In this document: positions 1 to 64,000 of the stretch, piece by piece
Layout: each line of letters begins with the position of its first letter
Numbering within the stretch: position 1 is the first letter of the stretch
NCBI RefSeq assembly: GCF_014174215.1
Contig: NZ_JABEQL010000006.1
Span: 124,001-188,000 of the forward strand
Reading direction: 5' to 3'
DNA length: 64,000 bases
Origin: Gluconacetobacter tumulicola
GTDB lineage: Bacteria; Pseudomonadota; Alphaproteobacteria; Acetobacterales; Acetobacteraceae
The notes under the pieces: model-generated
What the model was told of the DNA's origin: nothing
Seen by the model: the letters and a program-made list of their open reading frames with translations, nothing else
Database searches by the model: none
Translations under genes and position numbers: made by a program

Positions 1-945
1 GATCCGGCCACCGGGCGCTTCATGCCCGACGACTGGCTGGCCATCATCTTCAATCCGTCCTTTCCGTTCCGGCTGGTCCATATGGGGCTGGCGGCGTTTC
101 TCTCCGTCGCGTTCGCCGTGGGAGCGACCGGCGCGTGGCATATGCTGAAGGCGCGGCGGGCGGGGGCGATCGCGAGCGAACCGGTCCGGGTGATGTTTTC
201 CATGGCCATGTGGATGGCCGCGATCGTGGCGCCGCTGCAGATCCTGGCCGGTGACGCGCATGGGCTGAATACGCTGAAATACCAGCCGGTGAAGATCGCC
301 GCGATGGAAGGCGACTGGGAGACCGAGGGACGGGCATCGGAACTTCTGTTCGGCATTCCGAACATGAAGACGGAGCGGACGGATTATGCCGTGAAGGTGC
401 CGCTGCTGGGCTCGCTGATCCTGACGCACAGTCTCGACGGCAAGGTGCCGGGGATGAAGGATTTCCCCCGCGACCAGCGGCCGCCGTCGCCGATCATCTT
501 CTTCTCGTTCCGCATCATGGTCGCCCTGGCCTTTCTGATGGCGCTGGTGGGATTCTGGTCGCTGTGGCTGCGCCGGACCAGCGCCCTGTTCACCAGCCCG
601 GTCTTTCATCGCGTGGCGTTGTGCATGGCGCCTGCCGGCTTCACCGCGCTGCTGTGCGGCTGGATCACCACCGAGGTCGGGCGGCAGCCCTGGACGGTCT
701 ATGGTCTTCTGCGGACGGCCGAGAGCGTTTCGCCGATCGTCCTGTCCAGCATGGCGATGACGCTGGCGGCTTTCGTGGTGGTCTATGTGATCGTGTTCGG
801 GTCTGGTCTGGTCATCCTGCTCCGCCTGCTGGGGCGTGCGCCGGAGGAAGGGGAGCATAATCCCAGCCCCGCACATCCTGCCGACGTGCTGGCGACGCAC
901 ACGCATCCGGGGATTGCCGGCCCCATTCCCGATGAAGGAGCCTGA
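1..945 (+). CDS. cioA: Cytochrome bd-type quinol oxidase subunit I, cyanide-insensitive type (3' part)
   Basis: The reading frame is open from base 1, so the N-terminal part lies outside the window; 314 codons are present. The product is the haem-bearing subunit I of a bd-type oxidase, which reduces O2 with electrons from quinol in the inner membrane. Visible family marks are a P-D-D-W segment followed by NPSFPFR near the beginning, a short loop where E. coli CydA has its long Q-loop, and the stretch GWITTEVGRQPWTVYG followed by LLRTAESVSP. The short loop and the latter stretch point to the CioA (cyanide-insensitive) branch rather than classical CydA. Several hydrophobic segments span the membrane. 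The stop lies 3 bases before cioB, so the two are cotranscribed. Confidence 0.93.
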   Translation, partial: DPATGRFMPDDWLAIIFNPSFPFRLVHMGLAAFLSVAFAVGATGAWHMLKARRAGAIASEPVRVMFSMAMWMAAIVAPLQILAGDAHGLNTLKYQPVKIAAMEGDWETEGRASELLFGIPNMKTERTDYAVKVPLLGSLILTHSLDGKVPGMKDFPRDQRPPSPIIFFSFRIMVALAFLMALVGFWSLWLRRTSALFTSPVFHRVALCMAPAGFTALLCGWITTEVGRQPWTVYGLLRTAESVSPIVLSSMAMTLAAFVVVYVIVFGSGLVILLRLLGRAPEEGEHNPSPAHPADVLATHTHPGIAGPIPDEGA

Positions 946-948
946 GCC

Positions 949-1968
949 ATGATGGATTTCGCGTATTGGCTCCCCATCGTGTGGGCCGTCATCCTGGTCG
1001 CCGCGATTACGATCTACGTCATTCTCGACGGGTTCGACCTGGGGATCGGGATGCTGTTCGCGCTGGAACGCGACCAGGGGCGGCGGGATGTGATGGTCAA
1101 TACGATCGCGCCCGTGTGGGACGGCAACGAGACGTGGATGGTCCTGGGGGGCGCCGTGCTCTACGGGGTCTTTCCGGGGGCGTATGCCACGCTTCTGCCG
1201 GCTTTCTACCTGCCGATCGTGCTGATGCTGCTGGCCCTGATCTTTCGCGGCGTGGCGTTCGAGTTCCGCATCATGACGCGGGGTACCGCCCGTGAGGGAC
1301 TGTGGGAGGCCGGCTTCATGGCCGGGTCCGGCATCGCCGCGTTCAGCCAGGGGGCGATCCTGGGCGGGGTGATCCAGGGTATTGCGGTGACCGACGGCGC
1401 CTTCAGCGGTGGTGCGTTCGACTGGCTGACGCCCTTCAGTGTCCTCTGCGGGCTGGCGGTCATGTGCGGGTATGCCCTGCTGGGTGCGACCTGGCTTGTC
1501 TGGCGGACGACCGGTGTGCTGGAGGCGTCATGCCGCAAATGGGGAGCGTGGCTGGCTGTCGGGCTGTTCCTGTGTATTGTGGCGGTCAGCCTGTGGACGC
1601 CGCTGCTGCATGCGCCTTATCTCCGGCGCTGGACTGCCTGGCCGAATATCCTCTTCGTCGCGCCGGTACCTGTTCTGGTCGTCGTGCTGGGGCTCCTGCT
1701 TGCCATCGGGTTGCGGCGCGGCCATTCAGGGGGGCCGTTCCTGTGCGCTCTTGGCTGGTTCTTCCTGTGTCTGTCGGGTCTCGGGATCACGGTGTGGCCG
1801 TATGCCGTGCCGCCCAGCCTGACGCTTTGGGATGTATCGTCGCCGCCGTCGAGCCAGTTCTTCCAGCTTGTCGGTACCGCCATCCTGCTGCCGATCATCC
1901 TGACCTACACGATCTATTCCTATCGCGTGTTCCGCGGGAAAGTGACGGAAGCCGATGGCTATCACTGA
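949..1968 (+). CDS. cioB: Cytochrome bd-type quinol oxidase subunit II
   Basis: 339 residues, the usual size for CydB/CioB. This subunit binds no catalytic haem itself but holds subunit I in the membrane. The N-terminus has the conserved stretch ILDGFDLGIGMLF and then a WDGNETW segment, both diagnostic of the family, and the protein has about eight to nine hydrophobic helices. It starts 3 bases after cioA and its last 14 bases overlap the next small gene, so translation is probably coupled. In acetic acid bacteria this oxidase serves as the alternative terminal oxidase under low oxygen or acid; that role is family knowledge, not visible here. Confidence 0.95.
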   Translation: MMDFAYWLPIVWAVILVAAITIYVILDGFDLGIGMLFALERDQGRRDVMVNTIAPVWDGNETWMVLGGAVLYGVFPGAYATLLPAFYLPIVLMLLALIFRGVAFEFRIMTRGTAREGLWEAGFMAGSGIAAFSQGAILGGVIQGIAVTDGAFSGGAFDWLTPFSVLCGLAVMCGYALLGATWLVWRTTGVLEASCRKWGAWLAVGLFLCIVAVSLWTPLLHAPYLRRWTAWPNILFVAPVPVLVVVLGLLLAIGLRRGHSGGPFLCALGWFFLCLSGLGITVWPYAVPPSLTLWDVSSPPSSQFFQLVGTAILLPIILTYTIYSYRVFRGKVTEADGYH

Positions 1969-2104
1969 GATCGTCAAGGGCAATGGAGACGATGCACCGA
2001 AGCGTTTCGGTGTGCGGATCGGGTGGTTCGTTGCCATCTGGGCGCTCAGCACGGTGGTGTTTTTCGTGATGGCGTCTCTGCTGCACCTGCTTGTTCCCAA
2101 ATAA
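1955..2104 (+). CDS. Small DUF2474-type membrane protein of the bd oxidase
   Basis: 49 residues, starting inside the last codons of cioB (14-base overlap, different frame) and ending in TAA. The N-terminal 20 residues are polar and basic (KRFGVRIGW), followed by one hydrophobic helix of about 25 residues (FVAIWALSTVVFFVMASLLHLL). Length, position behind cioB and the R-x-G-W-F-x-A-I-W pattern fit the DUF2474 proteins that accompany cyanide-insensitive oxidases, analogous to the CydX subunit of E. coli. It is inferred to be a small accessory subunit stabilising the CioAB complex. The start ATG at 1955 is the only sensible one. Confidence 0.82.
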   Translation: MAITEIVKGNGDDAPKRFGVRIGWFVAIWALSTVVFFVMASLLHLLVPK

Positions 2105-2157
2105 CAGGGCGACTCTTCGCGTTTTCGACTGACAGAAGAAGTTCCGGACCTGGTTCG

Positions 2158-2607
2158 ATGATTTTTGACTTTGAGAGTGACTTCGCGGGCTCGCTGCGCT
2201 GTATCCCGATGATCGCACGGCAGAAGCTCGATATCGCCGGCATAAAACTGAGCCTGCGGCAATGGAGCCGCTTCTCCCGCGAAGAGCGGGGGCAGCTTGC
2301 CGACCTGCCGTGCGAGACAGAAGCGGAACAGGGGGCGTATCGGGCGCTGGTCCTGCATCTGGTTGCGATGCGGACCGATGAACCGCCACGCCCGCTTGTC
2401 ACGGATGGCTTTGACGACTGGCGGGAGGCCGACCGGATGCCGGAGGCCGTGCGGATGCAGGCCGAGGCGGATGGCGTGACGCCCCCGACGCCGGAGCAAT
2501 GGTCCATGTTGACACCGCTGCAGCGTTTTGCGCTGATCAAGCTCGCGCGCTCGCAGCATGAGAATGAGAATTTCGTGCCGGCCCTGAGAGAGTTCGGCGT
2601 CCTGTGA
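2158..2607 (+). CDS. Nitrate reductase associated protein family (conserved)
   Basis: 149 residues. I start it at the ATG at 2158, because the protein then begins with the conserved stretch IFDFESDFAGSLRCIPM; a longer frame upstream has no family-like sequence. It matches what I know of the nitrate-reductase-associated family (about 145 residues, soluble, biochemical role unproven): SLRCIPM, KLD-x-x-GIKL, W-x-x-F-x-x-EER and a C-terminal region ending in LALIK-like helices (FALIKLARSQHENENFVPALREF). No nitrate reductase is present; the next gene, 43 bases on, is an FdhF/YdeP-type molybdoenzyme. It may therefore serve molybdoenzymes more generally, for example in cofactor loading; that is inference. 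Confidence 0.78.
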   Translation: MIFDFESDFAGSLRCIPMIARQKLDIAGIKLSLRQWSRFSREERGQLADLPCETEAEQGAYRALVLHLVAMRTDEPPRPLVTDGFDDWREADRMPEAVRMQAEADGVTPPTPEQWSMLTPLQRFALIKLARSQHENENFVPALREFGVL

Positions 2608-2650
2608 CGGACGAGCGTATTCCCGGAAGCGGCCTTGGGAGGTTGATGTC

Positions 2651-4954
2651 ATGAGCAAAGAAAAACCGTCCGAGTTCAAGCCCTATCATCATCCGGCCGG
2701 CGGCTGGGGAGCGGCGGGCGCGACCGCGAAAGTGCTGATGGAGCAGAGCGTGCTCGTCAAAGGGTCGCGCGGGCTGCTGGCCATGAACCAGCCGGGCGGC
2801 TTCAAATGCCCGAGTTGCGCGTTTCCTGATCCGGATCATCGGAAGACACTGGAATTCTGCGAGAACGGCGCCAAGGCGCTGGCGCACGAAGCGACGAAGG
2901 CGCGCGTGACGCGTGAATTCTTCGCGAAATACACCGTCACCGAACTGATGGAGAAGAGCGACTACTGGCTGGAGATGCAGGGGCGCCTGACCGAGCCGAT
3001 GCGCTATGATGCCGCCACCGACAAATATGTGCCCGTTGCCTGGGACGACGCCTTTGCGATGATCGGGCGGCATCTGCAGGCGCTCGACAGCCCGCATCAG
3101 GCGGAATTCTATACATCGGGGCGCACGGCCAACGAGACCGCGTTCCTCTATTCGATCTTCGTGCGCGAGTTCGGCACCAATAATTTCCCCGACTGCTCGA
3201 ACATGTGCCACGAGCCGACCAGCCGTGGGCTGCCGGCGTCGATCGGGATCGGCAAGGGTACGATCGTCATGTCGGATTTCGACCATGCCGAGGCGATCTT
3301 CGTCATCGGGCAGAATACGGGCACCAACTCGCCGCGCATGATGACCAACCTGGTGGAGGCGAGAAAGCGCGGTGTGCCGATCGTGCTGATCAACCCGATG
3401 CCGGAACGCGCACTGATCCGCTTTACGGAGCCGCAGGATGTGCTGCAGATGGCGACGTTCGGTTCCACCCCGATTTCCAGCGAATTCGTCCATGTGCGGA
3501 TCGGCGGGGATCTGGCCATCTTCAAGGGGATGATGCGGGCGCTCTTCGAGGCCGAGGAGCAGGGCGAGCGGGTGCTCGACATGGCGTTCATCCAGCAGCA
3601 CACGGCTGGTCTGGATGCGTTGCGTGACGATGTGATGGGGTGTTCGTGGGCGGATATCACCCGGATCTCGGGCGTGTCGGAGGAGCAGATCCGGCGGATT
3701 GCCGGGATCTACAAACAGTCCAGGGCGACGATCATCTGCTATGGGATGGGTTTGACGCAGCACCAGGAAGGGTCGCGCCTGTTGCAGCAGGTGGCGAATC
3801 TGCTGCTGTTGCGTGGCAATTTCGGCAAGCCCGGTGCAGGCATTGCGCCGATCCGCGGGCATTCGAACGTGCAGGGCGACCGCACCGTCGGCATCGACGA
3901 GAAGCCGACGCAGCGTTACCTGGATCGGGTCCGCGATGCGTTCGGCTTCGAGCCGCCGCGCGCGCATGGTCACCATGTGCTTGAGGCGCTGGAGGCCATG
4001 GAAGCCGGGACCGCCAAGGTCTTTATCGGCATGGGCGGGAATTTCATCCGGGCGGTTCCGGATACCGATCGCTCCTATGAAGCGATGCGGAAGCTCAATC
4101 TGACCGTCGGGATCGCGACCAAGCTCAATCGCGGGCATCTGGTTCACGGCAGGGATGCCCTGGTCCTGCCGGTGGTGGCGCGGTCGGAGATCATTCGTAC
4201 GGAAGCAGGCGAGCAGTTCGTGACCATCGAGGATGCGATGGCGAATGTGACGGCTTCGCGTGGTGTGTTCGAGCCCGTCACCGAGCATGTGCGGCCGGAG
4301 ACGGAGATCGTATGCCGGATGGCCATGGCCACGTTGCCGCATTCGAAGACGCCTTGGGCGCGCTATATGGTCGATTACACGCCGATCCGTGACAAGATCG
4401 CCGAAGTCTATCCGGAGATCTATTCGGATTTCTCGGAGAAGATCAAGAATCCGAAAGGCATTCACCTCGACATTCCGCCGCGTCGTCTGGTGTGGCAGAC
4501 GCCGAACGGCAAGGCGAATTTTCTCGTGCTGCCGGGGCTGGAGGTGAATGTTCCGGTCGAGGATAGCGCGATGCTGCGTCTGGCGACGATCCGGTCGCAT
4601 GACCAGTACAACACCACCATCTACAGCAATAGCGACCGCTATCGCGGTGTCTACAACAACCGGCTGGTGATCTTCATGAACAAGGAGGACATGAAGGATC
4701 GCGGGCTGGAAAACGGCGCGGTGATCGGGCTGGAAACCTATAGTGATGACGGGTTCCGGCGTTATGTCGATGGGTTGACCGTGATCGACTATCCGATGTC
4801 GCGTGGTGCCATCGCGGGTTATTATCCGGAACTCAACCCGCTGCTGCCGCTCGATTATTTCGACGAGATCAGCGGAACGCCGGCTGCCAAGTCCATTCCC
4901 GTCAAGGTGGTGGAGAGTTTCGCATCGGCGGTGCCGATCAGGATTGCCGGATAA
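2651..4954 (+). CDS. FdhF/YdeP family molybdopterin oxidoreductase (formate dehydrogenase-like)
   Basis: 767 residues, the size of the YdeP branch of the bis-MGD enzymes. Cys53-x-x-Cys56 (FKCPSCAFPDP) and Cys70 (FCENGAK) are the N-terminal iron-sulfur ligands seen in this branch. SNMCHEPTS places Cys186 at the position that carries the molybdenum ligand in formate dehydrogenases. Later blocks (GQNTGTNSPR, YGMGLTQH, RGNFGKPGAG with RGHSNVQGDRT) bind the pterin. There is no signal peptide, so the enzyme is cytoplasmic. A strong ribosome site (GGGAGG) sits before the ATG. moaA and fdhD downstream supply and sulfurate its cofactor, which supports a formate-dehydrogenase-like activity; the true substrate is unknown, and no separate electron-transfer subunit is encoded next to it. 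Confidence 0.88.
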   Translation: MSKEKPSEFKPYHHPAGGWGAAGATAKVLMEQSVLVKGSRGLLAMNQPGGFKCPSCAFPDPDHRKTLEFCENGAKALAHEATKARVTREFFAKYTVTELMEKSDYWLEMQGRLTEPMRYDAATDKYVPVAWDDAFAMIGRHLQALDSPHQAEFYTSGRTANETAFLYSIFVREFGTNNFPDCSNMCHEPTSRGLPASIGIGKGTIVMSDFDHAEAIFVIGQNTGTNSPRMMTNLVEARKRGVPIVLINPMPERALIRFTEPQDVLQMATFGSTPISSEFVHVRIGGDLAIFKGMMRALFEAEEQGERVLDMAFIQQHTAGLDALRDDVMGCSWADITRISGVSEEQIRRIAGIYKQSRATIICYGMGLTQHQEGSRLLQQVANLLLLRGNFGKPGAGIAPIRGHSNVQGDRTVGIDEKPTQRYLDRVRDAFGFEPPRAHGHHVLEALEAMEAGTAKVFIGMGGNFIRAVPDTDRSYEAMRKLNLTVGIATKLNRGHLVHGRDALVLPVVARSEIIRTEAGEQFVTIEDAMANVTASRGVFEPVTEHVRPETEIVCRMAMATLPHSKTPWARYMVDYTPIRDKIAEVYPEIYSDFSEKIKNPKGIHLDIPPRRLVWQTPNGKANFLVLPGLEVNVPVEDSAMLRLATIRSHDQYNTTIYSNSDRYRGVYNNRLVIFMNKEDMKDRGLENGAVIGLETYSDDGFRRYVDGLTVIDYPMSRGAIAGYYPELNPLLPLDYFDEISGTPAAKSIPVKVVESFASAVPIRIAG

Positions 4955-4993
4955 CCGTCGATCGCCGGCCTGTGGGTGGATGAGAGTTTCCTG

Positions 4994-6052
4994 ATGGACA
5001 TGGATGCGCCGCTTGTGGACCGGATCGGGCGCCCGATGCGGGATCTGCGGATTTCGGTAATGGATCGGTGCAATTTCCGGTGTCCGTACTGCATGCCGGA
5101 AGCGACCTATCATGAGGGATTCCGCTTTCTGACGCCGCGTGAGCGGCTGGATTTCGACGAGATCGAGCGTGTCGCGCGGGTTGCGGCGGGGCTGGGCGTG
5201 ACCAAGCTGCGCCTGACGGGAGGCGAGCCGCTGCTGCGCCCCGGCCTGCCGGATCTGGTCGCGCGGCTGGTGCGGGTGCCGGGCATCGAGGATGTCGCGC
5301 TGACCACCAATGGTGTGCTGCTGGCACGGTCGGCCGCTGCCCTTCGTGCGGCGGGCCTGCATCGCGTGACGGTGAGCCTCGATAGTCTCGATGCGGCTGT
5401 GTTCGCCCGGATGAATGGTGGGCGCGCGGAACTGTCGACTGTGCTTGACGGGATCGAGGCCGCGCGGGCGGCTGGGTTTCCGGGCGGGCTGAAGATCAAC
5501 AATGTCATCCAGCGGGGTGTGAACGATTCCGGTATTCTGGATCTGGCGGCGCGGTTTCGCGGCACGGATATTGTGCTGCGCTTTATCGAATATATGGATG
5601 TGGGAACCCGTAATGGCTGGGAGCGCGCCGATGTCGTGCCCTCACGCGAAATACTGGGGCAAATCGATGCGCGCTGGCCGTTGATTCCTCTGTCGCCGAA
5701 CTATCGCGGCGAGGTGGCGCGGCGTTATCGCTATGTCGATGGGGAAGGCGAGGTGGGGTTCGTTTCCTCGGTCAGCGCGCCTTTCTGCGGGGATTGTTCG
5801 CGCGCGCGGCTTTCTTCCGACGGAAAGCTCTATACCTGCCTCTTTGCGACCGAGGGGACGGATTTGCGGGCGATCCTGCGTGAGGATGACACCGTGCAGG
5901 GCGATATGAAGCTGCGCGCTACGTTGTCAGGCATCTGGCGCGGCCGTATGGATCGCTACAGTGAGGAGCGCGCGATTCCACGCGGGTGCAGCGCCGTGAA
6001 GGGAAAGGCCCGGGCGGCGGAGAAAATCGAAATGCATTATATCGGAGGCTGA
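4994..6052 (+). CDS. moaA: GTP 3',8-cyclase MoaA (molybdenum cofactor biosynthesis)
   Basis: 352 residues from the ATG at 4994; an in-frame GTG at 4976 would add six residues. MoaA is a radical-SAM enzyme that carries out the first step of molybdopterin synthesis, converting GTP to 3',8-cyclo-GTP. The N-terminal cluster motif is Cys26-x3-Cys30-x2-Cys33 (CNFRCPYC), with LTGGEPLLRP for SAM binding. The C-terminal cluster ligands are Cys265, Cys268 and Cys282 (FCGDCSRARLSSDGKLYTC). The chain ends in Gly-Gly, needed for MoaA function. It lies 39 bases behind the molybdoenzyme gene and 36 before fdhD. No other moa gene is in the window, so this copy is probably dedicated to the local enzyme. Confidence 0.95.
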   Translation: MDMDAPLVDRIGRPMRDLRISVMDRCNFRCPYCMPEATYHEGFRFLTPRERLDFDEIERVARVAAGLGVTKLRLTGGEPLLRPGLPDLVARLVRVPGIEDVALTTNGVLLARSAAALRAAGLHRVTVSLDSLDAAVFARMNGGRAELSTVLDGIEAARAAGFPGGLKINNVIQRGVNDSGILDLAARFRGTDIVLRFIEYMDVGTRNGWERADVVPSREILGQIDARWPLIPLSPNYRGEVARRYRYVDGEGEVGFVSSVSAPFCGDCSRARLSSDGKLYTCLFATEGTDLRAILREDDTVQGDMKLRATLSGIWRGRMDRYSEERAIPRGCSAVKGKARAAEKIEMHYIGG

Positions 6053-6088
6053 ACGGCCGGTGCGGCCGGTTATGGCAAGGTTGGCGGG

Positions 6089-6892
6089 ATGCCCTCTCTC
6101 TTTCACCGATTGCGCGTTACATCCCTGGGCCAACCGGACAGGGCGTTCGACCTGAATGTGGCCGATGAGGTGCCGGTCCGGCTGATCTTCAACGGGATCT
6201 TTTCCTATGGCGTCATGATGATGACGCCCGAGGATCTGGAGGATTTTGCAGTCGGTTACTGCCTGACGGAACAGATTGTCGGCACCTTGGCGCAGATCCG
6301 GTCGGTCGTCGTGGCGGAAACGGGTGACGGTCTGACAGTGGATGTCTCGATTGCCGGAGACGCGTTGACGTCGCTGATCAGGCGCGGGCCGCGGGCCCAG
6401 ACCGGGCATTCGAGCTGCGGGATCTGTGGCAGTGATGCGGTGCCGTCCTGTGATGCCATCGGGGCGCCGGTATTGGATCCGGGCCCGGTGGTTTCGACCG
6501 AGGCGGTGCAGCGGGCATTGAACGCGCTTGGCGAATGGCAGACGCTGAATGCGGCGACGCGGATGGTGCATGCGGCCGCCTGGGCCGATCGCGACGGCCA
6601 TATCCTGATGATTCGCGAGGATGTGGGGCGGCATAATGCGCTCGATAAGCTGATTGGCGCGCGGGCGCGTGGCGCCGAAGAAGCGGGTGAGGGGTTTTGT
6701 CTCCTGACCAGCCGCTATTCGTTTGAAATGGCCCTCAAGACGTTGCGGAGCGGGATCGCGATCGTCGTTGCGGTCTCGGCCCCGACCTACCGGGCCTGCC
6801 GGCTTGCTGAAACGATGAAACAGACATTGATCGCCATTGCGCGACGTGACGGGCAGGTTCTGTTCTGCGGCGGGGAGCGGCTTGTGCAATAA
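6089..6892 (+). CDS. fdhD: Formate dehydrogenase accessory sulfurtransferase FdhD
   Basis: 267 residues. FdhD takes sulfur from a cysteine desulfurase and puts the essential sulfido ligand on the bis-MGD cofactor of formate dehydrogenases. The active cysteines are visible in the loop CGICG (Cys110 and Cys113), and the cofactor-binding region shows REDVGRHNALDK followed by SRYSFEMALKT, both family signatures. It follows moaA closely, completing a dedicated enzyme-plus-cofactor set with the FdhF/YdeP gene. The requirement for FdhD argues that the partner is a sulfurated Cys- or Sec-type enzyme, and Cys186 of the oxidoreductase fits. Confidence 0.95.
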   Translation: MPSLFHRLRVTSLGQPDRAFDLNVADEVPVRLIFNGIFSYGVMMMTPEDLEDFAVGYCLTEQIVGTLAQIRSVVVAETGDGLTVDVSIAGDALTSLIRRGPRAQTGHSSCGICGSDAVPSCDAIGAPVLDPGPVVSTEAVQRALNALGEWQTLNAATRMVHAAAWADRDGHILMIREDVGRHNALDKLIGARARGAEEAGEGFCLLTSRYSFEMALKTLRSGIAIVVAVSAPTYRACRLAETMKQTLIAIARRDGQVLFCGGERLVQ

Positions 6893-6952
6893 GTGGGCGC
6901 CGGGCGGAAGGTTCGCGCACGGCGGCGTCGGTTGTGAATGAGAAGACGATAA

Positions 6953-7864
6953 ATGTTTCTGAGGCAGCTTCATTATCTTCGGGAAATCGACAGGCTGCGG
7001 AGTTTTTCGAAGGCCGCGGATGCGTGCAACGTCTCGCAGCCCGCGCTTTCACGCGCCATCAGGCAATTGGAAGACGAGCTTGGGGTCGTTATTGTCGATC
7101 GCAAGAGGAAAGTCTTCGGTCTGACGGCTGAGGGTACGCGCATACTGAAATGGGCGCATGATATTCTGCGCAGCGTGTCGGAGATGCGGAATGAGGTTTC
7201 GCTGTCGCGGCAGGAACTGGTGGGATCGGTCAAGATTGGCGTCATCCCGACCGCCGTGCATATCGTTCCGATCCTCCTGGAAGCAATCAAGGAGAAGATC
7301 GGCGATTTTTCGAGCGATGTTGCCGTTCTTCCGAATTCGGACATTATCGAGAGGCTTGCCAGCAAGCAGCTTGATATCGGGATCATGTATTATGACCAGT
7401 GCCCGCAGGCGCAGGCTTTTACGGTCCGGGCGCTTTATGCGGAAGAGCAGGTTCTGGCCGGTACCACGGCGTATGTCTTTCCCGACCAGGGGGAAATCAG
7501 TTGGGAGGAGGCCGCGACATTTCCGCTCGCCTTGCTCAGTCGCGGCATGCGCTGTCGCCAATTGGTGGATATCGGGTTTCAGACCGCCGGGGTGGAACCG
7601 ATCATTCGTCTGGAGACCGCGTCACTGGAATTGATTCATGCCGAAATCATGCGTGGCGCCATGGCGACCATCCTGCCTCTATCCTCTTTTCCGCTGCGGG
7701 TGCCGCCGGCCGGTCGCCTGCAGATGCGCCGGCTGGCCGGTTTTTCGCCGGGCGCGATCGGGTTGGTGAGGTTGAGCGAACGGCCGCCTTCGCCTTTCGT
7801 CGCGCGCGTCTGGACGGTCGCCCTGGAAACGGATTTTCGGGAGCAGCTTGGCAGTCTGTGCTGA
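6953..7864 (+). CDS. LysR family transcriptional regulator
   Basis: 303 residues. The N-terminal helix-turn-helix is clear (SFSKAADACNVSQPALSRAIRQLEDELG, residues about 17-45), followed by a linker helix and a periplasmic-binding-like effector domain (GVIPTAVHIVPILL onward). It begins 60 bases after fdhD on the same strand, so it may be the regulator of the molybdoenzyme block, sensing a small effector. It could instead govern the SRPBCC gene downstream. A 13-bp perfect inverted repeat starts 6 bases after its stop. Confidence 0.9.
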   Translation: MFLRQLHYLREIDRLRSFSKAADACNVSQPALSRAIRQLEDELGVVIVDRKRKVFGLTAEGTRILKWAHDILRSVSEMRNEVSLSRQELVGSVKIGVIPTAVHIVPILLEAIKEKIGDFSSDVAVLPNSDIIERLASKQLDIGIMYYDQCPQAQAFTVRALYAEEQVLAGTTAYVFPDQGEISWEEAATFPLALLSRGMRCRQLVDIGFQTAGVEPIIRLETASLELIHAEIMRGAMATILPLSSFPLRVPPAGRLQMRRLAGFSPGAIGLVRLSERPPSPFVARVWTVALETDFREQLGSLC

Positions 7865-7870
7865 TCGTAT

Positions 7871-7902
7871 GTCGAAGCGCAACAATATGGTTGCGCTTCG
7901 AC
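7871..7902. repeat. Perfect 13-bp inverted repeat between LysR and SRPBCC genes
   Basis: GTCGAAGCGCAAC and its exact reverse complement enclose a six-base AATATG loop. It follows the LysR stop codon and precedes the next gene by about 40 bases. There is no T-run on either side, so it is not a classical intrinsic terminator. It could be a stabilising mRNA hairpin or an operator for the SRPBCC gene. Confidence 0.6.
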
Positions 7903-7941
7903 GCCTGCGACAATAGGGTTCGAGCAACTGGGAGGTTGCTC

Positions 7942-8433
7942 ATGGAGACGGACAGGATCGAAAAGACGGTCATGCTGAAGGCGGCGCACGACCGTGTATG
8001 GCGCGCGATCACGGATTCCACCCGTTTCGGCCAGTGGTTTGGCGTGGAGGTCGACGGCCCCTTTATCGCGGGGCAGGAGGCGATCGGGCGGATCGTTCCC
8101 ACCCAGGTCGACCCGGATGTCGCCCGCATGCAGGAACCGTATCGCGGTACCCCCTGGCGTGTTCACGTCGAGCGGATCGAGCCTATGCGGCTGTTTTCGT
8201 TCTGTTGGCATCCATATGCCATCGATCCGGCCCATGATTATGCCGCCGAGCCGATGACGCTGGTTACGTTTGCACTGGCGGAGGTGGAGGAGGGCATCCG
8301 GCTTACCATTACGGAGACGGGTTTCGACCGGTTGCCGTCTGCCCGGCGAGCGGAGGCGATCAAGGCGAATGATGGTGGCTGGGCGCATCAGGCCAGGTTG
8401 GTGGAGAGATATCTCGCCCTGGGAGACGAATGA
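7942..8433 (+). CDS. SRPBCC (AHSA1-like) domain protein
   Basis: 163 residues from the ATG at 7942, with GGAGG seven bases before it. The pattern is that of activator-of-Hsp90 ATPase homologues: an N-terminal strand with VMLKAAHDRVWRAITDSTRFGQWFG, a central W-R-V-x-V-E-R-I-E-P region, and a C-terminal helix (HQARLVERYLAL). Such proteins form a helix-grip pocket for hydrophobic ligands; the specific role is unknown. An ArsR regulator lies 69 bases downstream, a common pairing for this family. Confidence 0.82.
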   Translation: METDRIEKTVMLKAAHDRVWRAITDSTRFGQWFGVEVDGPFIAGQEAIGRIVPTQVDPDVARMQEPYRGTPWRVHVERIEPMRLFSFCWHPYAIDPAHDYAAEPMTLVTFALAEVEEGIRLTITETGFDRLPSARRAEAIKANDGGWAHQARLVERYLALGDE

Positions 8434-8502
8434 CACTCTGTTTGAAAAACAGGCTTGCCCGCCAAGGGTGTTCTTACGAATGACCCCAAAGAAAGCGCGC
8501 TG

Positions 8503-8856
8503 ATGGAAAGCGGATATTGTTCGGACAATCTGCAATCCGCGGTGCCGGTTTTTGCGGCTCTGGGCGATCCGGTCCGTCTGTCGATTGTCGCACGGCTGAG
8601 CGAAAACGGGCCGCTGCCCACCGTCCAGTTGACGGACGGCACGGGGGGGATCACGCGTCAGGGCATCAACAGGCATCTGCGCGTGCTGGAAGATGCCGGG
8701 CTGGTGGAAAGCGCGCGGGTTGGCCGGGTTCGGCAATGGCAGTTACGGGCGCAACAGATCGCGATCATCCGCGAGCATCTCGACCGGCTGTCGGCAGTGT
8801 GGGATGCCCGTATCGAAGGGCTTCGGGCGTTCGTCGAGGACGGCGACGAGCGATAG
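8503..8856 (+). CDS. ArsR family transcriptional regulator
   Basis: 117 residues from the ATG at 8503; a TTG at 8455 would extend the frame by 16 residues but lacks family-like sequence. The winged helix-turn-helix is plain: VFAALGDPVRLSIVARLSENGPL, then GITRQGINRHLRVLEDAGLVES and a basic wing GRVRQW. No typical metal-binding CxC motif is present in the recognition helix, so it probably responds to something other than arsenite. It is likely to control the SRPBCC gene directly upstream, the usual partner in such pairs. Confidence 0.85.
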   Translation: MESGYCSDNLQSAVPVFAALGDPVRLSIVARLSENGPLPTVQLTDGTGGITRQGINRHLRVLEDAGLVESARVGRVRQWQLRAQQIAIIREHLDRLSAVWDARIEGLRAFVEDGDER

Positions 8857-8928
8857 GGGGTATTCCTTCTCTTCGGAACCGCGTGACCGCCAGGCAATGA
8901 GGCTGTCGGTCACGATCTTGCCGCAGTT

Positions 8929-8956
8929 CGCAATATTGCCAGAGGTAAATATTGCG
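8929..8956. promoter_or_regulatory. 9-bp inverted repeat, possible LysR-type operator
   Basis: CGCAATATT and its exact reverse complement AATATTGCG are separated by ten bases. AT-rich dyads of this spacing in front of a LysR gene often serve as the regulator's own site; the regulator at 9102 begins 145 bases downstream. The assignment is inference. Confidence 0.4.
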
Positions 8957-9101
8957 ATGATGCATCTTGTGGCGGCGCGTCTGAGTTTTCTTCCTCAATG
9001 TTCCTGAGGACGGATTGCAGCGGATCGCATCGAAGAGGCCGTGATGCTGGCCCTGTCCCGGTCATGCCGTTATCTTCGACAGGAATTCACAGATCGGAGC
9101 G

Positions 9102-10016
9102 ATGATGGATAACCGGGCGGGAGAGATGCTGGTCTTTGTCCGGGTCGCGGAGTCCGGTAGCTTCTCCGAAGCGGCGCGGCAGCTTCTGATGACGCCATCG
9201 ACGGTCAGCAAGCTGATCGCGCGCATGGAAGATCGCCTTGGCGTGCGGTTGGTCGAGCGGTCGACGCGGCGGCTGTCATTGACCGACGAAGGGCGTCTTT
9301 TCCATGAGCGGAGCGGTGCCCTGCTGGCGGAACTGGACGATATCGAGCGCGAGGTCGGTCAGGGCGGCAAGGGGGCCGGTGGCACGATCCGCGTCAATGC
9401 GTCGGTGGCATTCGGTGTGCTGGGAATCGAGCCGCTGTTGCCTGCGTTCTGGGAAACCTACCCGAACATGGTGGTCGATCTGTCGCTGTCGGACGAGATT
9501 GTCGATCTTTATCTTGATCGTGCCGATATCGCGTTCCGCGTGGGTCCGCTCGCGGACAGCAGTCTGCTTGCGCGCAGGATCGGGGTCGCACGCCGGAAGA
9601 TCGTCGCCGCCCCGGCCTATCTTGAACGCCATGGCACACCGCTCATGATCGGAGATCTCGACCGGCATAACTGCCTTGGGTTCAATTTCCGGCGTGCGGC
9701 CCCGATCTGGCCGCTGAAGGATGGCGGACGGATCGTCGATCGGATGGTGGGTGGAAACCTGCTGGCCAATAATGGCGAAACCGTCAGGCGGCTGGCGCTG
9801 GCGGGAATGGGGCTGGCCCGTCTGGGCGATTACCATGTGCGGGAGGATATCCGCCACGGCCGGCTGATCGAAGTGCTGGGCCAGGCCGGCCATGGCGACG
9901 AGGAAGAGGTCCATGCGCTCTATCCGGGCGGCCAGCGCATGCCGCAGCGCATTCGGCTGTTCCTGGATTTCATGATTCCGCGTCTGCAGATCTTCATGCG
10001 GAACGACCCTGCGTGA
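9102..10016 (+). CDS. LysR family transcriptional regulator
   Basis: 304 residues. The helix-turn-helix (SFSEAARQLLMTPSTVSKLIARMEDRLG, residues about 19-47) and the following RLVERSTRRLSLTDEG are typical of the DsdC/YafC-like LysR branch. The effector domain shows NASVAFGVLGIEPLLPAFWE. The start could be the ATG at 9102 or the next one at 9105. It is convergent with the MdaB-like quinone reductase gene (25 bases between stops). LysR regulators of this branch often control nearby oxidoreductases, but the target is not visible. Confidence 0.9.
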   Translation: MMDNRAGEMLVFVRVAESGSFSEAARQLLMTPSTVSKLIARMEDRLGVRLVERSTRRLSLTDEGRLFHERSGALLAELDDIEREVGQGGKGAGGTIRVNASVAFGVLGIEPLLPAFWETYPNMVVDLSLSDEIVDLYLDRADIAFRVGPLADSSLLARRIGVARRKIVAAPAYLERHGTPLMIGDLDRHNCLGFNFRRAAPIWPLKDGGRIVDRMVGGNLLANNGETVRRLALAGMGLARLGDYHVREDIRHGRLIEVLGQAGHGDEEEVHALYPGGQRMPQRIRLFLDFMIPRLQIFMRNDPA

Positions 10017-10041
10017 AACGCGGGGCCGCCCGTCCGAGCGC

Positions 10042-10635
10042 TCAGGCCTCGCCGAACGCCAGGGTTTCCGCAAGATGCCGACGATAGCGGTGGGTGGTCG
10101 TGTCGATTGCGGGGGCCTTCATGACGTCCGAGGCCAGGAAGGTCGGGAGGGGCGACATGGCGAGGAATTGATTGGCCTTGTGGAAAGGAAAATAGACGGC
10201 ATCGACGCCCCTGCCTTCGAAGAACTGCGCGGAGTCGAGGAAGGCCTCCTCCGGCGCATTCCAGGTCAGGGAGAGCATGTAATGCTTGCCATGCAGCAGG
10301 CCGCCTGAGCCGTATTTGCGTTCCGGATGCGCCCGGCTGCGGCCATCGTTTGCGTAAAGCGCGCCATGGCCGGCGGTGAAGACCTCATCCATGTATTTCT
10401 TGACGATCCATGGCGCGCCCATCCACCAGCCCGGCATCTGATAGATGACCAGATCGGCCCACAGGAAATTCCGGACTTCCTCCTGGATGTCGTAGCCGGA
10501 ATCGATTTTCGTCTGGCGGATGGCGAAGCCGGCGTTCGACAGGGCCTCGACCGCTACCGCATGGAGCGTATCGTTCAGGCGGCCGTGCGAATGTGCGAAA
10601 ACCTTCCCGCCGTTCAGAAGGAGGATGTTTTTCAT
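10042..10635 (-). CDS. NAD(P)H-dependent quinone reductase, MdaB-like flavodoxin fold
   Basis: 197 residues. The N-terminal strand MKNILLLNGGK, the region DLVIYQMPGWWMGAPWIVKKYMDEVF and the segment GLLHGKHYMLSLTWNAPEEAF match MdaB (modulator of drug activity B), an FAD-dependent two-electron quinone reductase that protects against quinone and oxidative stress. AGGA lies before the ATG. It follows an SRPBCC gene on the same strand by 70 bases. A closely related KefF-type reductase would be the alternative, but the W-W-M-G-A-P block favours MdaB. Confidence 0.88.
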   Translation of the reverse strand: MKNILLLNGGKVFAHSHGRLNDTLHAVAVEALSNAGFAIRQTKIDSGYDIQEEVRNFLWADLVIYQMPGWWMGAPWIVKKYMDEVFTAGHGALYANDGRSRAHPERKYGSGGLLHGKHYMLSLTWNAPEEAFLDSAQFFEGRGVDAVYFPFHKANQFLAMSPLPTFLASDVMKAPAIDTTTHRYRRHLAETLAFGEA

Positions 10636-10705
10636 GCTCGGTTATCCTGTCGGTGATTTCAGCAGCGGATGATCGTGAGGAGTGGACTGGAGGATGCCGC
10701 GACGG

Positions 10706-11125
10706 TCAGGGCATGCCTTCCAGCAGCTTCTTTGCGTGTGCGAGTGCCGTCGTATAGGTGGCGTGATATCGTGCGGCCGCGTCTGCTTCACTCAGGCCCA
10801 CAGGCACGAAGCGGCTACCCCAGCTTATGATGCAGCGGTCGGGACCATGTTCGGCGACGGCGACCTGGCCGACATAGTGTTCGACCGGGTCTGGCCCGCT
10901 GATATAGGCGTAGGAATAGACGCGCTCGCGGTCATCGAAGCGGAGCAGGCGTTCCACGATGGTTATGTCTTCTGCAACGGTCAGGCGCCGGACGCGCCCG
11001 CCCTCTTCCAGCGTGCTGGTCCGGATCATCGGTATCCACAGCGGAAGGCTGTCAAAGCCGCCGAGCAGGGCCCAGGCTGTGTCGGCGCTGACCGCGACGT
11101 CCATCTGGCTGACGATTTCGACCAT
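10706..11125 (-). CDS. SRPBCC family (polyketide cyclase/START-like) protein
   Basis: 139 residues from the ATG at 11125, which has a GAGAGAGG ribosome site; an upstream in-frame ATG at 11230 adds 35 residues without family-like sequence. The start VEIVSQMDVAVSADTAWALLGGFDSLPLWIP is the classical beginning of the polyketide-cyclase-2 group: a helix-grip fold binding a small hydrophobic ligand. Later blocks (GGRVRRLTV, YSYAYISGPDPVEHYVG, CIISWGSRF) complete the domain. It is upstream of the MdaB-like gene in the same direction, perhaps one transcription unit. The ligand is unknown. Confidence 0.82.
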   Translation of the reverse strand: MVEIVSQMDVAVSADTAWALLGGFDSLPLWIPMIRTSTLEEGGRVRRLTVAEDITIVERLLRFDDRERVYSYAYISGPDPVEHYVGQVAVAEHGPDRCIISWGSRFVPVGLSEADAAARYHATYTTALAHAKKLLEGMP

Positions 11126-11365
11126 GCACCTCTCTCCCCTGTTCCGCCGGATGGGCACCGCACATAAACGGCTCCCGGTTTCCTGCACGTACAGGGCGCC
11201 TTCGGGCGGGGCTATGGCCTCTGCCGTCACAACGCTTGTGAACGAAATTCAGGAATGGCTCGCAGGATAGGTCTCGGGCGCCGAGCGTCAGCCCGTCCTC
11301 GTCCTTGATCTTGTCATCCAGCGTCTTCCTGTTGAGCGCCTTATCAAGTATCCGGCGCGGCAGGT

Positions 11366-13366
11366 TCAGTGCGGTCGCCTGAGGAACAGCAGCATTTCGC
11401 GCAGATGGTCGCCGGCAGCCGATGGGGCGGACAGCAGGTCTGAAAAATGCCGCAGGGCCGTCTGGTAGGTCTGTGCGGTCGGGGCTGGAGTGTGGTCCGT
11501 CGTGCGTTCGAGCCAGCTTGTGCTGGCGATGCCGGCCTGCTGGCGCAGGTGGAAGAGGATCTCCATGCAGATCTTCAGGTTTTCCGAACGGCGGAGGCCT
11601 TCGAGGCTGGTCTGCTGGCAGAGGATCTCGGCTCTGTTGGACGTGGTTCCGGCCGCGCGGCGCGCCTGCTCGGTTTCATCGCGGGTGCCGTTGCCGGTGG
11701 TGGCAAGCGCGGCATAGCGGAGATTGGCCAGGAAGGCGCGGCTGACCAGGGTGGGGAGCGAGGCCGTGGATTTTTCCGGCCACAGCAGAAGACAGGCGGC
11801 CATGCCGACCAGGCTGCCGATGATGTTGTTTTCGGCGCGGGCAAAGCCGAGCCACCAGCCGGTGTCGGAGCCGACGAGGTCGGTGACCAGGATGAAAAGC
11901 TGGGTCATGAAGGTCACGCACAGCGTGTAGTTGACGCTGCGCAGCGCGATGGTGGTGGCCGATAACGGGAAGACAAGGAGCAGAACCAGCCATTTCGGAC
12001 ACAGCGTGCCTGCGATGGCGGCGAGGATGCCGCCGGCGACGCTGCCGGCGACGCGCTCGATGGTGCGGGAGAGGGTGGTGCTCCTGCCCGGTTGGGTGAC
12101 GACGACGACGGCCATCATCGCCCAGTAGGCATAGGGCAGGTGGAAGGCGAGCGTCATGCCGAAGGCGGCCAGAACCGCCACGGACAGGCGTGCGGCGTGA
12201 CGGATGAAGATCGGGCTGAGTGGCTGCGACGGCGTGGCAAGGGCGGATGGCGCGGTGCCGTGCAGGGACTGGTCCTTGCCCAGCCAGGCGGTCTGCAGGT
12301 CGGTCAGGGCAGCGGCATTCCAGGCGGCGGCGCGAGTTGACAGGGTTTGAGGGTGGGTGCCGAGGCGGCCGAGCGCGCGGATATAGGGGCCGATGCTGCC
12401 CGGGGCATGGCGGCCGGGCGGGATGTCCCGCGCGATGCGGCGGAGGGCGGCGGCGGTGATGCGGATGACACGGGTGGTCTGGGGTGGCAGCGGGGCGGAG
12501 AACGCCGCATGTTCGAAGGCGATGAGGGCGACGAAGATGCGGTCGGCGGCCTCGACGGCGGGCAGAAGAGTGGCGCGGGCCGGACTGAGTGGCGCATCAC
12601 TGGAGAGTTTTTCGACCGACGAGCGGGCCTGTTCGATGCGGTGGCGGATGTCGCGGCGCCAGGCGCTGAGTTCCTTCTGCTGGGTGAGAAGGCTGGCTGC
12701 CTGAAGGTGCGGGAGGTTGAGCAGTCGGAAGGCCATACTGGCCTGTTCGCGAAACAGGGCGGCGCAGGCCTGTTTCTGCGGGGTGCTGGGGTCGACGGGC
12801 CAGGCCAGCAGGCAGATGAGCATGGCCCACAGGACACCGAGGGAGAACAGGGCGGCGAGGGTGACGGCCCCCGTCGGGGTCTGGGGATAACAGATGGCGA
12901 CCACGGCGACGATGGCAGCGAGGACGCTGACCTGGGTGGCGGCCGCCCCTCGGGCGCGGGCAAGCCCGCACAGGAAAACGCACAGACCCAGGCCGACGAA
13001 GGCGGCGGCGGTGCTGTATCCCGCCAGGGCGGATATGGTGCCGGTGATGAACGCGCCGGCCAGGCCGAAGGATGTCAGGGCCCTGATCCTGCGGTGGAGA
13101 AGGCCGCCGGGGTCTGCGAGGCAAGTCCAGAAGGCGGCGAAGGCGGACCAGGCCATGAGGGGCATGTCGAGATGCCGGGCGACCAGCATGACGGTGCTGA
13201 CGGCGACGCCGGCCCGTAGGCCCTCGCGGATGGCGATCTGTTCCGGCGCGATGGCAATGGCGCGCGCGCCCAGCCAGTGCGTGACGATAGAGGGCGTCAG
13301 GCTGTGGGCGAGCGCCTTCAGAAAGCGTGGCTTGCGGGGAAGAGGGGGAAAGAGACTGTTTTTCAT
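11366..13366 (-). CDS. FUSC family protein (aromatic acid exporter-like)
   Basis: 666 residues from the ATG at 13366; a longer frame to 13444 would run into the terminator upstream. The protein has two clusters of hydrophobic helices (residues about 45-200 and 385-520), each followed by a soluble helical region, the usual plan of FUSC/AaeB exporters of fusaric acid and aromatic acids. The second block begins with RLSVAVLAAFGMTLAFHLPYAYWAMMAVVVVTQPGRSTTL, a conserved stretch. A full efflux system would need a membrane-fusion partner, which is absent here. A terminator separates it from the operon upstream, so it has its own promoter. Confidence 0.85.
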   Translation of the reverse strand: MKNSLFPPLPRKPRFLKALAHSLTPSIVTHWLGARAIAIAPEQIAIREGLRAGVAVSTVMLVARHLDMPLMAWSAFAAFWTCLADPGGLLHRRIRALTSFGLAGAFITGTISALAGYSTAAAFVGLGLCVFLCGLARARGAAATQVSVLAAIVAVVAICYPQTPTGAVTLAALFSLGVLWAMLICLLAWPVDPSTPQKQACAALFREQASMAFRLLNLPHLQAASLLTQQKELSAWRRDIRHRIEQARSSVEKLSSDAPLSPARATLLPAVEAADRIFVALIAFEHAAFSAPLPPQTTRVIRITAAALRRIARDIPPGRHAPGSIGPYIRALGRLGTHPQTLSTRAAAWNAAALTDLQTAWLGKDQSLHGTAPSALATPSQPLSPIFIRHAARLSVAVLAAFGMTLAFHLPYAYWAMMAVVVVTQPGRSTTLSRTIERVAGSVAGGILAAIAGTLCPKWLVLLLVFPLSATTIALRSVNYTLCVTFMTQLFILVTDLVGSDTGWWLGFARAENNIIGSLVGMAACLLLWPEKSTASLPTLVSRAFLANLRYAALATTGNGTRDETEQARRAAGTTSNRAEILCQQTSLEGLRRSENLKICMEILFHLRQQAGIASTSWLERTTDHTPAPTAQTYQTALRHFSDLLSAPSAAGDHLREMLLFLRRPH

Positions 13367-13411
13367 GGGCCGGCGCAGGAAGCAGGCCACGGAATATATA
13401 AAAGAATCCAC

Positions 13412-13442
13412 AAAAAAGGGAGGGGCCGTTCCGGACCCTCCC
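13412..13442 (-). terminator. Intrinsic terminator of the TonB-receptor/aldolase operon
   Basis: On the minus strand GGGAGGG and CCCTCCC flank a short loop and are followed by six T. It sits 38 bases beyond the aldolase stop and upstream of the FUSC gene, separating the two units. Confidence 0.8.
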
Positions 13443-13480
13443 ATGTCGAATGATGGTGCGCTGGTCGAGGGAGCAGGCCC

Positions 13481-14242
13481 CTAGCGGATATAATCAGGCT
13501 GTTCACGATCCAGCTTGCGGCGCAGGGCGCGCCAGACCAGTTGACCCTGGTCCGGATCGTTCTCGAACTGCGCGCGGGTGCGCAGCAATTTGTCTTCGGA
13601 AGGCAGGTGCAGGGGCGCGCCGGTCGATTGCGCTGCGATCTGGATGCGGCAGGCCTGTTCCAGATAATAAGTGCGATAGAATGCCTGGGCGACGCTCTGG
13701 CCGACCGTCAGCAGGCCGTGATTCTGCAGGATCAGGCCGATATTGTCGCCCAGATCACGGACCAGCCGCTCGCGTTCGCTCAGATTGTCATCCGCCGCGA
13801 TGCCTTCATAGGCATGGAAGCCGACGCGGCCGTGGAATTCGACATTGATCTGGTTGAGCGGCAGGATTCCATGCTGCTGCGCGGCCACGGTCATGCCTGC
13901 CAGCGTGTGGGTGTGCATGACGCAGGCGGCGTCGGGGCGGCTGCGGTGGACGGCGGAATGGATCACGAAGCCGGCGGGGTTTACCGGCCAGCTCGTCGCC
14001 TGTTTCGGCAGGCCTTCGGCATCCACCACGACCAGCGAACTGGCCGTGATCTCTTCGAACAGCAATCCGTAAGGGTTGACCAGGAAGGTATGGCCGGGAC
14101 CGGGCAGGCGCACCGAGAGATGGGTGTAGACCAGGTCCGTCATGTCGAACAGCGCGAGCAACCGGTAGGCGGCTGCCAGGTCCTCGCGCAGCGACTGTTC
14201 GTCCTGTTCAGTCTGCGGGGCGGTGAATGCGTCCGTCGTCAT
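13481..14242 (-). CDS. Class II aldolase/adducin family protein
   Basis: 253 residues from the ATG at 14242. The class II aldolase fold with its metal histidines is visible: MHTHT (His110, His112) and QNHGLLTVG (His175), plus the N-terminal region [12 protein letters not shown] and [13 protein letters not shown]. Members cleave or epimerise sugar phosphates and related hydroxy acids with Zn2+ or Mn2+; which substrate this one takes is unknown. The start overlaps the oxygenase stop (ATGA), so translation is coupled. It is the last gene of the receptor/epimerase/oxygenase operon. The N-terminus resembles that of the oxygenase upstream (both begin MTTDA). Confidence 0.9.
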
Positions 14243-15291
14243 GCGTGCTGCGCCTTCTGTTTGAAATGCCCGAATGTGGCGGTGCCGCGTGCGCCGGACG
14301 GCAGCGCCAGTTCGCCACGTTCGACCTTGCGGACCAGATATTGGTAGGTCTGCAGGGCCTGCGACCACATGTGATCGCCGATCTTGATGGCCTCGTATGC
14401 CTCGCCGCCCTTGTCGAAGGCCGGCAGGGGGCGGATCTGGGTATGGTAGTCGCAGGCATAGAATAATGGGAAGGAATAGCGTTCTTCCTTCACGCTGCGC
14501 ACACGGTGCGCCGTGGCGACGAACGTGCCCGCCGTCATGACTTCCAGCATGTCGCCGATATTGACCACGAATGCGCCGGGGATGGGCGGCGCGTCGATCC
14601 ACTCCCCATTGCCGTTCATGACTTCCAGGCCCGGCTGGTCGGCCAGCAGGATGGTGAAACATTCATAATCGGTATGGGCGCCGATGCCCGGCGCGTCCTG
14701 CGCCGCGCCGTCATGAGGATAATGGATCATCCGCAGTTTGGAAGGCGGGAATTGTGCCATGTCATCGAAGGCGTTTTCCGGCAGGCCGAGTGCCAGCGCG
14801 AAGCCCTGGAACAGCAGGCGCCCGAGGGCGAACACAGCGCGGTAATAGGCCTCGGCCCGTTCGCGGAACAACGGCAGGCCCGGCCAGTTGTTGGGGCCCA
14901 GCAGCGGCGTGCCGGACAGCACCAGCGGGTTGTCGGCTGGAACCTCGAACCCGATATCGAACGCTTCCTTATGGTCCGGCCGGTCCTTGTTGTAGACCTC
15001 CTCACCCTCCGGCACGAAGCCCTTATGGGTCGCGGAGGTGCCGATATAATAGTCCATCTTGCGGTCCAGCGGCAGGGCGAAGAAATCCTTCGCCGCCGCG
15101 CGCACGCCGTCGATCAGGTCCTGGGGTACACGGTGGCCGGAGATGTAGAGGAAGCCAACATTGCGGGCGGCATCGCCCAGCCTGTCCGCCACTTTCTGCC
15201 TGTCGGCGGGATTGGCGGAATACAGGCCGGAAATATCGACGACCGGAATCGCGGAGAAGGTTTCCCGCCGGGTGAGTGCGTCTGTCGTCAT
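14239..15291 (-). CDS. Isopenicillin N synthase-like 2-oxoglutarate/Fe(II) oxygenase
   Basis: 350 residues. The N-terminal DIOX_N region reads [17 protein letters not shown] and [11 protein letters not shown]. The catalytic jelly roll has the iron ligands His206 and Asp208 (GAHTDYE) and His262 (ATAHRV), and Arg271 in RYSFPLF for the 2-oxoglutarate carboxylate. All catalytic residues are present, so an active hydroxylase or oxidase is expected; the substrate cannot be told. It lies one base after the epimerase-like gene and overlaps the aldolase by 4 bases in a tight operon under a TonB receptor. Confidence 0.92.
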
Positions 15292-15292
15292 G

Positions 15293-16162
15293 TCAGATGT
15301 CTCCTGAGGCCAGGCTGTTCTGGCACTGCTGGAATGCGTCGAAATGCCGGCGTTCGGTGTCCGCGATCCATCGGTTCAGATCCCACAGATCGGCGACCGG
15401 CGCGTTGGTGAAAGGCAAGGTGTGCAGGTAGCCGTCCGGGCCGCATTCCGGTGTCAGCGTCGTGACGGCATAGCCGCGCCGTGCCTGTGCGGCCCATACC
15501 TGTGCCCAGACATGCTGATGGAAGGCGAGGGCCGCCGCGTATTCCGGCGCGGCGGGATGCGGCACCTGCGGGCCCTGATCGTAGCCGACCCGGGCCTGGA
15601 GATGATGGACACGTGCGATGAAGGCGCTGAAATCGTCCAGCGGATCGTCCAGCAGCCGCTCGCAGGTGACGATCCAGTGGCTGATATCCAGCGTGAACAG
15701 TGCGTCGGGACACTGGTTCAGCACATCCAGCGCGATCCAGGGGGAGGAGAGGATGCGCGAGCGGTGTGTTTCGAACACGCAGCGCAACCCCGCCTGGCAC
15801 CCGATCTCGTTTGCCTGGTTGATGAAATCCGCCTGCTGGGTGACGCTCCAGCGGTCGTTGCCGCCCAGCACGTTGACGAAGCGGGGCTGCATGATGGCAG
15901 CGCGCTCCAACGCGTGGCGGAGGTCGGCCAGATGGTCGGCCAGGGTGGCGCCCTGGCGGGGAATGACGCCGCCGCCGGTCAGGGCGATGGCGATATAAGG
16001 CACGCCCTCCTGGCGCAGAAGGCGGCCCTTGTCGGCTGCATCCTGCGCGTTGTCGGGGATGCGCGCCTCGATCCCGTCGAAGGCGGCGGCGCGCATCTCC
16101 GCGATGACGGGCGCCCAGGGGCGGGTGTCGCCCCACAGGGTCTTGAAGAGGTCGAGGCGCAT
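15293..16162 (-). CDS. Sugar phosphate isomerase/epimerase-like TIM-barrel protein
   Basis: 289 residues. The xylose-isomerase-like barrel is suggested by an N-terminal LFKTLWGD, then [23 protein letters not shown], a [11 protein letters not shown] strand, [10 protein letters not shown] and a late [15 protein letters not shown], where E, D, H and E residues sit at strand ends as metal ligands. The family isomerises or epimerises sugars and inositol derivatives. It comes 22 bases after the TonB receptor and one base before the oxygenase. Together with the aldolase it suggests stepwise breakdown of a polyol-like or sugar-like compound. Confidence 0.82.
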
Positions 16163-16184
16163 GGCGGCCGCCTTACCCTTGGGC

Positions 16185-18452
16185 CTAGAAATTATAGCGC
16201 AGGTCGCAGCCGACCCAGCGAGGCGTCTGGAGATACTGCACGCGGCTATTGTCGCTGCCGGTGAAGGAATAGGTATTGCCGTGCTGGTTCAGCATGTTGT
16301 CGACATAGACAGCGGCCGTCCATTTGCCGGTCTTGGGCCCGACTTCCATCCGCAGGCCCATCGAGCTGATCTTGTTGGTCTTGCCGTTCGGGTCGCCCAG
16401 CGCCACCTGCATGTTGTCCTTCCACGTGTAGCTGGCCTGCAGGGTCACGCGATAGCGCGGTGTCACGTCGATGCCGTAGCGCGCGACCGCGCTCCACGAG
16501 AAACGCGGCGCGAAGGGCAGGGCGGAGTGGGAATCCACATTACCCAGCAGCGGCAGGCCGCCGATCGAGCTGACCGAACTGACGGTCTGTGCGTCGAGAT
16601 AGGCGAAGGACCCGCGCAGGTCCAGGTTGGGCAGCAGGTCATGCAGCGTGCTGGACAGTTCGCCGCCGCGCGTCCTTGCCCGGGGAATGAGGCCGAGGCT
16701 GAGCGAGGTGATGTCGCGCGGCATCTCGGCCACGAACAGGGTCTGGCGGTTGTGGTATTCGTAGTCGAACAGCGAACCTTCGATCTGCACCTTGTTGTTG
16801 AACAGGCTGGTCTTGGCGCCGATTTCGTAGGCGATCAGGTTTTCGGGGTGGACATAGTCCAGGGCCTGGGGGGCGGTGACAGGCGCCGCGAAATAGGCGC
16901 CCGCCTTGTAGCCGTTGGAGATCGTGCCATAGACCAGTGTGCCGGGCAGGATCGTATAGCGCAGGCCGACGCGGCCGGTCAGGCGCTCATATTCATGGTT
17001 CTGGTTGACGTAGGACAGGTGCGAACCCGCCGTGCCGGTCACGGCGCCAGTATTGTCCAGCGTGCCGCCATCGAAGCCGCGTTCGTCATAGGACAGGCGG
17101 CCGGCGGCGATGAAATCCAGCCCCTTGATGATATGCGTGACGGTGTTGATGTAGAGGCCGGTCGACAGGTTCTGCTGGACGAAATGATCGGTCAGGCTGG
17201 CGTGCGGCGAATCCAGGATGAAGGAACGGTAGCTGGTATAGGCGCCGTTGATCTTGTCCCAGGATTCATAGACGCCGACCGTCAGGTTCAGGCGCTTGGC
17301 CAGGTTCATGTTCAGATGCATGTCGTGCGACTGGGCGATGGTCGTGTCGTTCCAGCGATAGTCGCCGACATTGACCGATTCGCCATCGTAATTGTCATAA
17401 TCGTCGCGACGGTAGAAATCGATACCGGTGGCCGAGGTGAAGGTGCCGAAATCGAAGTTCCTGGTGTAGTTGATGCCGATGCCGCCGCCGTTTTCGTTGC
17501 GCGAGGCGCGGTTGTCGCCGACATTCACCGCATTGTATTTCGCATTCTGGCCGACGCTGATCGTGCGGTCCGGCAGGCCATTTACCGCGTCGCCATCCAC
17601 ATCCTGCGGCGAGACCGGGGTGCCCTTGTCGCGCGTGTAGTGGATGTTCAGCATCAGCGATGACTGGTCGTCGATGACGAACTGGGTCAGGTTGCGCAGC
17701 GACAGGATATCCTGCGCGCCGTAGCGCCGGCCGGTATGGATATCGTGCTGCCAGCCGTCGCCGTTGATGTAGCTGAAGGCGAAGCGGTTGAAGATGCGGT
17801 CGGTGATCGGCGTATTGATGGCGCCGCGTGCCGTGTTGGTGCCGTAGCTGCTGTAGCCCCAGTTCAGGTAGCCGCCGAAATGGCCCGTCGGCTTGATGGA
17901 TTCGATGTTCATGCTGCCGCCGGTCGTGCTGCGGCCATATTCGAAGCCCTGCGGGCCTTTCTCGACACTGACTGTCTGCACGTCGAACATCTGGCCGTTA
18001 TACAGCACTGGATAGGGTGCGAAGACGCCGTCGATATAGATCCCGATCCCGCCCATGTTGGTGCCGATATAGTCGTCCAGCCCGATGCCTCGGATCGAGA
18101 AGATCGGCGTGCTGCCCGAGGTGGCGTTGACGGCGGTCACGCCGGGGATGAAGGCCGCGATCTCCTTGGGGCTGACGATGTGCAGCGACTGGAGTTCCTT
18201 GCCGCTGAGCGTGTTGACCGTGTTGGCCATCGTATGGAACCGCGCCGTCCGCGCGCTGGTGACGGTGATGGCTTCCAGCGTCGGGCGCTGGGGGGCGCGG
18301 GCGTGACGGGTGGCGTGCGCCGGCGGGGACGTGGTCGGCGCGGCGTGTGCTGCGATACTGCTGACCCCAGCCAGAAGCAGCGCCGAGAACAGGACATGCC
18401 GGTTCCTCTGTGCGATGGCGTTGCGACACGGGGAACTGGAGCGTGCTGTCAT
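16185..18452 (-). CDS. TonB-dependent outer-membrane receptor
   Basis: 755 residues from the ATG at 18452. A signal peptide (basic start, then VLFSALLLAGVSSIAAHA) is followed by a TonB-box-like stretch LEAITVTSART, a plug domain (PKEIAAFIPGVTAVN, FSIRGIG, IYIDGVF, VEKGPQGFEYGRSTTGGSMNI) and a 22-strand barrel rich in aromatic residues that ends in Phe (DLRYNF), as outer-membrane barrels do. It imports a substrate with proton-motive energy passed on by TonB. As the first gene of the operon it defines what the following enzymes act on. The plug and barrel resemble receptors for complex organic ligands more than classical ferric siderophore receptors, but that is a weak judgement. Confidence 0.92.
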   Translation of the reverse strand: MTARSSSPCRNAIAQRNRHVLFSALLLAGVSSIAAHAAPTTSPPAHATRHARAPQRPTLEAITVTSARTARFHTMANTVNTLSGKELQSLHIVSPKEIAAFIPGVTAVNATSGSTPIFSIRGIGLDDYIGTNMGGIGIYIDGVFAPYPVLYNGQMFDVQTVSVEKGPQGFEYGRSTTGGSMNIESIKPTGHFGGYLNWGYSSYGTNTARGAINTPITDRIFNRFAFSYINGDGWQHDIHTGRRYGAQDILSLRNLTQFVIDDQSSLMLNIHYTRDKGTPVSPQDVDGDAVNGLPDRTISVGQNAKYNAVNVGDNRASRNENGGGIGINYTRNFDFGTFTSATGIDFYRRDDYDNYDGESVNVGDYRWNDTTIAQSHDMHLNMNLAKRLNLTVGVYESWDKINGAYTSYRSFILDSPHASLTDHFVQQNLSTGLYINTVTHIIKGLDFIAAGRLSYDERGFDGGTLDNTGAVTGTAGSHLSYVNQNHEYERLTGRVGLRYTILPGTLVYGTISNGYKAGAYFAAPVTAPQALDYVHPENLIAYEIGAKTSLFNNKVQIEGSLFDYEYHNRQTLFVAEMPRDITSLSLGLIPRARTRGGELSSTLHDLLPNLDLRGSFAYLDAQTVSSVSSIGGLPLLGNVDSHSALPFAPRFSWSAVARYGIDVTPRYRVTLQASYTWKDNMQVALGDPNGKTNKISSMGLRMEVGPKTGKWTAAVYVDNMLNQHGNTYSFTGSDNSRVQYLQTPRWVGCDLRYNF

Positions 18453-18480
18453 GGGGGCTTTTCCGTCCTGGAATGATCTT

Positions 18481-18496
18481 GTTCTTATCCAAGAAC
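18481..18496. promoter_or_regulatory. Inverted repeat before the TonB receptor gene
   Basis: GTTCTT and AAGAAC enclose four bases, 28 bases upstream of the receptor start codon. A second dyad, AAAGTTTACTTT, lies at 18529-18540. Either could be an operator in the receptor promoter or 5' leader; no known consensus is matched. Confidence 0.4.
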
Positions 18497-18610
18497 GAAA
18501 AGCGGAATGGTTTCGTTGAGAAGGTTCCAAAGTTTACTTTGCCGCCGTCCTGCATTGCCGGCAGGCGGGGCATGTTCGTGTGTTGGGACGTGCTCTGTGG
18601 TTCGCGCCGA

Positions 18611-19369
18611 TCAGTGGCGGATCATCTGCGCGAGGAAAGTCCGGGCCCTTTCGGTGCGTGGCGCGGTGAAGAATTCCTCGGGTGGCGTGACCTCCAGCAC
18701 CGCGCCCCGGTCCATGAAGACGATGCGGTCGGCAATATGGCGGGCGAATCCCATTTCATGGGTCACGCAGACGGTCGTGATTCCCTGATCGGCCAGGTCG
18801 CGCATGATGCCGACGATTCCGGAGATGGATTCCGGATCGAGGGCGGCCGTGGGTTCATCGAACAGGATGATCTCGGGATTCATGCACAGGGCGCGGGCAA
18901 TGGCGACGCGCTGCTGCTGGCCGCCCGAAAGCTGGATCGGGAATTTTTCGGCCTGTTCGGCGATATTGACCTGCGACAAATAGCGGCGGGCCGTGGCTTC
19001 GGCATCGGATTTCGTGATGCCGCGTACCAGGCGCGGTGCCAGCGTGCAATTATCCAGGACGCTGAGATGGGGGAACAGATTGTAGTTCTGGAATACCATG
19101 CCGACCGAGCCGCGCAGCGCCGTAAGGTCCGTACGGTCGTCGATGACGTGGCCGTCGATCATCAGGACGCCGCTATCATGCGGCTCGATACGGTTGAGGC
19201 AGCGGATGAAGGTCGATTTGCCCGACCCTGACGGTCCGAGCACTACGATTTTCTCGCCCTTGCTGATGTCGAGATCGATCCGGTCGAGTGCCAGGTAATC
19301 CTTGTAGAATTTGCTCAGGCCACGGATCGAGATGCGCGCGGTCGGATCGGGGGAAGTGCTAAGCTGCAT
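18611..19369 (-). CDS. Polar amino acid ABC transporter ATP-binding protein
   Basis: 252 residues from the ATG at 19369. Walker A (GPSGSGKST), the Q-loop (FQNYNLFPH), the signature LSGGQQQR and Walker B ([11 protein letters not shown]) are intact, followed by the switch His (VTHEMGFA). The sequence is that of the GlnQ/HisP group, which powers uptake of polar amino acids. Its first 11 bases overlap the end of the fused binding-protein/permease gene, so the two form one transporter. Confidence 0.95.
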
Positions 19370-21005
19370 CGGCGGATGCCTTGTTGCGGTCGGCCCAGAT
19401 GAAGCGGCGCTCGATCCGCTTCTGCAGGAACAGGAAGAAGAAGACCATCGCCAGGTAATAGACCAGGGCGGCGGCATAATATTCGGTGAACTGGAATGTG
19501 CGGGCCACCTGGATCTGGGTAACGGCCAGAAGCTCCTGCAACGAGATGACCGAGGCGAGCGATGTCGTCTTCAGCAGGCTGATGAATTCGTTGATGGTGG
19601 GGGGCAGGGCGATGCGCAGCGCCTGTGGAAAGATGACATGGCGGTAGGTCTGCGCCGTCGTCATGCCCAGAGCGTCGGCGGCCAGGACCTGGCCCGGATC
19701 GACGGCGCGCAGGGCGGCACGGTTGATCTCCACCTGATAGGCGGATTCATTGATCGAGAGGGAGAGCCATGTCGCCAGGAACGGCGTGAACCAGTGCTCG
19801 CGGAAGATGGGAAAGAATTGCGGCAGGGCGTTCCAGATGAACAGCAACTGAAGCAGCGTCGGTGCGCCCCGGAACACGGCGACATAAAGCCCGAGCAGCC
19901 GCCTGATGATTGAATCCCGGCCATTCAGCTTCATCGCCATCGGGATCGAGATGGCGATGGCCGTCAGGTGCGACAGGAGGGCGATGACCAGCGTCAGTGC
20001 GGCGCCCTTGAGAAAGGCTGTGGAGAACAGGGCGCCGAAGAAGGTGGCGAAATCGAAGCGTGACGGGGCATTCCGTTCGGTGAAGACGCTTTGATGGTCG
20101 CCGGAAATGCCCCATTTCTTTGCCATGGCGGCGATTTCGCCCTTTTGGGACAGTTCGTCGATCGCCTTCTGCAGCAGGGCGCTATCACGTGAATCCTTGC
20201 GGATATAGACCGCGAACTGATGAAAGTCGGGATAATCGGGCGTCAGGATGATCGTGACTTTTCCGCCCAACTGCTTCTGCCGGTAATAGAGTTCGACATC
20301 CTGGCTGATGAACGCATGGACCCGCCCGATCAGGACCTGCTGCACAACCTGATCTTCGGTCGGGTATTGCTGCAGGATGATCGGTGGCCGCCCGGAGGCG
20401 CGGAGGCGATCATTCTCGCGTTCGATCTGCGCGGCGTAGCTGGTGCCGGACTGCACCGCGACGGTCTGTCCGGACAGATCCGCCATTTCGCGGATTTTCG
20501 GTGTGCCCACGCGGGCGACCGCCACCACGGTGGAATCCAGATAGGCGACTGCGTCATAATTTCGCAGCCGTCCCGCCTGCCGCAGCACGCCGCTGATGAC
20601 CATGCCGCAGCGCTGGGCGGAGAGGCTGGGAAACAGCCCCTCGAAATCCATCGTCTGGGGGATGAGCGCGACATGCCAGTAGGCTGCCAGGCGGCGGGCG
20701 AGGTCGATATCCATCCCAGCCAGGGCATTGGTGTCGGACCCGTTGACGAAGGTCATCGGCGGCAGGGTAGGGTTGGTGCAGAGCGTCAACTGGCCGTCAT
20801 GTACGAAGCTGGGGAGATCATCGGCCAGCGCGCGCGCGGCCGGCAGGAGGACGGCCAGGGCGAGCAGGGCTGCCGCGAGCATGCGGCGCCATGGACCGGC
20901 GCGGCGCAGGGAGCGATCGGAAGGGGCCAGGGACCGATATCCGGAAAAAGCGAGGGTAGACGGGCAGGAGCTCGGCAAGCGGGTCCATCCTTGGTGGGGC
21001 GGCAT
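19359..21005 (-). CDS. Amino acid ABC transporter, fused substrate-binding and permease protein
   Basis: 548 residues as given from 21005; the start is uncertain. The ATG at 20882 would give a signal peptide without basic residues, so a longer start with the RRAGPWRRM region is preferred. A hydrophobic export segment (LAAALLALAVLLPAARALA) precedes a periplasmic binding domain (QLTLCTNPTLPPMTFVN, AGMDIDLARRLAAYW, residues about 65-290). A HisM/GlnP-type permease with five or so helices (residues about 310-540) follows, with the EAA-like loop ALGMTTAQTYRHVIFPQALRIALP. In most systems these are two proteins. The neighbouring arginine-deiminase-like gene hints at a guanidino or basic amino acid as substrate. 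Confidence 0.88.
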   Translation of the reverse strand: MPPHQGWTRLPSSCPSTLAFSGYRSLAPSDRSLRRAGPWRRMLAAALLALAVLLPAARALADDLPSFVHDGQLTLCTNPTLPPMTFVNGSDTNALAGMDIDLARRLAAYWHVALIPQTMDFEGLFPSLSAQRCGMVISGVLRQAGRLRNYDAVAYLDSTVVAVARVGTPKIREMADLSGQTVAVQSGTSYAAQIERENDRLRASGRPPIILQQYPTEDQVVQQVLIGRVHAFISQDVELYYRQKQLGGKVTIILTPDYPDFHQFAVYIRKDSRDSALLQKAIDELSQKGEIAAMAKKWGISGDHQSVFTERNAPSRFDFATFFGALFSTAFLKGAALTLVIALLSHLTAIAISIPMAMKLNGRDSIIRRLLGLYVAVFRGAPTLLQLLFIWNALPQFFPIFREHWFTPFLATWLSLSINESAYQVEINRAALRAVDPGQVLAADALGMTTAQTYRHVIFPQALRIALPPTINEFISLLKTTSLASVISLQELLAVTQIQVARTFQFTEYYAAALVYYLAMVFFFLFLQKRIERRFIWADRNKASADAA

Positions 21006-21125
21006 GACGCGGAACGGCGACCGGAATCATAGGCGGAATGTTCCGGCTGGCGCCAGCCGGATCGGAACCTTATACACCATTTCGGTTGGTTGTTGATTTA
21101 CCAAAACCCAAAGAGAACTCCACGA

Positions 21126-21154
21126 GATTTAAATCGAGCACTCTGGAGTGCTCG
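21126..21154. promoter_or_regulatory. Two adjacent palindromes in the divergent promoter region
   Basis: GATTTAAATC (21126-21135) is a perfect 10-bp palindrome, directly followed by CGAGCACTC-TG-GAGTGCTCG (21135-21154), a perfect 9-bp inverted repeat. They sit between the divergent ABC transporter and hydrolase genes, 65 bases before the latter. A shared operator for both is likely but not proven; no regulator gene is adjacent. Confidence 0.55.
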
Positions 21155-21218
21155 GCCTAGGCTGGATGGAGAATAGGATTGGACTCGCATTATCGTCGAG
21201 CGGAAGGAGTATGGGTAC

Positions 21219-22091
21219 ATGACGTCGAACCGGTGGTTCATCGACAGTGAAACCGGCGAATTGTCGGATGTTCTTTTGTGCCCACCCGATAATTACAGCT
21301 GGATACCCAGCAATGACATCGCGATCCAGACCATGGCGAAGGGTGTGCGGATCGACAGGAGTGCCTTGGCTGCGCAGTTCCGCGAATTGGTTTCGGCCCT
21401 GGAAGGGGCGGGCGCGGCCTGCCATTTCCTGCAGCCGCGCGCGGGGATGCCTTATCAGGTCTATACGCGTGACAGCTCGCAGACCACGCCGTGGGGCACC
21501 GTCGTAACCCGGCTGATGCGCCCCGAGCGTACGGCGGAAGAGGGGGAAATCCGCACATTCTACCAGCCCGACGATATCTGGAAGAGCGCTACCAAGGGCC
21601 ATATCGAGGGGGGGGATATCCATATCATCCGCCCGGGCCTGGTTGCCGTGGGCGTGACGGGTGGCCGCACGGACGAAGCGGGGGCGCGCGAGTTCCTGGG
21701 GTGGTTCGAAGAGGCCGGGTGGGCGACGAGGATGATCCGCTTCCCGGAACATTTCCTGCATCTGGACGTTATTTTTACGATGGTGACGGAAAATCTGGCC
21801 ATTGCCGCCGTGGACGTGCTGGATGATGAAGATCTCGACTGGTTCCGCGCGCAGGGTATCCGGCTGCTGCCGGTCAGCTACAAGGAAGCGATGCGGGACA
21901 TGGGCTGCAACGTGCTGGCGCTGGGTCGCGACCGGGTAGTCAGCCCGCGCCATTCAATGCGGATCAACGAGATGCTGCGGGCCGAGGGGCTGACCGTGAT
22001 CGACCCCGAACTGAACCAGTTCTCGCAGGGGGGGGGCAGCATCCACTGCATGACGATGCCGCTGCGCCGCGCTTCACTCGTCACCGGCTGA
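21219..22091 (+). CDS. Arginine deiminase/DDAH-family amidinohydrolase
   Basis: 290 residues. The guanidino-modifying fold is recognised by its catalytic set: Asp85 (YTRDS), Glu130 and Asp133 (GHIEGGD), His181 and Asp183 (LHLDVIFT), and Cys277 in the final GGGSIHCMTMPLRR. Such enzymes hydrolyse arginine, methylated arginines or related guanidino compounds to citrulline-type products. The length is near that of DDAH and shorter than classical arginine deiminase (about 400), so plain arginine is not certain. It is divergent from an amino acid ABC transporter, which probably imports its substrate. Confidence 0.87.
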   Translation: MTSNRWFIDSETGELSDVLLCPPDNYSWIPSNDIAIQTMAKGVRIDRSALAAQFRELVSALEGAGAACHFLQPRAGMPYQVYTRDSSQTTPWGTVVTRLMRPERTAEEGEIRTFYQPDDIWKSATKGHIEGGDIHIIRPGLVAVGVTGGRTDEAGAREFLGWFEEAGWATRMIRFPEHFLHLDVIFTMVTENLAIAAVDVLDDEDLDWFRAQGIRLLPVSYKEAMRDMGCNVLALGRDRVVSPRHSMRINEMLRAEGLTVIDPELNQFSQGGGSIHCMTMPLRRASLVTG

Positions 22092-22162
22092 GAGCGGCCG
22101 GTCCGGGCTGGCACCGCCAGGCGTTGACGGCGGAGCTTTTGACGCAGTGTCTCGGAATGCGG

Positions 22163-22198
22163 ACAGGCCCGCCCCCGCGATACGGGGAGCGGGCCTGT
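22163..22198 (+). terminator. Hairpin after the amidinohydrolase gene
   Basis: ACAGGCCCGC and GCGGGCCTGT enclose a smaller CCCC/GGGG stem. The stem is long and GC-rich, but the T-run is weak (GTGTCGTTTG), so it may be a termination or mRNA-protecting hairpin. Confidence 0.55.
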
Positions 22199-22244
22199 GT
22201 CGTTTGTGCGCGGGCTTCGATTACCCATCGATGCGACCGATCGG

Positions 22245-22273
22245 GGCCCCGCGTCCGGCGAGAATGCGGGGCC
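22245..22273 (-). terminator. Hairpin after rne
   Basis: On the minus strand GGCCCCGC and GCGGGGCC enclose a 13-base loop, 17 bases beyond the rne stop. There is no T-run. Together with the preceding hairpin it separates two convergent units. Confidence 0.5.
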
Positions 22274-22289
22274 TTGGCTGCGGCAGCGA

Positions 22290-25253
22290 TTAGCGACGCC
22301 ACCAACCAGTCCGGCGTGCCGGAGCGGGGGTGGCATCGTCGATGACGATCGGCTGCACCACCGGTCCGTCGGCCGCGGCGGCGGGTGCGCTGTCCGCCGT
22401 CTCGGTCTTTGCGGTTTTGGTGCGTGCCGGAGCCTTGCGGGCCCGCCGGGGCTTGGCGGAGGCCGGCTCGGCGGGTGCGTCGGCCGTCTCGGCCGGCGCG
22501 GCCTTGACCGGTTCGGCCTGCTCGACCTTGTCGGTCTTGGTAGCCTTGCGGGTCCGAGTTGCGGCCGTTGCGCGCGTTGCAGCCTTGCGTGCGGGCTTCT
22601 TCTTCTCCGGCGTTTCCGTCACGGCTTCCACGATCTCTTCAGGCGCTTCGGCCGGTGCCTCTGCGGTCACCTCAGCGACTGGAACTGCCTTGGCCGTGCG
22701 CCGGCGGCGTGTCCGGGGGGCTGCGGCAGGTTCCACGCTCTCGGCCGGCTCCGCCGGGGCAGCAGCCACGACGGGCTCTTCCGTCGCCTGAACCGTGGCG
22801 GGTTCAACCGCCGCCGGTTCGGCCTCCGCGTCCTTGCGGGTGCGGGGACTGCGACGGCGGCGCGGCTTCGGCGCGTCTTCGGCCGCAGGTGCGCTCTCGG
22901 GCACCGCTTCCGCCACCGTTTCGATTGCCACTTCCACCGGTACGGCTTCGGGTTCCGACACCGCCAATGTTTCGGCGATATCGACGATTTCCGCCTGTTC
23001 GGCCTTGGGAGCGACTGGACGTCGGGGGGCGGGTGCCGCCGGCAGGCCAGCTTCGGTCGATTGCTCGATCACGTCGAAGATGTCGATGATGCCATTGCCG
23101 AACGGGTTGGCCGGCGTCGGACCGCGATAGGGTGCTTCTGCGGCCCTGGGTTCGCGCCGGTCGTTCCGGTCGCGCCGACGGCGCGAGCGATCGCGGCCTT
23201 CGTCTTCGCGGTTCCGGGGGACTGGCGCTTCGGCGGGTTCGACCGCCGCGACGACGGGCTCGGCGGCGTCTTCCGCATCCGTATCCGCATCCTCATCCTC
23301 GCCACCGGCTTCGATAACGGCCGACTGCTGCGCGCCCTCGGCCGTCCGTTCGCCATTCCGACGCCGACGGCGCCGGCGGCGCCGCCGGCGATGGTCGGTA
23401 CCCTCCTCGGACCCTTCGGCGGCACGCGGAGCCTCCTCGACCGGTGCCGGGGCTTCGGCCTGGATCGGGATCTCGCGCACCACGGGGGCGGTCGCCTCGA
23501 CTGCCGCTTCGGCTTCGGTCTCCACCGGCTCGGCCAGGGCGGCCTGCACAACCGGTTCGAACCGCTCGGTCTGCGGCCGCACGCGTTCGATGCGCAGTTG
23601 GGGCGGCAGGAGCGTGGCATCGGGGGAGAAGACCACGCGCATCTTGTGCCGCTTCTCGATCTCGTCGAGCCACGCGCGCTTGTTGTTCAGGATATACAGC
23701 GCGATCTCGGCGGCTACATGGACCGTGATCTCGGCCGCGCGGCGGCGAGCGCCTTCTTCCTCGACCGCGCGCAGCACGTGCAGGGCCGCGCTTTCGGTAC
23801 CACGGATGATGCCCGTGCCCTGGCAGTGCGGGCAGGGGGTAAAGGACGATTCCGTAATCGACGGCCGCAGACGCTGCCGCGACATTTCCAGCAGTCCGAA
23901 ATGCGAGATCGAGCCGACCTGGATCCGTGCGCGGTCGGTGCGCAGCGCGTCCTTCAGCCGCCGCTCGACCATCGCATTATGTTTGCGGCTTTCCATATCG
24001 ATGAAATCGATGACGATCAGGCCGGCCAGGTCGCGCAGGCGCAACTGGCGGGCCACTTCCTCGGCTGCTTCCAGATTGGTGCGCAGCGCGGTTTCCTCGA
24101 TATTGCGCTCGCGCGTCGACCGGCCCGAATTGACGTCGATCGCCACCAGGGCCTCGGCCTGGTTGATGACCAGATAGCCGCCAGAGCGCAGTTGCACCGT
24201 CGGCGACAGCATCGAGTCCAGCAGGCCCTCGACATTGAAATGAGAGAACAGCGGCTGGCCGCCGTCGCGCCAGCATTTCACCTTCGGCGCGCTTTGCGGC
24301 ATCAGCATGCGCATGAAGTCGCGCGCCGATTTCCAGCCGGGCTCGCCATCCACCAGGATTTCGGTGACGTCGCGGGTATAGATGTCGCGGATCGCGCGCT
24401 TGATCAGGCTGGCTTCCTCATAGATCAGCGCAGGAGCCACCGAATTCATCGTCAGGTCGCGGATGTCGTCCCACAGCCGCAGCAGATATTCGCAGTCGCG
24501 CATGATCTCGGGGCGGGGGCGCTGGGCGCCGGCCGTGCGCACGATCATCGCCATGCCGCGCGGGATCTGCAGTTCCGCGATCACGTCCTTCAGGCGCCGG
24601 CGGTCGGCGACCGAGGTGATCTTGCGCGACACACCGCCACCGCGCAGCGAATTGGGCATCAGCACGCAATAGCGGCCGGCCAGCGAAATATAGGTGGTCA
24701 GCGCCGCGCCCTTGTTGCCGCGCTCTTCCTTGACCACCTGAACCAGCAGGACCTGGCGGCGCCGGATCACTTCCTGGATCTTGTAGTTGCGCAGGAAACG
24801 GGCGATGCGGCGCTGCACCATGCTCTCGTCGCCGGTATCGGTCTCGCCGCCCACGGTCTCGGGCAGGGGCTCCACCTCGCCTTCGGACGCATCCTCGGCC
24901 GTGGCTTCGGCAGGAGCGGCCGCTGCGTCAGCGTCATCTTCAGCCTGGGTCTCTTCGGCGCGGGCTTCCTCTTCCTGAAGAGCCAGCAGTTTCTCGCGAT
25001 CCGCGACCGGAATCTGGTAATAGTCCGGATGGATTTCGCTGAAGGCGAGGAAGCCGTGGCGGTTGCCGCCATATTCGACGAAGGCGGCCTGCAGGCTCGG
25101 TTCTACCCGGATGACCTTGGCCAGGTAGATATTGCCCTTGAGCTGCTTCTTGGCCGAAGCCTCGACGTCGTAATCCTCGAGCCTGTTACCATCCATCACG
25201 ACCACGCGGGTTTCTTCCGCGTGTGTCGTGTCGATCAGCATGCGCTTGGTCAT
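22290..25253 (-). CDS. rne: Ribonuclease E
   Basis: 987 residues. RNase E cuts single-stranded AU-rich RNA and organises the degradosome. The N-terminal half holds an S1 domain (GNIYLAKVIRVEPSLQAAFVEYG) interrupted by an acidic Glu/Asp/Ala insertion at residues about 93-145, usual in alphaproteobacteria. The 5'-sensor and DNase-I-like catalytic part (LVINQAEALVAIDVNSGR with its aspartate; IVIDFIDM with the second) and the zinc-link CPHC come next. The C-terminal 400 residues are low-complexity, with Arg tracts (a run of R followed by NGER, and RDRSRRRRDRNDRR) and Ala/Glu/Pro repeats: an RNA-binding scaffold. It begins with ATG at 25253 and is divergent from the amidase gene. Confidence 0.95.
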   Translation of the reverse strand: MTKRMLIDTTHAEETRVVVMDGNRLEDYDVEASAKKQLKGNIYLAKVIRVEPSLQAAFVEYGGNRHGFLAFSEIHPDYYQIPVADREKLLALQEEEARAEETQAEDDADAAAAPAEATAEDASEGEVEPLPETVGGETDTGDESMVQRRIARFLRNYKIQEVIRRRQVLLVQVVKEERGNKGAALTTYISLAGRYCVLMPNSLRGGGVSRKITSVADRRRLKDVIAELQIPRGMAMIVRTAGAQRPRPEIMRDCEYLLRLWDDIRDLTMNSVAPALIYEEASLIKRAIRDIYTRDVTEILVDGEPGWKSARDFMRMLMPQSAPKVKCWRDGGQPLFSHFNVEGLLDSMLSPTVQLRSGGYLVINQAEALVAIDVNSGRSTRERNIEETALRTNLEAAEEVARQLRLRDLAGLIVIDFIDMESRKHNAMVERRLKDALRTDRARIQVGSISHFGLLEMSRQRLRPSITESSFTPCPHCQGTGIIRGTESAALHVLRAVEEEGARRRAAEITVHVAAEIALYILNNKRAWLDEIEKRHKMRVVFSPDATLLPPQLRIERVRPQTERFEPVVQAALAEPVETEAEAAVEATAPVVREIPIQAEAPAPVEEAPRAAEGSEEGTDHRRRRRRRRRRRNGERTAEGAQQSAVIEAGGEDEDADTDAEDAAEPVVAAVEPAEAPVPRNREDEGRDRSRRRRDRNDRREPRAAEAPYRGPTPANPFGNGIIDIFDVIEQSTEAGLPAAPAPRRPVAPKAEQAEIVDIAETLAVSEPEAVPVEVAIETVAEAVPESAPAAEDAPKPRRRRSPRTRKDAEAEPAAVEPATVQATEEPVVAAAPAEPAESVEPAAAPRTRRRRTAKAVPVAEVTAEAPAEAPEEIVEAVTETPEKKKPARKAATRATAATRTRKATKTDKVEQAEPVKAAPAETADAPAEPASAKPRRARKAPARTKTAKTETADSAPAAAADGPVVQPIVIDDATPAPARRTGWWRR

Positions 25254-25833
25254 TAAAAACGGAACTCCGGTATGCCCGCTTCCGCTGTCTGTCCGGCGTC
25301 CTCATGGGGGATGCGCAATCGCGACGGTGGGGAGGGGCAACGATAGAAATGGGAGACAATACGACGGATCCGGAAGCCGTTGCGGCGATATCCGCGCAGA
25401 TCCTGCCCACGCGCGTCCCATGTGACGTGCGCTGTACCGGGCTGTCTGCGAACGCGGGTCGCGTGGCGTTCATCCATCCTCATCAGGCGGTGACGCGCAC
25501 CTGCGCATGCGCGGTGCGGCGTCGGAATAAAGGGCATCGTCATCCTGCGCCGGCCTTGCGGCCGGGCGGAGCGGCATCCGTGGCCCGTCGATACGGGGGC
25601 GACCTGCCGGATGGATCCGGTCCTGTCGACCTGGCCGTTTTCCGGCGCCAACCGACGCGGACCCATCACGGTGCAAGCATGACCTAACTGAGGCCGCGCT
25701 GCAAGCGCTGTCGCATCCCGGAATGACAGGTTGACGATCTGTATCAATGATCTCGTGCAAGCCGTTGAAATGCAGACGAAGGGAGTGGAGCCTGCTATGA
25801 TCCGTCGCGGAAATGGCCACGAGGGGCGGTTTC
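25254..25833. other. 580-base intergenic region between rne and the amidase gene
   Basis: No convincing coding sequence is visible. The left part must hold the promoter and 5' leader of rne; long rne leaders are used for autoregulation in other bacteria. The right part holds an extended -10 motif for the amidase gene. Small open frames on both strands show no ribosome sites or family-like sequence. Confidence 0.5.
25793..25801 (+). promoter_or_regulatory. Extended -10 promoter element before the amidase gene
   Basis: TGC-TATGAT matches an extended -10 (TGN-TATAAT) 33 bases before the amidase ATG. No good -35 lies 17 bases upstream, as is tolerated for extended -10 promoters. Confidence 0.4.
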
Positions 25834-26730
25834 ATGGATGCTGATCATTCCGAAAGGGCGCCGGCCGGCCGGGGGCGGCGCGCGGTCCTGCTGGCCACGC
25901 TGGGCGCGGGGCTTGCGGCACGGGCCGGCGACGCGGGCGCTGCGGTGCATCGAATGGCCGCGCACAGCGCCGTCGCGCATGCCCGGCCCCCCCTGCGTGC
26001 CCCGGCGATTGTGGGGCGGGCGGCGGCGCCCTTGCCGCTGGTCATGCTCGATCCCGGCCATGGCGGGAAGGACCCCGGCGCGATCGGGGTTTCCGGCACG
26101 TATGAGAAACATATTGCCGAGGCGGCTGCCGCCGAACTGCAGCGGCAATTGCTGGCCAGCGGCGCCTATCGCGTCGCGATGACCAGGACGGACGACCGCT
26201 TCATCCCGCTGGAAGGGCGGGTGGAGATCGCGCATGCGCATAGTGCGTCGCTGTTCATTTCCATGCATGCCGACGCATTGACCGATCGCTCGGTGCGTGG
26301 GGCCAGCGTGTACACGCTCTCCGGGCAGGCGTCTGACGCCCAGAGCGCGGCGCTGGCCCGGACCGAGAACAGCGCCGACCGGTTCGGCGGCCCCCAGGTG
26401 CATGCCAATTCGCCCGAGGTCGCGGCCATCCTGTCCAGCCTGGTAAGCGAGGAAACGCGGCGTGGGGCGGCCCATATGGCCAGTAGTGTGGTGGACGCCT
26501 TTCGGCCACGGATCGGCCTGCTGTCCCATCCGGCGCGCCATGCGGCGTTTGTCGTGTTGAAATCGGCCGACATCCCCTCGGTTCTGGTGGAAATGGGGTT
26601 CATGTCTAACCGGATGGATGAGGCCGCGCTCCGCCAGGCGGGGCATCGGATGATGGTGGCGGGCGCGATGAAACAGGCGGTCGACCGCTATTTCGCCTCG
26701 GCCGGCGGGGTGACCCGTCTGACAGGGTAA
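25834..26730 (+). CDS. N-acetylmuramoyl-L-alanine amidase (AmiC-type)
   Basis: 298 residues from the ATG at 25834, preceded by GAGGGG; an ATG at 25813 is also in frame. The enzyme cleaves the amide bond between N-acetylmuramic acid and the stem peptide and so helps daughter cells separate. The Amidase_3 domain shows zinc ligands in LDPGHGGKDPG, the Glu in YEKHIAEA, His in FISMHADAL and the catalytic Glu in VLVEMGFMSN. The N-terminus (AGRGRRAVLLATLGAGLAARAGDAGAA) carries twin arginines before a hydrophobic stretch, so Tat export is likely, as for E. coli AmiA and AmiC. No AMIN domain is evident in the short region before the catalytic part. Confidence 0.92.
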   Translation: MDADHSERAPAGRGRRAVLLATLGAGLAARAGDAGAAVHRMAAHSAVAHARPPLRAPAIVGRAAAPLPLVMLDPGHGGKDPGAIGVSGTYEKHIAEAAAAELQRQLLASGAYRVAMTRTDDRFIPLEGRVEIAHAHSASLFISMHADALTDRSVRGASVYTLSGQASDAQSAALARTENSADRFGGPQVHANSPEVAAILSSLVSEETRRGAAHMASSVVDAFRPRIGLLSHPARHAAFVVLKSADIPSVLVEMGFMSNRMDEAALRQAGHRMMVAGAMKQAVDRYFASAGGVTRLTG

Positions 26731-26783
26731 AAGCCGGGGTGTTCCCCACGGCCTTTTCTGTTGCAATCGGTGGGGCGGACTGT

Positions 26784-26909
26784 ATGGTGCGCGGCATGGT
26801 TAACGCGATCACCATGACGGCAGGGCTGTCCGGCGCCAAGGCGCTGTTGGTGTCGCATGCCCGCGACCGGGCTGCCCTTCTCCTTCGTCTCCGACTTATC
26901 TGCCCCTGA
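26784..26909 (+). CDS. Putative leucine-rich leader peptide of leuA
   Basis: A 41-codon frame lies 123 bases before leuA. Its C-terminal end reads AALLLRLRLICP: five leucine codons (CTT CTC CTT ... CTC ... CTT) within eight, directly before an isoleucine codon and the stop. Such clusters let a translating ribosome sense charged tRNA-Leu and control attenuation; leader peptides of this sort are known before leuA in alphaproteobacteria. The start may be the ATG at 26784, 26796 or 26814; none has a strong ribosome site. Expression is unproven, but the position and codon cluster make chance unlikely. Confidence 0.6.
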   Translation: MVRGMVNAITMTAGLSGAKALLVSHARDRAALLLRLRLICP

Positions 26910-26920
26910 GCGTTCAGGGT

Positions 26921-26967
26921 CGGCATGATGCCGGCGCGCCCAGGGGAGACGGCGGGAGCAATCCCGC
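26921..26967 (+). promoter_or_regulatory. Hairpins in the leuA leader, possible attenuator
   Basis: CGGCA-TGA-TGCCG (26921-26933) and GCGGGA-GCAA-TCCCGC (26952-26967) follow the leucine-rich leader frame. The second has a stable GCAA loop. Neither is followed by a T-run, so a standard terminator is not seen; control might act on Rho or on leuA translation. Confidence 0.35.
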
Positions 26968-27032
26968 ATGCGAGGAAGCAGCGCCCACGCGGCGTATGCA
27001 GGCGAACATTCCGGACCTGTCCGAGGTATTTC

Positions 27033-28613
27033 ATGACAATCGACCATCCGTCCTTCGGCCGTATTGACGACGACCGGGTCATCATCTTCGACACGACCCT
27101 GCGCGACGGCGAACAATCCCCTGGTTTCTCGATGAATCTGGCCGAGAAGCTCCGGATGGCGGAGGCGCTGGCCGAACTGGGCGTCGACGTGATCGAGGCC
27201 GGCTTCCCGGTGGCGTCGAAGGGTGATTTCGAGAGCGTTCACCAGATCGCATCCGCCATCCGTGGCCCGGTGATCTGCGCTCTGGCCCGTAGCGGCGGCA
27301 AAAACGACATTGCCAGTGCGGGCGAGGCCATTCGCCCTGCCGAGCGCGGGCGCATTCACAATTTCATCTCTACTTCGCCGCTGCATATGAAATACAAGCT
27401 GCGGATGGAGCCCGAGACGGTGCTGGAACTGATCACGGCCGGCAACAAGGCAGCGCGGCAGTTCACCGACGACGTGGAATGGTCGGCTGAGGATGGCTCG
27501 CGCACCGACCCGGATTTTCTGTGCCGCTGCGTCGAGGCCGCGATCAAGGCCGGGGCGACCACGATCAACATCCCCGACACTGTCGGCTATGCCACGCCCG
27601 AAGACATGGCCCGCATTTTCGCTGACCTGAAGGCCCGCGTTCCGGGCGCGGACAGGGTGATCTTCTCGGCGCATAATCATAACGATCTGGGCCTGGCCGT
27701 GGCCAATACCATCGCCGCGCTGGCGGCGGGCGCCCGGCAGATCGAATGCACGATCAATGGCATCGGCGAGCGCGCGGGCAATGCGGCGCTGGAAGAAATC
27801 GTGATGGCGCTGCGGACGCGCCAGGATGTGCTGCCCTACAAGACAGGCATCCAGACGCAAAACCTGCTGCGGACTTCGCGCATGCTGGCGACCATCACCG
27901 GCTTCGACGTGCAGCCCAACAAGGCGATCGTCGGGCGCAATGCCTTTGCGCATGAGAGTGGCATCCATCAGGACGGCGTGCTGAAGAATGCCGCGACCTA
28001 TGAGATCATGACCCCCGAGAGCGTCGGCTGGACCCGGTCGTCGCTGGTGCTGGGCAAGCATTCGGGCCGTGCGGCCTTCCGCGACAAGCTGAAGGCCATG
28101 GGCTATGGCGAGATGGACGAGGCGCATCTGAATGATGCCTTCGCGCGCTTCAAGGACCTGGCCGACCGCAAGAAGGTTGTCTACGACGAGGATCTGGTCG
28201 CTCTGGTGGATGACGAAGCGCGCGATCATGCCCGCATCCGTTTCATCTCGTTGGATATCGAGGCCGGGTCGCGCCGCCCGGCGCGCGCGGAACTGACGCT
28301 GGAGGTCGATGGAGAGGCTCGTAGCGGCGAGGCGAACGGGCAGGGACCGGTTGACGCGGCCTTTAACGCTGTACGCGCGATCTTCCCCCACGAGGCGACT
28401 CTGCAGCTCTATTCGGTCGGCGCGGTGACTGAGGGGAGTGATGCTCAGGCCCGCACGACCGTGCGGCTGGAAGAGGACGGCAAGCTGGTCGATGGCCAGG
28501 GTGCGGACAGCGACACGCTGGTCTCGGCGGTCAGGGCCTACGTGCACGCTTTGAATAAGTTGCTGGTCAAGCGCGCCCGGACAGAGCCCGAGGCCCTGAG
28601 TGTGACCGCCTGA
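27033..28613 (+). CDS. leuA: 2-isopropylmalate synthase
   Basis: 526 residues from the ATG at 27033, with GAGG seven bases before. LeuA condenses acetyl-CoA with 2-oxoisovalerate, the committed step of leucine synthesis. The catalytic barrel shows [15 protein letters not shown], the metal-binding HNHNDLG and [14 protein letters not shown], then [14 protein letters not shown]. The C-terminal LeuA allosteric domain (residues about 400-510), which binds leucine, is present. Length and motifs fit the LeuA type 1 group. The gene is followed by a strong terminator, so it is monocistronic, and it is preceded by a leucine-rich leader frame. Confidence 0.97.
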
Positions 28614-28634
28614 CGCCGCGGACAGGACGAATCG

Positions 28635-28665
28635 GCGGGGCCTCCCCCGGGAGGCCCCGCTTTTT
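28635..28665 (+). terminator. Intrinsic terminator of leuA
   Basis: GCGGGGCCTCCC and GGGAGGCCCCGC pair perfectly and are followed by five T, 21 bases beyond the leuA stop. Confidence 0.9.
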
Positions 28666-28692
28666 CATATCCGGCTTTCCGGGTGCGGCCGG

Positions 28693-29088
28693 TCAGTAAT
28701 TGTAATAGCCGGGCGGTGGCGGGGGCGGCGGCGGATAGCCGGGCGGCGGATAGGATGGCTGCCCGTATGGCCCGTAGGCGGGAGGCGCATAACCGCCCGG
28801 CGGCGGATAATATTGCTGCGGCCGGTTCGGCGTGGTGGCGGCGCCGGTCGCCGCTCCAACCGCGCCGCCGGCCAGGGCGCCGATCGCGGCGCCGCGACCG
28901 CCACCGGCCAATGCGCCGATCGCGGCGCCACCTCCCGCGCCGATCAGGCCGCCGCCGAGCGCGCGCTGGCCCGGATCATACGGATTGCTACAGGCCGCCA
29001 GCGACAGGGCAAGAGCGCCCAGTGTCAGGAGCCCGGCCTTGCGGACGAGGTGGCGGGGTGGAGAGGCGGGAGTGCGAAGAGGGCTCAT
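28693..29088 (-). CDS. Glycine-zipper lipoprotein (larger paralogue)
   Basis: 131 residues. A basic N-terminus, a hydrophobic stretch and the lipobox LAAC mark a lipoprotein; the mature part begins with CSNPYDPGQRA. A glycine-zipper region (GGGLIGAGGGAAIGALAGGGRGAAIGALAGGAVGAATGAA, given here only as G-x3-G repeats at residues about 45-83) could insert in a membrane. The tail is Pro/Tyr-rich with a run of eight prolines and ends in YNY. The gene 114 bases upstream encodes a shorter relative sharing NPYDPG and the zipper, so the pair arose by duplication. The function is unknown; related proteins sit in the outer membrane or envelope. Confidence 0.8.
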   Translation of the reverse strand: MSPLRTPASPPRHLVRKAGLLTLGALALSLAACSNPYDPGQRALGGGLIGAGGGAAIGALAGGGRGAAIGALAGGAVGAATGAATTPNRPQQYYPPPGGYAPPAYGPYGQPSYPPPGYPPPPPPPPGYYNY

Positions 29089-29202
29089 GGAATTCTCGTG
29101 GTTTCAGGCCGGTGTAGGGCGGTGGGCATCGTATGATGCACCGTATCGCGCTTTTTCGCCCTCGTCAGCGGAAAGCGAAATCGGGGCGATGTCATCGGCG
29201 GA

Positions 29203-29484
29203 TCAGTAGCCCCGGTTGTAATATCCACTCCGGCGTGGCGGATTGGGCGTGGTGGCGGCCCCCGCGGCAGCGCCGACCGCGCCGCCGCCTAATGCGCCGA
29301 TCAGGGCGCCGCTCCCGCCGCCGGCCAAACCACCGATCGCGGCGCCGCCGCCGGCGCCGATCAGCGCGCCGGTTCCTGCGCGGGCGCCCGGGTCGTACGG
29401 ATTGCCGCAACCCGCCAGGGCCAGAAGTCCGGCGCCGAGCAAGGCCGTCCGGGTGAAGAAAGAGGTTTGGGTGCGGATCGTCAT
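29203..29484 (-). CDS. Glycine-zipper lipoprotein (shorter paralogue)
   Basis: 93 residues, with AAGGAAG before the ATG. Lipobox LAGC, then CGNPYDPGARAGTGALIGAG begins a glycine-zipper region like that of the downstream gene; the tail is short and basic (PPRRSGYYNRGY) and lacks the proline tract. It lies upstream of its paralogue on the same strand, probably in the same transcript. The shared C-x-N-P-Y-D-P-G start is characteristic of a small lipoprotein family in these bacteria. The function is unknown. Confidence 0.8.
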   Translation of the reverse strand: MTIRTQTSFFTRTALLGAGLLALAGCGNPYDPGARAGTGALIGAGGGAAIGGLAGGGSGALIGALGGGAVGAAAGAATTPNPPRRSGYYNRGY

Positions 29485-29592
29485 GATAATCTTCCTTGTC
29501 GAAAGGGCGCCGTTCGCCAGCTACGGGGTATCGTCTTCCGGTGCTGCGAGTTTCCCTGCAGGTCGTGTGCGTGGCGGGGCGTTCCGATGGCG

Positions 29593-29626
29593 AAAAAAAG
29601 GCGGCCGGATTTTTTTTCCGGCGGCC
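29593..29626 (-). terminator. Orphan minus-strand intrinsic terminator
   Basis: Read on the minus strand, GGCCGCCGG pairs with CCGGCCGCC (one mismatch), a run of A/T forms the loop, and seven T follow. No minus-strand gene lies to its right before mreB, so a small transcript of up to about 200 bases may end here. The 388-base gap 29485-29872 holds nothing else I can name. Confidence 0.6.
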
Positions 29627-29776
29627 CATTCGCGCTGGGCCGAATAGCGGCCTGAGGGCATATGGGAAGGGTCTGTGCCTTTTTCATGTCCGGAAGAGGG
29701 TGACGGCCTGAAAAGCACGAATTAATGTGGCCGGGCCTTGCCCGTGTCCTGTAGCCCCGGTAAGCCCTCGGCCTGA

Positions 29777-30919
<1,143 letters not shown>

Positions 30920-31013
30920 CGACGAGCGGAACGCGGGGGGCCGAGGCGATGGACGTCCGGCATAATGGCGGGTGTGACTGGCGTGGGTATGCACGATACC
31001 CGGCGAACCCGTC

Positions 31014-31919
31014 ATGATTCCGCTTTCCATCACCTTGCGTCAGGCGCTGGAGCGGCTGGTCCTTCCGATTCTGATCGTTGCCGCGCTGGGGATCATCCTG
31101 CTTGGACAGGCGGATCGCAGTCTGACGGAACGGGTGCGGATGGGGTTGGCCGATATTCTGGCGCCCGCGTACGGGCTGGTTGTCTGGCCGCAGGAACAGG
31201 CGCGCGACCTGCTGGGCCGCATGCGCGACATGGGTCGGATCGAGATCGAAAACCAGCGCCTGCGCGCGGAAAACGCCAATCTGCGCCATTGGTATGATGT
31301 CGCGGCCGCGCTGGCGGATGAAAACGCGGCCCTCAAGGCTAATTTGCACTGGATGCCCGATCCCTCGCCGTCTTTCGTCACGGGCCGGGTCGTCCGTGAT
31401 ACTAGTGGTCTGTATGCCCGCAGCGTGCTTGTGGCGGCCAATGTCGATGCGGGAATCCATAAGGATGAGATCGTGCTCGACGGTTCGGGCCTGGTCGGAC
31501 GCGTGACCGAGATCGGTAGCCGGTCGGTGCGTGTCCTGCTGCTCACCGATGCGTCGAGCCGCATACCGGTCAGACTGGAAGTCAGCCACGGGGCCGCTAT
31601 AATGGCCGGCGATAATTCGGGTACACCTCGCCTTATCTACTATTCCCAGGACAATCCCCCGGTCGAGGGAGAGCGCGTCGTCACCAATGGCGAGATCGAT
31701 ACAATGCCCGCGGGCCTGCCTGTCGGGCAGATCCATTATGTTCGCCCCGGTCAGCCGGTCGTCATCCCCTTTGCGTCACTGGGGCATCTCGACATCGTAC
31801 GGGTCTTCGATTATGGGCGCTCCGCTGTCGTCCCTCCCGATGCGCCGGGGCGGATTCCGGTGCGGCGCCCGGCCGATTCCTTCTCGCTCCCATTTTCCTC
31901 CCCACTGGGCCATGGATGA
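31014..31919 (+). CDS. mreC: Rod shape-determining protein MreC
   Basis: 301 residues. A single N-terminal membrane helix (residues about 15-32), a periplasmic coiled coil (GRMRDMGRIEIENQRLRAENANLR, residues about 68-105) and a beta-rich domain with GLVGRVTEIGSRSVRVLLLTD, then IPFASLGHLDIVRVF, are the MreC plan. It links MreB to the periplasmic synthases. It starts 94 bases after mreB and ends 12 before mreD. Confidence 0.95.
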   Translation: MIPLSITLRQALERLVLPILIVAALGIILLGQADRSLTERVRMGLADILAPAYGLVVWPQEQARDLLGRMRDMGRIEIENQRLRAENANLRHWYDVAAALADENAALKANLHWMPDPSPSFVTGRVVRDTSGLYARSVLVAANVDAGIHKDEIVLDGSGLVGRVTEIGSRSVRVLLLTDASSRIPVRLEVSHGAAIMAGDNSGTPRLIYYSQDNPPVEGERVVTNGEIDTMPAGLPVGQIHYVRPGQPVVIPFASLGHLDIVRVFDYGRSAVVPPDAPGRIPVRRPADSFSLPFSSPLGHG

Positions 31920-31931
31920 GAGTGTGCATGG

Positions 31932-32495
31932 ATGACGCCCGACCAGGCTCCAGAGTTCCAACCGGGCATTCAGCCTCGGCCCAGTCTGTGGCGGCGGCTG
32001 GACATGCTATCGCGGCGTGGCCTGCCCGCCGCGCTGACCGGTATGGCTGTCCTGCTGCTTTCCGCGCCGTTCGGCCTGCCCGGGCAGGCAGAGTTGTTGC
32101 CGGGCATTCTGCTGTCGTCCGTTTTCTTCTGGTCGGTGTTCCGGCCGGCATCGATGTCGTCGCCGATCGTGTTCCTGCTTGGGATGCTGGTCGATCTGCT
32201 CGGGTTCGGGCCGCCGGGTGTGATGCTTCTGGTGGTACTGCTCGTCCATGGGGTGGCACTTTCTGGCCGCTACGGCTTCTCGCGGGCTCACATTCTCGTT
32301 CTGTGGCTGGTGTTCGACGGCGTGTCGCTGGCCGCGACGGCGCTGCAATGGGGACTGATTTCCGCGCTGTCGCTGCACCTTGTGCCCATGATTGCCTTCG
32401 CGTTCCAGTGGGTGCTCGGGGTCGGTGTGTTTCCGCTTCTGTGCGTAGTCTTCAGCACTCTGGGGCGTTCTATCGCCAATCCGGATCGAGCCTGA
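31932..32495 (+). CDS. mreD: Rod shape-determining protein MreD
   Basis: 187 residues, largely hydrophobic with about five membrane helices; the segment FLLGMLVDLLGFGPPGVM resembles the conserved region of MreD. The N-terminal 30 residues are polar. The identification leans on position between mreC and the PBP2 gene as well as the hydrophobic profile, since MreD sequences diverge strongly. Confidence 0.9.
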   Translation: MTPDQAPEFQPGIQPRPSLWRRLDMLSRRGLPAALTGMAVLLLSAPFGLPGQAELLPGILLSSVFFWSVFRPASMSSPIVFLLGMLVDLLGFGPPGVMLLVVLLVHGVALSGRYGFSRAHILVLWLVFDGVSLAATALQWGLISALSLHLVPMIAFAFQWVLGVGVFPLLCVVFSTLGRSIANPDRA

Positions 32496-32532
32496 TGGCG
32501 GTTTTCGATTTCGTCCCGGCCTGGATGGATTG

Positions 32533-34446
32533 ATGGTTCGGCGTCGCAAAACCTTGCAGCGCCTGATGTCGCGGCCCGATGCCGATACGCCCTCGCGTGG
32601 GGTCTTTACCCGGCGTGCGCTGGTTGTGCTGGGAGCCCAGATGGCGGCATTCGGCCTGCTGGGCCATCGGCTGTACGGGTTGCAGGTGGTGGAGGGCGAT
32701 CACTTCGCCCGTATGGCTGAGAATAATCGCGTCAGCCGCCGCCTGATCGCCTCGCCACGCGGGCGGGTGGTCGACCGGTTTGGGATCGCCGTGGCCTCGA
32801 ACAAGGTGAACTGGCGTGCCCTGCTGCTGCCCGAGGAAACCAGCGACATACCGGGCACCCTGGATCGTTTTTCCGCGCTGGTGCCGATCGAGGCGCGGGA
32901 TCGGGCGCGTATCGAGCGCGAGATCCGGCACAAGCGGCGTTTTATTCCCGTCATGCTGCATGATTTCCTGTCCTGGGACGACATGGCGCGGATCGAACTC
33001 AATGCGCCCTCGCTGCCCGGGGTGCTGATCGATGTCGGGACCACGCGGAATTATCCGTTCGGGCCGCTGATGGCGCACGTGGTGGGCTATGTCGCACCGC
33101 CCGGCGACAAGGATGTGGCGCAGGATCAGACGCTGGCACTGCCCGGAATGCGGGTGGGACGCGCCGGTATCGAGCAGACCCAGGATGGGCTACTGCGCGG
33201 CCAGGTCGGCGCGGTGGAGGTCGAGGTCAACGCGGTCGGTCGCCTGATGTCCGAATTGTCGCGCGACGAGGGGCAGCCGGGCGACGAAATCACCCTGACC
33301 ATCGATTCGGGCCTGCAGCAGGCGGTGCTGGGGCGGATTGCCGACCAGTCGGCCAGCGCGGTGGTGATGGATTGCCGTAATGGCGAGGTGCTGGCCATGG
33401 TCAGCAACCCGTCCTTCGACCCGTCGCTATTCGACAGCGGGGTCAGTCAGGCGCAGTGGCAGGAATGGGCCACCGATCCGCGCACGCCCCTGATCAACAA
33501 GGCGGTGGCTGGTGTCTATCCGCCGGGCTCGACCTTCAAGCCGGCGGTGGCGATGGCGGCGCTGAAGGCCGGCACCCTGTCGCCGACCGATCGGATTTTC
33601 TGTCCAGGTTATCTGGATGTGGGCGGGACGCGGTTCCACTGCTGGTCCCGCTATGGTCATGGCGCGCTGACCCTCAAGGAAGGGCTGAAATTCTCCTGCG
33701 ACGTGTTCTTCTACGAAGTGGCGCGGCGGACCGGCATGGATGCCATTGCGGCCGCCTCCCACAGTTTCGGGCTGGGCACGAACCTGGATATTGAACTGCA
33801 GCATACCCGGGCGGGCCTGATCCCTACGCCGGAATGGCGGCGGGCGCATGGCCAGCACTGGAATGGCGGAGACACGATCGTCAGCGGCATCGGTCAGGGG
33901 TTCGTGCAGGTGACGCCGCTGCAGCTTGCCACCTATGTCTCGCGGATCGCCAGTGGGCGGGCAGTGCAGCCGCATCTGGTTCGGGCGATTTCGGGCCGGC
34001 AGACCGACGGCACCGATGGTGGCCACTGGCCGGCATTGGACATGCCGGAGCCCTTCCTGGCTCAGTTGCGGGCCGGGATGTATGCCGTGGTCAACGAGGA
34101 ACATGGTACCGCGCCCAAGGCCAAGCTGGATATTCCGGGAGTGCAGATGGCCGGCAAGACCGGTTCGGCCCAGGTGCGGCATGTTTCGCGCGCGTTGCGC
34201 GAGAGCGGGCATTTCGATTCGTCTTCGCTGCCGTGGGAATACCGGCCCCATGCGCTGTTCATCTGCTTCGCGCCCTATGACGCACCGCGCTATGCAGCGG
34301 CGGTGGTGGTGGAACATGGCAATGCGGGGGCTGCGGTTGCCGCCCCGCTGGCCCGCGATATCATGACCGATACGCTGACCCGCGACCCGGCGAACCGCAA
34401 GGAGCCGCCGGGCCAGGTGGTGGCGGAGGTCGAGGACTTCGAATAG
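32533..34446 (+). CDS. mrdA: Penicillin-binding protein 2 (elongation-specific transpeptidase)
   Basis: 637 residues from the ATG at 32533 (a TTG directly before is also in frame). It cross-links peptidoglycan in the elongasome. After a short cytoplasmic part and one membrane helix (residues about 28-50), the dimerisation domain starts with RGRVVDRFG. The transpeptidase domain has the active Ser333 in PGSTFKP, the SCD motif in KFSCDVFFYE and KTGSAQV near the end. It sits in order between mreD and rodA, its SEDS glycosyltransferase partner. Confidence 0.96.
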   Translation: MVRRRKTLQRLMSRPDADTPSRGVFTRRALVVLGAQMAAFGLLGHRLYGLQVVEGDHFARMAENNRVSRRLIASPRGRVVDRFGIAVASNKVNWRALLLPEETSDIPGTLDRFSALVPIEARDRARIEREIRHKRRFIPVMLHDFLSWDDMARIELNAPSLPGVLIDVGTTRNYPFGPLMAHVVGYVAPPGDKDVAQDQTLALPGMRVGRAGIEQTQDGLLRGQVGAVEVEVNAVGRLMSELSRDEGQPGDEITLTIDSGLQQAVLGRIADQSASAVVMDCRNGEVLAMVSNPSFDPSLFDSGVSQAQWQEWATDPRTPLINKAVAGVYPPGSTFKPAVAMAALKAGTLSPTDRIFCPGYLDVGGTRFHCWSRYGHGALTLKEGLKFSCDVFFYEVARRTGMDAIAAASHSFGLGTNLDIELQHTRAGLIPTPEWRRAHGQHWNGGDTIVSGIGQGFVQVTPLQLATYVSRIASGRAVQPHLVRAISGRQTDGTDGGHWPALDMPEPFLAQLRAGMYAVVNEEHGTAPKAKLDIPGVQMAGKTGSAQVRHVSRALRESGHFDSSSLPWEYRPHALFICFAPYDAPRYAAAVVVEHGNAGAAVAAPLARDIMTDTLTRDPANRKEPPGQVVAEVEDFE

Positions 34447-34579
34447 CTGTCCCTACGGGAGCGCGTTCGGATCGCACCGCGCGCACATGTTCAGTCAGAC
34501 TCTGGACAAGGGCGGGTGGGACGCGCATCTGTGGCCGCCGTCCGTGTGGCGTTGCGGGCGATGACGCGGGACCGAGAGC

Positions 34580-35731
34580 ATGAATTTCCAGAAACGCCTT
34601 CTGCGCGCCGAGCCCAATTTCCGTATCCTGGCCAAGCTGTGGCAGGTCAATTGGCTGTATGTGCTGCTGATCTGCGCGTTGGCCATGGTGGGGTATGGCG
34701 CGCTTTATTCCGCCGCCGGCGGGTCATCCCATCCGTTTGCGGGGCCGCAGACCATCCGCTTCGCCATCGGTCTGGTGATGATGGTCTGCGTGGCGCTGAT
34801 GAGTCCGCGTGTGCTGACGCGTCTGGCGTGGCCGCTTTATGGCCTGTCGCTGGTGCTGTTGGTCGCCGTGCTGCGCATGGGGCATGTCGGCAAGGGGGCG
34901 GAGCGATGGCTGATCGTCGGTGGCGTGCAGCTTCAGCCGTCCGAACTGGCCAAGATCGCGCTGGTGCTGGTGCTGGCGACCTGGTTCCATCGTGTCAGCT
35001 ACCGGCGCATGGTCAATCCGCTCTATCTGCTGCCGCCCGCCGCCATGGTGCTGCTGCCGGTGGGGCTGGTGCTGAAGGAGCCCAATCTGGGCACGGCCGT
35101 CATCATTGGCGTGGTGGGTGCCACCATCTTCTTCGGCGCGGGGATGCGGCTGTGGCAGATCGCGCTGCTGCTGTTGCCGCTGCCCTTTCTGGGCAAGTTT
35201 GCCTACAGCCATCTGCATGATTACCAGAAGGCGCGCATTACTACCTTCCTGAATCCGGAAAGCGATCCGCTTGGGGCGGGTTATAATATCATCCAGTCGA
35301 AGATTGCGCTCGGTTCGGGGGGTATGTGGGGGCAGGGCTATCTGCACGGCACGCAGGGCCAGCTGAACTTCCTGCCTGAAAAGCAGACCGACTTCATCTT
35401 CACCATGATCGCCGAGGAATGGGGCTATGTCGGCGGGATTGCGGTGATCGGGCTGCTGATGCTGATGGTGATCGGCGGCATGCTGATTGCCATGCGCAGC
35501 CGCAACCAGTTCGGACGGTTGCTGGGGTTGGGGATCGCGACCAATTTCTTCCTGTATTGTGCGGTCAACCTGTCGATGGTGATGGGGACGATCCCCGTTG
35601 GTGGCGTGCCGTTGCCGCTGATTTCCTATGGTGGGTCGGCCATGTTGACGGTGATGTTCGGTTTCGGCCTGCTGATGTCGGCCTGGGTGCACCGCAACGA
35701 CCATTTTGGCGAGGCCGGGGACAGGTCGTGA
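34580..35731 (+). CDS. rodA: Peptidoglycan glycosyltransferase RodA
   Basis: 383 residues with about ten membrane helices; SEDS family. RodA polymerises lipid II in the elongasome with PBP2. The conserved blocks LQPSELAKIALVLVLATWF, KEPNLGTAVIIG, a loop with DYQKARITTFLNPESDPLGAGYNIIQS, and the end VGGVPLPLISYGGSAML are all present. The stop overlaps the start of the next gene (GTGA), so translation is coupled. Confidence 0.97.
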   Translation: MNFQKRLLRAEPNFRILAKLWQVNWLYVLLICALAMVGYGALYSAAGGSSHPFAGPQTIRFAIGLVMMVCVALMSPRVLTRLAWPLYGLSLVLLVAVLRMGHVGKGAERWLIVGGVQLQPSELAKIALVLVLATWFHRVSYRRMVNPLYLLPPAAMVLLPVGLVLKEPNLGTAVIIGVVGATIFFGAGMRLWQIALLLLPLPFLGKFAYSHLHDYQKARITTFLNPESDPLGAGYNIIQSKIALGSGGMWGQGYLHGTQGQLNFLPEKQTDFIFTMIAEEWGYVGGIAVIGLLMLMVIGGMLIAMRSRNQFGRLLGLGIATNFFLYCAVNLSMVMGTIPVGGVPLPLISYGGSAMLTVMFGFGLLMSAWVHRNDHFGEAGDRS

Positions 35732-36186
35732 CCGGTCTGCGGCCGGTCGATGCCGCGACCGCGCTTGCATATCGGCGGAGCCTGTATCGTGCGGGCGGGA
35801 TATCTGTGCGGGTCGGACAGCGCCCGGTGCGGGACGATCCGACGCTGCCCGCATGGTGGCGGCGCGGTGACGTGGTATTCGTCAGCGCCGCCAATCCGGG
35901 TGGTCGCCGCCGGCCGGATGGCTGGAACCTGCGGCGAATGCGGGCACTGGCCGCATGTCTGGCGGGATGCGAAATCCGGGAAGGTGAGGGGCGGCTGGGA
36001 CAGTGGGCTGAGCCGCTGTTCGCCGTGCGTCTGCCGCTGGCACGCGGACGGGTGATCGCTCGGCGCTTTAGGCAGAATGCCGTTCTGCTGGTGCGGGAGG
36101 GGAGGCCGGCACGGCTGGTGTTTCTTGAAGCGCCGCACCCGGCGCGGCGGCCGGGTGGGGATGGACTCAGCCTTCGATCTGGCTGA
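35728..36186 (+). CDS. DUF3293 domain protein
   Basis: 152 residues from a GTG that overlaps the rodA stop (GTGA). The pattern FVSAANPGGRRRPDGWNLRRMRALAACL, then WAEPLFAV and RRFRQNAVLLVREG, fits the DUF3293 family, whose function is unknown. Coupling to rodA suggests co-expression with the rod-shape operon, which is probably just convenient placement. Its last 20 bases overlap the end of glyS on the other strand. Confidence 0.75.
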   Translation: MTGLRPVDAATALAYRRSLYRAGGISVRVGQRPVRDDPTLPAWWRRGDVVFVSAANPGGRRRPDGWNLRRMRALAACLAGCEIREGEGRLGQWAEPLFAVRLPLARGRVIARRFRQNAVLLVREGRPARLVFLEAPHPARRPGGDGLSLRSG

Positions 36187-38227
36187 AATCCGCGATCAGC
36201 ACCATCATGCGCCGGAGTTCGGCCAGCAGGCGCAGCCGGTTCAGGCGCAGATCGGCGCGGTCAGCGTTGACCGTGACCGCTTCGAAGAATCGGTCCAGGG
36301 CCGGCCGCAGGCGGGCGGCTTCGCGCATGGCGTCGGTATAGCGCTCATTGGAGATTGCGGCCTCGACTGCGGGGGTGACCTCCAGCAGCATGTTGGCCAG
36401 GTCGCGTTCCTCGGGCTGCTCGTACAGCGTCGGGTCGGGCGTGCCGTCATGCGGGCCGTCCTTGCGGTCTTCGATCCGCAGGATGTTGGCGGCGCGCTTG
36501 GTCGCCGCCAGCAGGTTTTGCCCGTCATCAGTAGCCAGCATGGCGGCCAGTACGTCGGTGCGGGTCAGCAGGCGGGTGATGTCGCTGTCCTCGTTTCCGC
36601 TGGAAATCGCGGCCAGGATATCATGGCGGGCACCTTCGGCGCGCAACTGGACCCGGAGCCGCTCGGCCACGAAGCCGGGCAGCAGTGCCAGGTCCGGCGC
36701 GTCGCGCAGGGTCTCGGGCAGGGTCTCGGCCGCCAGCACGAACAGCCGGACAAGATCCAGCCGTAGCGCGTTTTCGCGGATGATGCGGATGATGCCCAGG
36801 GCGGCACGGCGCAGCGCGTAGGGATCGCCCGATCCGCCGGGTTTTTCGCCCGCCGCGAAGAAGGCGGTCAGGCTGTCGATCTTATCGGCCAGTGCCACCG
36901 CGATCGAGACCGGGGCCGTCGGCACGCCGTCGGTCTGGCCGCGTGGCATGTAATGTTCGGCGATGGCCGTGGCGACGCTGGCGGGCTCGCCATCATGGCG
37001 GGCGTAATACGATCCCATCACGCCCTGAAGCTCGGGGAACTCGCCCACCATGCCGGTGGTCAGGTCGGCCTTGGCCAGCAAGGCAGCGCGTTCGGCCTCG
37101 GCGATCGGGGCGCCGACCATCGGCGCCAACAGGCCGGCCAGACGGACGATGCGCTGCACGCGTTCGCCCTGGCTGCCGAGGGCGGCGTGAAAGATGATGG
37201 CATCCAGCGCCCCGATCCGGCTGGCGAGGGGGCGGGCGCGGTCCAGGTCCCAGAAATGACGGGCGTCGGCGAAGCGGGCGCGCAGCACGCGTTCATTGCC
37301 CGCGATGGTCAGCGCGCCGCCATCCTCGGGTTGCAGATTGGCGACGAAGGCGAAGCGCGGCGCGGCCGAGCCGTCATCGCGGACCAGGGCGAAATAGCGC
37401 TGGTTGACGCGCATCGATACCTGCATGACCTCCGGCGGCAGATCCATGAAGGTTTCGTCGATCCGGCCGAGGAACGGCACGGGCCACTCGGTCAGGCCCG
37501 CGACCTCGTCCACCAGGCCCGGGTCGGCGACGATGCGCAGCCCTTCCTCGGCAGCGAGGCGGGCGGTGCCGTCCTCGATCAGGGCGCGGCGCTCGGCTGC
37601 GTCTACCAGAACCTGCCGGGCGCGCAGGCCTTCGCGCCAGTCGGCCGCGCCGGTCACGGCGAAGGCGCCGGGCGCGGTGAAGCGGTGGCCCTCGGTCAGC
37701 CGGTCGGCGTGCAGGCCGTGACCGTCATCCTCGTCCTTGGCCAGGGTGACATAGACCACCTCGCCATCCAACAGGCACAGGATGCGGCGAAGCGGCCGGA
37801 CCCAGGTGAAGGCGCTGCCGTCGCCCCAGCGCATGGATTTGGGCCAGGGGAAGCGGCGCAGCAGGGGCGGCAGGATCTCGGCGATGCGGGTCGCCGCCTC
37901 GACCGGCGGGACGGTGCGGTTCAGCACCCAGAAGCCATTCTCCAGCACCAGATCGTCCTGGGTGACGCCATGCTTGCGGGTGAAGCCGGCCAGCGCCTTT
38001 TCGGGCGCGCCTTCGCGCGGGCCGCGTTCGGCGATGGTGGTGCCGGGTACGGTGCCGTCCAGCGTCAGGGTCAGGGCGATGCGGCGGGGGCCGGCGAAGG
38101 CGGTGGCGTTGCGCGGGTTCAGCGGCGCCAGGGCCTCGGTGACCAGGCGCAGCAGGTCGTCCGCCCCGCGGGCCTGCATGCGGGCGGGAATTTCCTCGGA
38201 AAACAGTTCGAGCAGAAGTTCGGGCAT
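36167..38227 (-). CDS. glyS: Glycine--tRNA ligase beta subunit
   Basis: 686 residues, the usual length. With GlyQ it charges tRNA-Gly as an alpha2beta2 enzyme. The N-terminus MPELLLELFSEEIPARMQ and the blocks FPWPKSMRWGDGSAFTWVRPLRRILCLLDG and FPELQGVMGSYYARHDGEP are typical of GlyS; a C-terminal anticodon-binding helical domain follows. It begins 3 bases after the glyQ stop. Confidence 0.97.
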   Translation of the reverse strand: MPELLLELFSEEIPARMQARGADDLLRLVTEALAPLNPRNATAFAGPRRIALTLTLDGTVPGTTIAERGPREGAPEKALAGFTRKHGVTQDDLVLENGFWVLNRTVPPVEAATRIAEILPPLLRRFPWPKSMRWGDGSAFTWVRPLRRILCLLDGEVVYVTLAKDEDDGHGLHADRLTEGHRFTAPGAFAVTGAADWREGLRARQVLVDAAERRALIEDGTARLAAEEGLRIVADPGLVDEVAGLTEWPVPFLGRIDETFMDLPPEVMQVSMRVNQRYFALVRDDGSAAPRFAFVANLQPEDGGALTIAGNERVLRARFADARHFWDLDRARPLASRIGALDAIIFHAALGSQGERVQRIVRLAGLLAPMVGAPIAEAERAALLAKADLTTGMVGEFPELQGVMGSYYARHDGEPASVATAIAEHYMPRGQTDGVPTAPVSIAVALADKIDSLTAFFAAGEKPGGSGDPYALRRAALGIIRIIRENALRLDLVRLFVLAAETLPETLRDAPDLALLPGFVAERLRVQLRAEGARHDILAAISSGNEDSDITRLLTRTDVLAAMLATDDGQNLLAATKRAANILRIEDRKDGPHDGTPDPTLYEQPEERDLANMLLEVTPAVEAAISNERYTDAMREAARLRPALDRFFEAVTVNADRADLRLNRLRLLAELRRMMVLIADFSQIEG

Positions 38228-38230
38228 GAC

Positions 38231-39124
38231 TTATTCCTCGCCGGCCAGCCATGCGTCGCAGCAGCGACGGGCCAGGGCCCGCACGCGGCCGATATAGGAT
38301 GCGCGTTCGCTGACGCTGATCACGCCGCGCGCATCCAGCAGGTTGAACAGGTGGCTGGCCTTCAGGCACTGATCGTAGGCGGGCTGGGCGATACCGGCTT
38401 CGGCCAGGGAAGTGGCCTCGCGTTCGGCATCGATGAAATGGCGATGCAGCATTTCGGTGTCGGCCAATTCGAAATTATGGCGCGAATAATCCTGCTCGGC
38501 GCGCAGGAAGACGTCGCCATAGGTCAGGCCCTGGCCGTTGAAGTCGAGGTCGTAGACATTTTCGACCCCCTGGACGTACATCGCCAGCCGCTCCAGCCCG
38601 TAGGTCAGTTCGGTGGAGGGAAGCACGGTGGGAATGCCGCCGACCTGCTGGAAATAGGTGAACTGAGTCACCTCCATGCCGTCGCACCAGACTTCCCAGC
38701 CCAGCCCCCAGGCGCCGATCGTGGGGTTTTCCCAATCGTCCTCGACGAAGCGGATATCATGTTCCAGCGGGTCGATGCCGATGGCGCGGTAGCTGTCCAG
38801 CAGTAGTTTCTGGCTTTCCTCGGGCGTCGGCTTCAGCAGGACCTGGTACTGGTAGTAATGTTGCAGCCGGTTCGGATTTTCCCCGTAACGCCCATCGGAG
38901 GGCCGGCGGCAGGGCTGGACGTAGGCTGCTTTCCACGGCCGTTTGCCCAGCGCGCGCAGGGTGGTGTGCGGCGAGAGCGTGCCGGCCCCGACTTCGGTAT
39001 CGTACGGTTGCAGGATGGCGCAGCCCTGTGCGGACCAAAATCGATGCAGTGTCAGGATCAGGTCCTGGAAGGACAGGGGACGCGCGGCAGGGGCACGGGG
39101 GCGAGGCGCGGAGGCCGGGACCAT
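38231..39124 (-). CDS. glyQ: Glycine--tRNA ligase alpha subunit
   Basis: 297 residues from the ATG at 39124; the frame is open far upstream but family sequence only begins near here ([26 protein letters not shown]). The class II catalytic core is clear: [74 protein letters not shown]. GlyQ holds the active site for glycyl-adenylate formation; GlyS follows in the same operon. Confidence 0.97.
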
Positions 39125-39307
39125 GGACAGGGATGCTCCGGGTAAGCGATGGAAAACGCATGCCATCCGGCACGCACAGGGGGCGCACCATACAGGTATG
39201 ACGCGCGGATCGAAAGGCGGCGCGTGGCGTGACGGGCCGGGGTTGCGAAATCCATGCACGCGGGCCACATCTAGGTTTGGCACTCTTGTCGGAGACAGGA
39301 CGGAAAG

Positions 39308-40048
39308 ATGAATACCGAAGAACGCGACCTGATCACGAAGTTCGTCGCCCGTGTGGGGGGCGCACCGCAGGGGGGCTTCGGCAGCGTACCTGCGACGACG
39401 CCCAACCTGCCGCCGATCGACCCGGAGGCCGACCAGTATATCGGCCAGATGTTCCAGCAATATCCCGAGGCCCGCTATCGCGTGACCCAGATGGCGGTGG
39501 TGCAGGAAGCGGCGCTGGTGGCGGCGCAGAATCGTATCCAGCAATTGCAGTGGCAGCTTCAGCAGGCGCAGCAGGCCCTGGAGGCGCAGCAGCAGCGTCC
39601 CGCGGGTGGCGGCGGGGGTCTGTTTGGCGGGCTGTTCGGTGGTGGACAGCGGGCGCAGGCGGCGCCTCCGCCGGGTTGGGGGCAGCAGGCGGCTCCGCCG
39701 CCGCCCCAGCCGCAGCAGGGCTATCCGATGGGCATGCAGCCGGGGATGTTTCCGGCGCGTGGAAGCGGTTTCCTTGGGTCGGCCCTGACGACGGCGGCTG
39801 GTGTCGCGGGTGGCATGATGGTGGGCAACGCCCTGACCGACCTGTTCAGCGGCCATCACGACGGCGGGGGCTTCGGTGGGGGCGGAATGGGTGGCGAGAC
39901 GGTCATCAACAATAATTACGGGGCTGCGCCGGGGGGTGATCCCTTTGGTGGTGCTGGGACCGATGTCGATCCGGGCTTCGATGCCGGTGGCGGCGGCGAT
40001 GGCGGTTTCGGCGGCGACTGGGGTGGCGGCGGCGACGACAATTTCTGA
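39308..40048 (+). CDS. DUF2076 domain protein, glycine- and glutamine-rich
   Basis: 246 residues. The N-terminus [17 protein letters not shown] matches the DUF2076 family (periplasmic or cytosolic, function unknown). A Gln-rich coiled-coil segment (residues about 75-98, with [19 protein letters not shown]) is followed by Gly-rich linkers, a [20 protein letters not shown] zipper-like stretch and a Gly/Asp-rich tail. Some relatives associate with envelope stress; nothing here specifies a role. A terminator follows 28 bases after the stop. Confidence 0.8.
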
Positions 40049-40075
40049 GGCGAGCCAGCTTCGGCGATGATGGAA

Positions 40076-40101
40076 AGGCGGCCTGAAACGGCCGCCTTTT
40101 T
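40076..40101 (+). terminator. Intrinsic terminator after the DUF2076 gene
   Basis: GGCGGCC-TGAAAC-GGCCGCC with five T directly after. Confidence 0.9.
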
Positions 40102-40149
40102 CATGTCCGCGACTGGATTGTCGCCCTTGTCTCACTTTGCCGTGAGATG

Positions 40150-40256
40150 GATTGATATCAAACATGAATGAGTGTTATTCAGAACTCGGCCACTAAGGCC
40201 ATTTCCTCTGTGTCGTCTCATCCGCGGGAAACCGGGGCCGAAAGGCCCCGGTTTTT
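40150..40256 (+). ncRNA. Candidate small RNA with its own terminator
   Basis: Between the DUF2076 terminator and the next gene a second strong terminator closes about 100 bases that carry no open frame with a ribosome site. A perfect TTGATATCAA palindrome at 40152-40161 lies at the upstream end and could belong to a promoter. A transcript of roughly 70-100 bases ending at 40256 would explain the otherwise orphan terminator. The 5' end is a guess. Confidence 0.35.
40231..40256 (+). terminator. Second intrinsic terminator, orphan
   Basis: ACCGGGGCC-GAAA-GGCCCCGGT with a GNRA loop and a T-run. It is 130 bases beyond the previous terminator. Confidence 0.85.
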
Positions 40257-40364
40257 CCGTTTGAGGATCGGGTTCCGGCCTCAATCATTCGGGAGGGCGA
40301 AACATTACGGTTTTTGAAGCGTTGCTGATGTCAGGCCACAACGTTTCGAGAATGGAGAGGCCCT

Positions 40365-40724
40365 ATGTCCATTACCGACTCCGCCACGACGCTTGGCGAT
40401 TTCCTGACCGGTGCCCGTTACGATCATTCGGGGCTGGTCAGTGCGGTTCATGAATATCTGGATGGCGTGAAGCGCGAATACGGGCCGAACGGCTTTGCCG
40501 AGCGCGCGGCAGCCGCGGGCTATGGCGATATCGTTGCGCGCTGGAAGGCCGATGACACGGCCGGCCCGATGACCGAAGACATGCTGCGCACATTGATTGC
40601 GCAACGCGATCTGGAGCTTTTCGCGGAACAGACGGGCCTGTCGGTGCCGGCTGTCGTCACGATCCTGGCGCGCCAGCTGCCGATCGTGATCTACAAGCGG
40701 GCGCATGCGGTCGAGCCGCACTGA
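40365..40724 (+). CDS. YidB-like (DUF937) protein
   Basis: 119 residues, with GGAGAGG before the ATG. The central part (GFAERAAAAGYGDIVARWKADDTAGPMTEDMLRTLI) follows the YidB pattern of an amphipathic helix, a G-x-G-D-x-V-x-x-W block and a paired helix that usually reads I-S-P-D-Q-L; the end ILARQLPIVI is also familiar. YidB proteins are small, soluble and of unknown function. No partner gene is evident. Confidence 0.7.
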   Translation: MSITDSATTLGDFLTGARYDHSGLVSAVHEYLDGVKREYGPNGFAERAAAAGYGDIVARWKADDTAGPMTEDMLRTLIAQRDLELFAEQTGLSVPAVVTILARQLPIVIYKRAHAVEPH

Positions 40725-40783
40725 CTTGACAGCGTGAACCGGTACGGGCGGGGTGATGGGGACGGCGAGGAAGGGAAAACGGC

Positions 40784-41593
40784 GTGCTGATTCGTGCCGG
40801 TTATGACATCGCCCTGACGGTCCAGGCCCCGACCCCCATGGTGCTGATGCTTGAGGTCCATCCGGATCGCGAGCCGGACCTGATGACGCCCCAGACCCCG
40901 GTCTTCGATCCACCCGTGCCGACGCAGCGCTATCTGGACGGATTCGGCAATCGCTGCACCCGGCTGGTGGCGCCCATCGGTACCTTGCGGACCAGCCTGT
41001 CCTTCGTCATTGCCGATAGCGGCCTGCCCGATCGGTGGATGCCCGGGGCGCCGGAGGTGCCCGTGGCGGACCTGCCGGCGGATTGCCTGGTGTTCCTGAT
41101 GGGCAGCCGGTATTGCGAGACCGATCTTCTGTCCTCCATCGCCTGGTCGATGTTCGGCCATCTGACGCCGGGGTGGGGGCGGGTGCAGGCCATCGTCTCG
41201 TTCGTGCACCAGCATATCCGCTTCGATTACCAGCAGGCGCGCCCGACCCGCACGGCCTATGAGGCCTATCAGGAGGGGGTGGGCGTGTGCCGCGACTATG
41301 CCCATCTGGCGGTGACGCTCTGCCGCTGCATGAATATCCCCGCGCGCTACTGCACCGGCTATCTGGGCGATATCGGGATTCCGCCGGTCGATTATCCGAT
41401 GGATTTCTCGGCGTGGTTCGAAGTCTGGCTGGAAGGCCAGTGGTTCACCTTCGACGCGCGGCATAATATGCCCCGGATCGGCCGGATTGTGATGGCCAGG
41501 GGTCGGGATGCGACGGATGTGGCGCTGACGACGACCTTCGGTCCGGCGGGACTGTCCAACTTTTTCGTGACGACTTATGAGGAAATCGGCTGA
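40784..41593 (+). CDS. Transglutaminase-like family protein
   Basis: 269 residues from a GTG with AGGAAGGGAAAA just before. An N-terminal beta domain precedes a transglutaminase/protease-like core: the nucleophile Cys lies in GVGVCRDYAHLAVTLCRCMNIPARY. Where many relatives have His before A-W, this protein reads MDFSAWFEVWLEGQWFTFDARHN, so the usual catalytic His is Ser; the His in DARHN might take over or the activity may differ. I recall other members of this subfamily with Ser there. The role is unknown; such proteins occur next to peptidase or envelope genes. Confidence 0.82.
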   Translation: MLIRAGYDIALTVQAPTPMVLMLEVHPDREPDLMTPQTPVFDPPVPTQRYLDGFGNRCTRLVAPIGTLRTSLSFVIADSGLPDRWMPGAPEVPVADLPADCLVFLMGSRYCETDLLSSIAWSMFGHLTPGWGRVQAIVSFVHQHIRFDYQQARPTRTAYEAYQEGVGVCRDYAHLAVTLCRCMNIPARYCTGYLGDIGIPPVDYPMDFSAWFEVWLEGQWFTFDARHNMPRIGRIVMARGRDATDVALTTTFGPAGLSNFFVTTYEEIG

Positions 41594-41616
41594 GAAGCCG
41601 AGCTGGCCCCTGGAAT

Positions 41617-41692
41617 TGGTGAGCCGGGTGGGACTCGAACCCACGACCATTCGATTAAAAGTCGAATGCTCTACCGACTGAGCTACCGGCTC
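41617..41692 (-). tRNA. tRNA-Lys (anticodon TTT)
   Basis: 76 bases including an encoded CCA. The acceptor arms GAGCCGG and CCGGCTC pair fully, the D-arm GCTC...GAGC, the anticodon stem TTCGA-CTTTTAA-TCGAA with TTT at the centre, and the T-arm GTGGG-TTCGAGT-CCCAC are all intact. It lies behind ppiB on the same strand. Confidence 0.97.
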
Positions 41693-41781
41693 ACCGGGAC
41701 CGCGTAGCGGTGCGGCCCCGGGTACCGGCTTCAGCCGGTCAAGTCAACCGTCAAAGGCGGTGACGTGGCGCGGTTTGTCGA

Positions 41782-42267
41782 TCAGGCCGCGACGGGGCGC
41801 ATGGAAATGATGCGATCCGGGTCCTGCACCACGCCGCTCTGGCCGGCGCCGCGCTTGATCTGGTCGATATGTTCCATGCCTTCGACCACCTGGCCGACGA
41901 TGGTGTACTGGCCGTCCAGATGCGGCGAGGGCTCGAACATGATGAAGAACTGGCTGTTCGCGCTGTCGGGATTCATGGTGCGGGCCATGCCGACGGTCCC
42001 GCGCTCGAACTTCGCGGCGCGCGTGAATTCGGCCTTCAGGTCGGGCAGGTGACTGCCGCTGGTGCCGGTGCCCGTCGGGTCGCCGCCCTGCGCCATGAAG
42101 CCGTGGATGACGCGGTGGAAGGGCGTGTTGTCGTAGAAGCCTTCGGCGGCCAGCGTGCGAATCCGCTCGGCAGCCAGCGGCGCCAGGTCGGGGCGGAGCT
42201 GGATGATCACATGGCCGGTCTTCAGTTCCACGTCGATCAGGTCGGCCTTCGGTGCGGTGTCAGACAT
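41782..42267 (-). CDS. ppiB: Peptidylprolyl isomerase (cyclophilin type)
   Basis: 161 residues, cytoplasmic, without a signal peptide. The cyclophilin core shows the active Arg in FHRVIHGFMAQGGDPTGTGTSG, then GMARTMNPDSANSQFFIMF and LDGQYTIVGQVVEGM. It catalyses cis-trans isomerisation of prolyl bonds. It lies downstream of gyrA and coaD on the same strand, a conserved order in alphaproteobacteria. Confidence 0.95.
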   Translation of the reverse strand: MSDTAPKADLIDVELKTGHVIIQLRPDLAPLAAERIRTLAAEGFYDNTPFHRVIHGFMAQGGDPTGTGTSGSHLPDLKAEFTRAAKFERGTVGMARTMNPDSANSQFFIMFEPSPHLDGQYTIVGQVVEGMEHIDQIKRGAGQSGVVQDPDRIISMRPVAA

Positions 42268-42323
42268 CGTTCGTATTCCAGTTTGCTTGCGTGTCGCGCG
42301 GCATGGATGCCGTGCGACCGGCG

Positions 42324-42833
42324 TTATCCCCCCAGCCGCGCCATGATGCGCTGGCGGGTGAAGGGGGGGACGAAGCTGGTGATGTCGCCGCCCAGGCGTG
42401 CGACCTCCTTCACCAGCCGCGAAGAAATATATTGGCTGCGTTCGGTAGCCATCAGGAACACCGTCTCGATATCCGGGGCCAGATGATGGTTCATGCCGAA
42501 CATCTGGACCTCGTAATCGAAATCGGTGACCACGCGCAGCCCCCGCACGATCACGGTGGCGCCATGACGGCGCGCCTCCTCGACCAGCAGGTTGCTGAAG
42601 CCGATGACCTGGATCAGGGCTCCGGTCCGTTCGGCGATGGATCGGGTTTCCTCGACGGCGCAGGTGATGCGTTCGTCCAGCGGCATCAATGGCTGCTTGC
42701 CGGAATTTTCCGCCACCCCGATGATCAGCCGGTCCACCAGCCGCGCCGCACGCTCGACGATATCCAGGTGACCGGTGGTCACCGGGTCGAACGTGCCGGG
42801 GTAGAATCCCGTGCGCGGCCCGCCATCAGGCAT
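42324..42833 (-). CDS. coaD: Pantetheine-phosphate adenylyltransferase
   Basis: 169 residues from the ATG at 42833, preceded by AGGAGG inside the gyrA end. CoaD makes dephospho-CoA from 4'-phosphopantetheine and ATP. The nucleotidyltransferase motifs are [21 protein letters not shown] (with T-x-G-H) and, near the C-terminus, [33 protein letters not shown] is also typical. It overlaps gyrA by 8 bases. Confidence 0.96.
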
Positions 42834-45642
42834 CGGGGGCCTCCTGCGGAGCGGCGTCTTCGTCCGTGGCGTTGTCCCCGTCATTGCCCTCGTCGTCATC
42901 GTCTTCCATGACGGGGAAGACGCTGATGACGTGTTCGGTCGCATCCAGCCTGAACAGCGTCACGCCGCTGGCCTGCCGCGACATGACGCGGATCTGGTCG
43001 ACCGGCACGCGGATCAGGCGGCCGGCATCGGTGACCAGCATCACGTCGGTCCCGCCGATGACCGGCAGGGTGGCGACGACCTCGTTCCCGCGCTTGCCGG
43101 ATGTGAAGTTCATGTTGGAGATGCCCTGGCCGCCGCGACCGGTCACGCGGTAATCGTAAGCCGACGAGCGGCGTCCGAAGCCCGCGTTGCTGACGATCAG
43201 CAGGATTTCCTCGGCCAGTTCCAGTTCGGCGAACCGTTCCGGGTCGATCACCGAGTCGGCGGGCAGCGCCTCTTCATCGGAGGAGTCGGCAGAGGCGTCG
43301 GCCGCGACATCCTCGGCCTCGTCGCCGCCCTGGCTGGCTGCGAGTTCGGCCCGGCGGCGGGCATTGGCCATGCGCAGATACGATGCGCGTTCCTCGACCG
43401 TCGCCTCGACATGGTTCAGGACGCACAGGCTGTTGACCTCGTCCCCTTCGCCCAGGCGGATGCCGCGCACGCCCGAACTGTCACGCCCGGCAAAGACGCG
43501 CAGCGTGTCGTCGGTGATCTGGAAGCGGATGCAGCGGGCCTTGCGCGTGGCCAGGAACACATCCTGCCCTTCGCGGCAGGTCGCGACGCCGATCAGCCGG
43601 TCGCCCTCGTCCAGCTTCATCGCGATCAGGCCGGAGGCGCGGATATTGCGGAAATCGCTCAGCCGGTTGCGGCGCACCGTGCCGGACGCGGTGGCGAAGA
43701 CCAAGTGCAGGTTCTCCCACAATGTCTCGTCCTGCGGCAGGGGCAGGACGGCGGTGATCGAATCGCCGCCCAGGTCGGGCAGCAGATTGATCAGCGCCCT
43801 TCCCTTGGCCGTCGGGCTGGCCTCGGGCAGGCGCCAGACCTTCTCGCGATAGGCCTTGCCGCCCGACGAGAAGAACAGCACCCATTGATGGGTGTGGGCG
43901 TTGAACGAGCGCACCACGATGTCGTCGCCGCGTCGGCCGGCGGCGGTGCGGCCGCGCCCGCCGCGATTCTGCGCGCGGAAGATTTCCAGCGGCGTGCGCT
44001 TGATGAAGCCCTCGCGCGTGATCGTTACCACCATCTGGCCGGGTTCGATCAGGCTTTCGTCCGTCTGGTCGCCGGCATAATCGGCGATCTCGGTCAGGCG
44101 CGGGGTGGCCAGTTCGGCGCGGATCGCCACCAGTTCCTCGCGCATCACTTCCATGCGGCGGGGGCGGCTGGCGATGATGGCCAGGAGTTCGTTGATCTTC
44201 TCCGCGACCTCGGAGAGTTCCTGCTGGATCTTCTCGCGCTCCAGCCCGGTCAGGCGTTGCAGGCGCAGTTCCAGGATGCCGCGGGCCTGGGCCTCGGTCA
44301 GGTGGACCTTGCCGTCGACGATGACGTTGCCTTCGTCGAGGATCAGCGCCAGCAGCGGTTCGACATCGGCGGCGTCCCATGCCGTGGTCATCAGCGCTTC
44401 GCGGGCGCTGGCGGCGTCGGGGGCGGCACGGATCAGCGCGATCACGGCGTCGATATTCGCCACCGCGATCACCAGGCCCACCAGCAGATGGGCGCGGTCG
44501 CGCGCCTTCATCAGGTCGTAGCGCGCGCGGCGCAGGATCACCTCCTCGCGGAAGGTGATGAAGGCGTCCAGCACGTCCTTCAGCCCCATCAGACGGGGCT
44601 GGCCGTTATCCAGCGCCAGCATGTTGACCCCGAACGAGGTCTGGAGCTGGGTGAAGCGGTAGAGCTGGTTCAGCACCACTTCCGGCGTGGCGTCGCGCTT
44701 GACCTCAATGACGATGCGCATGCCCGACCGGTCGCTTTCGTCGCGGATGTCGGAAATGCCTTCGATCTGCTTGGCGCGCACCAGGTCGGCGATGCGCTCC
44801 TGCAGGGTCGATTTGTTCACCTGGTACGGGATCTCGGTGATGATGATCGCGTGGCGGTCGCGGTGCAGGTCCTCGATCTCGGCGCGGGCGCGGATGATGA
44901 CGGAGCCGCGCCCGGTCTCGAACGCGCTGCGGATGCCCGCGCGGCCCAGGATGATGCCACCGGTCGGGAAATCCGGCCCCGGCACGATCTTCATCAGGTC
45001 TTCGAGCGTCAGGTCCGGCTGGGCGATCAGGGCCAGCGTGGCGTCGATGATCTCGCCCGGATTGTGGGTCGGGATATTGGTCGCCATGCCGACCGCGATG
45101 CCGGAGGCACCGTTGATCAGCAGGTTGGGGAAGGCGGCGGGCAGGATCTTGGGTTCCTGCTCGCTTTCATCGTAGTTCGGCTGGAAATCGACGGTGTCGC
45201 GGTCGATATCGTCCAGCAGGAAGGACGAGGCCTTGGCCAGGCGCGCTTCGGTATAGCGCATCGCCGCTGGGGAATCGCCGTCGACCGAGCCGAAATTGCC
45301 CTGGCCGTCGATCAGCTTCACGCGCATCGACCAGGATTGCGCCATGCGGACCATGGCGTCGTAGATCGAGGAATCGCCGTGGGGATGGTATTTACCCATC
45401 ACGTCACCGACCGCGCGGGCCGATTTGCGATAGGGCTTGTCGTGCGTGAACCCGCTTTCGCGCATCGAATAGAGGATGCGCCGATGCACCGGCTTCAGCC
45501 CGTCCCGCACGTCCGGCAGGGCGCGGCTGACGATGACCGACATCGCATAGGCGAGGTAGGAGGAGCGCATTTCCTCCTCGACGGTTACCGGAACGATGTC
45601 GGAGGGGGCCGGCGGCTGCGGCGAGTCGGGAATCTCGGTCAA
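42826..45642 (-). CDS. gyrA: DNA gyrase subunit A
   Basis: 938 residues, longer than the E. coli protein (875). GyrA breaks and rejoins DNA to introduce negative supercoils. Tyr130 in [10 protein letters not shown] is the catalytic residue; the quinolone region [10 protein letters not shown] has Ser91 and Asp95, the susceptible type. The C-terminal beta-pinwheel contains a GyrA-box variant ([12 protein letters not shown]). The start is a TTG: an in-frame stop lies seven codons upstream with no ATG or GTG between. An acidic Glu/Asp/Ala insertion ([21 protein letters not shown]) and an acidic tail account for much of the extra length. Confidence 0.97.
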
Positions 45643-45757
45643 GGCATATCCGTCATGTCAGTGCCATCTCTCTCGCGCCGGGCGCGCCGAATGGCGGGAA
45701 CTGGTCCGGGTCCGGCGCCGGTGGAGGCATCCACCCTAGCATAGACTGCCGGCCGGG

Positions 45758-45797
45758 AAAAAACCGCGCCCCGGCCCGGGCCGACAGGGGCCGGGGC
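45758..45797 (-). terminator. Intrinsic terminator of ssb
   Basis: On the minus strand GCCCCGGCCC pairs with GGGCCGGGGC, followed by GCGG and six T, 17 bases beyond the ssb stop. It separates ssb from gyrA. Confidence 0.75.
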
Positions 45798-45813
45798 CGG
45801 GAGGAAGGCCGCC

Positions 45814-46386
45814 TTAGAACGGAATTTCGTCGTCCAGGTCGCTGCCGCCGCCATGGGGCGCATCCCAGCCGCCGCCTGCCGGTGCGGCAGGGGCGCTATG
45901 GCCGCCTGCGCCGCCGCGCGCGCCGCCGATCTGGCGGGGAGCGGAGGGGGCTCCGTATCCGCCGCCACCTCCACCGCCACCGTAACCACCGCCGCTATAG
46001 CCGCCGCCGGCATCATCGCCGGATTCGCCGCCGCGGTTGCTGTCCAGCAGGACCAGGTCGCCACGGAAACGGTCCACCACCACTTCGGTCGTGTAGCGTT
46101 CCTGCCCGGACTGGTCGGTCCATTTGCGGGTCTGGAGCGAGCCTTCCAGATAGACCTTGCGGCCCTTGCGCAGGAAACGCTCGGCCACGTCGGCAATGCG
46201 TTCGTTGAAGATCACGACGCGGTGCCATTCGGTCTTCTCGCGCCGCTCGCCCGATGCCTTGTCGTTCCAGGTGTCGCTGGTGGCCAGAGTCAGCGACACG
46301 ATCTTGGCGCCGTTCTGGCTGTTCCTGACTTCCGGGTCCTTCCCCAGATTGCCCACGAGGATGACCTTGTTGACGCTACCCGCCAT
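45814..46386 (-). CDS. ssb: Single-stranded DNA-binding protein
   Basis: 190 residues from the ATG at 46386. The N-terminal OB fold ([41 protein letters not shown], residues 1-112) is followed by a Gly-rich flexible linker and the conserved acidic tip DDEIPF, which recruits replication and repair proteins. It is divergent from uvrA, the classical ssb-uvrA arrangement, so the SOS box in between might serve both. Confidence 0.96.
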
Positions 46387-46610
46387 AGTGCTGCCCTGCC
46401 GCTGTCCGGTCCGGGGCCGCGCATTCGGGCGCCGCCCCATCAAAAAAAACCGTCCACCCGGACCGGTGCGGTGGGGGACGGGACTCAGGTGCGATCCTAA
46501 CCCAGATGGGCGCCCGATGATACCGGCATGTACCGCGCCCTTTTCGCGTGGGTATGTCGAGGCTGCTTTTTCAAATGGACGGATCTTGGCGGCGGCGATG
46601 GAACGCGGCA

Positions 46611-46625
46611 GAACAGAGTATGAAC
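46611..46625 (+). promoter_or_regulatory. LexA (SOS) box upstream of uvrA
   Basis: GAACAGAGTATGAAC is an exact GAAC-N7-GAAC, the LexA site of alphaproteobacteria, 44 bases before the uvrA start. Another GAAC lies 10 bases to the left (GAAC-N6 spacing). It should repress uvrA until DNA damage; the distance to ssb (225 bases) makes control there less sure. Confidence 0.75.
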
Positions 46626-46669
46626 GAATCAGCCCGGCGCGCGCCGGAGCAGAACGGAGAGCGGACATC

Positions 46670-49600
46670 ATGGCGAATCGATCCGGCCCGGTCGCGGCCG
46701 AGCCGACAGAATCGATCGGGATGCGCGATGCGCCGGCCATCCGGGTGCGCGGCGCGCGGGCGCATAACCTGAAGAATGTCGATGTCGAGATTCCGCGCGA
46801 CGCGCTGACGGTGGTGACCGGCCTGTCGGGCTCGGGCAAATCGTCGCTGGCGTTCGATACCATCTATGCCGAGGGCCAGCGGCGCTATGTCGAGAGCCTG
46901 TCGGCCTATGCGCGGCAGTTCCTGGAGCTGATGGGCAAGCCGGACGTGGACGCGATCGAGGGCCTGTCGCCCGCGATTTCCATCGAGCAGAAGACGACCT
47001 CGAAAAATCCGCGCTCGACCGTCGGCACGATTACCGAGATCCATGATTACATGCGCCTGCTGTGGGCGCGGGCGGGGGTGCCCTATTCGCCGGCCACCGG
47101 CCTGCCGATCGAGGCGCAGACCGTCAGCCAGATGGTCGATCGGGTGATGGCGATGCCCGAAGGGACCCGGCTGATGCTGCTGGCGCCCGTGGTGCGGGAC
47201 CGCAAGGGCGAGTGCCGCAAGGAACTGGCGGAATTGCAGCGCAAGGGCTTTGCGCGGGTGAAGGTGGACGGCGAACTGTATGAGATCGCCGATGTGCCGG
47301 ACCTGAACCGCAAGCTGCGCCATACGGTCGAGGCGGTGGTGGATCGCGTGGTGGTGCGGTCGGGCGTGGAATCCCGGCTGGCCGACAGTTTCGAGACCGC
47401 GCTGGGGCTCTCCGACGGGCTGGTCTATGCCGAGGAAGTGGTGCGCGACGGGGCGGAGGCGCCGCCGCATGTGGTGTTTTCCTCGCGGTTTGCCTGTCCG
47501 GTCAGCGGCTTTACGCTGGAGGAGATCGAGCCCCGGCTGTTCTCGTTCAATGCGCCGCAGGGGGCGTGCCCGGCCTGTGACGGGATCGGGACCGAGACCT
47601 TCTTCGACCCGCATCTGATCGTGCCGGACGAATCGCTGTCGCTGGCGGCAGGGGCCATTGCGCCGTGGCGCAATACGCAGACCCCCTATTACCAGCAGAC
47701 TCTGGAAAGCCTGGCCGCCCATTACGGCGTGAAGATGGACACGCCGTGGCGTGACCTGCCGGCAGGAGTACGCGCGGTGATCATGGAAGGGGGGGCGGAT
47801 GAGGTGACTTTCCAGTACCGCGACGGCCGCAAGAGCTACAGCCTGACCAAGCGGTTCGAGGGGGTGGAGGCCAATCTGCGCCGCCGCATGGCCGAGACCG
47901 ACAGCGTGTGGGTGCGCGAGGAACTGTCGCGCTACCAGTCCGACAAGCCGTGCCATGTCTGCCATGGCGCGCGGCTGCGGCCGGAGGCGCTGTCGGTGCG
48001 GGTGGCGAACCGCACCATCGCCCAGGCTTCCGACCTGCCGATCCGCCGGGCGCTGGAATGGTTCGGCACCGTGGAGGCGACGCTGACGCCGCAGCGCGCC
48101 GAAATCGCGCGCCGCATCCTGCGCGAGATCCTGGACCGGCTGCGCTTCCTGGACGATGTGGGCCTGGATTATCTGACGCTGTCGCGCGGGTCGGCCACCC
48201 TGTCGGGGGGAGAAAGCCAGCGGATACGGCTGGCCAGCCAGATCGGGTCGGGCCTGACGGGCGTGCTGTATGTTCTGGACGAGCCCTCGATCGGGCTGCA
48301 CCAGCGCGACAATGAGCGGCTGTTGGGCACGTTGCAGCGGCTGAAGCGGCTGGGGAATACGCTGATCGTCGTGGAGCATGACGAGGATGCGATCCGCTCG
48401 GCCGACTGGCTGATCGATATGGGGCCGGGGGCGGGGGTCAATGGCGGCCATGTGGTGGCCATCGGCACGCCCGCGCAGGTGGCGGCCGATCCGGCGAGCC
48501 TGACGGGGGATTATCTGTCGGGCCGCAAACAGATCGCGGTGCCGGAGAAGCGCCGCCCGGTGGACCCCAAGCGGATGCTGGTACTGGAAGGGGCCAGCGG
48601 CAATAATCTGCACGATGTGACCGCGCGCTTTCCGCTGGGCACCTTTACCTGCGTGACCGGTGTGTCGGGCGGGGGCAAGTCGACGCTGGTGATCGACACG
48701 CTGTACAAGGCGCTGTCGCGGCAATTGATGGGGTCGGGGCAGAATCCGGCGCCCTATCGCCGGATCGCCGGGCTGGAGCAACTGGACAAGATCATCGACA
48801 TCGACCAGTCGCCGATCGGCCGCACGCCGCGTTCGAACCCCGCGACCTATACCGACCTGTTCGCGCCGATCCGCGACTGGTTCGCCGAACTGCCGGAGAG
48901 CAAGGCGCGGGGCTACAAGCCCGGCCGGTTCTCGTTCAACGTCAAGGGCGGGCGGTGCGAGGCCTGCCAGGGCGACGGCGTGCTGAAGATCGAGATGCAC
49001 TTCCTGCCCGACGTGTTCGTGACCTGCGATACCTGCAAGGGTGCGCGCTATAATCGCGAGACGCTGGACGTGAAATTCCGCGGCAAGTCGATCGCCGACG
49101 TGCTGGCGATGACGGTGGACGAGGCGCTGCCATATTTCTCCGCCGTGCCGCGCATCCGCGACCGGCTGGCCATCCTGCAGCAGGTCGGGCTGGGTTATGT
49201 CGCCCTGGGCCAGCAGGCGACCACGCTTTCGGGCGGCGAGGCGCAGCGCGTGAAACTGTCCAAGGAACTGGCGCGCCGGGCCACCGGCCGCACGCTGTAT
49301 ATTCTGGACGAACCGACGACCGGGCTGCATTCCGAGGATGTGCGCAAGTTGCTGGACGTGCTGCACGCGCTGGTGGACCAGGGGAATACGGTGCTGGTGA
49401 TCGAGCATAATCTGGACGTCATCAAGACGGCGGACTGGGTGCTGGATATGGGGCCGGAAGGGGGCGATGGCGGTGGCCGGATCGTCGCCGAGGGCACGCC
49501 CGAGGAGATTGTGGCCTGTGCCGAAAGCCATACCGGGCGCTTCCTGGCGCCGCTTCTGCCGGCGCCGTCGAAGGGGCGAAGACGGCGCGCGAAGGGCTGA
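46670..49600 (+). CDS. uvrA: UvrABC system protein A
   Basis: 976 residues from the ATG at 46670, with GGAGAG before it; the frame is open upstream but overlaps ssb antisense. UvrA recognises DNA lesions in nucleotide excision repair. Two ABC modules are intact: Walker [10 protein letters not shown] (residues 51-59) and GVSGGGKST, signatures LSGGESQR and LSGGEAQR, Walker [11 protein letters not shown] and [10 protein letters not shown]. Zinc-binding cysteine pairs are seen (CPACDG, CHVCHG, CEACQG, CDTCKG). Confidence 0.98.
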
Positions 49601-49761
49601 GTTTTCCCCGCTGCGAGAAGCTTATGTGAAAGAGGTGAAAAAAAACGTGTCCGGGGGGTAAAAATGCTTGCGTTGCCAGGGGGAAGGCCTTATCAGCGGC
49701 CCCTCTTGGCCCAAGGGGGCGATCCCGCCCAACAGGCTGTCTACTGGTTTGGGGGTACGTG

Positions 49762-50223
49762 ATGAACGCACTTGCTCAGCTGGGGATGGTCTCGGAACTC
49801 CCGAGCAATATCCAGATGTCTTCAGCTCCGTCCTCGGTTGACGAGGAGCGGAAGGATTACTTCGTCGAGCGCGACGGGATGAAGTTTGCGGGAACGCATC
49901 TTCTTGTCGATCTCTGGGAGGCTCGGAATCTTGACGATCCGGAGCAGATCGACCGTACGCTGTGCGAAGCGGCGGTGACGGCCGGGGCGACGATCCTGCA
50001 CAGCCATTTCCACCATTTCACGCCCAATGGCGGCGTGTCGGGCGTGGTGGTGCTGGCCGAGAGCCACATCTCGATCCACACGTGGCCGGAGCGGAATTTC
50101 GCCGCCGTCGACATCTTCATGTGCGGCGCGTGCGATCCGCACCTGGCGATCCCGGTGATGCAGCGCCTGTTCCAGGCGGGCCGGGTGGTCGTGGACGAGC
50201 AGCGTCGCGGCCGGGTCGGCTGA
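49762..50223 (+). CDS. speD: S-adenosylmethionine decarboxylase proenzyme
   Basis: 153 residues from the ATG at 49762 (a GTG directly before is in frame). SpeD supplies the aminopropyl donor for spermidine synthesis. The self-cleavage site is Glu100-Ser101 in LAESHISIHTWPE; Ser101 becomes the pyruvoyl group. HSHFHHFTPNGGVSG and MCGACDP are typical of the prokaryotic class 1B. The N-terminal 35 residues are an extension over the shortest relatives. speE follows after a mobile-like element and a terminator. Confidence 0.95.
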   Translation: MNALAQLGMVSELPSNIQMSSAPSSVDEERKDYFVERDGMKFAGTHLLVDLWEARNLDDPEQIDRTLCEAAVTAGATILHSHFHHFTPNGGVSGVVVLAESHISIHTWPERNFAAVDIFMCGACDPHLAIPVMQRLFQAGRVVVDEQRRGRVG

Positions 50224-50291
50224 TGGCGAGGGTGCCGGCATGGCCCGGCACCTGTCCGTCCTGCGTGGCATGATGCCGCGCGAGAATTCCA

Positions 50292-50455
50292 GGAGCCTGA
50301 CCCAAAATGCGCGCTGGCGGCGATCCGACGCGCGTTTCCTGTGCTTCGGTGCTCACGGCCATCAAGGCCGCTCCGCTCCGATGCTCGGAAACACACGACG
50401 GGCGCGCCCCTTTGGGCCGCTCTCGCTCGCCAGCCCACATTTTGGGTCAGGCTCC
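50292..50455. mobile_element. MITE-like element with perfect 18-bp terminal inverted repeats
   Basis: GGAGCCTGACCCAAAATG at the left end and its exact reverse complement at the right end (50438-50455) bound 164 bases. The similarity continues inward imperfectly (GCTGGCG on both sides), so about 30 bases at each end are related. It has no transposase and no convincing gene. No clear target duplication is seen. It sits between speD and speE, just before a terminator. Confidence 0.75.
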
Positions 50456-50458
50456 AGG

Positions 50459-50482
50459 GGCCGGATTCGTCCGGCCTTTTTT
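50459..50482 (+). terminator. Intrinsic terminator between speD and speE
   Basis: GGCCGGA-TTCG-TCCGGCC with a UUCG loop followed by six T, 35 bases before speE. speE must have its own promoter in the short remaining space, or rely on read-through. Confidence 0.85.
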
Positions 50483-50516
50483 ATGTGCCCATTTTCGTGC
50501 CGGGGAGACACAGGCA

Positions 50517-51386
50517 ATGACCGACGCATGGATCGGCGAGACACTCTATGACGGCTGGCAGCAGCGTTTCCGTGTCCGCAAGGAACTGGCCCGTACCAAA
50601 AGTGCCTTTCAGGATATCGTCGTTTTCGAAAGCGAGACGCATGGGCGCGTGCTCGTGCTCGATGGCGTGATCCAGATCACCGAGGGTGACGAGTTCGTCT
50701 ATCAGGAAATGCTGACGCATGTGCCGGTGCTGGCCCATGGTGACGCAAAGAGCGTGCTGATTATCGGTGCCGGCGATGGTGGCGTGCTGCGCCGCGTGCT
50801 GCAGCATCGGGGTGTCGAGCGTGCCGTGATGGTCGAGATCGACGGTGCGGTGATCGAACTGTCCAAGCAGTTCCTGCCGGGCATTGCGGGTGACGCCTGG
50901 AACGACCCGCGCGCCGACGTGATCGTGGGTGACGGTATCGATTACGTCGCCAAGGCGGAAAGTGGCTCGGTCGATGTCATCATCGTCGACAGCACCGATC
51001 CGATCGGGGTGGGCGAGGTGCTGTTCACCGATGCGTTCTATGCGCATTGCGCCCGTATCCTGACGCCCAACGGCATCATCGTGAACCAGTGCGGCGTGCC
51101 GTTCATGCAGGCTGACGAACTGCGTGAGACCAGCCTGCGCCGTGCGCAGTTCTTCCCGCATGTTTCGGCCTATGTGGCGGCGGTGCCGACCTATGTCGGC
51201 GGCTTCATGACGCTCGGCGTGGCGGCAAAGGGGACCAATCCGGCCCTGCATTCGGTCGAGACGATCCGCGCGCGGGCCGAGCAGGCGGGCATTCTGGGCA
51301 CCACCGGTTACTGGACGCCGGAGATCCATACGGGCGCCTTTAACCTGCCACCTTACATCGCGAAGCATCTGCCCGCATCGAAGTAA
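50517..51386 (+). CDS. speE: Polyamine aminopropyltransferase (spermidine synthase)
   Basis: 289 residues from the ATG at 50517, with GGGGAG before it. SpeE transfers the aminopropyl group of decarboxylated SAM to putrescine. The Rossmann core has VLIIGAGDGGVLRRVLQH, VEIDGAVIELSKQFLP and VDVIIVDSTDPIGVGEVLF, with the catalytic aspartates in place; the N-terminal strand region LVLDGVIQITEGDEFVYQEMLTHVP is typical. Together with speD it completes spermidine synthesis. Confidence 0.96.
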   Translation: MTDAWIGETLYDGWQQRFRVRKELARTKSAFQDIVVFESETHGRVLVLDGVIQITEGDEFVYQEMLTHVPVLAHGDAKSVLIIGAGDGGVLRRVLQHRGVERAVMVEIDGAVIELSKQFLPGIAGDAWNDPRADVIVGDGIDYVAKAESGSVDVIIVDSTDPIGVGEVLFTDAFYAHCARILTPNGIIVNQCGVPFMQADELRETSLRRAQFFPHVSAYVAAVPTYVGGFMTLGVAAKGTNPALHSVETIRARAEQAGILGTTGYWTPEIHTGAFNLPPYIAKHLPASK

Positions 51387-51432
51387 TATTAGGGGCCCTG
51401 GGGGCATGGCCAGGGTGCTCCCTCCGTTGGCT

Positions 51433-51611
51433 TTCCATCGGTTGTTCCGGCCGATGGAACCTTGGCCAACTCCGCCCTGGACCCGGCAGGGCCTGAGGCC
51501 CTGCACCCCAATCATCTGATAACGACTGGGTTTCCAAAGGGCGAATGCCCTTTGGTGGGGTAAGGGCAACGCCCTTGGAAACCTCCGGCGCGGAGCAAGC
51601 TCCCGCGCCGG
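51433..51611. repeat. Cluster of palindromes between speE and the monooxygenase gene
   Basis: At least five dyads are packed here: TTCCATCGG/CCGATGGAA (51433-51459), GCAGGGCC-TGA-GGCCCTGC (51486-51504), CCAAAGGGC-GAAT-GCCCTTTGG (51534-51555), an outer GGTTTCCAA/TTGGAAACC (51529-51583) and CCGGCGCGG/CCGCGCCGG (51585-51611). No T-run follows. It looks like a repetitive extragenic palindrome cluster rather than a single terminator. Confidence 0.55.
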
Positions 51612-51617
51612 TCGTAT

Positions 51618-51923
51618 TCAGGCGCGGTGCGTCGCCAGAAAACGCACCGCGACCGTCTGGATGCCCAGGTCGCGGACTGCGCCCTCGAAGACCTTGTAAT
51701 GTGGGGTCGTCAGGTGGGTGTCGAACGCCGCGCGGTCGGTATAGACTTCGTGCAGGATGACGGTATGCGGCTCGCCGTCGGGCAGCAGGACGTCGAAGGC
51801 GTGGCATCCGGCTTCATCCGCCACCGAGCGTTCGGCGTCATACGCGCAGAATTCCAGAAATTTCGTGCGATTCTCGTCGGTTGTCGTGAATTCCGCGATG
51901 ATGGTCAGTGGTGTGGCGTCCAT
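51618..51923 (-). CDS. Antibiotic biosynthesis monooxygenase (ABM) domain protein
   Basis: 101 residues. A single dimeric ferredoxin-like ABM domain: LTIIAEFTTTDENRTKFLEFCAYDAERSVADEAGCHAFDVL, then HTVILHEVYTDRAAFDTHLTTPHYKVF, with the E-x-Y-x-x-x-A-x-x-x-H pattern of YgiN-like quinol monooxygenases and LsrG-like isomerases. The substrate is unknown. It is divergent from the glycine cleavage operon and its riboswitch. Confidence 0.85.
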   Translation of the reverse strand: MDATPLTIIAEFTTTDENRTKFLEFCAYDAERSVADEAGCHAFDVLLPDGEPHTVILHEVYTDRAAFDTHLTTPHYKVFEGAVRDLGIQTVAVRFLATHRA

Positions 51924-52049
51924 GGGGGGCGCCTCCTTGTCATATTCTGTCCGGTCGCCAAGGGTAGGGGGCGGAGGGCTGTCGATCCAGCCCCGATGGC
52001 GGTGCGGGGATGATTGACTTGATTGCGGAACATATGCGAAGCATCGGGT

Positions 52050-52203
52050 GCTGACGCGGGAGAGACTGGCGAGAGCCGGCGCCGAAGGAGCAACCGCCCC
52101 GGAAACTCTCAGGCCAAAGGACCGCCCGGCTTCGACTTCTGGAGAGAGGCGCCTCGAGCGTCCGCCGACGGGATAGCGATCTCAGGCAAACCGACAGAAG
52201 GGG
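52050..52203 (+). promoter_or_regulatory. Glycine riboswitch, probably tandem aptamers
   Basis: The first aptamer (about 52050-52133) has GCGGGAGAGACTGGC, GCCGAAGGAGCAACCGCCCC and GGAAACTCTCAGGC. A second (about 52134-52203) has TCTGGAGAGAGGCGCC, CCGACGGG and ATCTCAGGCAAACCGACAGA. These are the conserved cores of glycine riboswitches, and the tandem form is common before gcv genes. It should raise gcvT-gcvH-gcvP expression when glycine is plentiful. Confidence 0.92.
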
Positions 52204-52317
52204 CATTCGGATCCGGTTGTGGATTCAGGAGGCTCTGTTCATGTCACGTTGGCCGTTTCCCCTTGTTTTCTCTTCTTCCGCCCTCATGCATGGCGCCGCC
52301 GGCGTCCGGAGGGCGGC

Positions 52318-53451
52318 ATGAGCGATTCGCTGCAGCGCACGCCGCTCTATGACCTGCATCTGTCGCTGGGCGGGCGCATGGTCCCGTTCGCGGGCTATGA
52401 GATGCCGGTCCAGTATCGGGCCGGCGTGATGGCCGAGCACCAGCACACGCGCGATGCCGCCGGCCTGTTCGACGTCTCCCATATGGGGCAGGCGCATCTG
52501 CGTGCGCGCTCGGGCCGGGTCGAGGATGCGGCCCTGGCGCTGGAGCGGCTGGTGCCGGCCGATATCCTGTCGCTGAAGACGGGGCGCCAGCGTTATACGC
52601 AACTGACCGACGGCAAGGGCGGCATCCTGGACGATCTGATGGTCTCGCGGCTGGGCGATACGCTGATCCTGGTGGTCAATGCGGCCTGCAAGGACGCGGA
52701 TCTGGCGCATATCGCCGCCGCCCTGGGCGAGGATTGTATTGTCGAGCCGCTGCCGGACCGCGCGCTGATCGCGGTGCAGGGGCCGCAGGCCGGGGCCGTG
52801 CTGGCCCGCCTGGCGCCGTCTTCGGCCGACATGCGCTTTATGGATGTGGCGGAGTTCGAGGTGGCGGGCGTGCCCTGCGTGGCCTCGCGTTCCGGCTATA
52901 CCGGCGAGGATGGGTTCGAACTCGGCATGGCGGCCGATGGCGCGGTGCGGGTGGCCGAGGCGCTGCTGGCCGAGCCTGAGGTGGCGCCGGCGGGGCTGGG
53001 CGCGCGCGACAGCCTGCGCCTGGAAGCCGGGCTGTGCCTGTATGGATCGGATATCGACCGTGAGACGACGCCGGTCGAGGGTGCGCTGGAATGGTCGATC
53101 CAGAAAAGCCGCCGCACCGGCGGGGCGCGGGTGGGGGGCTTCCCTGGCGCCGACATCATCCTGGAGCAGATCGAGGGTGGTGTGAGCCGCCGCCGTGTCG
53201 GCATTGCGGTCGAGGGCCGCGCGCCGGTGCGTGGCGGGGCGCGCCTGTTCGCCGATGATGCGGGCACGAAGCCGGTCGGGCATGTGACCTCCGGCGCGTT
53301 CGGCCCGACCTTCGGTGGGCCGGTGGCCATGGGCTATGTCGAGACCGCATTCGCGGCGACGGGCACGCCTTTGTTCGCCGAACTGCGGGGGCGCTACCTG
53401 CCGGCCACCGTGGCGGCGCTGCCGTTCGTGGCGCCCGGTTTCAAACGCTGA
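52318..53451 (+). CDS. gcvT: Aminomethyltransferase, T-protein of the glycine cleavage system
   Basis: 377 residues from the ATG at 52318, with GGAGGG before it. GcvT passes the methylene group from the lipoyl arm of GcvH to tetrahydrofolate, releasing ammonia. Conserved parts are PLYDLHLSLGGRMVPFAGYEMPVQY, GLFDVSHMGQ, SGYTGEDGFEL, RDSLRLEAGLCLYGSD and the C-terminal GHVTSGAFGPTF. Its final codons TTC AAA CGC TGA are the first unit of a tandem repeat running toward gcvH. Confidence 0.97.
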   Translation: MSDSLQRTPLYDLHLSLGGRMVPFAGYEMPVQYRAGVMAEHQHTRDAAGLFDVSHMGQAHLRARSGRVEDAALALERLVPADILSLKTGRQRYTQLTDGKGGILDDLMVSRLGDTLILVVNAACKDADLAHIAAALGEDCIVEPLPDRALIAVQGPQAGAVLARLAPSSADMRFMDVAEFEVAGVPCVASRSGYTGEDGFELGMAADGAVRVAEALLAEPEVAPAGLGARDSLRLEAGLCLYGSDIDRETTPVEGALEWSIQKSRRTGGARVGGFPGADIILEQIEGGVSRRRVGIAVEGRAPVRGGARLFADDAGTKPVGHVTSGAFGPTFGGPVAMGYVETAFAATGTPLFAELRGRYLPATVAALPFVAPGFKR

Positions 53452-53523
53452 GCCTCAAACGCTGAGCTTCAAACGCTGAGCTTCAAACGCTGAACTTCGA
53501 ACGTTGAATTTCACACGCTGACC
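53440..53523 (+). repeat. Six 14-bp tandem repeats at the gcvT/gcvH junction
   Basis: Units of TTCAAACGCTGAGC (with decay: CTCAAACGCTGAGC, then two near-exact copies, TTCGAACGTTGAAT, TTCACACGCTGACC) run from inside the last gcvT codons to 20 bases before gcvH. The first unit supplies the gcvT stop. Fourteen is not a multiple of three, so TGA stops appear in shifting frames. Confidence 0.9.
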
Positions 53524-53543
53524 TGTTGGGTGGAGAACGGAAC

Positions 53544-53909
53544 ATGACTGTTTATTACACGAAGGAACATGAGTGGCTGCGCGTCGAGGGGGATGTCGCG
53601 GTCGTCGGCATCACCGCCCATGCCGCCGAGGAGCTGGGCGAGCTGGTCTTCGTCGAGGCGAAGGACGAGGGTACCGAGGTTGCGCAGGGTGACAGCGCCG
53701 CCGTGGTGGAATCGGTCAAGGCCGCGTCGGACATCTATGCTCCCGTTTCGGGCACCGTCGTCGGCTTCAATGCCGCGCTGTCGGACGATCCGTCGCTGGT
53801 CAACCGCGATCCGGAAGCCGAGGGCTGGATCCTGAAGCTGCGCGTTGCCGATGCCGGGCAGCTTGCCGGGCTGCTGGATGCCGACGCCTACGCCGCCCAG
53901 ATCGCCTGA
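53544..53909 (+). CDS. gcvH: Glycine cleavage system H protein
   Basis: 121 residues from the ATG at 53544 (GGAGAACGG before it). GcvH carries the lipoyl arm between GcvP, GcvT and the L-protein. Lys59 in [15 protein letters not shown] is the lipoylated residue; the start [14 protein letters not shown] is typical. It lies between gcvT and gcvP. A gene for the L-protein (dihydrolipoamide dehydrogenase) is not in the window, as usual. Confidence 0.97.
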
Positions 53910-54027
53910 AAAATCGGTCTGCCGGCGCGTTGACGCGTTTCTTCCGCGCGGCGCGCGCGCTCGGCGGACCGGTTCCCAAAACAGACTCTCAACGCCGTTC
54001 CTGTTCCTGTCGCGGAGAATATTGATC

Positions 54028-56910
54028 GTGACCTCCACTCCTCTCTGGCAGGGCACGCAGCCCGCCGCCGATGCCTTCTGTGCCCGCCATGTGGGGCCGG
54101 GGGCGCGGGATGTCGCCGCCATGCTGGAGGTGGTGGGCGCGGGCTCGCTGGACGAGCTGATGGAACAGACGGTGCCGGCCTCCATCCGCCTGCGCGGCGA
54201 GATGGGGCTGGGGGCGGGCCTGTCCGAACCCGAGGCTCTGGCGCGCCTGCGCACGATTGGCGGCCGCAACAAGGTGATGGTCTCGCTGATCGGGCAGGGC
54301 TATTACGGCACGGTGCTGCCCGGCGTCATTCAGCGCAACGTGCTGGAAAACCCGGCCTGGTATACGGCTTACACCCCCTATCAGCCCGAGATCAGCCAGG
54401 GCCGGCTGGAGGCGCTGCTGAACTTCCAGACCATGGTCCGCGACCTGACCGGGCTGGATGTCGCCAATGCCTCGCTGCTGGACGAGGCGACGGCGGCGGC
54501 CGAGGCGATGGCCCTGGCGCGCCGGGTGGCGAAGTCGAAGGCCGACGGGTTCTTCGTCGATGCGGATTGTCATCCGCAGACGCTGGCGGTGCTGCGCACG
54601 CGCGCCGAGCCGATGGGCTGGCGGATCGTGGTCGGCGATCCCGAGCGTGACCTGGACCCGGCTGCGGTCTTCGGCGCGCTGTTCCAGTATCCCGGTTCGT
54701 CGGGCCGGGTGCGCGATCCGCGTGCGTGGATCGAGACGCTGCATGGCGCGCATGCCGTGGTGGCGATGGCCGCCGACCCGCTGGCGCTGACGGTGCTGGA
54801 ATCGCCAGGGGCGCTGGGGGCCGACATCGCGGTGGGTTCGATGCAGCGCTACGGCATGCCGATGGGCGCCGGCGGCCCGCATGCGGCCTACATGGCCGTG
54901 CGCGATGCCTACAAGCGCAACATGCCCGGCCGCCTGGTCGGGGTTTCGGTCGACAGCCGGGGCGAGCCCGCCTATCGCCTGGCGTTGCAGACGCGCGAGC
55001 AGCATATCCGGCGCGAAAAGGCGACCTCGAACATCTGCACCGCGCAGGTGCTGCCGGCGGTCATTTCCGCGATGTATGCCGTCTATCACGGCCCCGAGGG
55101 GCTGACGGCGATCGCGCGCCGGGTGCATCGCCTGACGGCGATCCTGGCCGAAGGGCTGCGCGCGCTGTCGGTGCGGGTGGAGACGGATGCGTTCTTCGAC
55201 ACCGTCACCGTTGCGGCCGGCGGCATGTCCGTCCTGATCCGTGCCCGTGCCGAGGATGCCGGCATGAACCTGCGCGCGATCGATGAGGATCGTGTCGGGA
55301 TCAGCCTGGACGAGACGACGACGCCGGAGATCGTGCGCGCCGTGTGGCGCTGCTTCTGCCCCGACGCGCAGCGTCTGGCGGCGATGGAGCAGGCTCTGTC
55401 GGTGCCGGACAGCCTGCTGCCGCAGAGCCTGCTGCGGCAGGGCGGTTTCATGACCCATCCGGTCTTCCACGCCCATCGGTCCGAGACCGACATGCTGCGT
55501 TATCTGCGCCGCCTGTCGGACCGCGACCTGGCGCTGGACCGCACGATGATCCCGCTGGGATCGTGCACCATGAAGCTGAACGCGACGGTCGAGATGATGC
55601 CGGTTACCTGGCCGGAATTCTGCGACATCCATCCGTTTGCGCCGGAAGTGCAGCAGCAGGGCTATGCCGAGCTGTTCCGCGACCTGGAGCGGATGCTGAA
55701 GGCGGTCAGCGGCTATGACGCAGTGTCGCTGCAGCCCAATTCCGGGGCGCAGGGGGAATATGCCGGGCTGCTGGCCATTCGCGCCTATCATCGTTCGCGG
55801 GGCGATGAAGGGCGCGATGTGTGCCTGATCCCGGCCTCGGCCCACGGTACCAACCCGGCTTCGGCCCAGATGGCGGGCATGCGGGTGGTGGTCGTGGCCT
55901 GCGACGACCAGGGCAACGTGGATATCGAGGACCTGAAGGCGAAGATCGCCCAGAATGCCGGCCGTCTGGCGGCGATCATGATCACCTATCCCTCGACCCA
56001 TGGCGTGTTCGAGGAATCGGTGGTCGAGATCTGCGATCTGGTGCATGCGGCGGGTGGCCAGGTCTATCTGGACGGCGCGAACATGAATGCGCAGGTCGGG
56101 CTGTCGCGCCCCGGCGCCTATGGCGCCGATGTCAGCCATTTCAACCTGCACAAGACCTTCTGCATTCCGCATGGCGGCGGTGGGCCGGGCATGGGGCCGA
56201 TCGGGGTGGGGGCGCATCTGGCGCCGTTCCTGCCCGGCGTGCCGCAGGAAGGCGGGGTGAACGCGGTTTCGGCCGCGCCGTTCGGCTCGGCGGCGGTACT
56301 GCCGATTTCCTGGACCTATATGATGCTGATGGGCGATGCGGGCCTGCGCCGGGCCACCGAGGTCGCGATCCTGAATTCCAACTATATCGCGGCCCGTCTG
56401 TCCGGCCATTATCCGGTACTGTATCGCGGGACCAACGGCCGGGTGGCGCATGAATGCATCGTCGACCTGCGCCCGATCCGCGATACGGTGGGGGTGACGG
56501 TGGACGATATCGCCAAGCGCCTGATCGACCATGGATTCCACGCACCGACGGTCAGCTTCCCCGTGGCCGGGACCTTCATGATCGAACCCACCGAGTCCGA
56601 GGGGCGGGTGGAGCTCGACCGGTTCTGCGATGCGATGATCGCGATCCGCGACGAGATCCGCGAGATCGAGCAGGGCCGCATCACGGCCGAGCAGAGCCCG
56701 CTGCGCCATGCGCCGCATACCGTGCGGGACCTGACCGACCCTGACTGGGATCGGGCCTATGACCGGCGCCTGGGCTGCCTGCCGGGCGACGTGGTGCCGG
56801 AGTCCAAATACTGGTCGCCGGTCAACCGGCTGGACAATGCTTATGGCGACCGCAACCTGGTCTGCTCCTGTCCCGATATCTCGGTCTATGCCGAGGAGGG
56901 CGCGGCCTGA
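54028..56910 (+). CDS. gcvP: Glycine dehydrogenase (decarboxylating), P-protein
   Basis: 960 residues from a GTG at 54028, with GGAG eleven bases before (an in-frame TTG at 54022 is closer). This is the full-length single-chain type, carrying both halves that other bacteria split into GcvPA and GcvPB. The pyridoxal-phosphate lysine is in [36 protein letters not shown] and [17 protein letters not shown] are further signatures. GcvP decarboxylates glycine and loads the aminomethyl group on GcvH. Confidence 0.97.
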
Positions 56911-57135
56911 CCTGACACGGCGTATCGTCCTCCAGGCGTGTCATGCGTGTGGCGCCGGGCTCGGCCCGGTCGCCGTGCGGCAGGCGCTGGGGACGACACG
57001 TCCTGTTTCAAGAGATTGCGACTGGCCGCGAATCGTCCTTGGGGCCGGGCCCGGCAGGGCGCATGGTGATGGTGCACCGGACGAACCCGTCGCGACGTGC
57101 GACAAAGAAGAAGGGATGGTCCGGGGGAGGCGCAC

Positions 57136-57330
57136 ATGTTCCATCCCGGTGTGGCGGGGCCGAAACGGTCCCTTGCGAATGATTCCTGGTACACGATTGC
57201 CCTGCTCCACGACGATCCGTCGTGGATTGACGCGCGTGACCGGCTGATGGTCGGGCTGATCTGCTGCGGTCTGCTCGGCGCATTCCTCGTCGATATGGGG
57301 GTCCTGTATTTCTCGATGCTCAGGCCCTGA
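57136..57330 (+). CDS. Small single-pass membrane protein, unknown
   Basis: 64 residues from the ATG at 57136, with a strong GGGGGAGG five bases before it, which makes translation likely. The first 36 residues are polar (HDDPSWIDARDRL); one hydrophobic helix follows (LMVGLICCGLLGAFLVDMGVLYFSML). I do not recognise the family. It lies between gcvP and a convergent small gene. Confidence 0.6.
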   Translation: MFHPGVAGPKRSLANDSWYTIALLHDDPSWIDARDRLMVGLICCGLLGAFLVDMGVLYFSMLRP

Positions 57331-57372
57331 GTGTCTGCCCGGACATGCCGGGCAGGCGGACCTGGGCTGTCA

Positions 57373-57639
57373 TCAGCCTGGAGGCAGGTCCTTCAGGCGG
57401 TGGGCGGCCTGTTCGATCGAGCGGATGATCTGTTCGGCCAGTTCGCGCACCTTCGGGTCCGCATGCAGGCTCAGACGGTCGGCGGACAGCAGGGCCGGCG
57501 ACAGCAGGCCGCGTATGTCATGCAGAACCTTGGAGCGCGACCCGGAAGCGGGGAGCGAATCGGAGGGTGCGCCCGCAGGCGCGCCGGTGGGGGATGAATC
57601 GGGACGATCGTCGTCCGAAATCGGGTCGGGCCCTTGCAT
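57373..57639 (-). CDS. Solitary histidine-kinase dimerisation (HisKA)-like protein
   Basis: 88 residues. The N-terminal 35 are polar, Pro/Ser/Gly-rich and probably disordered. The rest resembles the dimerisation/phosphoacceptor helices of histidine kinases: KVLHDIRGLLSPALLSADRLS places His40 in an H-D-x-R-x-x-L box, and a second helix (PKVRELAEQIIRSIEQAAHRLKDL) follows. No ATPase domain is encoded here. It may be a phosphotransfer or docking partner of a kinase elsewhere, or a decayed relic. The ribosome site is weak. Confidence 0.6.
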   Translation of the reverse strand: MQGPDPISDDDRPDSSPTGAPAGAPSDSLPASGSRSKVLHDIRGLLSPALLSADRLSLHADPKVRELAEQIIRSIEQAAHRLKDLPPG

Positions 57640-57659
57640 GGAGGCTCTTCTCTTGCACG

Positions 57660-57688
57660 TTGACGCGCGGGGAAACGGGAAGTATAAG
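57660..57688 (+). promoter_or_regulatory. Sigma-70 promoter of rpmH
   Basis: TTGACG, exactly 17 bases, then TATAAG. The start codon of rpmH follows about 90 bases after, leaving a moderate leader. Confidence 0.75.
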
Positions 57689-57781
57689 GCGCGCCTCAGG
57701 TCAGGCGGCCTTCGGGCTGCTCCGGCGCGTCGTGGGATTTAGCCGCGCCGCGTTTATTAATGTCAATCGGGGAGTCGCGTC

Positions 57782-57916
57782 GTGAAGCGCACGTATCAAC
57801 CGTCCAAGCTGGTCCGCAAGCGCCGTCACGGCTTCCGCGCCCGTATGGAAACTGTCGGCGGTCGCCGGGTGATCGCCAACCGTCGCGCCAAGGGCCGCAA
57901 GCGCCTTTCGGCCTGA
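57782..57916 (+). CDS. rpmH: 50S ribosomal protein L34
   Basis: 44 residues from a GTG start with GGGGAG before it. The sequence [17 protein letters not shown] is L34; the end reads GRKRLSA. It is a small basic protein of the large subunit. It heads the conserved rpmH-rnpA-yidD-yidC block. Confidence 0.98.
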
Positions 57917-57994
57917 TCTATCAGGTCTTGTCGCGTTCCGGGCCCCGATCATCGGGATCCGGGTCCGGATATCGCGCATAGGGGGCTGCGAAGA

Positions 57995-58345
57995 GTGGCC
58001 GACCGTTCCGTCCGTCTCAAGAAGCGTGCCGAATTCCTCCGGGTTGCATCCAAGGGGCGCAAGGTGCCGTCTCCTGGGCTGGTGCTTCAGGCATTGGGCC
58101 GTGACGATGCCGACCCGGCGAGGGTCGGGTTTACCGTAACGAAAAAAGTCGGCAACGCCGTCATTCGCAATCGCACTCGCCGCCGTCTGCGCGAGGCCGT
58201 GCGGGTGGTGACGCGCGAGCAGGGGCTGGCGGGGGTCGATCTGGTCGTGATCGGCCGGGGCGGGACGCGGGGCCGTGAATTCGCGGCCCTGGTCGAGGAT
58301 CTGCGCCGGGCCTTGCGCAAGGCCGGCGTCCGGGGGGCGGAATGA
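57995..58345 (+). CDS. rnpA: Ribonuclease P protein component
   Basis: 116 residues from a GTG start (first residues [14 protein letters not shown]). RnpA binds the RNase P RNA and helps process tRNA 5' ends. The RNA-binding signature [19 protein letters not shown] is intact. It overlaps yidD by four bases (ATGA) and follows rpmH by 78. Confidence 0.95.
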
Positions 58346-58617
58346 TCCGTCGGCTCCGGACCGCGACGGTCTGGGCGCTGGTTGGGGCGATTCGCGTCTA
58401 TCAGCGGTTCGTCAGTCCTTTCCTGGGTTCCAACTGCCGTTTCGTGCCCACCTGCAGCGATTATGCGCAGGAAGCGATTCGCCGCCACGGGCCATTGCGT
58501 GGCGCATTTCTGGCCGGTTGGCGGATCTTGCGTTGCAATCCGTGGAATATCGGCGGATACGATCCCGTGCCCACCCGGGAGCACGCGCGGGCCTCCTGCT
58601 GTTCCTCCCATAGATAA
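58342..58617 (+). CDS. yidD: Membrane protein insertion efficiency factor YidD
   Basis: 91 residues. The cysteine-containing core [30 protein letters not shown] and the end [17 protein letters not shown] are characteristic. YidD is a small membrane-associated protein assisting YidC; the first residues form an amphipathic helix. Its start overlaps the rnpA stop. Confidence 0.96.
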
Positions 58618-58638
58618 CGAGAGTCTGGCCGGTCGCCG

Positions 58639-60408
58639 ATGGATACCAAGCGCTTTATCGTGGCGGTGTTACTCTCCGCCATGGTCCTGGTTGGCTTCGA
58701 ATATTTCATGCCGAAGCAGACCCATCAGGAGGTCGCGCAGCAGGTTGCGCAGACCAGCCGGCAGACGCCGCCGTCTGACGCGGCCCGTTCTGCGGCGCCC
58801 GTCGCGGGCGTCAGTTCCCAGCCCGTCTCGGTGCCGTCTCCGCAGGCGGAAACGCGGCTGGAGATCGATGCGCCCGCAGTGCGCGGGTCGATCGACCTGC
58901 TGGGCGCGCGGCTGGATGACATGGTGCTGCGCGATTATCACGAGACGGTGGCTGCCGGCAGTCCGCTGGTTCGTATCCTGGAAGCCGCGCACGATCCGCA
59001 GCCCAATTACGTCGAGATCGGCTGGATGAACCTGGCCGGCGGTCAGGTGCGCGTGCCCGATGCCTCCACAGTATGGACCGCCGATGCGCCGAAGCTGACG
59101 GCCGATCATCCGGTGACGCTGTCCTGGGACAATGGCGAGGGCGTGACCTTCCAGATCGTCGTCGGGATCGATGCGCATTACATGTTCGCGATCGAGCAGC
59201 GGATCGTGAACCATTCGGCGCAGCCGGTGTCGCTCTATCCCTTCGCGCGGGTCAGCCGGGCCTATACGCCCGAGGAAACGGGCGGCTACCTGGTGCATGA
59301 GGGGCCGATTTCGGTCATCGACGGGCGGCTGGACGAGAGCAGCTACAAGAGCCTGCGCACCGGGGCGACGCCACCGGGCAATACGTCCTGGACCAAGGCC
59401 GGGCAGGGCGGATGGGCCGGCATTACCGACAAATACTGGCTGACCGCCGTGGTGCCCCAGCAGGGGGTGCCGGTGACGGGCAGCTATGGCTACCAGGCGA
59501 ATGGTGGGGCGGGGGTCTATCAGGTCGGCTTCATCGCGCAGGTGCCCACCGTGGTGGGTGCAGGCGCGACCGCGTCGACCGCGAGCCATGTCTTTGCCGG
59601 CGCCAAGGAAGTCAGCCTGCTGGAGCAGTACCAGTCCAGCCTGCATATTCCGGATTTCTGGAAGGCGGTGGATTTCGGCTGGTTCGCCTTCATGACGCGG
59701 CCGATCTTCTATGTTCTCGACTGGCTGAATACGCTGCTGGGCAATTTCGGCCTGGCGCTGATGGCCTTTACGCTGCTGGTCAAGGCGCTGTTCTTTCCGC
59801 TGGCGACGCGTCAGTTCCGCTCCATGGCGAAGATGCGCAAGCTTCAGCCCAAGGTGCAGGATCTGCGCGAGCGGTACAGGGGCGACCAGATGGCGCTGAA
59901 CCAGCAGATGATGGCGCTGTACAAGACCGAAGGGGTGAACCCGGCCAGCGGCTGCCTGCCCATGCTGGTGCAGATTCCGGTGTTCTGGAGCCTGTACAAG
60001 GATCTGTACATCACCATCGAGATGCGGCATGCGCCGTTCTTCGGCTGGATTCATGATCTGTCCGCCCCGGACCTGACCAATCTGTTCACGCTGTTCGGCC
60101 TGATTCCGTGGGACCCGGCCGGGCTGTCGCCCTACCTGCAACTGGGTGTGTGGCCGATCCTGTTCGGGGTGACGATGTTCCTGCAGCAGAAGCTGAACCC
60201 GGCGCCGATGGACCCCGCGCAGCAGCGCGTGTTCCAGGTGATGCCGGTGCTGTTCACCTTCTTCATGGCGCGTCAGCCGGCGGGGCTGGTGATCTATTAT
60301 TGCTGGAACAACCTGCTGACGATGGCGCAGCAGATGGTGATCCAGCGTCGCACGCAGGGCGCGACCAGCCAGGCCGTTCCCGCGCCGGCGGCGGCCAAGC
60401 GGAAATAA
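58639..60408 (+). CDS. yidC: Membrane protein insertase YidC
   Basis: 589 residues. YidC inserts and folds inner-membrane proteins, alone or with SecYEG. One N-terminal helix (FIVAVLLSAMVLVGFEYF), a large periplasmic domain (residues about 75-340) and the conserved five-helix core (NFGLALMAFTLLVKALFFPLATRQF, then MALYKTEGVNPASGCLPMLVQIPVFWSLY) are present. The C-terminal tail is short and basic. Confidence 0.97.
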   Translation: MDTKRFIVAVLLSAMVLVGFEYFMPKQTHQEVAQQVAQTSRQTPPSDAARSAAPVAGVSSQPVSVPSPQAETRLEIDAPAVRGSIDLLGARLDDMVLRDYHETVAAGSPLVRILEAAHDPQPNYVEIGWMNLAGGQVRVPDASTVWTADAPKLTADHPVTLSWDNGEGVTFQIVVGIDAHYMFAIEQRIVNHSAQPVSLYPFARVSRAYTPEETGGYLVHEGPISVIDGRLDESSYKSLRTGATPPGNTSWTKAGQGGWAGITDKYWLTAVVPQQGVPVTGSYGYQANGGAGVYQVGFIAQVPTVVGAGATASTASHVFAGAKEVSLLEQYQSSLHIPDFWKAVDFGWFAFMTRPIFYVLDWLNTLLGNFGLALMAFTLLVKALFFPLATRQFRSMAKMRKLQPKVQDLRERYRGDQMALNQQMMALYKTEGVNPASGCLPMLVQIPVFWSLYKDLYITIEMRHAPFFGWIHDLSAPDLTNLFTLFGLIPWDPAGLSPYLQLGVWPILFGVTMFLQQKLNPAPMDPAQQRVFQVMPVLFTFFMARQPAGLVIYYCWNNLLTMAQQMVIQRRTQGATSQAVPAPAAAKRK

Positions 60409-60418
60409 GGTTGGTCTG

Positions 60419-61105
60419 ATGTCGGAGTTCGTTACCTCGCAGCCTTCGCCCGAGGAAGAGGAGCGCCTGCGCGAAGCGGGCCGGCTGCTGTTCGCCGGAC
60501 CGTGCGACTTCTTCTTCGGGGCGCAGAAGCTGGAGCAGCTTCCGCCGCCCGGCGCGCCGGAGATCGCCTTCGCCGGGCGGTCGAATGTCGGCAAGTCCAG
60601 CCTGATCAATGCGCTGACCGGACGCAAGGCGCTGGCCCGGGCCTCGTCCGAGCCGGGGCGGACCAAGCAGCTCAATTTCTTCGACCTGGGCGGCCGGCTG
60701 ACGCTGGTGGACATGCCGGGCTATGGCTTTGCCAAGGCCGCGAAGGACGTGAAGGAAGACTGGCAGGGCATGATGTTCGCGTATCTGCGCGGGCGGCCGA
60801 CCCTGCGGCGCGTCATCCTGCTGCTGGATGCGCGGATCGAGATCAAGGCGTCGGATCGTGAGATCATGAGCCTGCTGGACCGCGCCGCGGTGACGTTCGA
60901 GATCGTCCTGACCAAGTGCGATGCGCTTAAGCCTGGCCCGCTGGAGGCCAAGCGGGCCCAGGTGGCCGATCTGGCGCGCCAGCACCCCGCCGCCTATCCG
61001 CAGATCCTGCTGACCAGCAGCGAGAATGGACTTGGCATGCCCGAACTGCGTGCCGGACTGACCAGCCTGGCCCTGCCGCCGGCGGACGAAACGGTTTTAT
61101 CCTGA
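60419..61105 (+). CDS. engB: Ribosome biogenesis GTP-binding protein YihA/YsxC
   Basis: 228 residues. A small circular-permutation-free GTPase needed for 50S assembly. G1 is GRSNVGKSS (residues 53-61), the switch-1 threonine region reads [12 protein letters not shown]3 is DMPGYGF (98-104) and G4 is TKCD. The N-terminal 45 residues are an extension. It starts 10 bases after yidC. Confidence 0.96.
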
Positions 61106-61133
61106 TCACGAGCGAGAGACAGGGCACGACCCG

Positions 61134-62063
61134 ATGAGCCAACCGACAAGCGAGACAACGGGCGATATCGTCCAGACCATGAAGGATGCCCAGGAGCGCG
61201 CCGCGGTGCTGGCCCAGGCGCTGCCGTTCCTGCGTCGCTATGCCGGCGATACGATCGTGGTCAAATATGGCGGCCACGCCATGGTCGATGATTCGCTGTC
61301 CAACGCGTTCGGGCACGATATCGCGCTGCTGAAGCTGGTGGGGGTCAACCCCGTGGTCGTCCATGGCGGCGGGCCGCAGATCAGCGCGATGCTGAACCGG
61401 CTGCAGATTCCCTCGACCTTCGTCGACGGGCTGCGGGTCACGGATGCGGCGATGGTCGACGTGATCGAGATGGTGCTGGCGGGCAAGGTCAACAAGCAGG
61501 TGGCCGGGCTGATCAACCAGGCCGGGGCGCTGGCCGTGGGTATTTCGGGCAAGGATGGCGGGCTGATTGCCGCGCGCCGCCTGCGCCGTACGGTGCGCGA
61601 TGCCGACAGCCAGATCGAGCAGGTGCTGGATCTGGGCTTTGTGGGTGAGCCGGTGCGCATCGACCCGCGCGTGCTCTATGCCCTGTCGGGCTCGGGGCTG
61701 ATCCCAGTCGTGGCCCCCGTCGGCATCGGCGAGAAGGGCGAGACCTACAATATCAATGCCGACACGGCGGCGGGCGCGATTGCCGGGGCCGTGCATGCGA
61801 CGCGGCTGCTGATGCTGACCGACGTGCCCGGCGTGCTGGACGAAAACGGGGAACTGATCCCGGAACTGACGGCCGAGGAGGCGCGGCGCGGCATTGCCAG
61901 CGGCATGATCAGCGGCGGGATGATTCCGAAGGTCGAAACCTGCCTGGAAGCGGTTCGTGCCGGGGCCAAGGCGGCGGTGATCCTGGACGGGCGGGTACCC
62001 CATGCCTGCCTGCTGGAACTGTTTACCGAAGCCGGTCCGGGCACGCTGATTCGCGGCGAATGA
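61134..62063 (+). CDS. argB: Acetylglutamate kinase
   Basis: 309 residues. ArgB phosphorylates N-acetylglutamate in arginine synthesis. Amino-acid-kinase motifs are [30 protein letters not shown], and near the end [15 protein letters not shown] and [31 protein letters not shown]. The long N-terminal helix suggests the hexameric, arginine-inhibited type. It follows engB by 28 bases. Confidence 0.97.
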
Positions 62064-62189
62064 GGCGCGTCTGGGCCCATGGCGATGCATTGCAAGATGC
62101 GTTGACAGACGGGGGCTTCCTTCGCATGGTCCCGCCACATGGCGACAACGGGCGCCGGCCGGGCCGGTGCTGACAGAGGATTGCAGGAC

Positions 62190-63035
62190 ATGAACGACGA
62201 ACACGCCCTTCGGACCCATATCGAGGCGGTGTGGGAACGGCGCGATACCCTTTCCTCCGCCACGACCGGTGCCGACCGCGAGGCGGTCGAGCAGGCGCTG
62301 GCCGGGCTGGATGCCGGCACGCTGCGCGTTGCTGCACCGTCCGATTCCGGCTGGGCGGTCAATGAATGGCTGAAGAAGGCGGTGCTGCTGTCGTTCCGGC
62401 TGAATGACAGCGAGGTCATGCAGGCGGCCCCCGCGCCGTTCTTCGACAAGGTGCCGCTGAAATTCGCCGACTGGGACCAGGCGCGCTTCGCACAGGCCGG
62501 GTTCCGCGCCGTGCCGGGTGCCATCGTCCGGCGTTCGGCCTATGTCGCGCCCGGTGTCGTGCTGATGCCGAGCTTCGTCAATGCCGGCGCGCGCGTCGAG
62601 AGCGGCACCATGGTCGATACCTGGGTGACGATCGGAAGCTGCGCGCAGATCGGGCGCAACTGCCATATCAGCGGCGGTGTGGGGATTGGCGGCGTGCTGG
62701 AGCCGTTGCAGGCGTCCCCGGTGATCATCGAGGATGATTGCTTCATCGGTGCGCGGTCGGAGGTGGCCGAGGGCGTGATCGTGGAGCGTGGGAGCGTCCT
62801 GTCGATGGGTGTGTTCCTGAGTGCGTCGACCAAGATCGTGGATCGTGCGACCGGCGAGGTGTTTGTCGGGCGTGTTCCGGCCTATTCGGTCGTGGTGCCG
62901 GGCACGCTGCCGCCGCGCCAGCCGACGGGTGCCGATGGTGCGCCGCTGCCGTCGCTGGCCTGTGCCGTGATCGTCAAGCGTGTCGATGAGCGTACGCGCG
63001 CCAAGACCTCGATCAACGAATTGCTGCGCGATTGA
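62190..63035 (+). CDS. dapD: Tetrahydrodipicolinate N-succinyltransferase
   Basis: 281 residues from the ATG at 62190, with AGGA before it; an upstream in-frame ATG at 62139 lacks family sequence. DapD adds a succinyl group in the diaminopimelate/lysine pathway. A helical N-terminus is followed by a left-handed beta-helix of hexapeptide repeats ([30 protein letters not shown], then [21 protein letters not shown]). dapE follows 11 bases after. Confidence 0.96.
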
Positions 63036-63046
63036 TCGGCGCGGCG

Positions 63047-64000
63047 ATGGAGCCGGAACTGATCGATGCGCTGTCGCTGGCGCAGGAGCTGATACGCGCG
63101 CCGTCCGTCACGCCCGACAGCGGCGGGGCGATCGGCGTTCTGGGCGATGCGCTGCGCCGCCTGGGTTTCGATGTCATCGACCTGCCGTTCGGCGATGGTG
63201 CGGAGCGGACGCCCAACCTGTTTGCCCGGCTGGGCATATCGGGCCCGCATCTGTGCTTCGCCGGCCATACCGACGTGGTGCCGCCGGGCAGCGAGGGATG
63301 GACCAGCGGCCCGTTCGACGCCGCCGTGCGGAGCGACGTGCTGTATGGGCGCGGCGCCTGCGACATGAAGGGCGGCATCGCGGCCTTTGTCAGCGCGGTG
63401 GCGCGGTATCTGGGGGGCGGCCGCCCGCTGAACGGCTCGATCAGCCTGCTGATTACCGGCGACGAGGAAGGCCCGGCGACCTACGGCACCGTGAAGGTGC
63501 TGGAATGGATGGCCGCCAATGGCCAAATTCCCGATTTCTGCGTCGTCGGTGAGCCGACGAATCCCGACCATATGGGCGATGTCATCAAGATCGGTCGGCG
63601 CGGCAGCCTGAATGCGCGCATCGTCGTCCATGGCGTCCAGGGGCACGTGGCCTATCCCCAGCGGGCCGATAACCCGATCCATCGCCTGATGGCGATCCTG
63701 TCGGACCTGACGGCGCACCCGCTGGACAAGGGATCGGAATGGTTCGAGCCGTCGAGCGTGCAGGTGACCAGTGTCGATGTGGGCAATGACGCCACCAACG
63801 TCATTCCGGGCCGGGCATCGGCCCGTCTGAATATCCGTTTCAACGACCGGCATACAGGCAAGGATCTGGCGCACTGGATCACCGAGACCGTCCGGGCCCG
63901 CGCGCCGGGGGCGGAGATCGATATCCGTGTCAGCGGCGAAGCGTTCCTGACTCCGCCGACCCCGCAACTGGGCATGCTGGTCGAGGCCGTGGAGGAGGTG
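63047..64000 (+). CDS. dapE: Succinyl-diaminopimelate desuccinylase (5' part)
   Basis: The frame is open to the window end: 318 codons of an expected 375-380. DapE removes the succinyl group to give LL-diaminopimelate. Zinc ligands and catalytic residues of the M20 peptidase fold are His74 and Asp76 (FAGHTDVVPPG), Asp106 (CDMKGGIAAF), and Glu140-Glu141 (GDEEGPATYGT). The ATG at 63047 has a poor ribosome site; a TTG at 63032 that overlaps the dapD stop (TTGA) is in frame and possible. Confidence 0.95.
   Translation, partial: MEPELIDALSLAQELIRAPSVTPDSGGAIGVLGDALRRLGFDVIDLPFGDGAERTPNLFARLGISGPHLCFAGHTDVVPPGSEGWTSGPFDAAVRSDVLYGRGACDMKGGIAAFVSAVARYLGGGRPLNGSISLLITGDEEGPATYGTVKVLEWMAANGQIPDFCVVGEPTNPDHMGDVIKIGRRGSLNARIVVHGVQGHVAYPQRADNPIHRLMAILSDLTAHPLDKGSEWFEPSSVQVTSVDVGNDATNVIPGRASARLNIRFNDRHTGKDLAHWITETVRARAPGAEIDIRVSGEAFLTPPTPQLGMLVEAVEEV

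Follow-up and report, generated by a model that had tools for sequence, protein, structure and literature searches.

The window, the whole 64,000-nucleotide stretch of Gluconacetobacter tumulicola DNA analyzed here, contains a seven-gene unit made up of the four genes noted in a preliminary description, an ABC transporter encoded by two genes and a divergent deiminase-like gene. Its features are, in window coordinates:

13423..13438, minus strand: terminator-like hairpin with a T-run behind ALD (position and T-run)
13481..14242, minus strand: ALD, class II aldolase/adducin-family protein, aldolase or decarboxylase (Pfam Aldolase_II, NCBIfam PRK07044)
14239..15291, minus strand: OX, Fe(II)/2-oxoglutarate oxygenase, IPNS-like (Pfam DIOX_N, 2OG-FeII_Oxy)
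15293..16162, minus strand: EPI, xylose-isomerase-like TIM-barrel enzyme (Pfam AP_endonuc_2)
16185..18452, minus strand: TBDR, TonB-dependent outer membrane receptor (Pfam Plug, TonB_dep_Rec_b-barrel)
18611..19477, minus strand: ABC ATPase of the importer (Pfam ABC_tran; best NCBIfam matches GlnQ/ArtP, under their cut-offs)
19359..21005, minus strand: periplasmic binding protein fused to permease, polar amino acid ABC importer (Pfam SBP_bac_3, BPD_transp_1)
21006..21218, no strand: intergenic region of 213 bases between the divergent units, likely promoter region (by position)
21219..22091, plus strand: ADI, divergent arginine-deiminase/DDAH-like guanidino hydrolase, 290 aa (Pfam ADI, DDAH_eukar)

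The genes for TBDR, EPI, OX and ALD lie where the preliminary description had placed them and are packed as it had reported: 22 bases separate the first two and a single base the next two, and the last pair overlaps by the 4 bases ATGA. The terminator that it had proposed behind ALD was also recovered, as a hairpin and T-run at 13438-13423 that starts 42 bases past the last stop; a pattern scan of the region gave 5 terminator-like sites versus 4.6 expected from shuffles, so the call is made from position and the T-run only. The amino acid transporter had been described as divergent, but it lies on the strand of the four genes (21005 to 18611) and ends 158 bases upstream from TBDR; what does diverge is the deiminase-like gene at 21219-22091. 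With this 158-base gap, a single transcript for the transporter and receptor genes is no more than putative. The ATPase gene likely starts at 19369, within the 3' end of the fusion gene, which itself may start at 20882 instead. No promoter-like site was found in 21006..21218 by a sigma-70 pattern scan.

EPI is, besides its oxygenase partner, the most constant member of the cluster. It matched Pfam AP_endonuc_2 with 41.4 bits (cut-off 31.1) and was predicted to adopt a TIM-barrel fold (pLDDT 89.9). Glu131, Asp159, His187 and Glu239 were invariant in 37 aligned rows, and we take these residues to be the metal site of xylose-isomerase-like barrels; profile, fold and the Glu-Asp-His-Glu site all place EPI in that AP_endonuc_2 class. 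Six tryptophans of EPI (W10, W105, W142, W163, W219 and W223) are invariant as well. No NCBIfam model matched EPI at E 0.001. Its fold matches were tied among ketose epimerases, IolE, UlaE, AsbF, Art22, DgpB/C and a 3-keto-glucoside lyase, and thus the fold does not choose a reaction. In annotations, EPI goes by names such as ‘sugar phosphate isomerase/epimerase’ or ‘xylose isomerase’.

OX directly follows EPI in 76 of 80 loci. It carries both Pfam domains of IPNS-like Fe(II)/2-oxoglutarate oxygenases together with the His-x-Asp, His and Arg ligands, and the catalytic residues previously noted as kept (His206, Asp208, His262, Arg271) were indeed invariant in a 29-row alignment; the predicted structure was of moderate quality (pLDDT 75.7). 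The best solved match of OX is an entry titled ‘ancestral ethylene forming enzyme’. Anc357, PaIPNS and the ethylene-forming enzyme EFE (40, 34 and 23% identical to OX, respectively) have the fold and the iron ligands in common with it, and an ethylene-forming-enzyme reading of OX at first appeared to support arginine chemistry. However, Anc357 and PaIPNS yielded ethylene only in traces, and P5C from arginine was not detectable (PMC12329707), and we therefore dropped this likeness as evidence. The nearest solved relatives of OX differ from EFE in the residues of the L-arginine site, and their substrate is unassigned (PMC12329707).

ALD scored 161 bits against Pfam Aldolase_II and 334 bits against the NCBIfam PRK07044 subfamily (cut-off 207), and the fucA model gave 31.6 bits (cut-off 400). 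The preliminary statement that all catalytic residues of the aldolase are kept concerns the metal ligands only and is not confirmed: the three histidines (110, 112 and 175 in its numbering, 116, 118 and 181 in our protein P0001), presumably the metal ligands of L-fuculose-phosphate-type class II aldolases, were invariant in 17 rows, but the position that we take to be the catalytic Glu73 of L-fuculose-phosphate aldolase is Gly97 in 17 of 17 rows, as placed by counting in an alignment without FucA. Because the solved-structure matches include the decarboxylase NovR as well as aldolases, a final retro-aldol step is unproven, and ALD may perform either cleavage or decarboxylation. The gene is missing from 29 of 44 gammaproteobacterial loci.

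The product of the divergent gene scored 90.6 bits with Pfam ADI (cut-off 22.8) and 62.7 bits with DDAH_eukar. E130-G-G-D133, His181 and Cys277, which we take to be the active site of the superfamily, were invariant in nine aligned rows; with a profile score over the cut-off and the conserved Cys, His and acidic residues, ADI belongs to the arginine deiminase/DDAH superfamily. In NCBIfam, the arginine deiminase and DDAH models both matched it, all under their equivalog cut-offs. Both Pfam and NCBIfam matches identify the importer as of the polar amino acid type, and one Arg and one Thr of its binding protein, common to both transporter types, are weakly compatible with an amino acid ligand.

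When the gene set was sought in other genomes, as had been proposed, all seven genes were found together in nine of nine other Acetobacteraceae regions (EPI identity at least 62%), and the EPI/OX pair occurred in acetic acid bacteria, pseudomonads and enterobacteria. Many genomes show the genes in this order again, so the grouping is more than chance. Neighbours were counted from similarity tables with identity thresholds set ad hoc, within at most 10 kb on each side and in some cases up to a contig end; G691 (short contig, internal stop), L015 (EPI split in two) and L016 were left out of the comparison, and L026, with an EPI match of 29%, was without the other specific genes. An ADI-like gene was present in 28 and TBDR in 30 of the 36 Acetobacteraceae loci, while TBDR was found in 0 of the 44 gammaproteobacterial ones. 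Near the EPI/OX pair in these Pseudomonas/Klebsiella-type gammaproteobacterial loci, a guanidinobutyrase was encoded in 24 of 44 and a 2-ketoarginine decarboxylase likewise in 24 (one or both in 26). A representative guanidinobutyrase aligned with 676 bits along the full length of the solved guanidinobutyrase 3nio, and a representative decarboxylase scored 858 bits with the 5-guanidino-2-oxopentanoate decarboxylase model (cut-off 500). Within the available stretch, 18 of the 44 gammaproteobacterial and 8 of the 36 Acetobacteraceae loci lacked all three of the genes for deiminase, guanidinobutyrase and 2-ketoarginine decarboxylase. In 16 of the 36 Acetobacteraceae loci a carbamoyl hydrolase gene adjoins the deiminase gene; its 64% homologue in the present genome is set among genes for dihydropyrimidinase and dihydropyrimidine dehydrogenase PreA, surroundings that suggest a hydrolase of the beta-ureidopropionase type.

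Among 20 more distant EPI loci, an oxygenase was encoded within 2 kb in 19; it belongs to the OX family in 5 loci and to the FA_desaturase family in 14; L156, on a 4-kb contig, was tallied as having no oxygenase seen. The best tree topology needs two changes of oxygenase partner, although well-supported branches force only one. Guanidine riboswitches were present in 7 of the 20 loci, and in three of them a guanidine-II riboswitch lies 8-16 bases before the start of the desaturase-like gene. In Paraburkholderia sprentiae, a guanidine carboxylase gene or guanidine riboswitch lies beside an OX-type pair. Moreover, a guanidine carboxylase match was found in 15 of 16 EPI genomes and 69 of 277 others (p = 3e-8), or in 11 of 16 and 66 of 277 without partial matches (p = 3e-4), by a test that ignores relatedness. 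In a search for kinship between OX and the oxygenase MgdH (see below), tblastn revealed no OX relatives in 30 guanidine carboxylase loci (from 84 genomes with a match; gene plus 1.5 kb of flank at either end, or less at contig ends), and a motif scan of these 30 flagged L189 alone, without other sign of an oxygenase; the two oxygenases may nevertheless be kin.

The claim that the genes form an uptake-and-degradation unit is thus borne out, with an intact-looking OX, but the plant- or sugar-acid substrate that had been proposed is not, as the informative neighbours in relatives are guanidine riboswitches or guanidino/arginine enzymes (arginine-deiminase/DDAH-like, guanidinobutyrase, 2-ketoarginine decarboxylase, guanidine carboxylase). 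These neighbours argue for guanidino compounds rather than sugar acids as the most likely substrate class; this class and the partnership of OX with EPI are what the genome comparison supports, whereas the particular guanidino acid, the sequence of the steps and what EPI and ALD catalyse are inferred. In the proposed route, TBDR would carry a guanidino acid across the outer membrane and the polar-amino-acid ABC importer across the inner one, and OX would hydroxylate it with 2-oxoglutarate, Fe(II) and O2. EPI, as a metalloenzyme, would then isomerise the new hydroxy-carbonyl group or split the unstable product of OX, and ALD would shorten the carbon chain by a small piece through metal-dependent cleavage of a C-C bond or through decarboxylation. 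ADI would convert the guanidino group to a ureido group, the breakdown of which a beta-ureidopropionase-type hydrolase encoded elsewhere in the genome could complete, so that the two would replace the guanidinobutyrase of the gammaproteobacterial version. We give about even chances to this route as a whole, that is, to the unit importing an arginine-type guanidino acid and breaking it down oxidatively. Two unrelated solutions for stripping the guanidino group, deiminase and guanidinobutyrase, stand beside one EPI/OX pair, which supports a guanidino route; points against it are the loci without guanidino genes, those without ALD, the absence of guanidine riboswitches from the window and from the 8 closer loci scanned, the lack of a guanidine-I riboswitch, guanidine carboxylase or ureohydrolase in this genome, the OX relatives that form no P5C from arginine, and the 158-base gap between transporter and receptor.

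The guanidino group could also be released early. OX would then hydroxylate the carbon that bears the guanidino nitrogen (such as arginine C5 or 4-guanidinobutyrate C4), with desaturase-family proteins acting likewise on other guanidines, and EPI would be a lyase that splits the hemiaminal into free guanidine and a semialdehyde. The guanidine carboxylase genes or riboswitches near EPI in the 7 distant loci and in P. sprentiae fit this reading, as do the guanidine-II elements immediately 5' of the desaturase-like gene, and there is a precedent in MgdH/MgdL, in which MgdL splits N-(hydroxymethyl)guanidine (PMC12508155). Yet the present genome has no guanidine carboxylase gene, no arginase-family (ureohydrolase) gene and no guanidine-I riboswitch (guanidine-I being the class searched genome-wide), and early release would make guanidinobutyrase and deiminase superfluous; we consider it unlikely. 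A related possibility is that OX hydroxylates the N-methyl group of methylarginines and the like, that EPI frees formaldehyde and that the DDAH-like gene and ALD do the rest. In line with this, the product of the divergent gene resembles both DDAH and arginine deiminase models (in NCBIfam always under cut-off), and in L143 genes for S-(hydroxymethyl)glutathione dehydrogenase and S-formylglutathione hydrolase directly precede EPI. This was the only locus of 110 compared with formaldehyde genes next to EPI, however, and a Rieske-type oxygenase gene there (judged by eye) could account for them, which makes demethylation quite improbable.

The original proposal, in which EPI isomerises a sugar acid or other plant compound, OX hydroxylates it and ALD acts as a retro-aldolase, is very improbable in our view, as guanidino/arginine enzymes from several unrelated families recur beside EPI/OX and both a sugar kinase and a sugar transporter are missing from the seven genes. 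TonB receptors often serve metal chelates, and TBDR did match the NCBIfam heme and catecholate siderophore receptor models weakly, far under cut-off; it might import a chelate whose chelator the enzymes degrade to free the metal. But all 44 gammaproteobacterial loci keep EPI and the importer without TBDR, and the importer is one for amino acids; we regard metal scavenging as highly implausible.

If the guanidino role is true, it would correct the sugar-related names of EPI. We tentatively suggest, with somewhat less confidence than even chances would warrant, that EPI founds a new family of lyases or isomerases for oxygenated guanidino compounds, one whose evolutionary partners are oxygenases of two unrelated kinds, the first a soluble 2-oxoglutarate enzyme and the second a membrane protein of the desaturase family. 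Such pairs would make up an oxidative branch of the metabolism of guanidine and guanidino acids that is widespread yet undescribed, and they would be one of the natural origins of the guanidine sensed by riboswitches. Guanidine is sensed by four riboswitch classes (PMC12508155), and a 2025 review calls the origin of free guanidine and of unusual guanidino compounds an open question (PMC12186494). The cluster supplies a testable oxygenase/TIM-barrel pair that is tied to guanidine-riboswitch loci elsewhere.

In agreement with the preliminary description, a search of the open-access literature, with most subscription papers outside it, found no pathway with this gene set and no description of the EPI/OX pair. 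The genes of the Pseudomonas arginine 2-oxo-acid/4-guanidinobutyrate pathway share a cluster with EPI, OX and the importer in gammaproteobacterial relatives, whereas the window has neither 2-ketoarginine decarboxylase nor guanidinobutyrase and the genome has no ureohydrolase; to our knowledge, that pathway has no step for either EPI or OX. The OtnI/OtnC acid-sugar pathway presumably also joins a xylose-isomerase-like barrel to a class II aldolase-superfamily protein, as EPI and ALD do here, but in place of the kinase of OtnK/OtnC/OtnI the seven genes include an oxygenase, and ALD is missing from most of the gammaproteobacterial loci. MgdH/MgdL demethylate methylguanidine in Vreelandella boliviensis, with guanidine operons that carry riboswitches; MgdH was active only on methyl- and dimethylguanidine among the compounds tested, and Asp49 and Arg51 are described as catalytic in MgdL, which binds its substrate within a beta-barrel (PMC12508155). 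This system differs from ours in that MgdL is described as a beta-barrel while EPI is a TIM barrel, and in that the window has no guanidine carboxylase or guanidine riboswitch. In both, however, a 2-oxoglutarate oxygenase is joined by a dedicated second enzyme, as OX is by EPI, and guanidine carboxylase genes and riboswitches also accompany some of the distant EPI loci.

The TonB receptor, the xylose-isomerase-like TIM-barrel enzyme (EPI), the IPNS-like Fe(II)/2-oxoglutarate oxygenase (OX) and the class II aldolase/adducin-family protein (ALD) are encoded at the positions and with the spacing given in the preliminary description, as the gene coordinates confirmed. The transporter, which had been described as divergent, lies instead on the same strand as the four genes, upstream of them: a binding protein-permease fusion and an ATPase are followed by 158 bases and then by the TonB receptor gene.

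21005-19359, minus strand, binding protein-permease fusion (ABC importer)
19369-18611, minus strand, ABC ATPase (likely start 19369)

The 3′ end of the fusion gene overlaps the likely ATPase start. Divergent to the whole block, 213 bases away, is a gene for an arginine-deiminase/DDAH-like protein (290 aa), which that description had left out. Elsewhere, the window contains a glycine riboswitch aptamer (52047-52134).

EPI was present in 11 of 249 Acetobacteraceae genomes (own genome counted), in one of them at only 29% identity. All seven genes occurred together in 9/9 other Acetobacteraceae regions compared in which EPI was at least 62% identical, and were not together in the region with the 29% EPI. 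We then took the best 80 of 477 EPI relatives from a contig scan, 36 from Acetobacteraceae (the window's own counted) and 44 gammaproteobacterial; the counts that follow here and in the next paragraph refer to these 80 loci. OX was found in 36/36 and 43/44 loci, respectively, immediately 3′ of EPI on the same strand in 76/80; in the other four the EPI-OX distance was ∼2 kb (three loci) or OX was absent (one). An amino-acid-type ABC transporter was found in 33/36 and 44/44, ALD in 30/36 and 15/44, and a TonB receptor of the window's type in 30/36 Acetobacteraceae versus 0/44 gammaproteobacterial loci. Thus, from these counts, EPI, OX and the importer are the core, and the receptor and ALD are additions.

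The neighboring genes point to the substrate class. In Acetobacteraceae the deiminase-like gene was linked in 28/36 loci and a carbamoyl-hydrolase gene in 16/36. The window's own genome has a homologue of the latter (64%) near genes for a dihydropyrimidinase and for PreA, a subunit of dihydropyrimidine dehydrogenase (each above its NCBIfam cut-off), indicating a β-ureidopropionase-type hydrolase. A deiminase and such a hydrolase, acting in turn, would take a guanidino acid through a ureido intermediate to an amino acid. In gammaproteobacteria this task would fall to guanidinobutyrase (one representative matched the full length of the solved enzyme 3nio with 676 bits), which was linked in 24/44 loci, as was 5-guanidino-2-oxopentanoate (2-ketoarginine) decarboxylase; 26/44 had one or both. 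That two unrelated guanidino-stripping routes adjoin the same EPI/OX pair is our main argument for a guanidino substrate, although 8/36 Acetobacteraceae and 18/44 gammaproteobacterial loci lacked these genes in the compared stretch.

We also compared 20 distant loci (L014, L124-L127, L137-L144, L153-L159), thirteen with EPI 33-52% identical to the window's and seven obtained with a distant EPI query (44-56% identical to that query). An oxygenase lay within 2 kb of EPI in 19/20, the exception being a 4-kb contig; it was OX in five and an FA_desaturase-family protein in fourteen (by Pfam in four, by similarity to those in the rest). FA_desaturase is a membrane di-iron family. In an EPI tree of 37 rows the partner type switches twice, and well-supported branches force one switch. 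Guanidine riboswitches were found in 7/20 distant loci and in 0/8 closer loci scanned. In three, a guanidine-II element lies 8-16 bases 5′ of the desaturase-like start, an unusual target for such a switch:

L153 10396-11456, guanidine-II riboswitch with FA_desaturase-family gene directly after
L155 2710-3774, the same arrangement
L157 10421-11456, the same arrangement

EPI follows 3′ on the same strand in L153, where the genes compared (3.5-17 kb) gave no guanidine carboxylase match. In L014, L140, L144, L154 and L157, guanidine carboxylase or the two proteins associated with it were encoded within ∼6 kb of EPI. Among 293 genomes of one order, a guanidine carboxylase match (E 1e-200 or better) occurred in 15/16 genomes with EPI versus 69/277 without (Fisher p 3e-8, kinship ignored), or in 11/16 versus 66/277 when genomes with partial matches only were not counted (p 3e-4, kinship ignored).

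Further genes lie near EPI in distant loci. Creatininase-family genes are perhaps a hint of a cyclic guanidino compound, and relatives of type III glutamine synthetase possibly of glutamylation of an amine product; lactonase-like genes were assigned by Pfam in two loci and by similarity in the others.

Creatininase family:
L157 12870-13622
L158 11566-12336
L159 6020-6802
Type III glutamine synthetase relatives:
L126 14966-16351, above TIGR03105 cut-off
L144 7114-8475, above TIGR03105 cut-off
L141 3617-4999, by similarity
L157 11465-12916, by similarity
L158 12386-13747, by similarity
Lactonase-like, metallo-β-lactamase fold:
L014 9238-10020
L140 8698-9495
L154 11275-12060
L155 3797-4579
L158 8802-9584

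Immediately 5′ of EPI in L143 (7466-10347) are genes for S-(hydroxymethyl)glutathione dehydrogenase and S-formylglutathione hydrolase (formaldehyde detoxification), both above cut-offs. A Klebsiella pneumoniae plasmid (NZ_MN823990.1, L015 2692-3509) carries an EPI relative whose match (36% identity) is split into two parts; a GhrA gene lies ∼4 kb away. Judging by its size, a 5.4-Mb record labelled as a Klebsiella plasmid (CP125156.1, L013) probably represents a chromosome; the distributed gene table omits its EPI gene. The window's own genome has a second unit (L205, contig 26, 17000-36000, at about 8361-14392) with an ALD paralogue (77% identity to the window's ALD), a GhrA-like dehydrogenase, a class III aminotransferase and, judged by eye, another TonB receptor; this unit may serve the same pathway.

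What the evidence supports best is that the seven genes form a guanidino-compound catabolic unit. Most likely, a guanidino acid would be imported and oxygenated by OX, EPI would act on the oxidised product, and ALD would perform C-C cleavage or decarboxylation, the guanidino nitrogen being taken off by the deiminase-like protein and the ureidopropionase. As to the role of EPI, the distant relatives favor release of guanidine; that the guanidino group is kept is favored by guanidinobutyrase in the Pseudomonas clusters and by the window's own genome, in which we found neither guanidine carboxylase nor an arginase-family ureohydrolase. That an oxygenase and a partner enzyme dedicated to it can act on a guanidine has its precedent in MgdH/MgdL, the methylguanidine-demethylating oxygenase and its partner (PMC12508155). 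Searches of an open-access library gave no description of the EPI/oxygenase pair. Guanidine and arginine catabolism are of known kinds; the EPI-oxygenase branch and the swap of its partner appear to be new.
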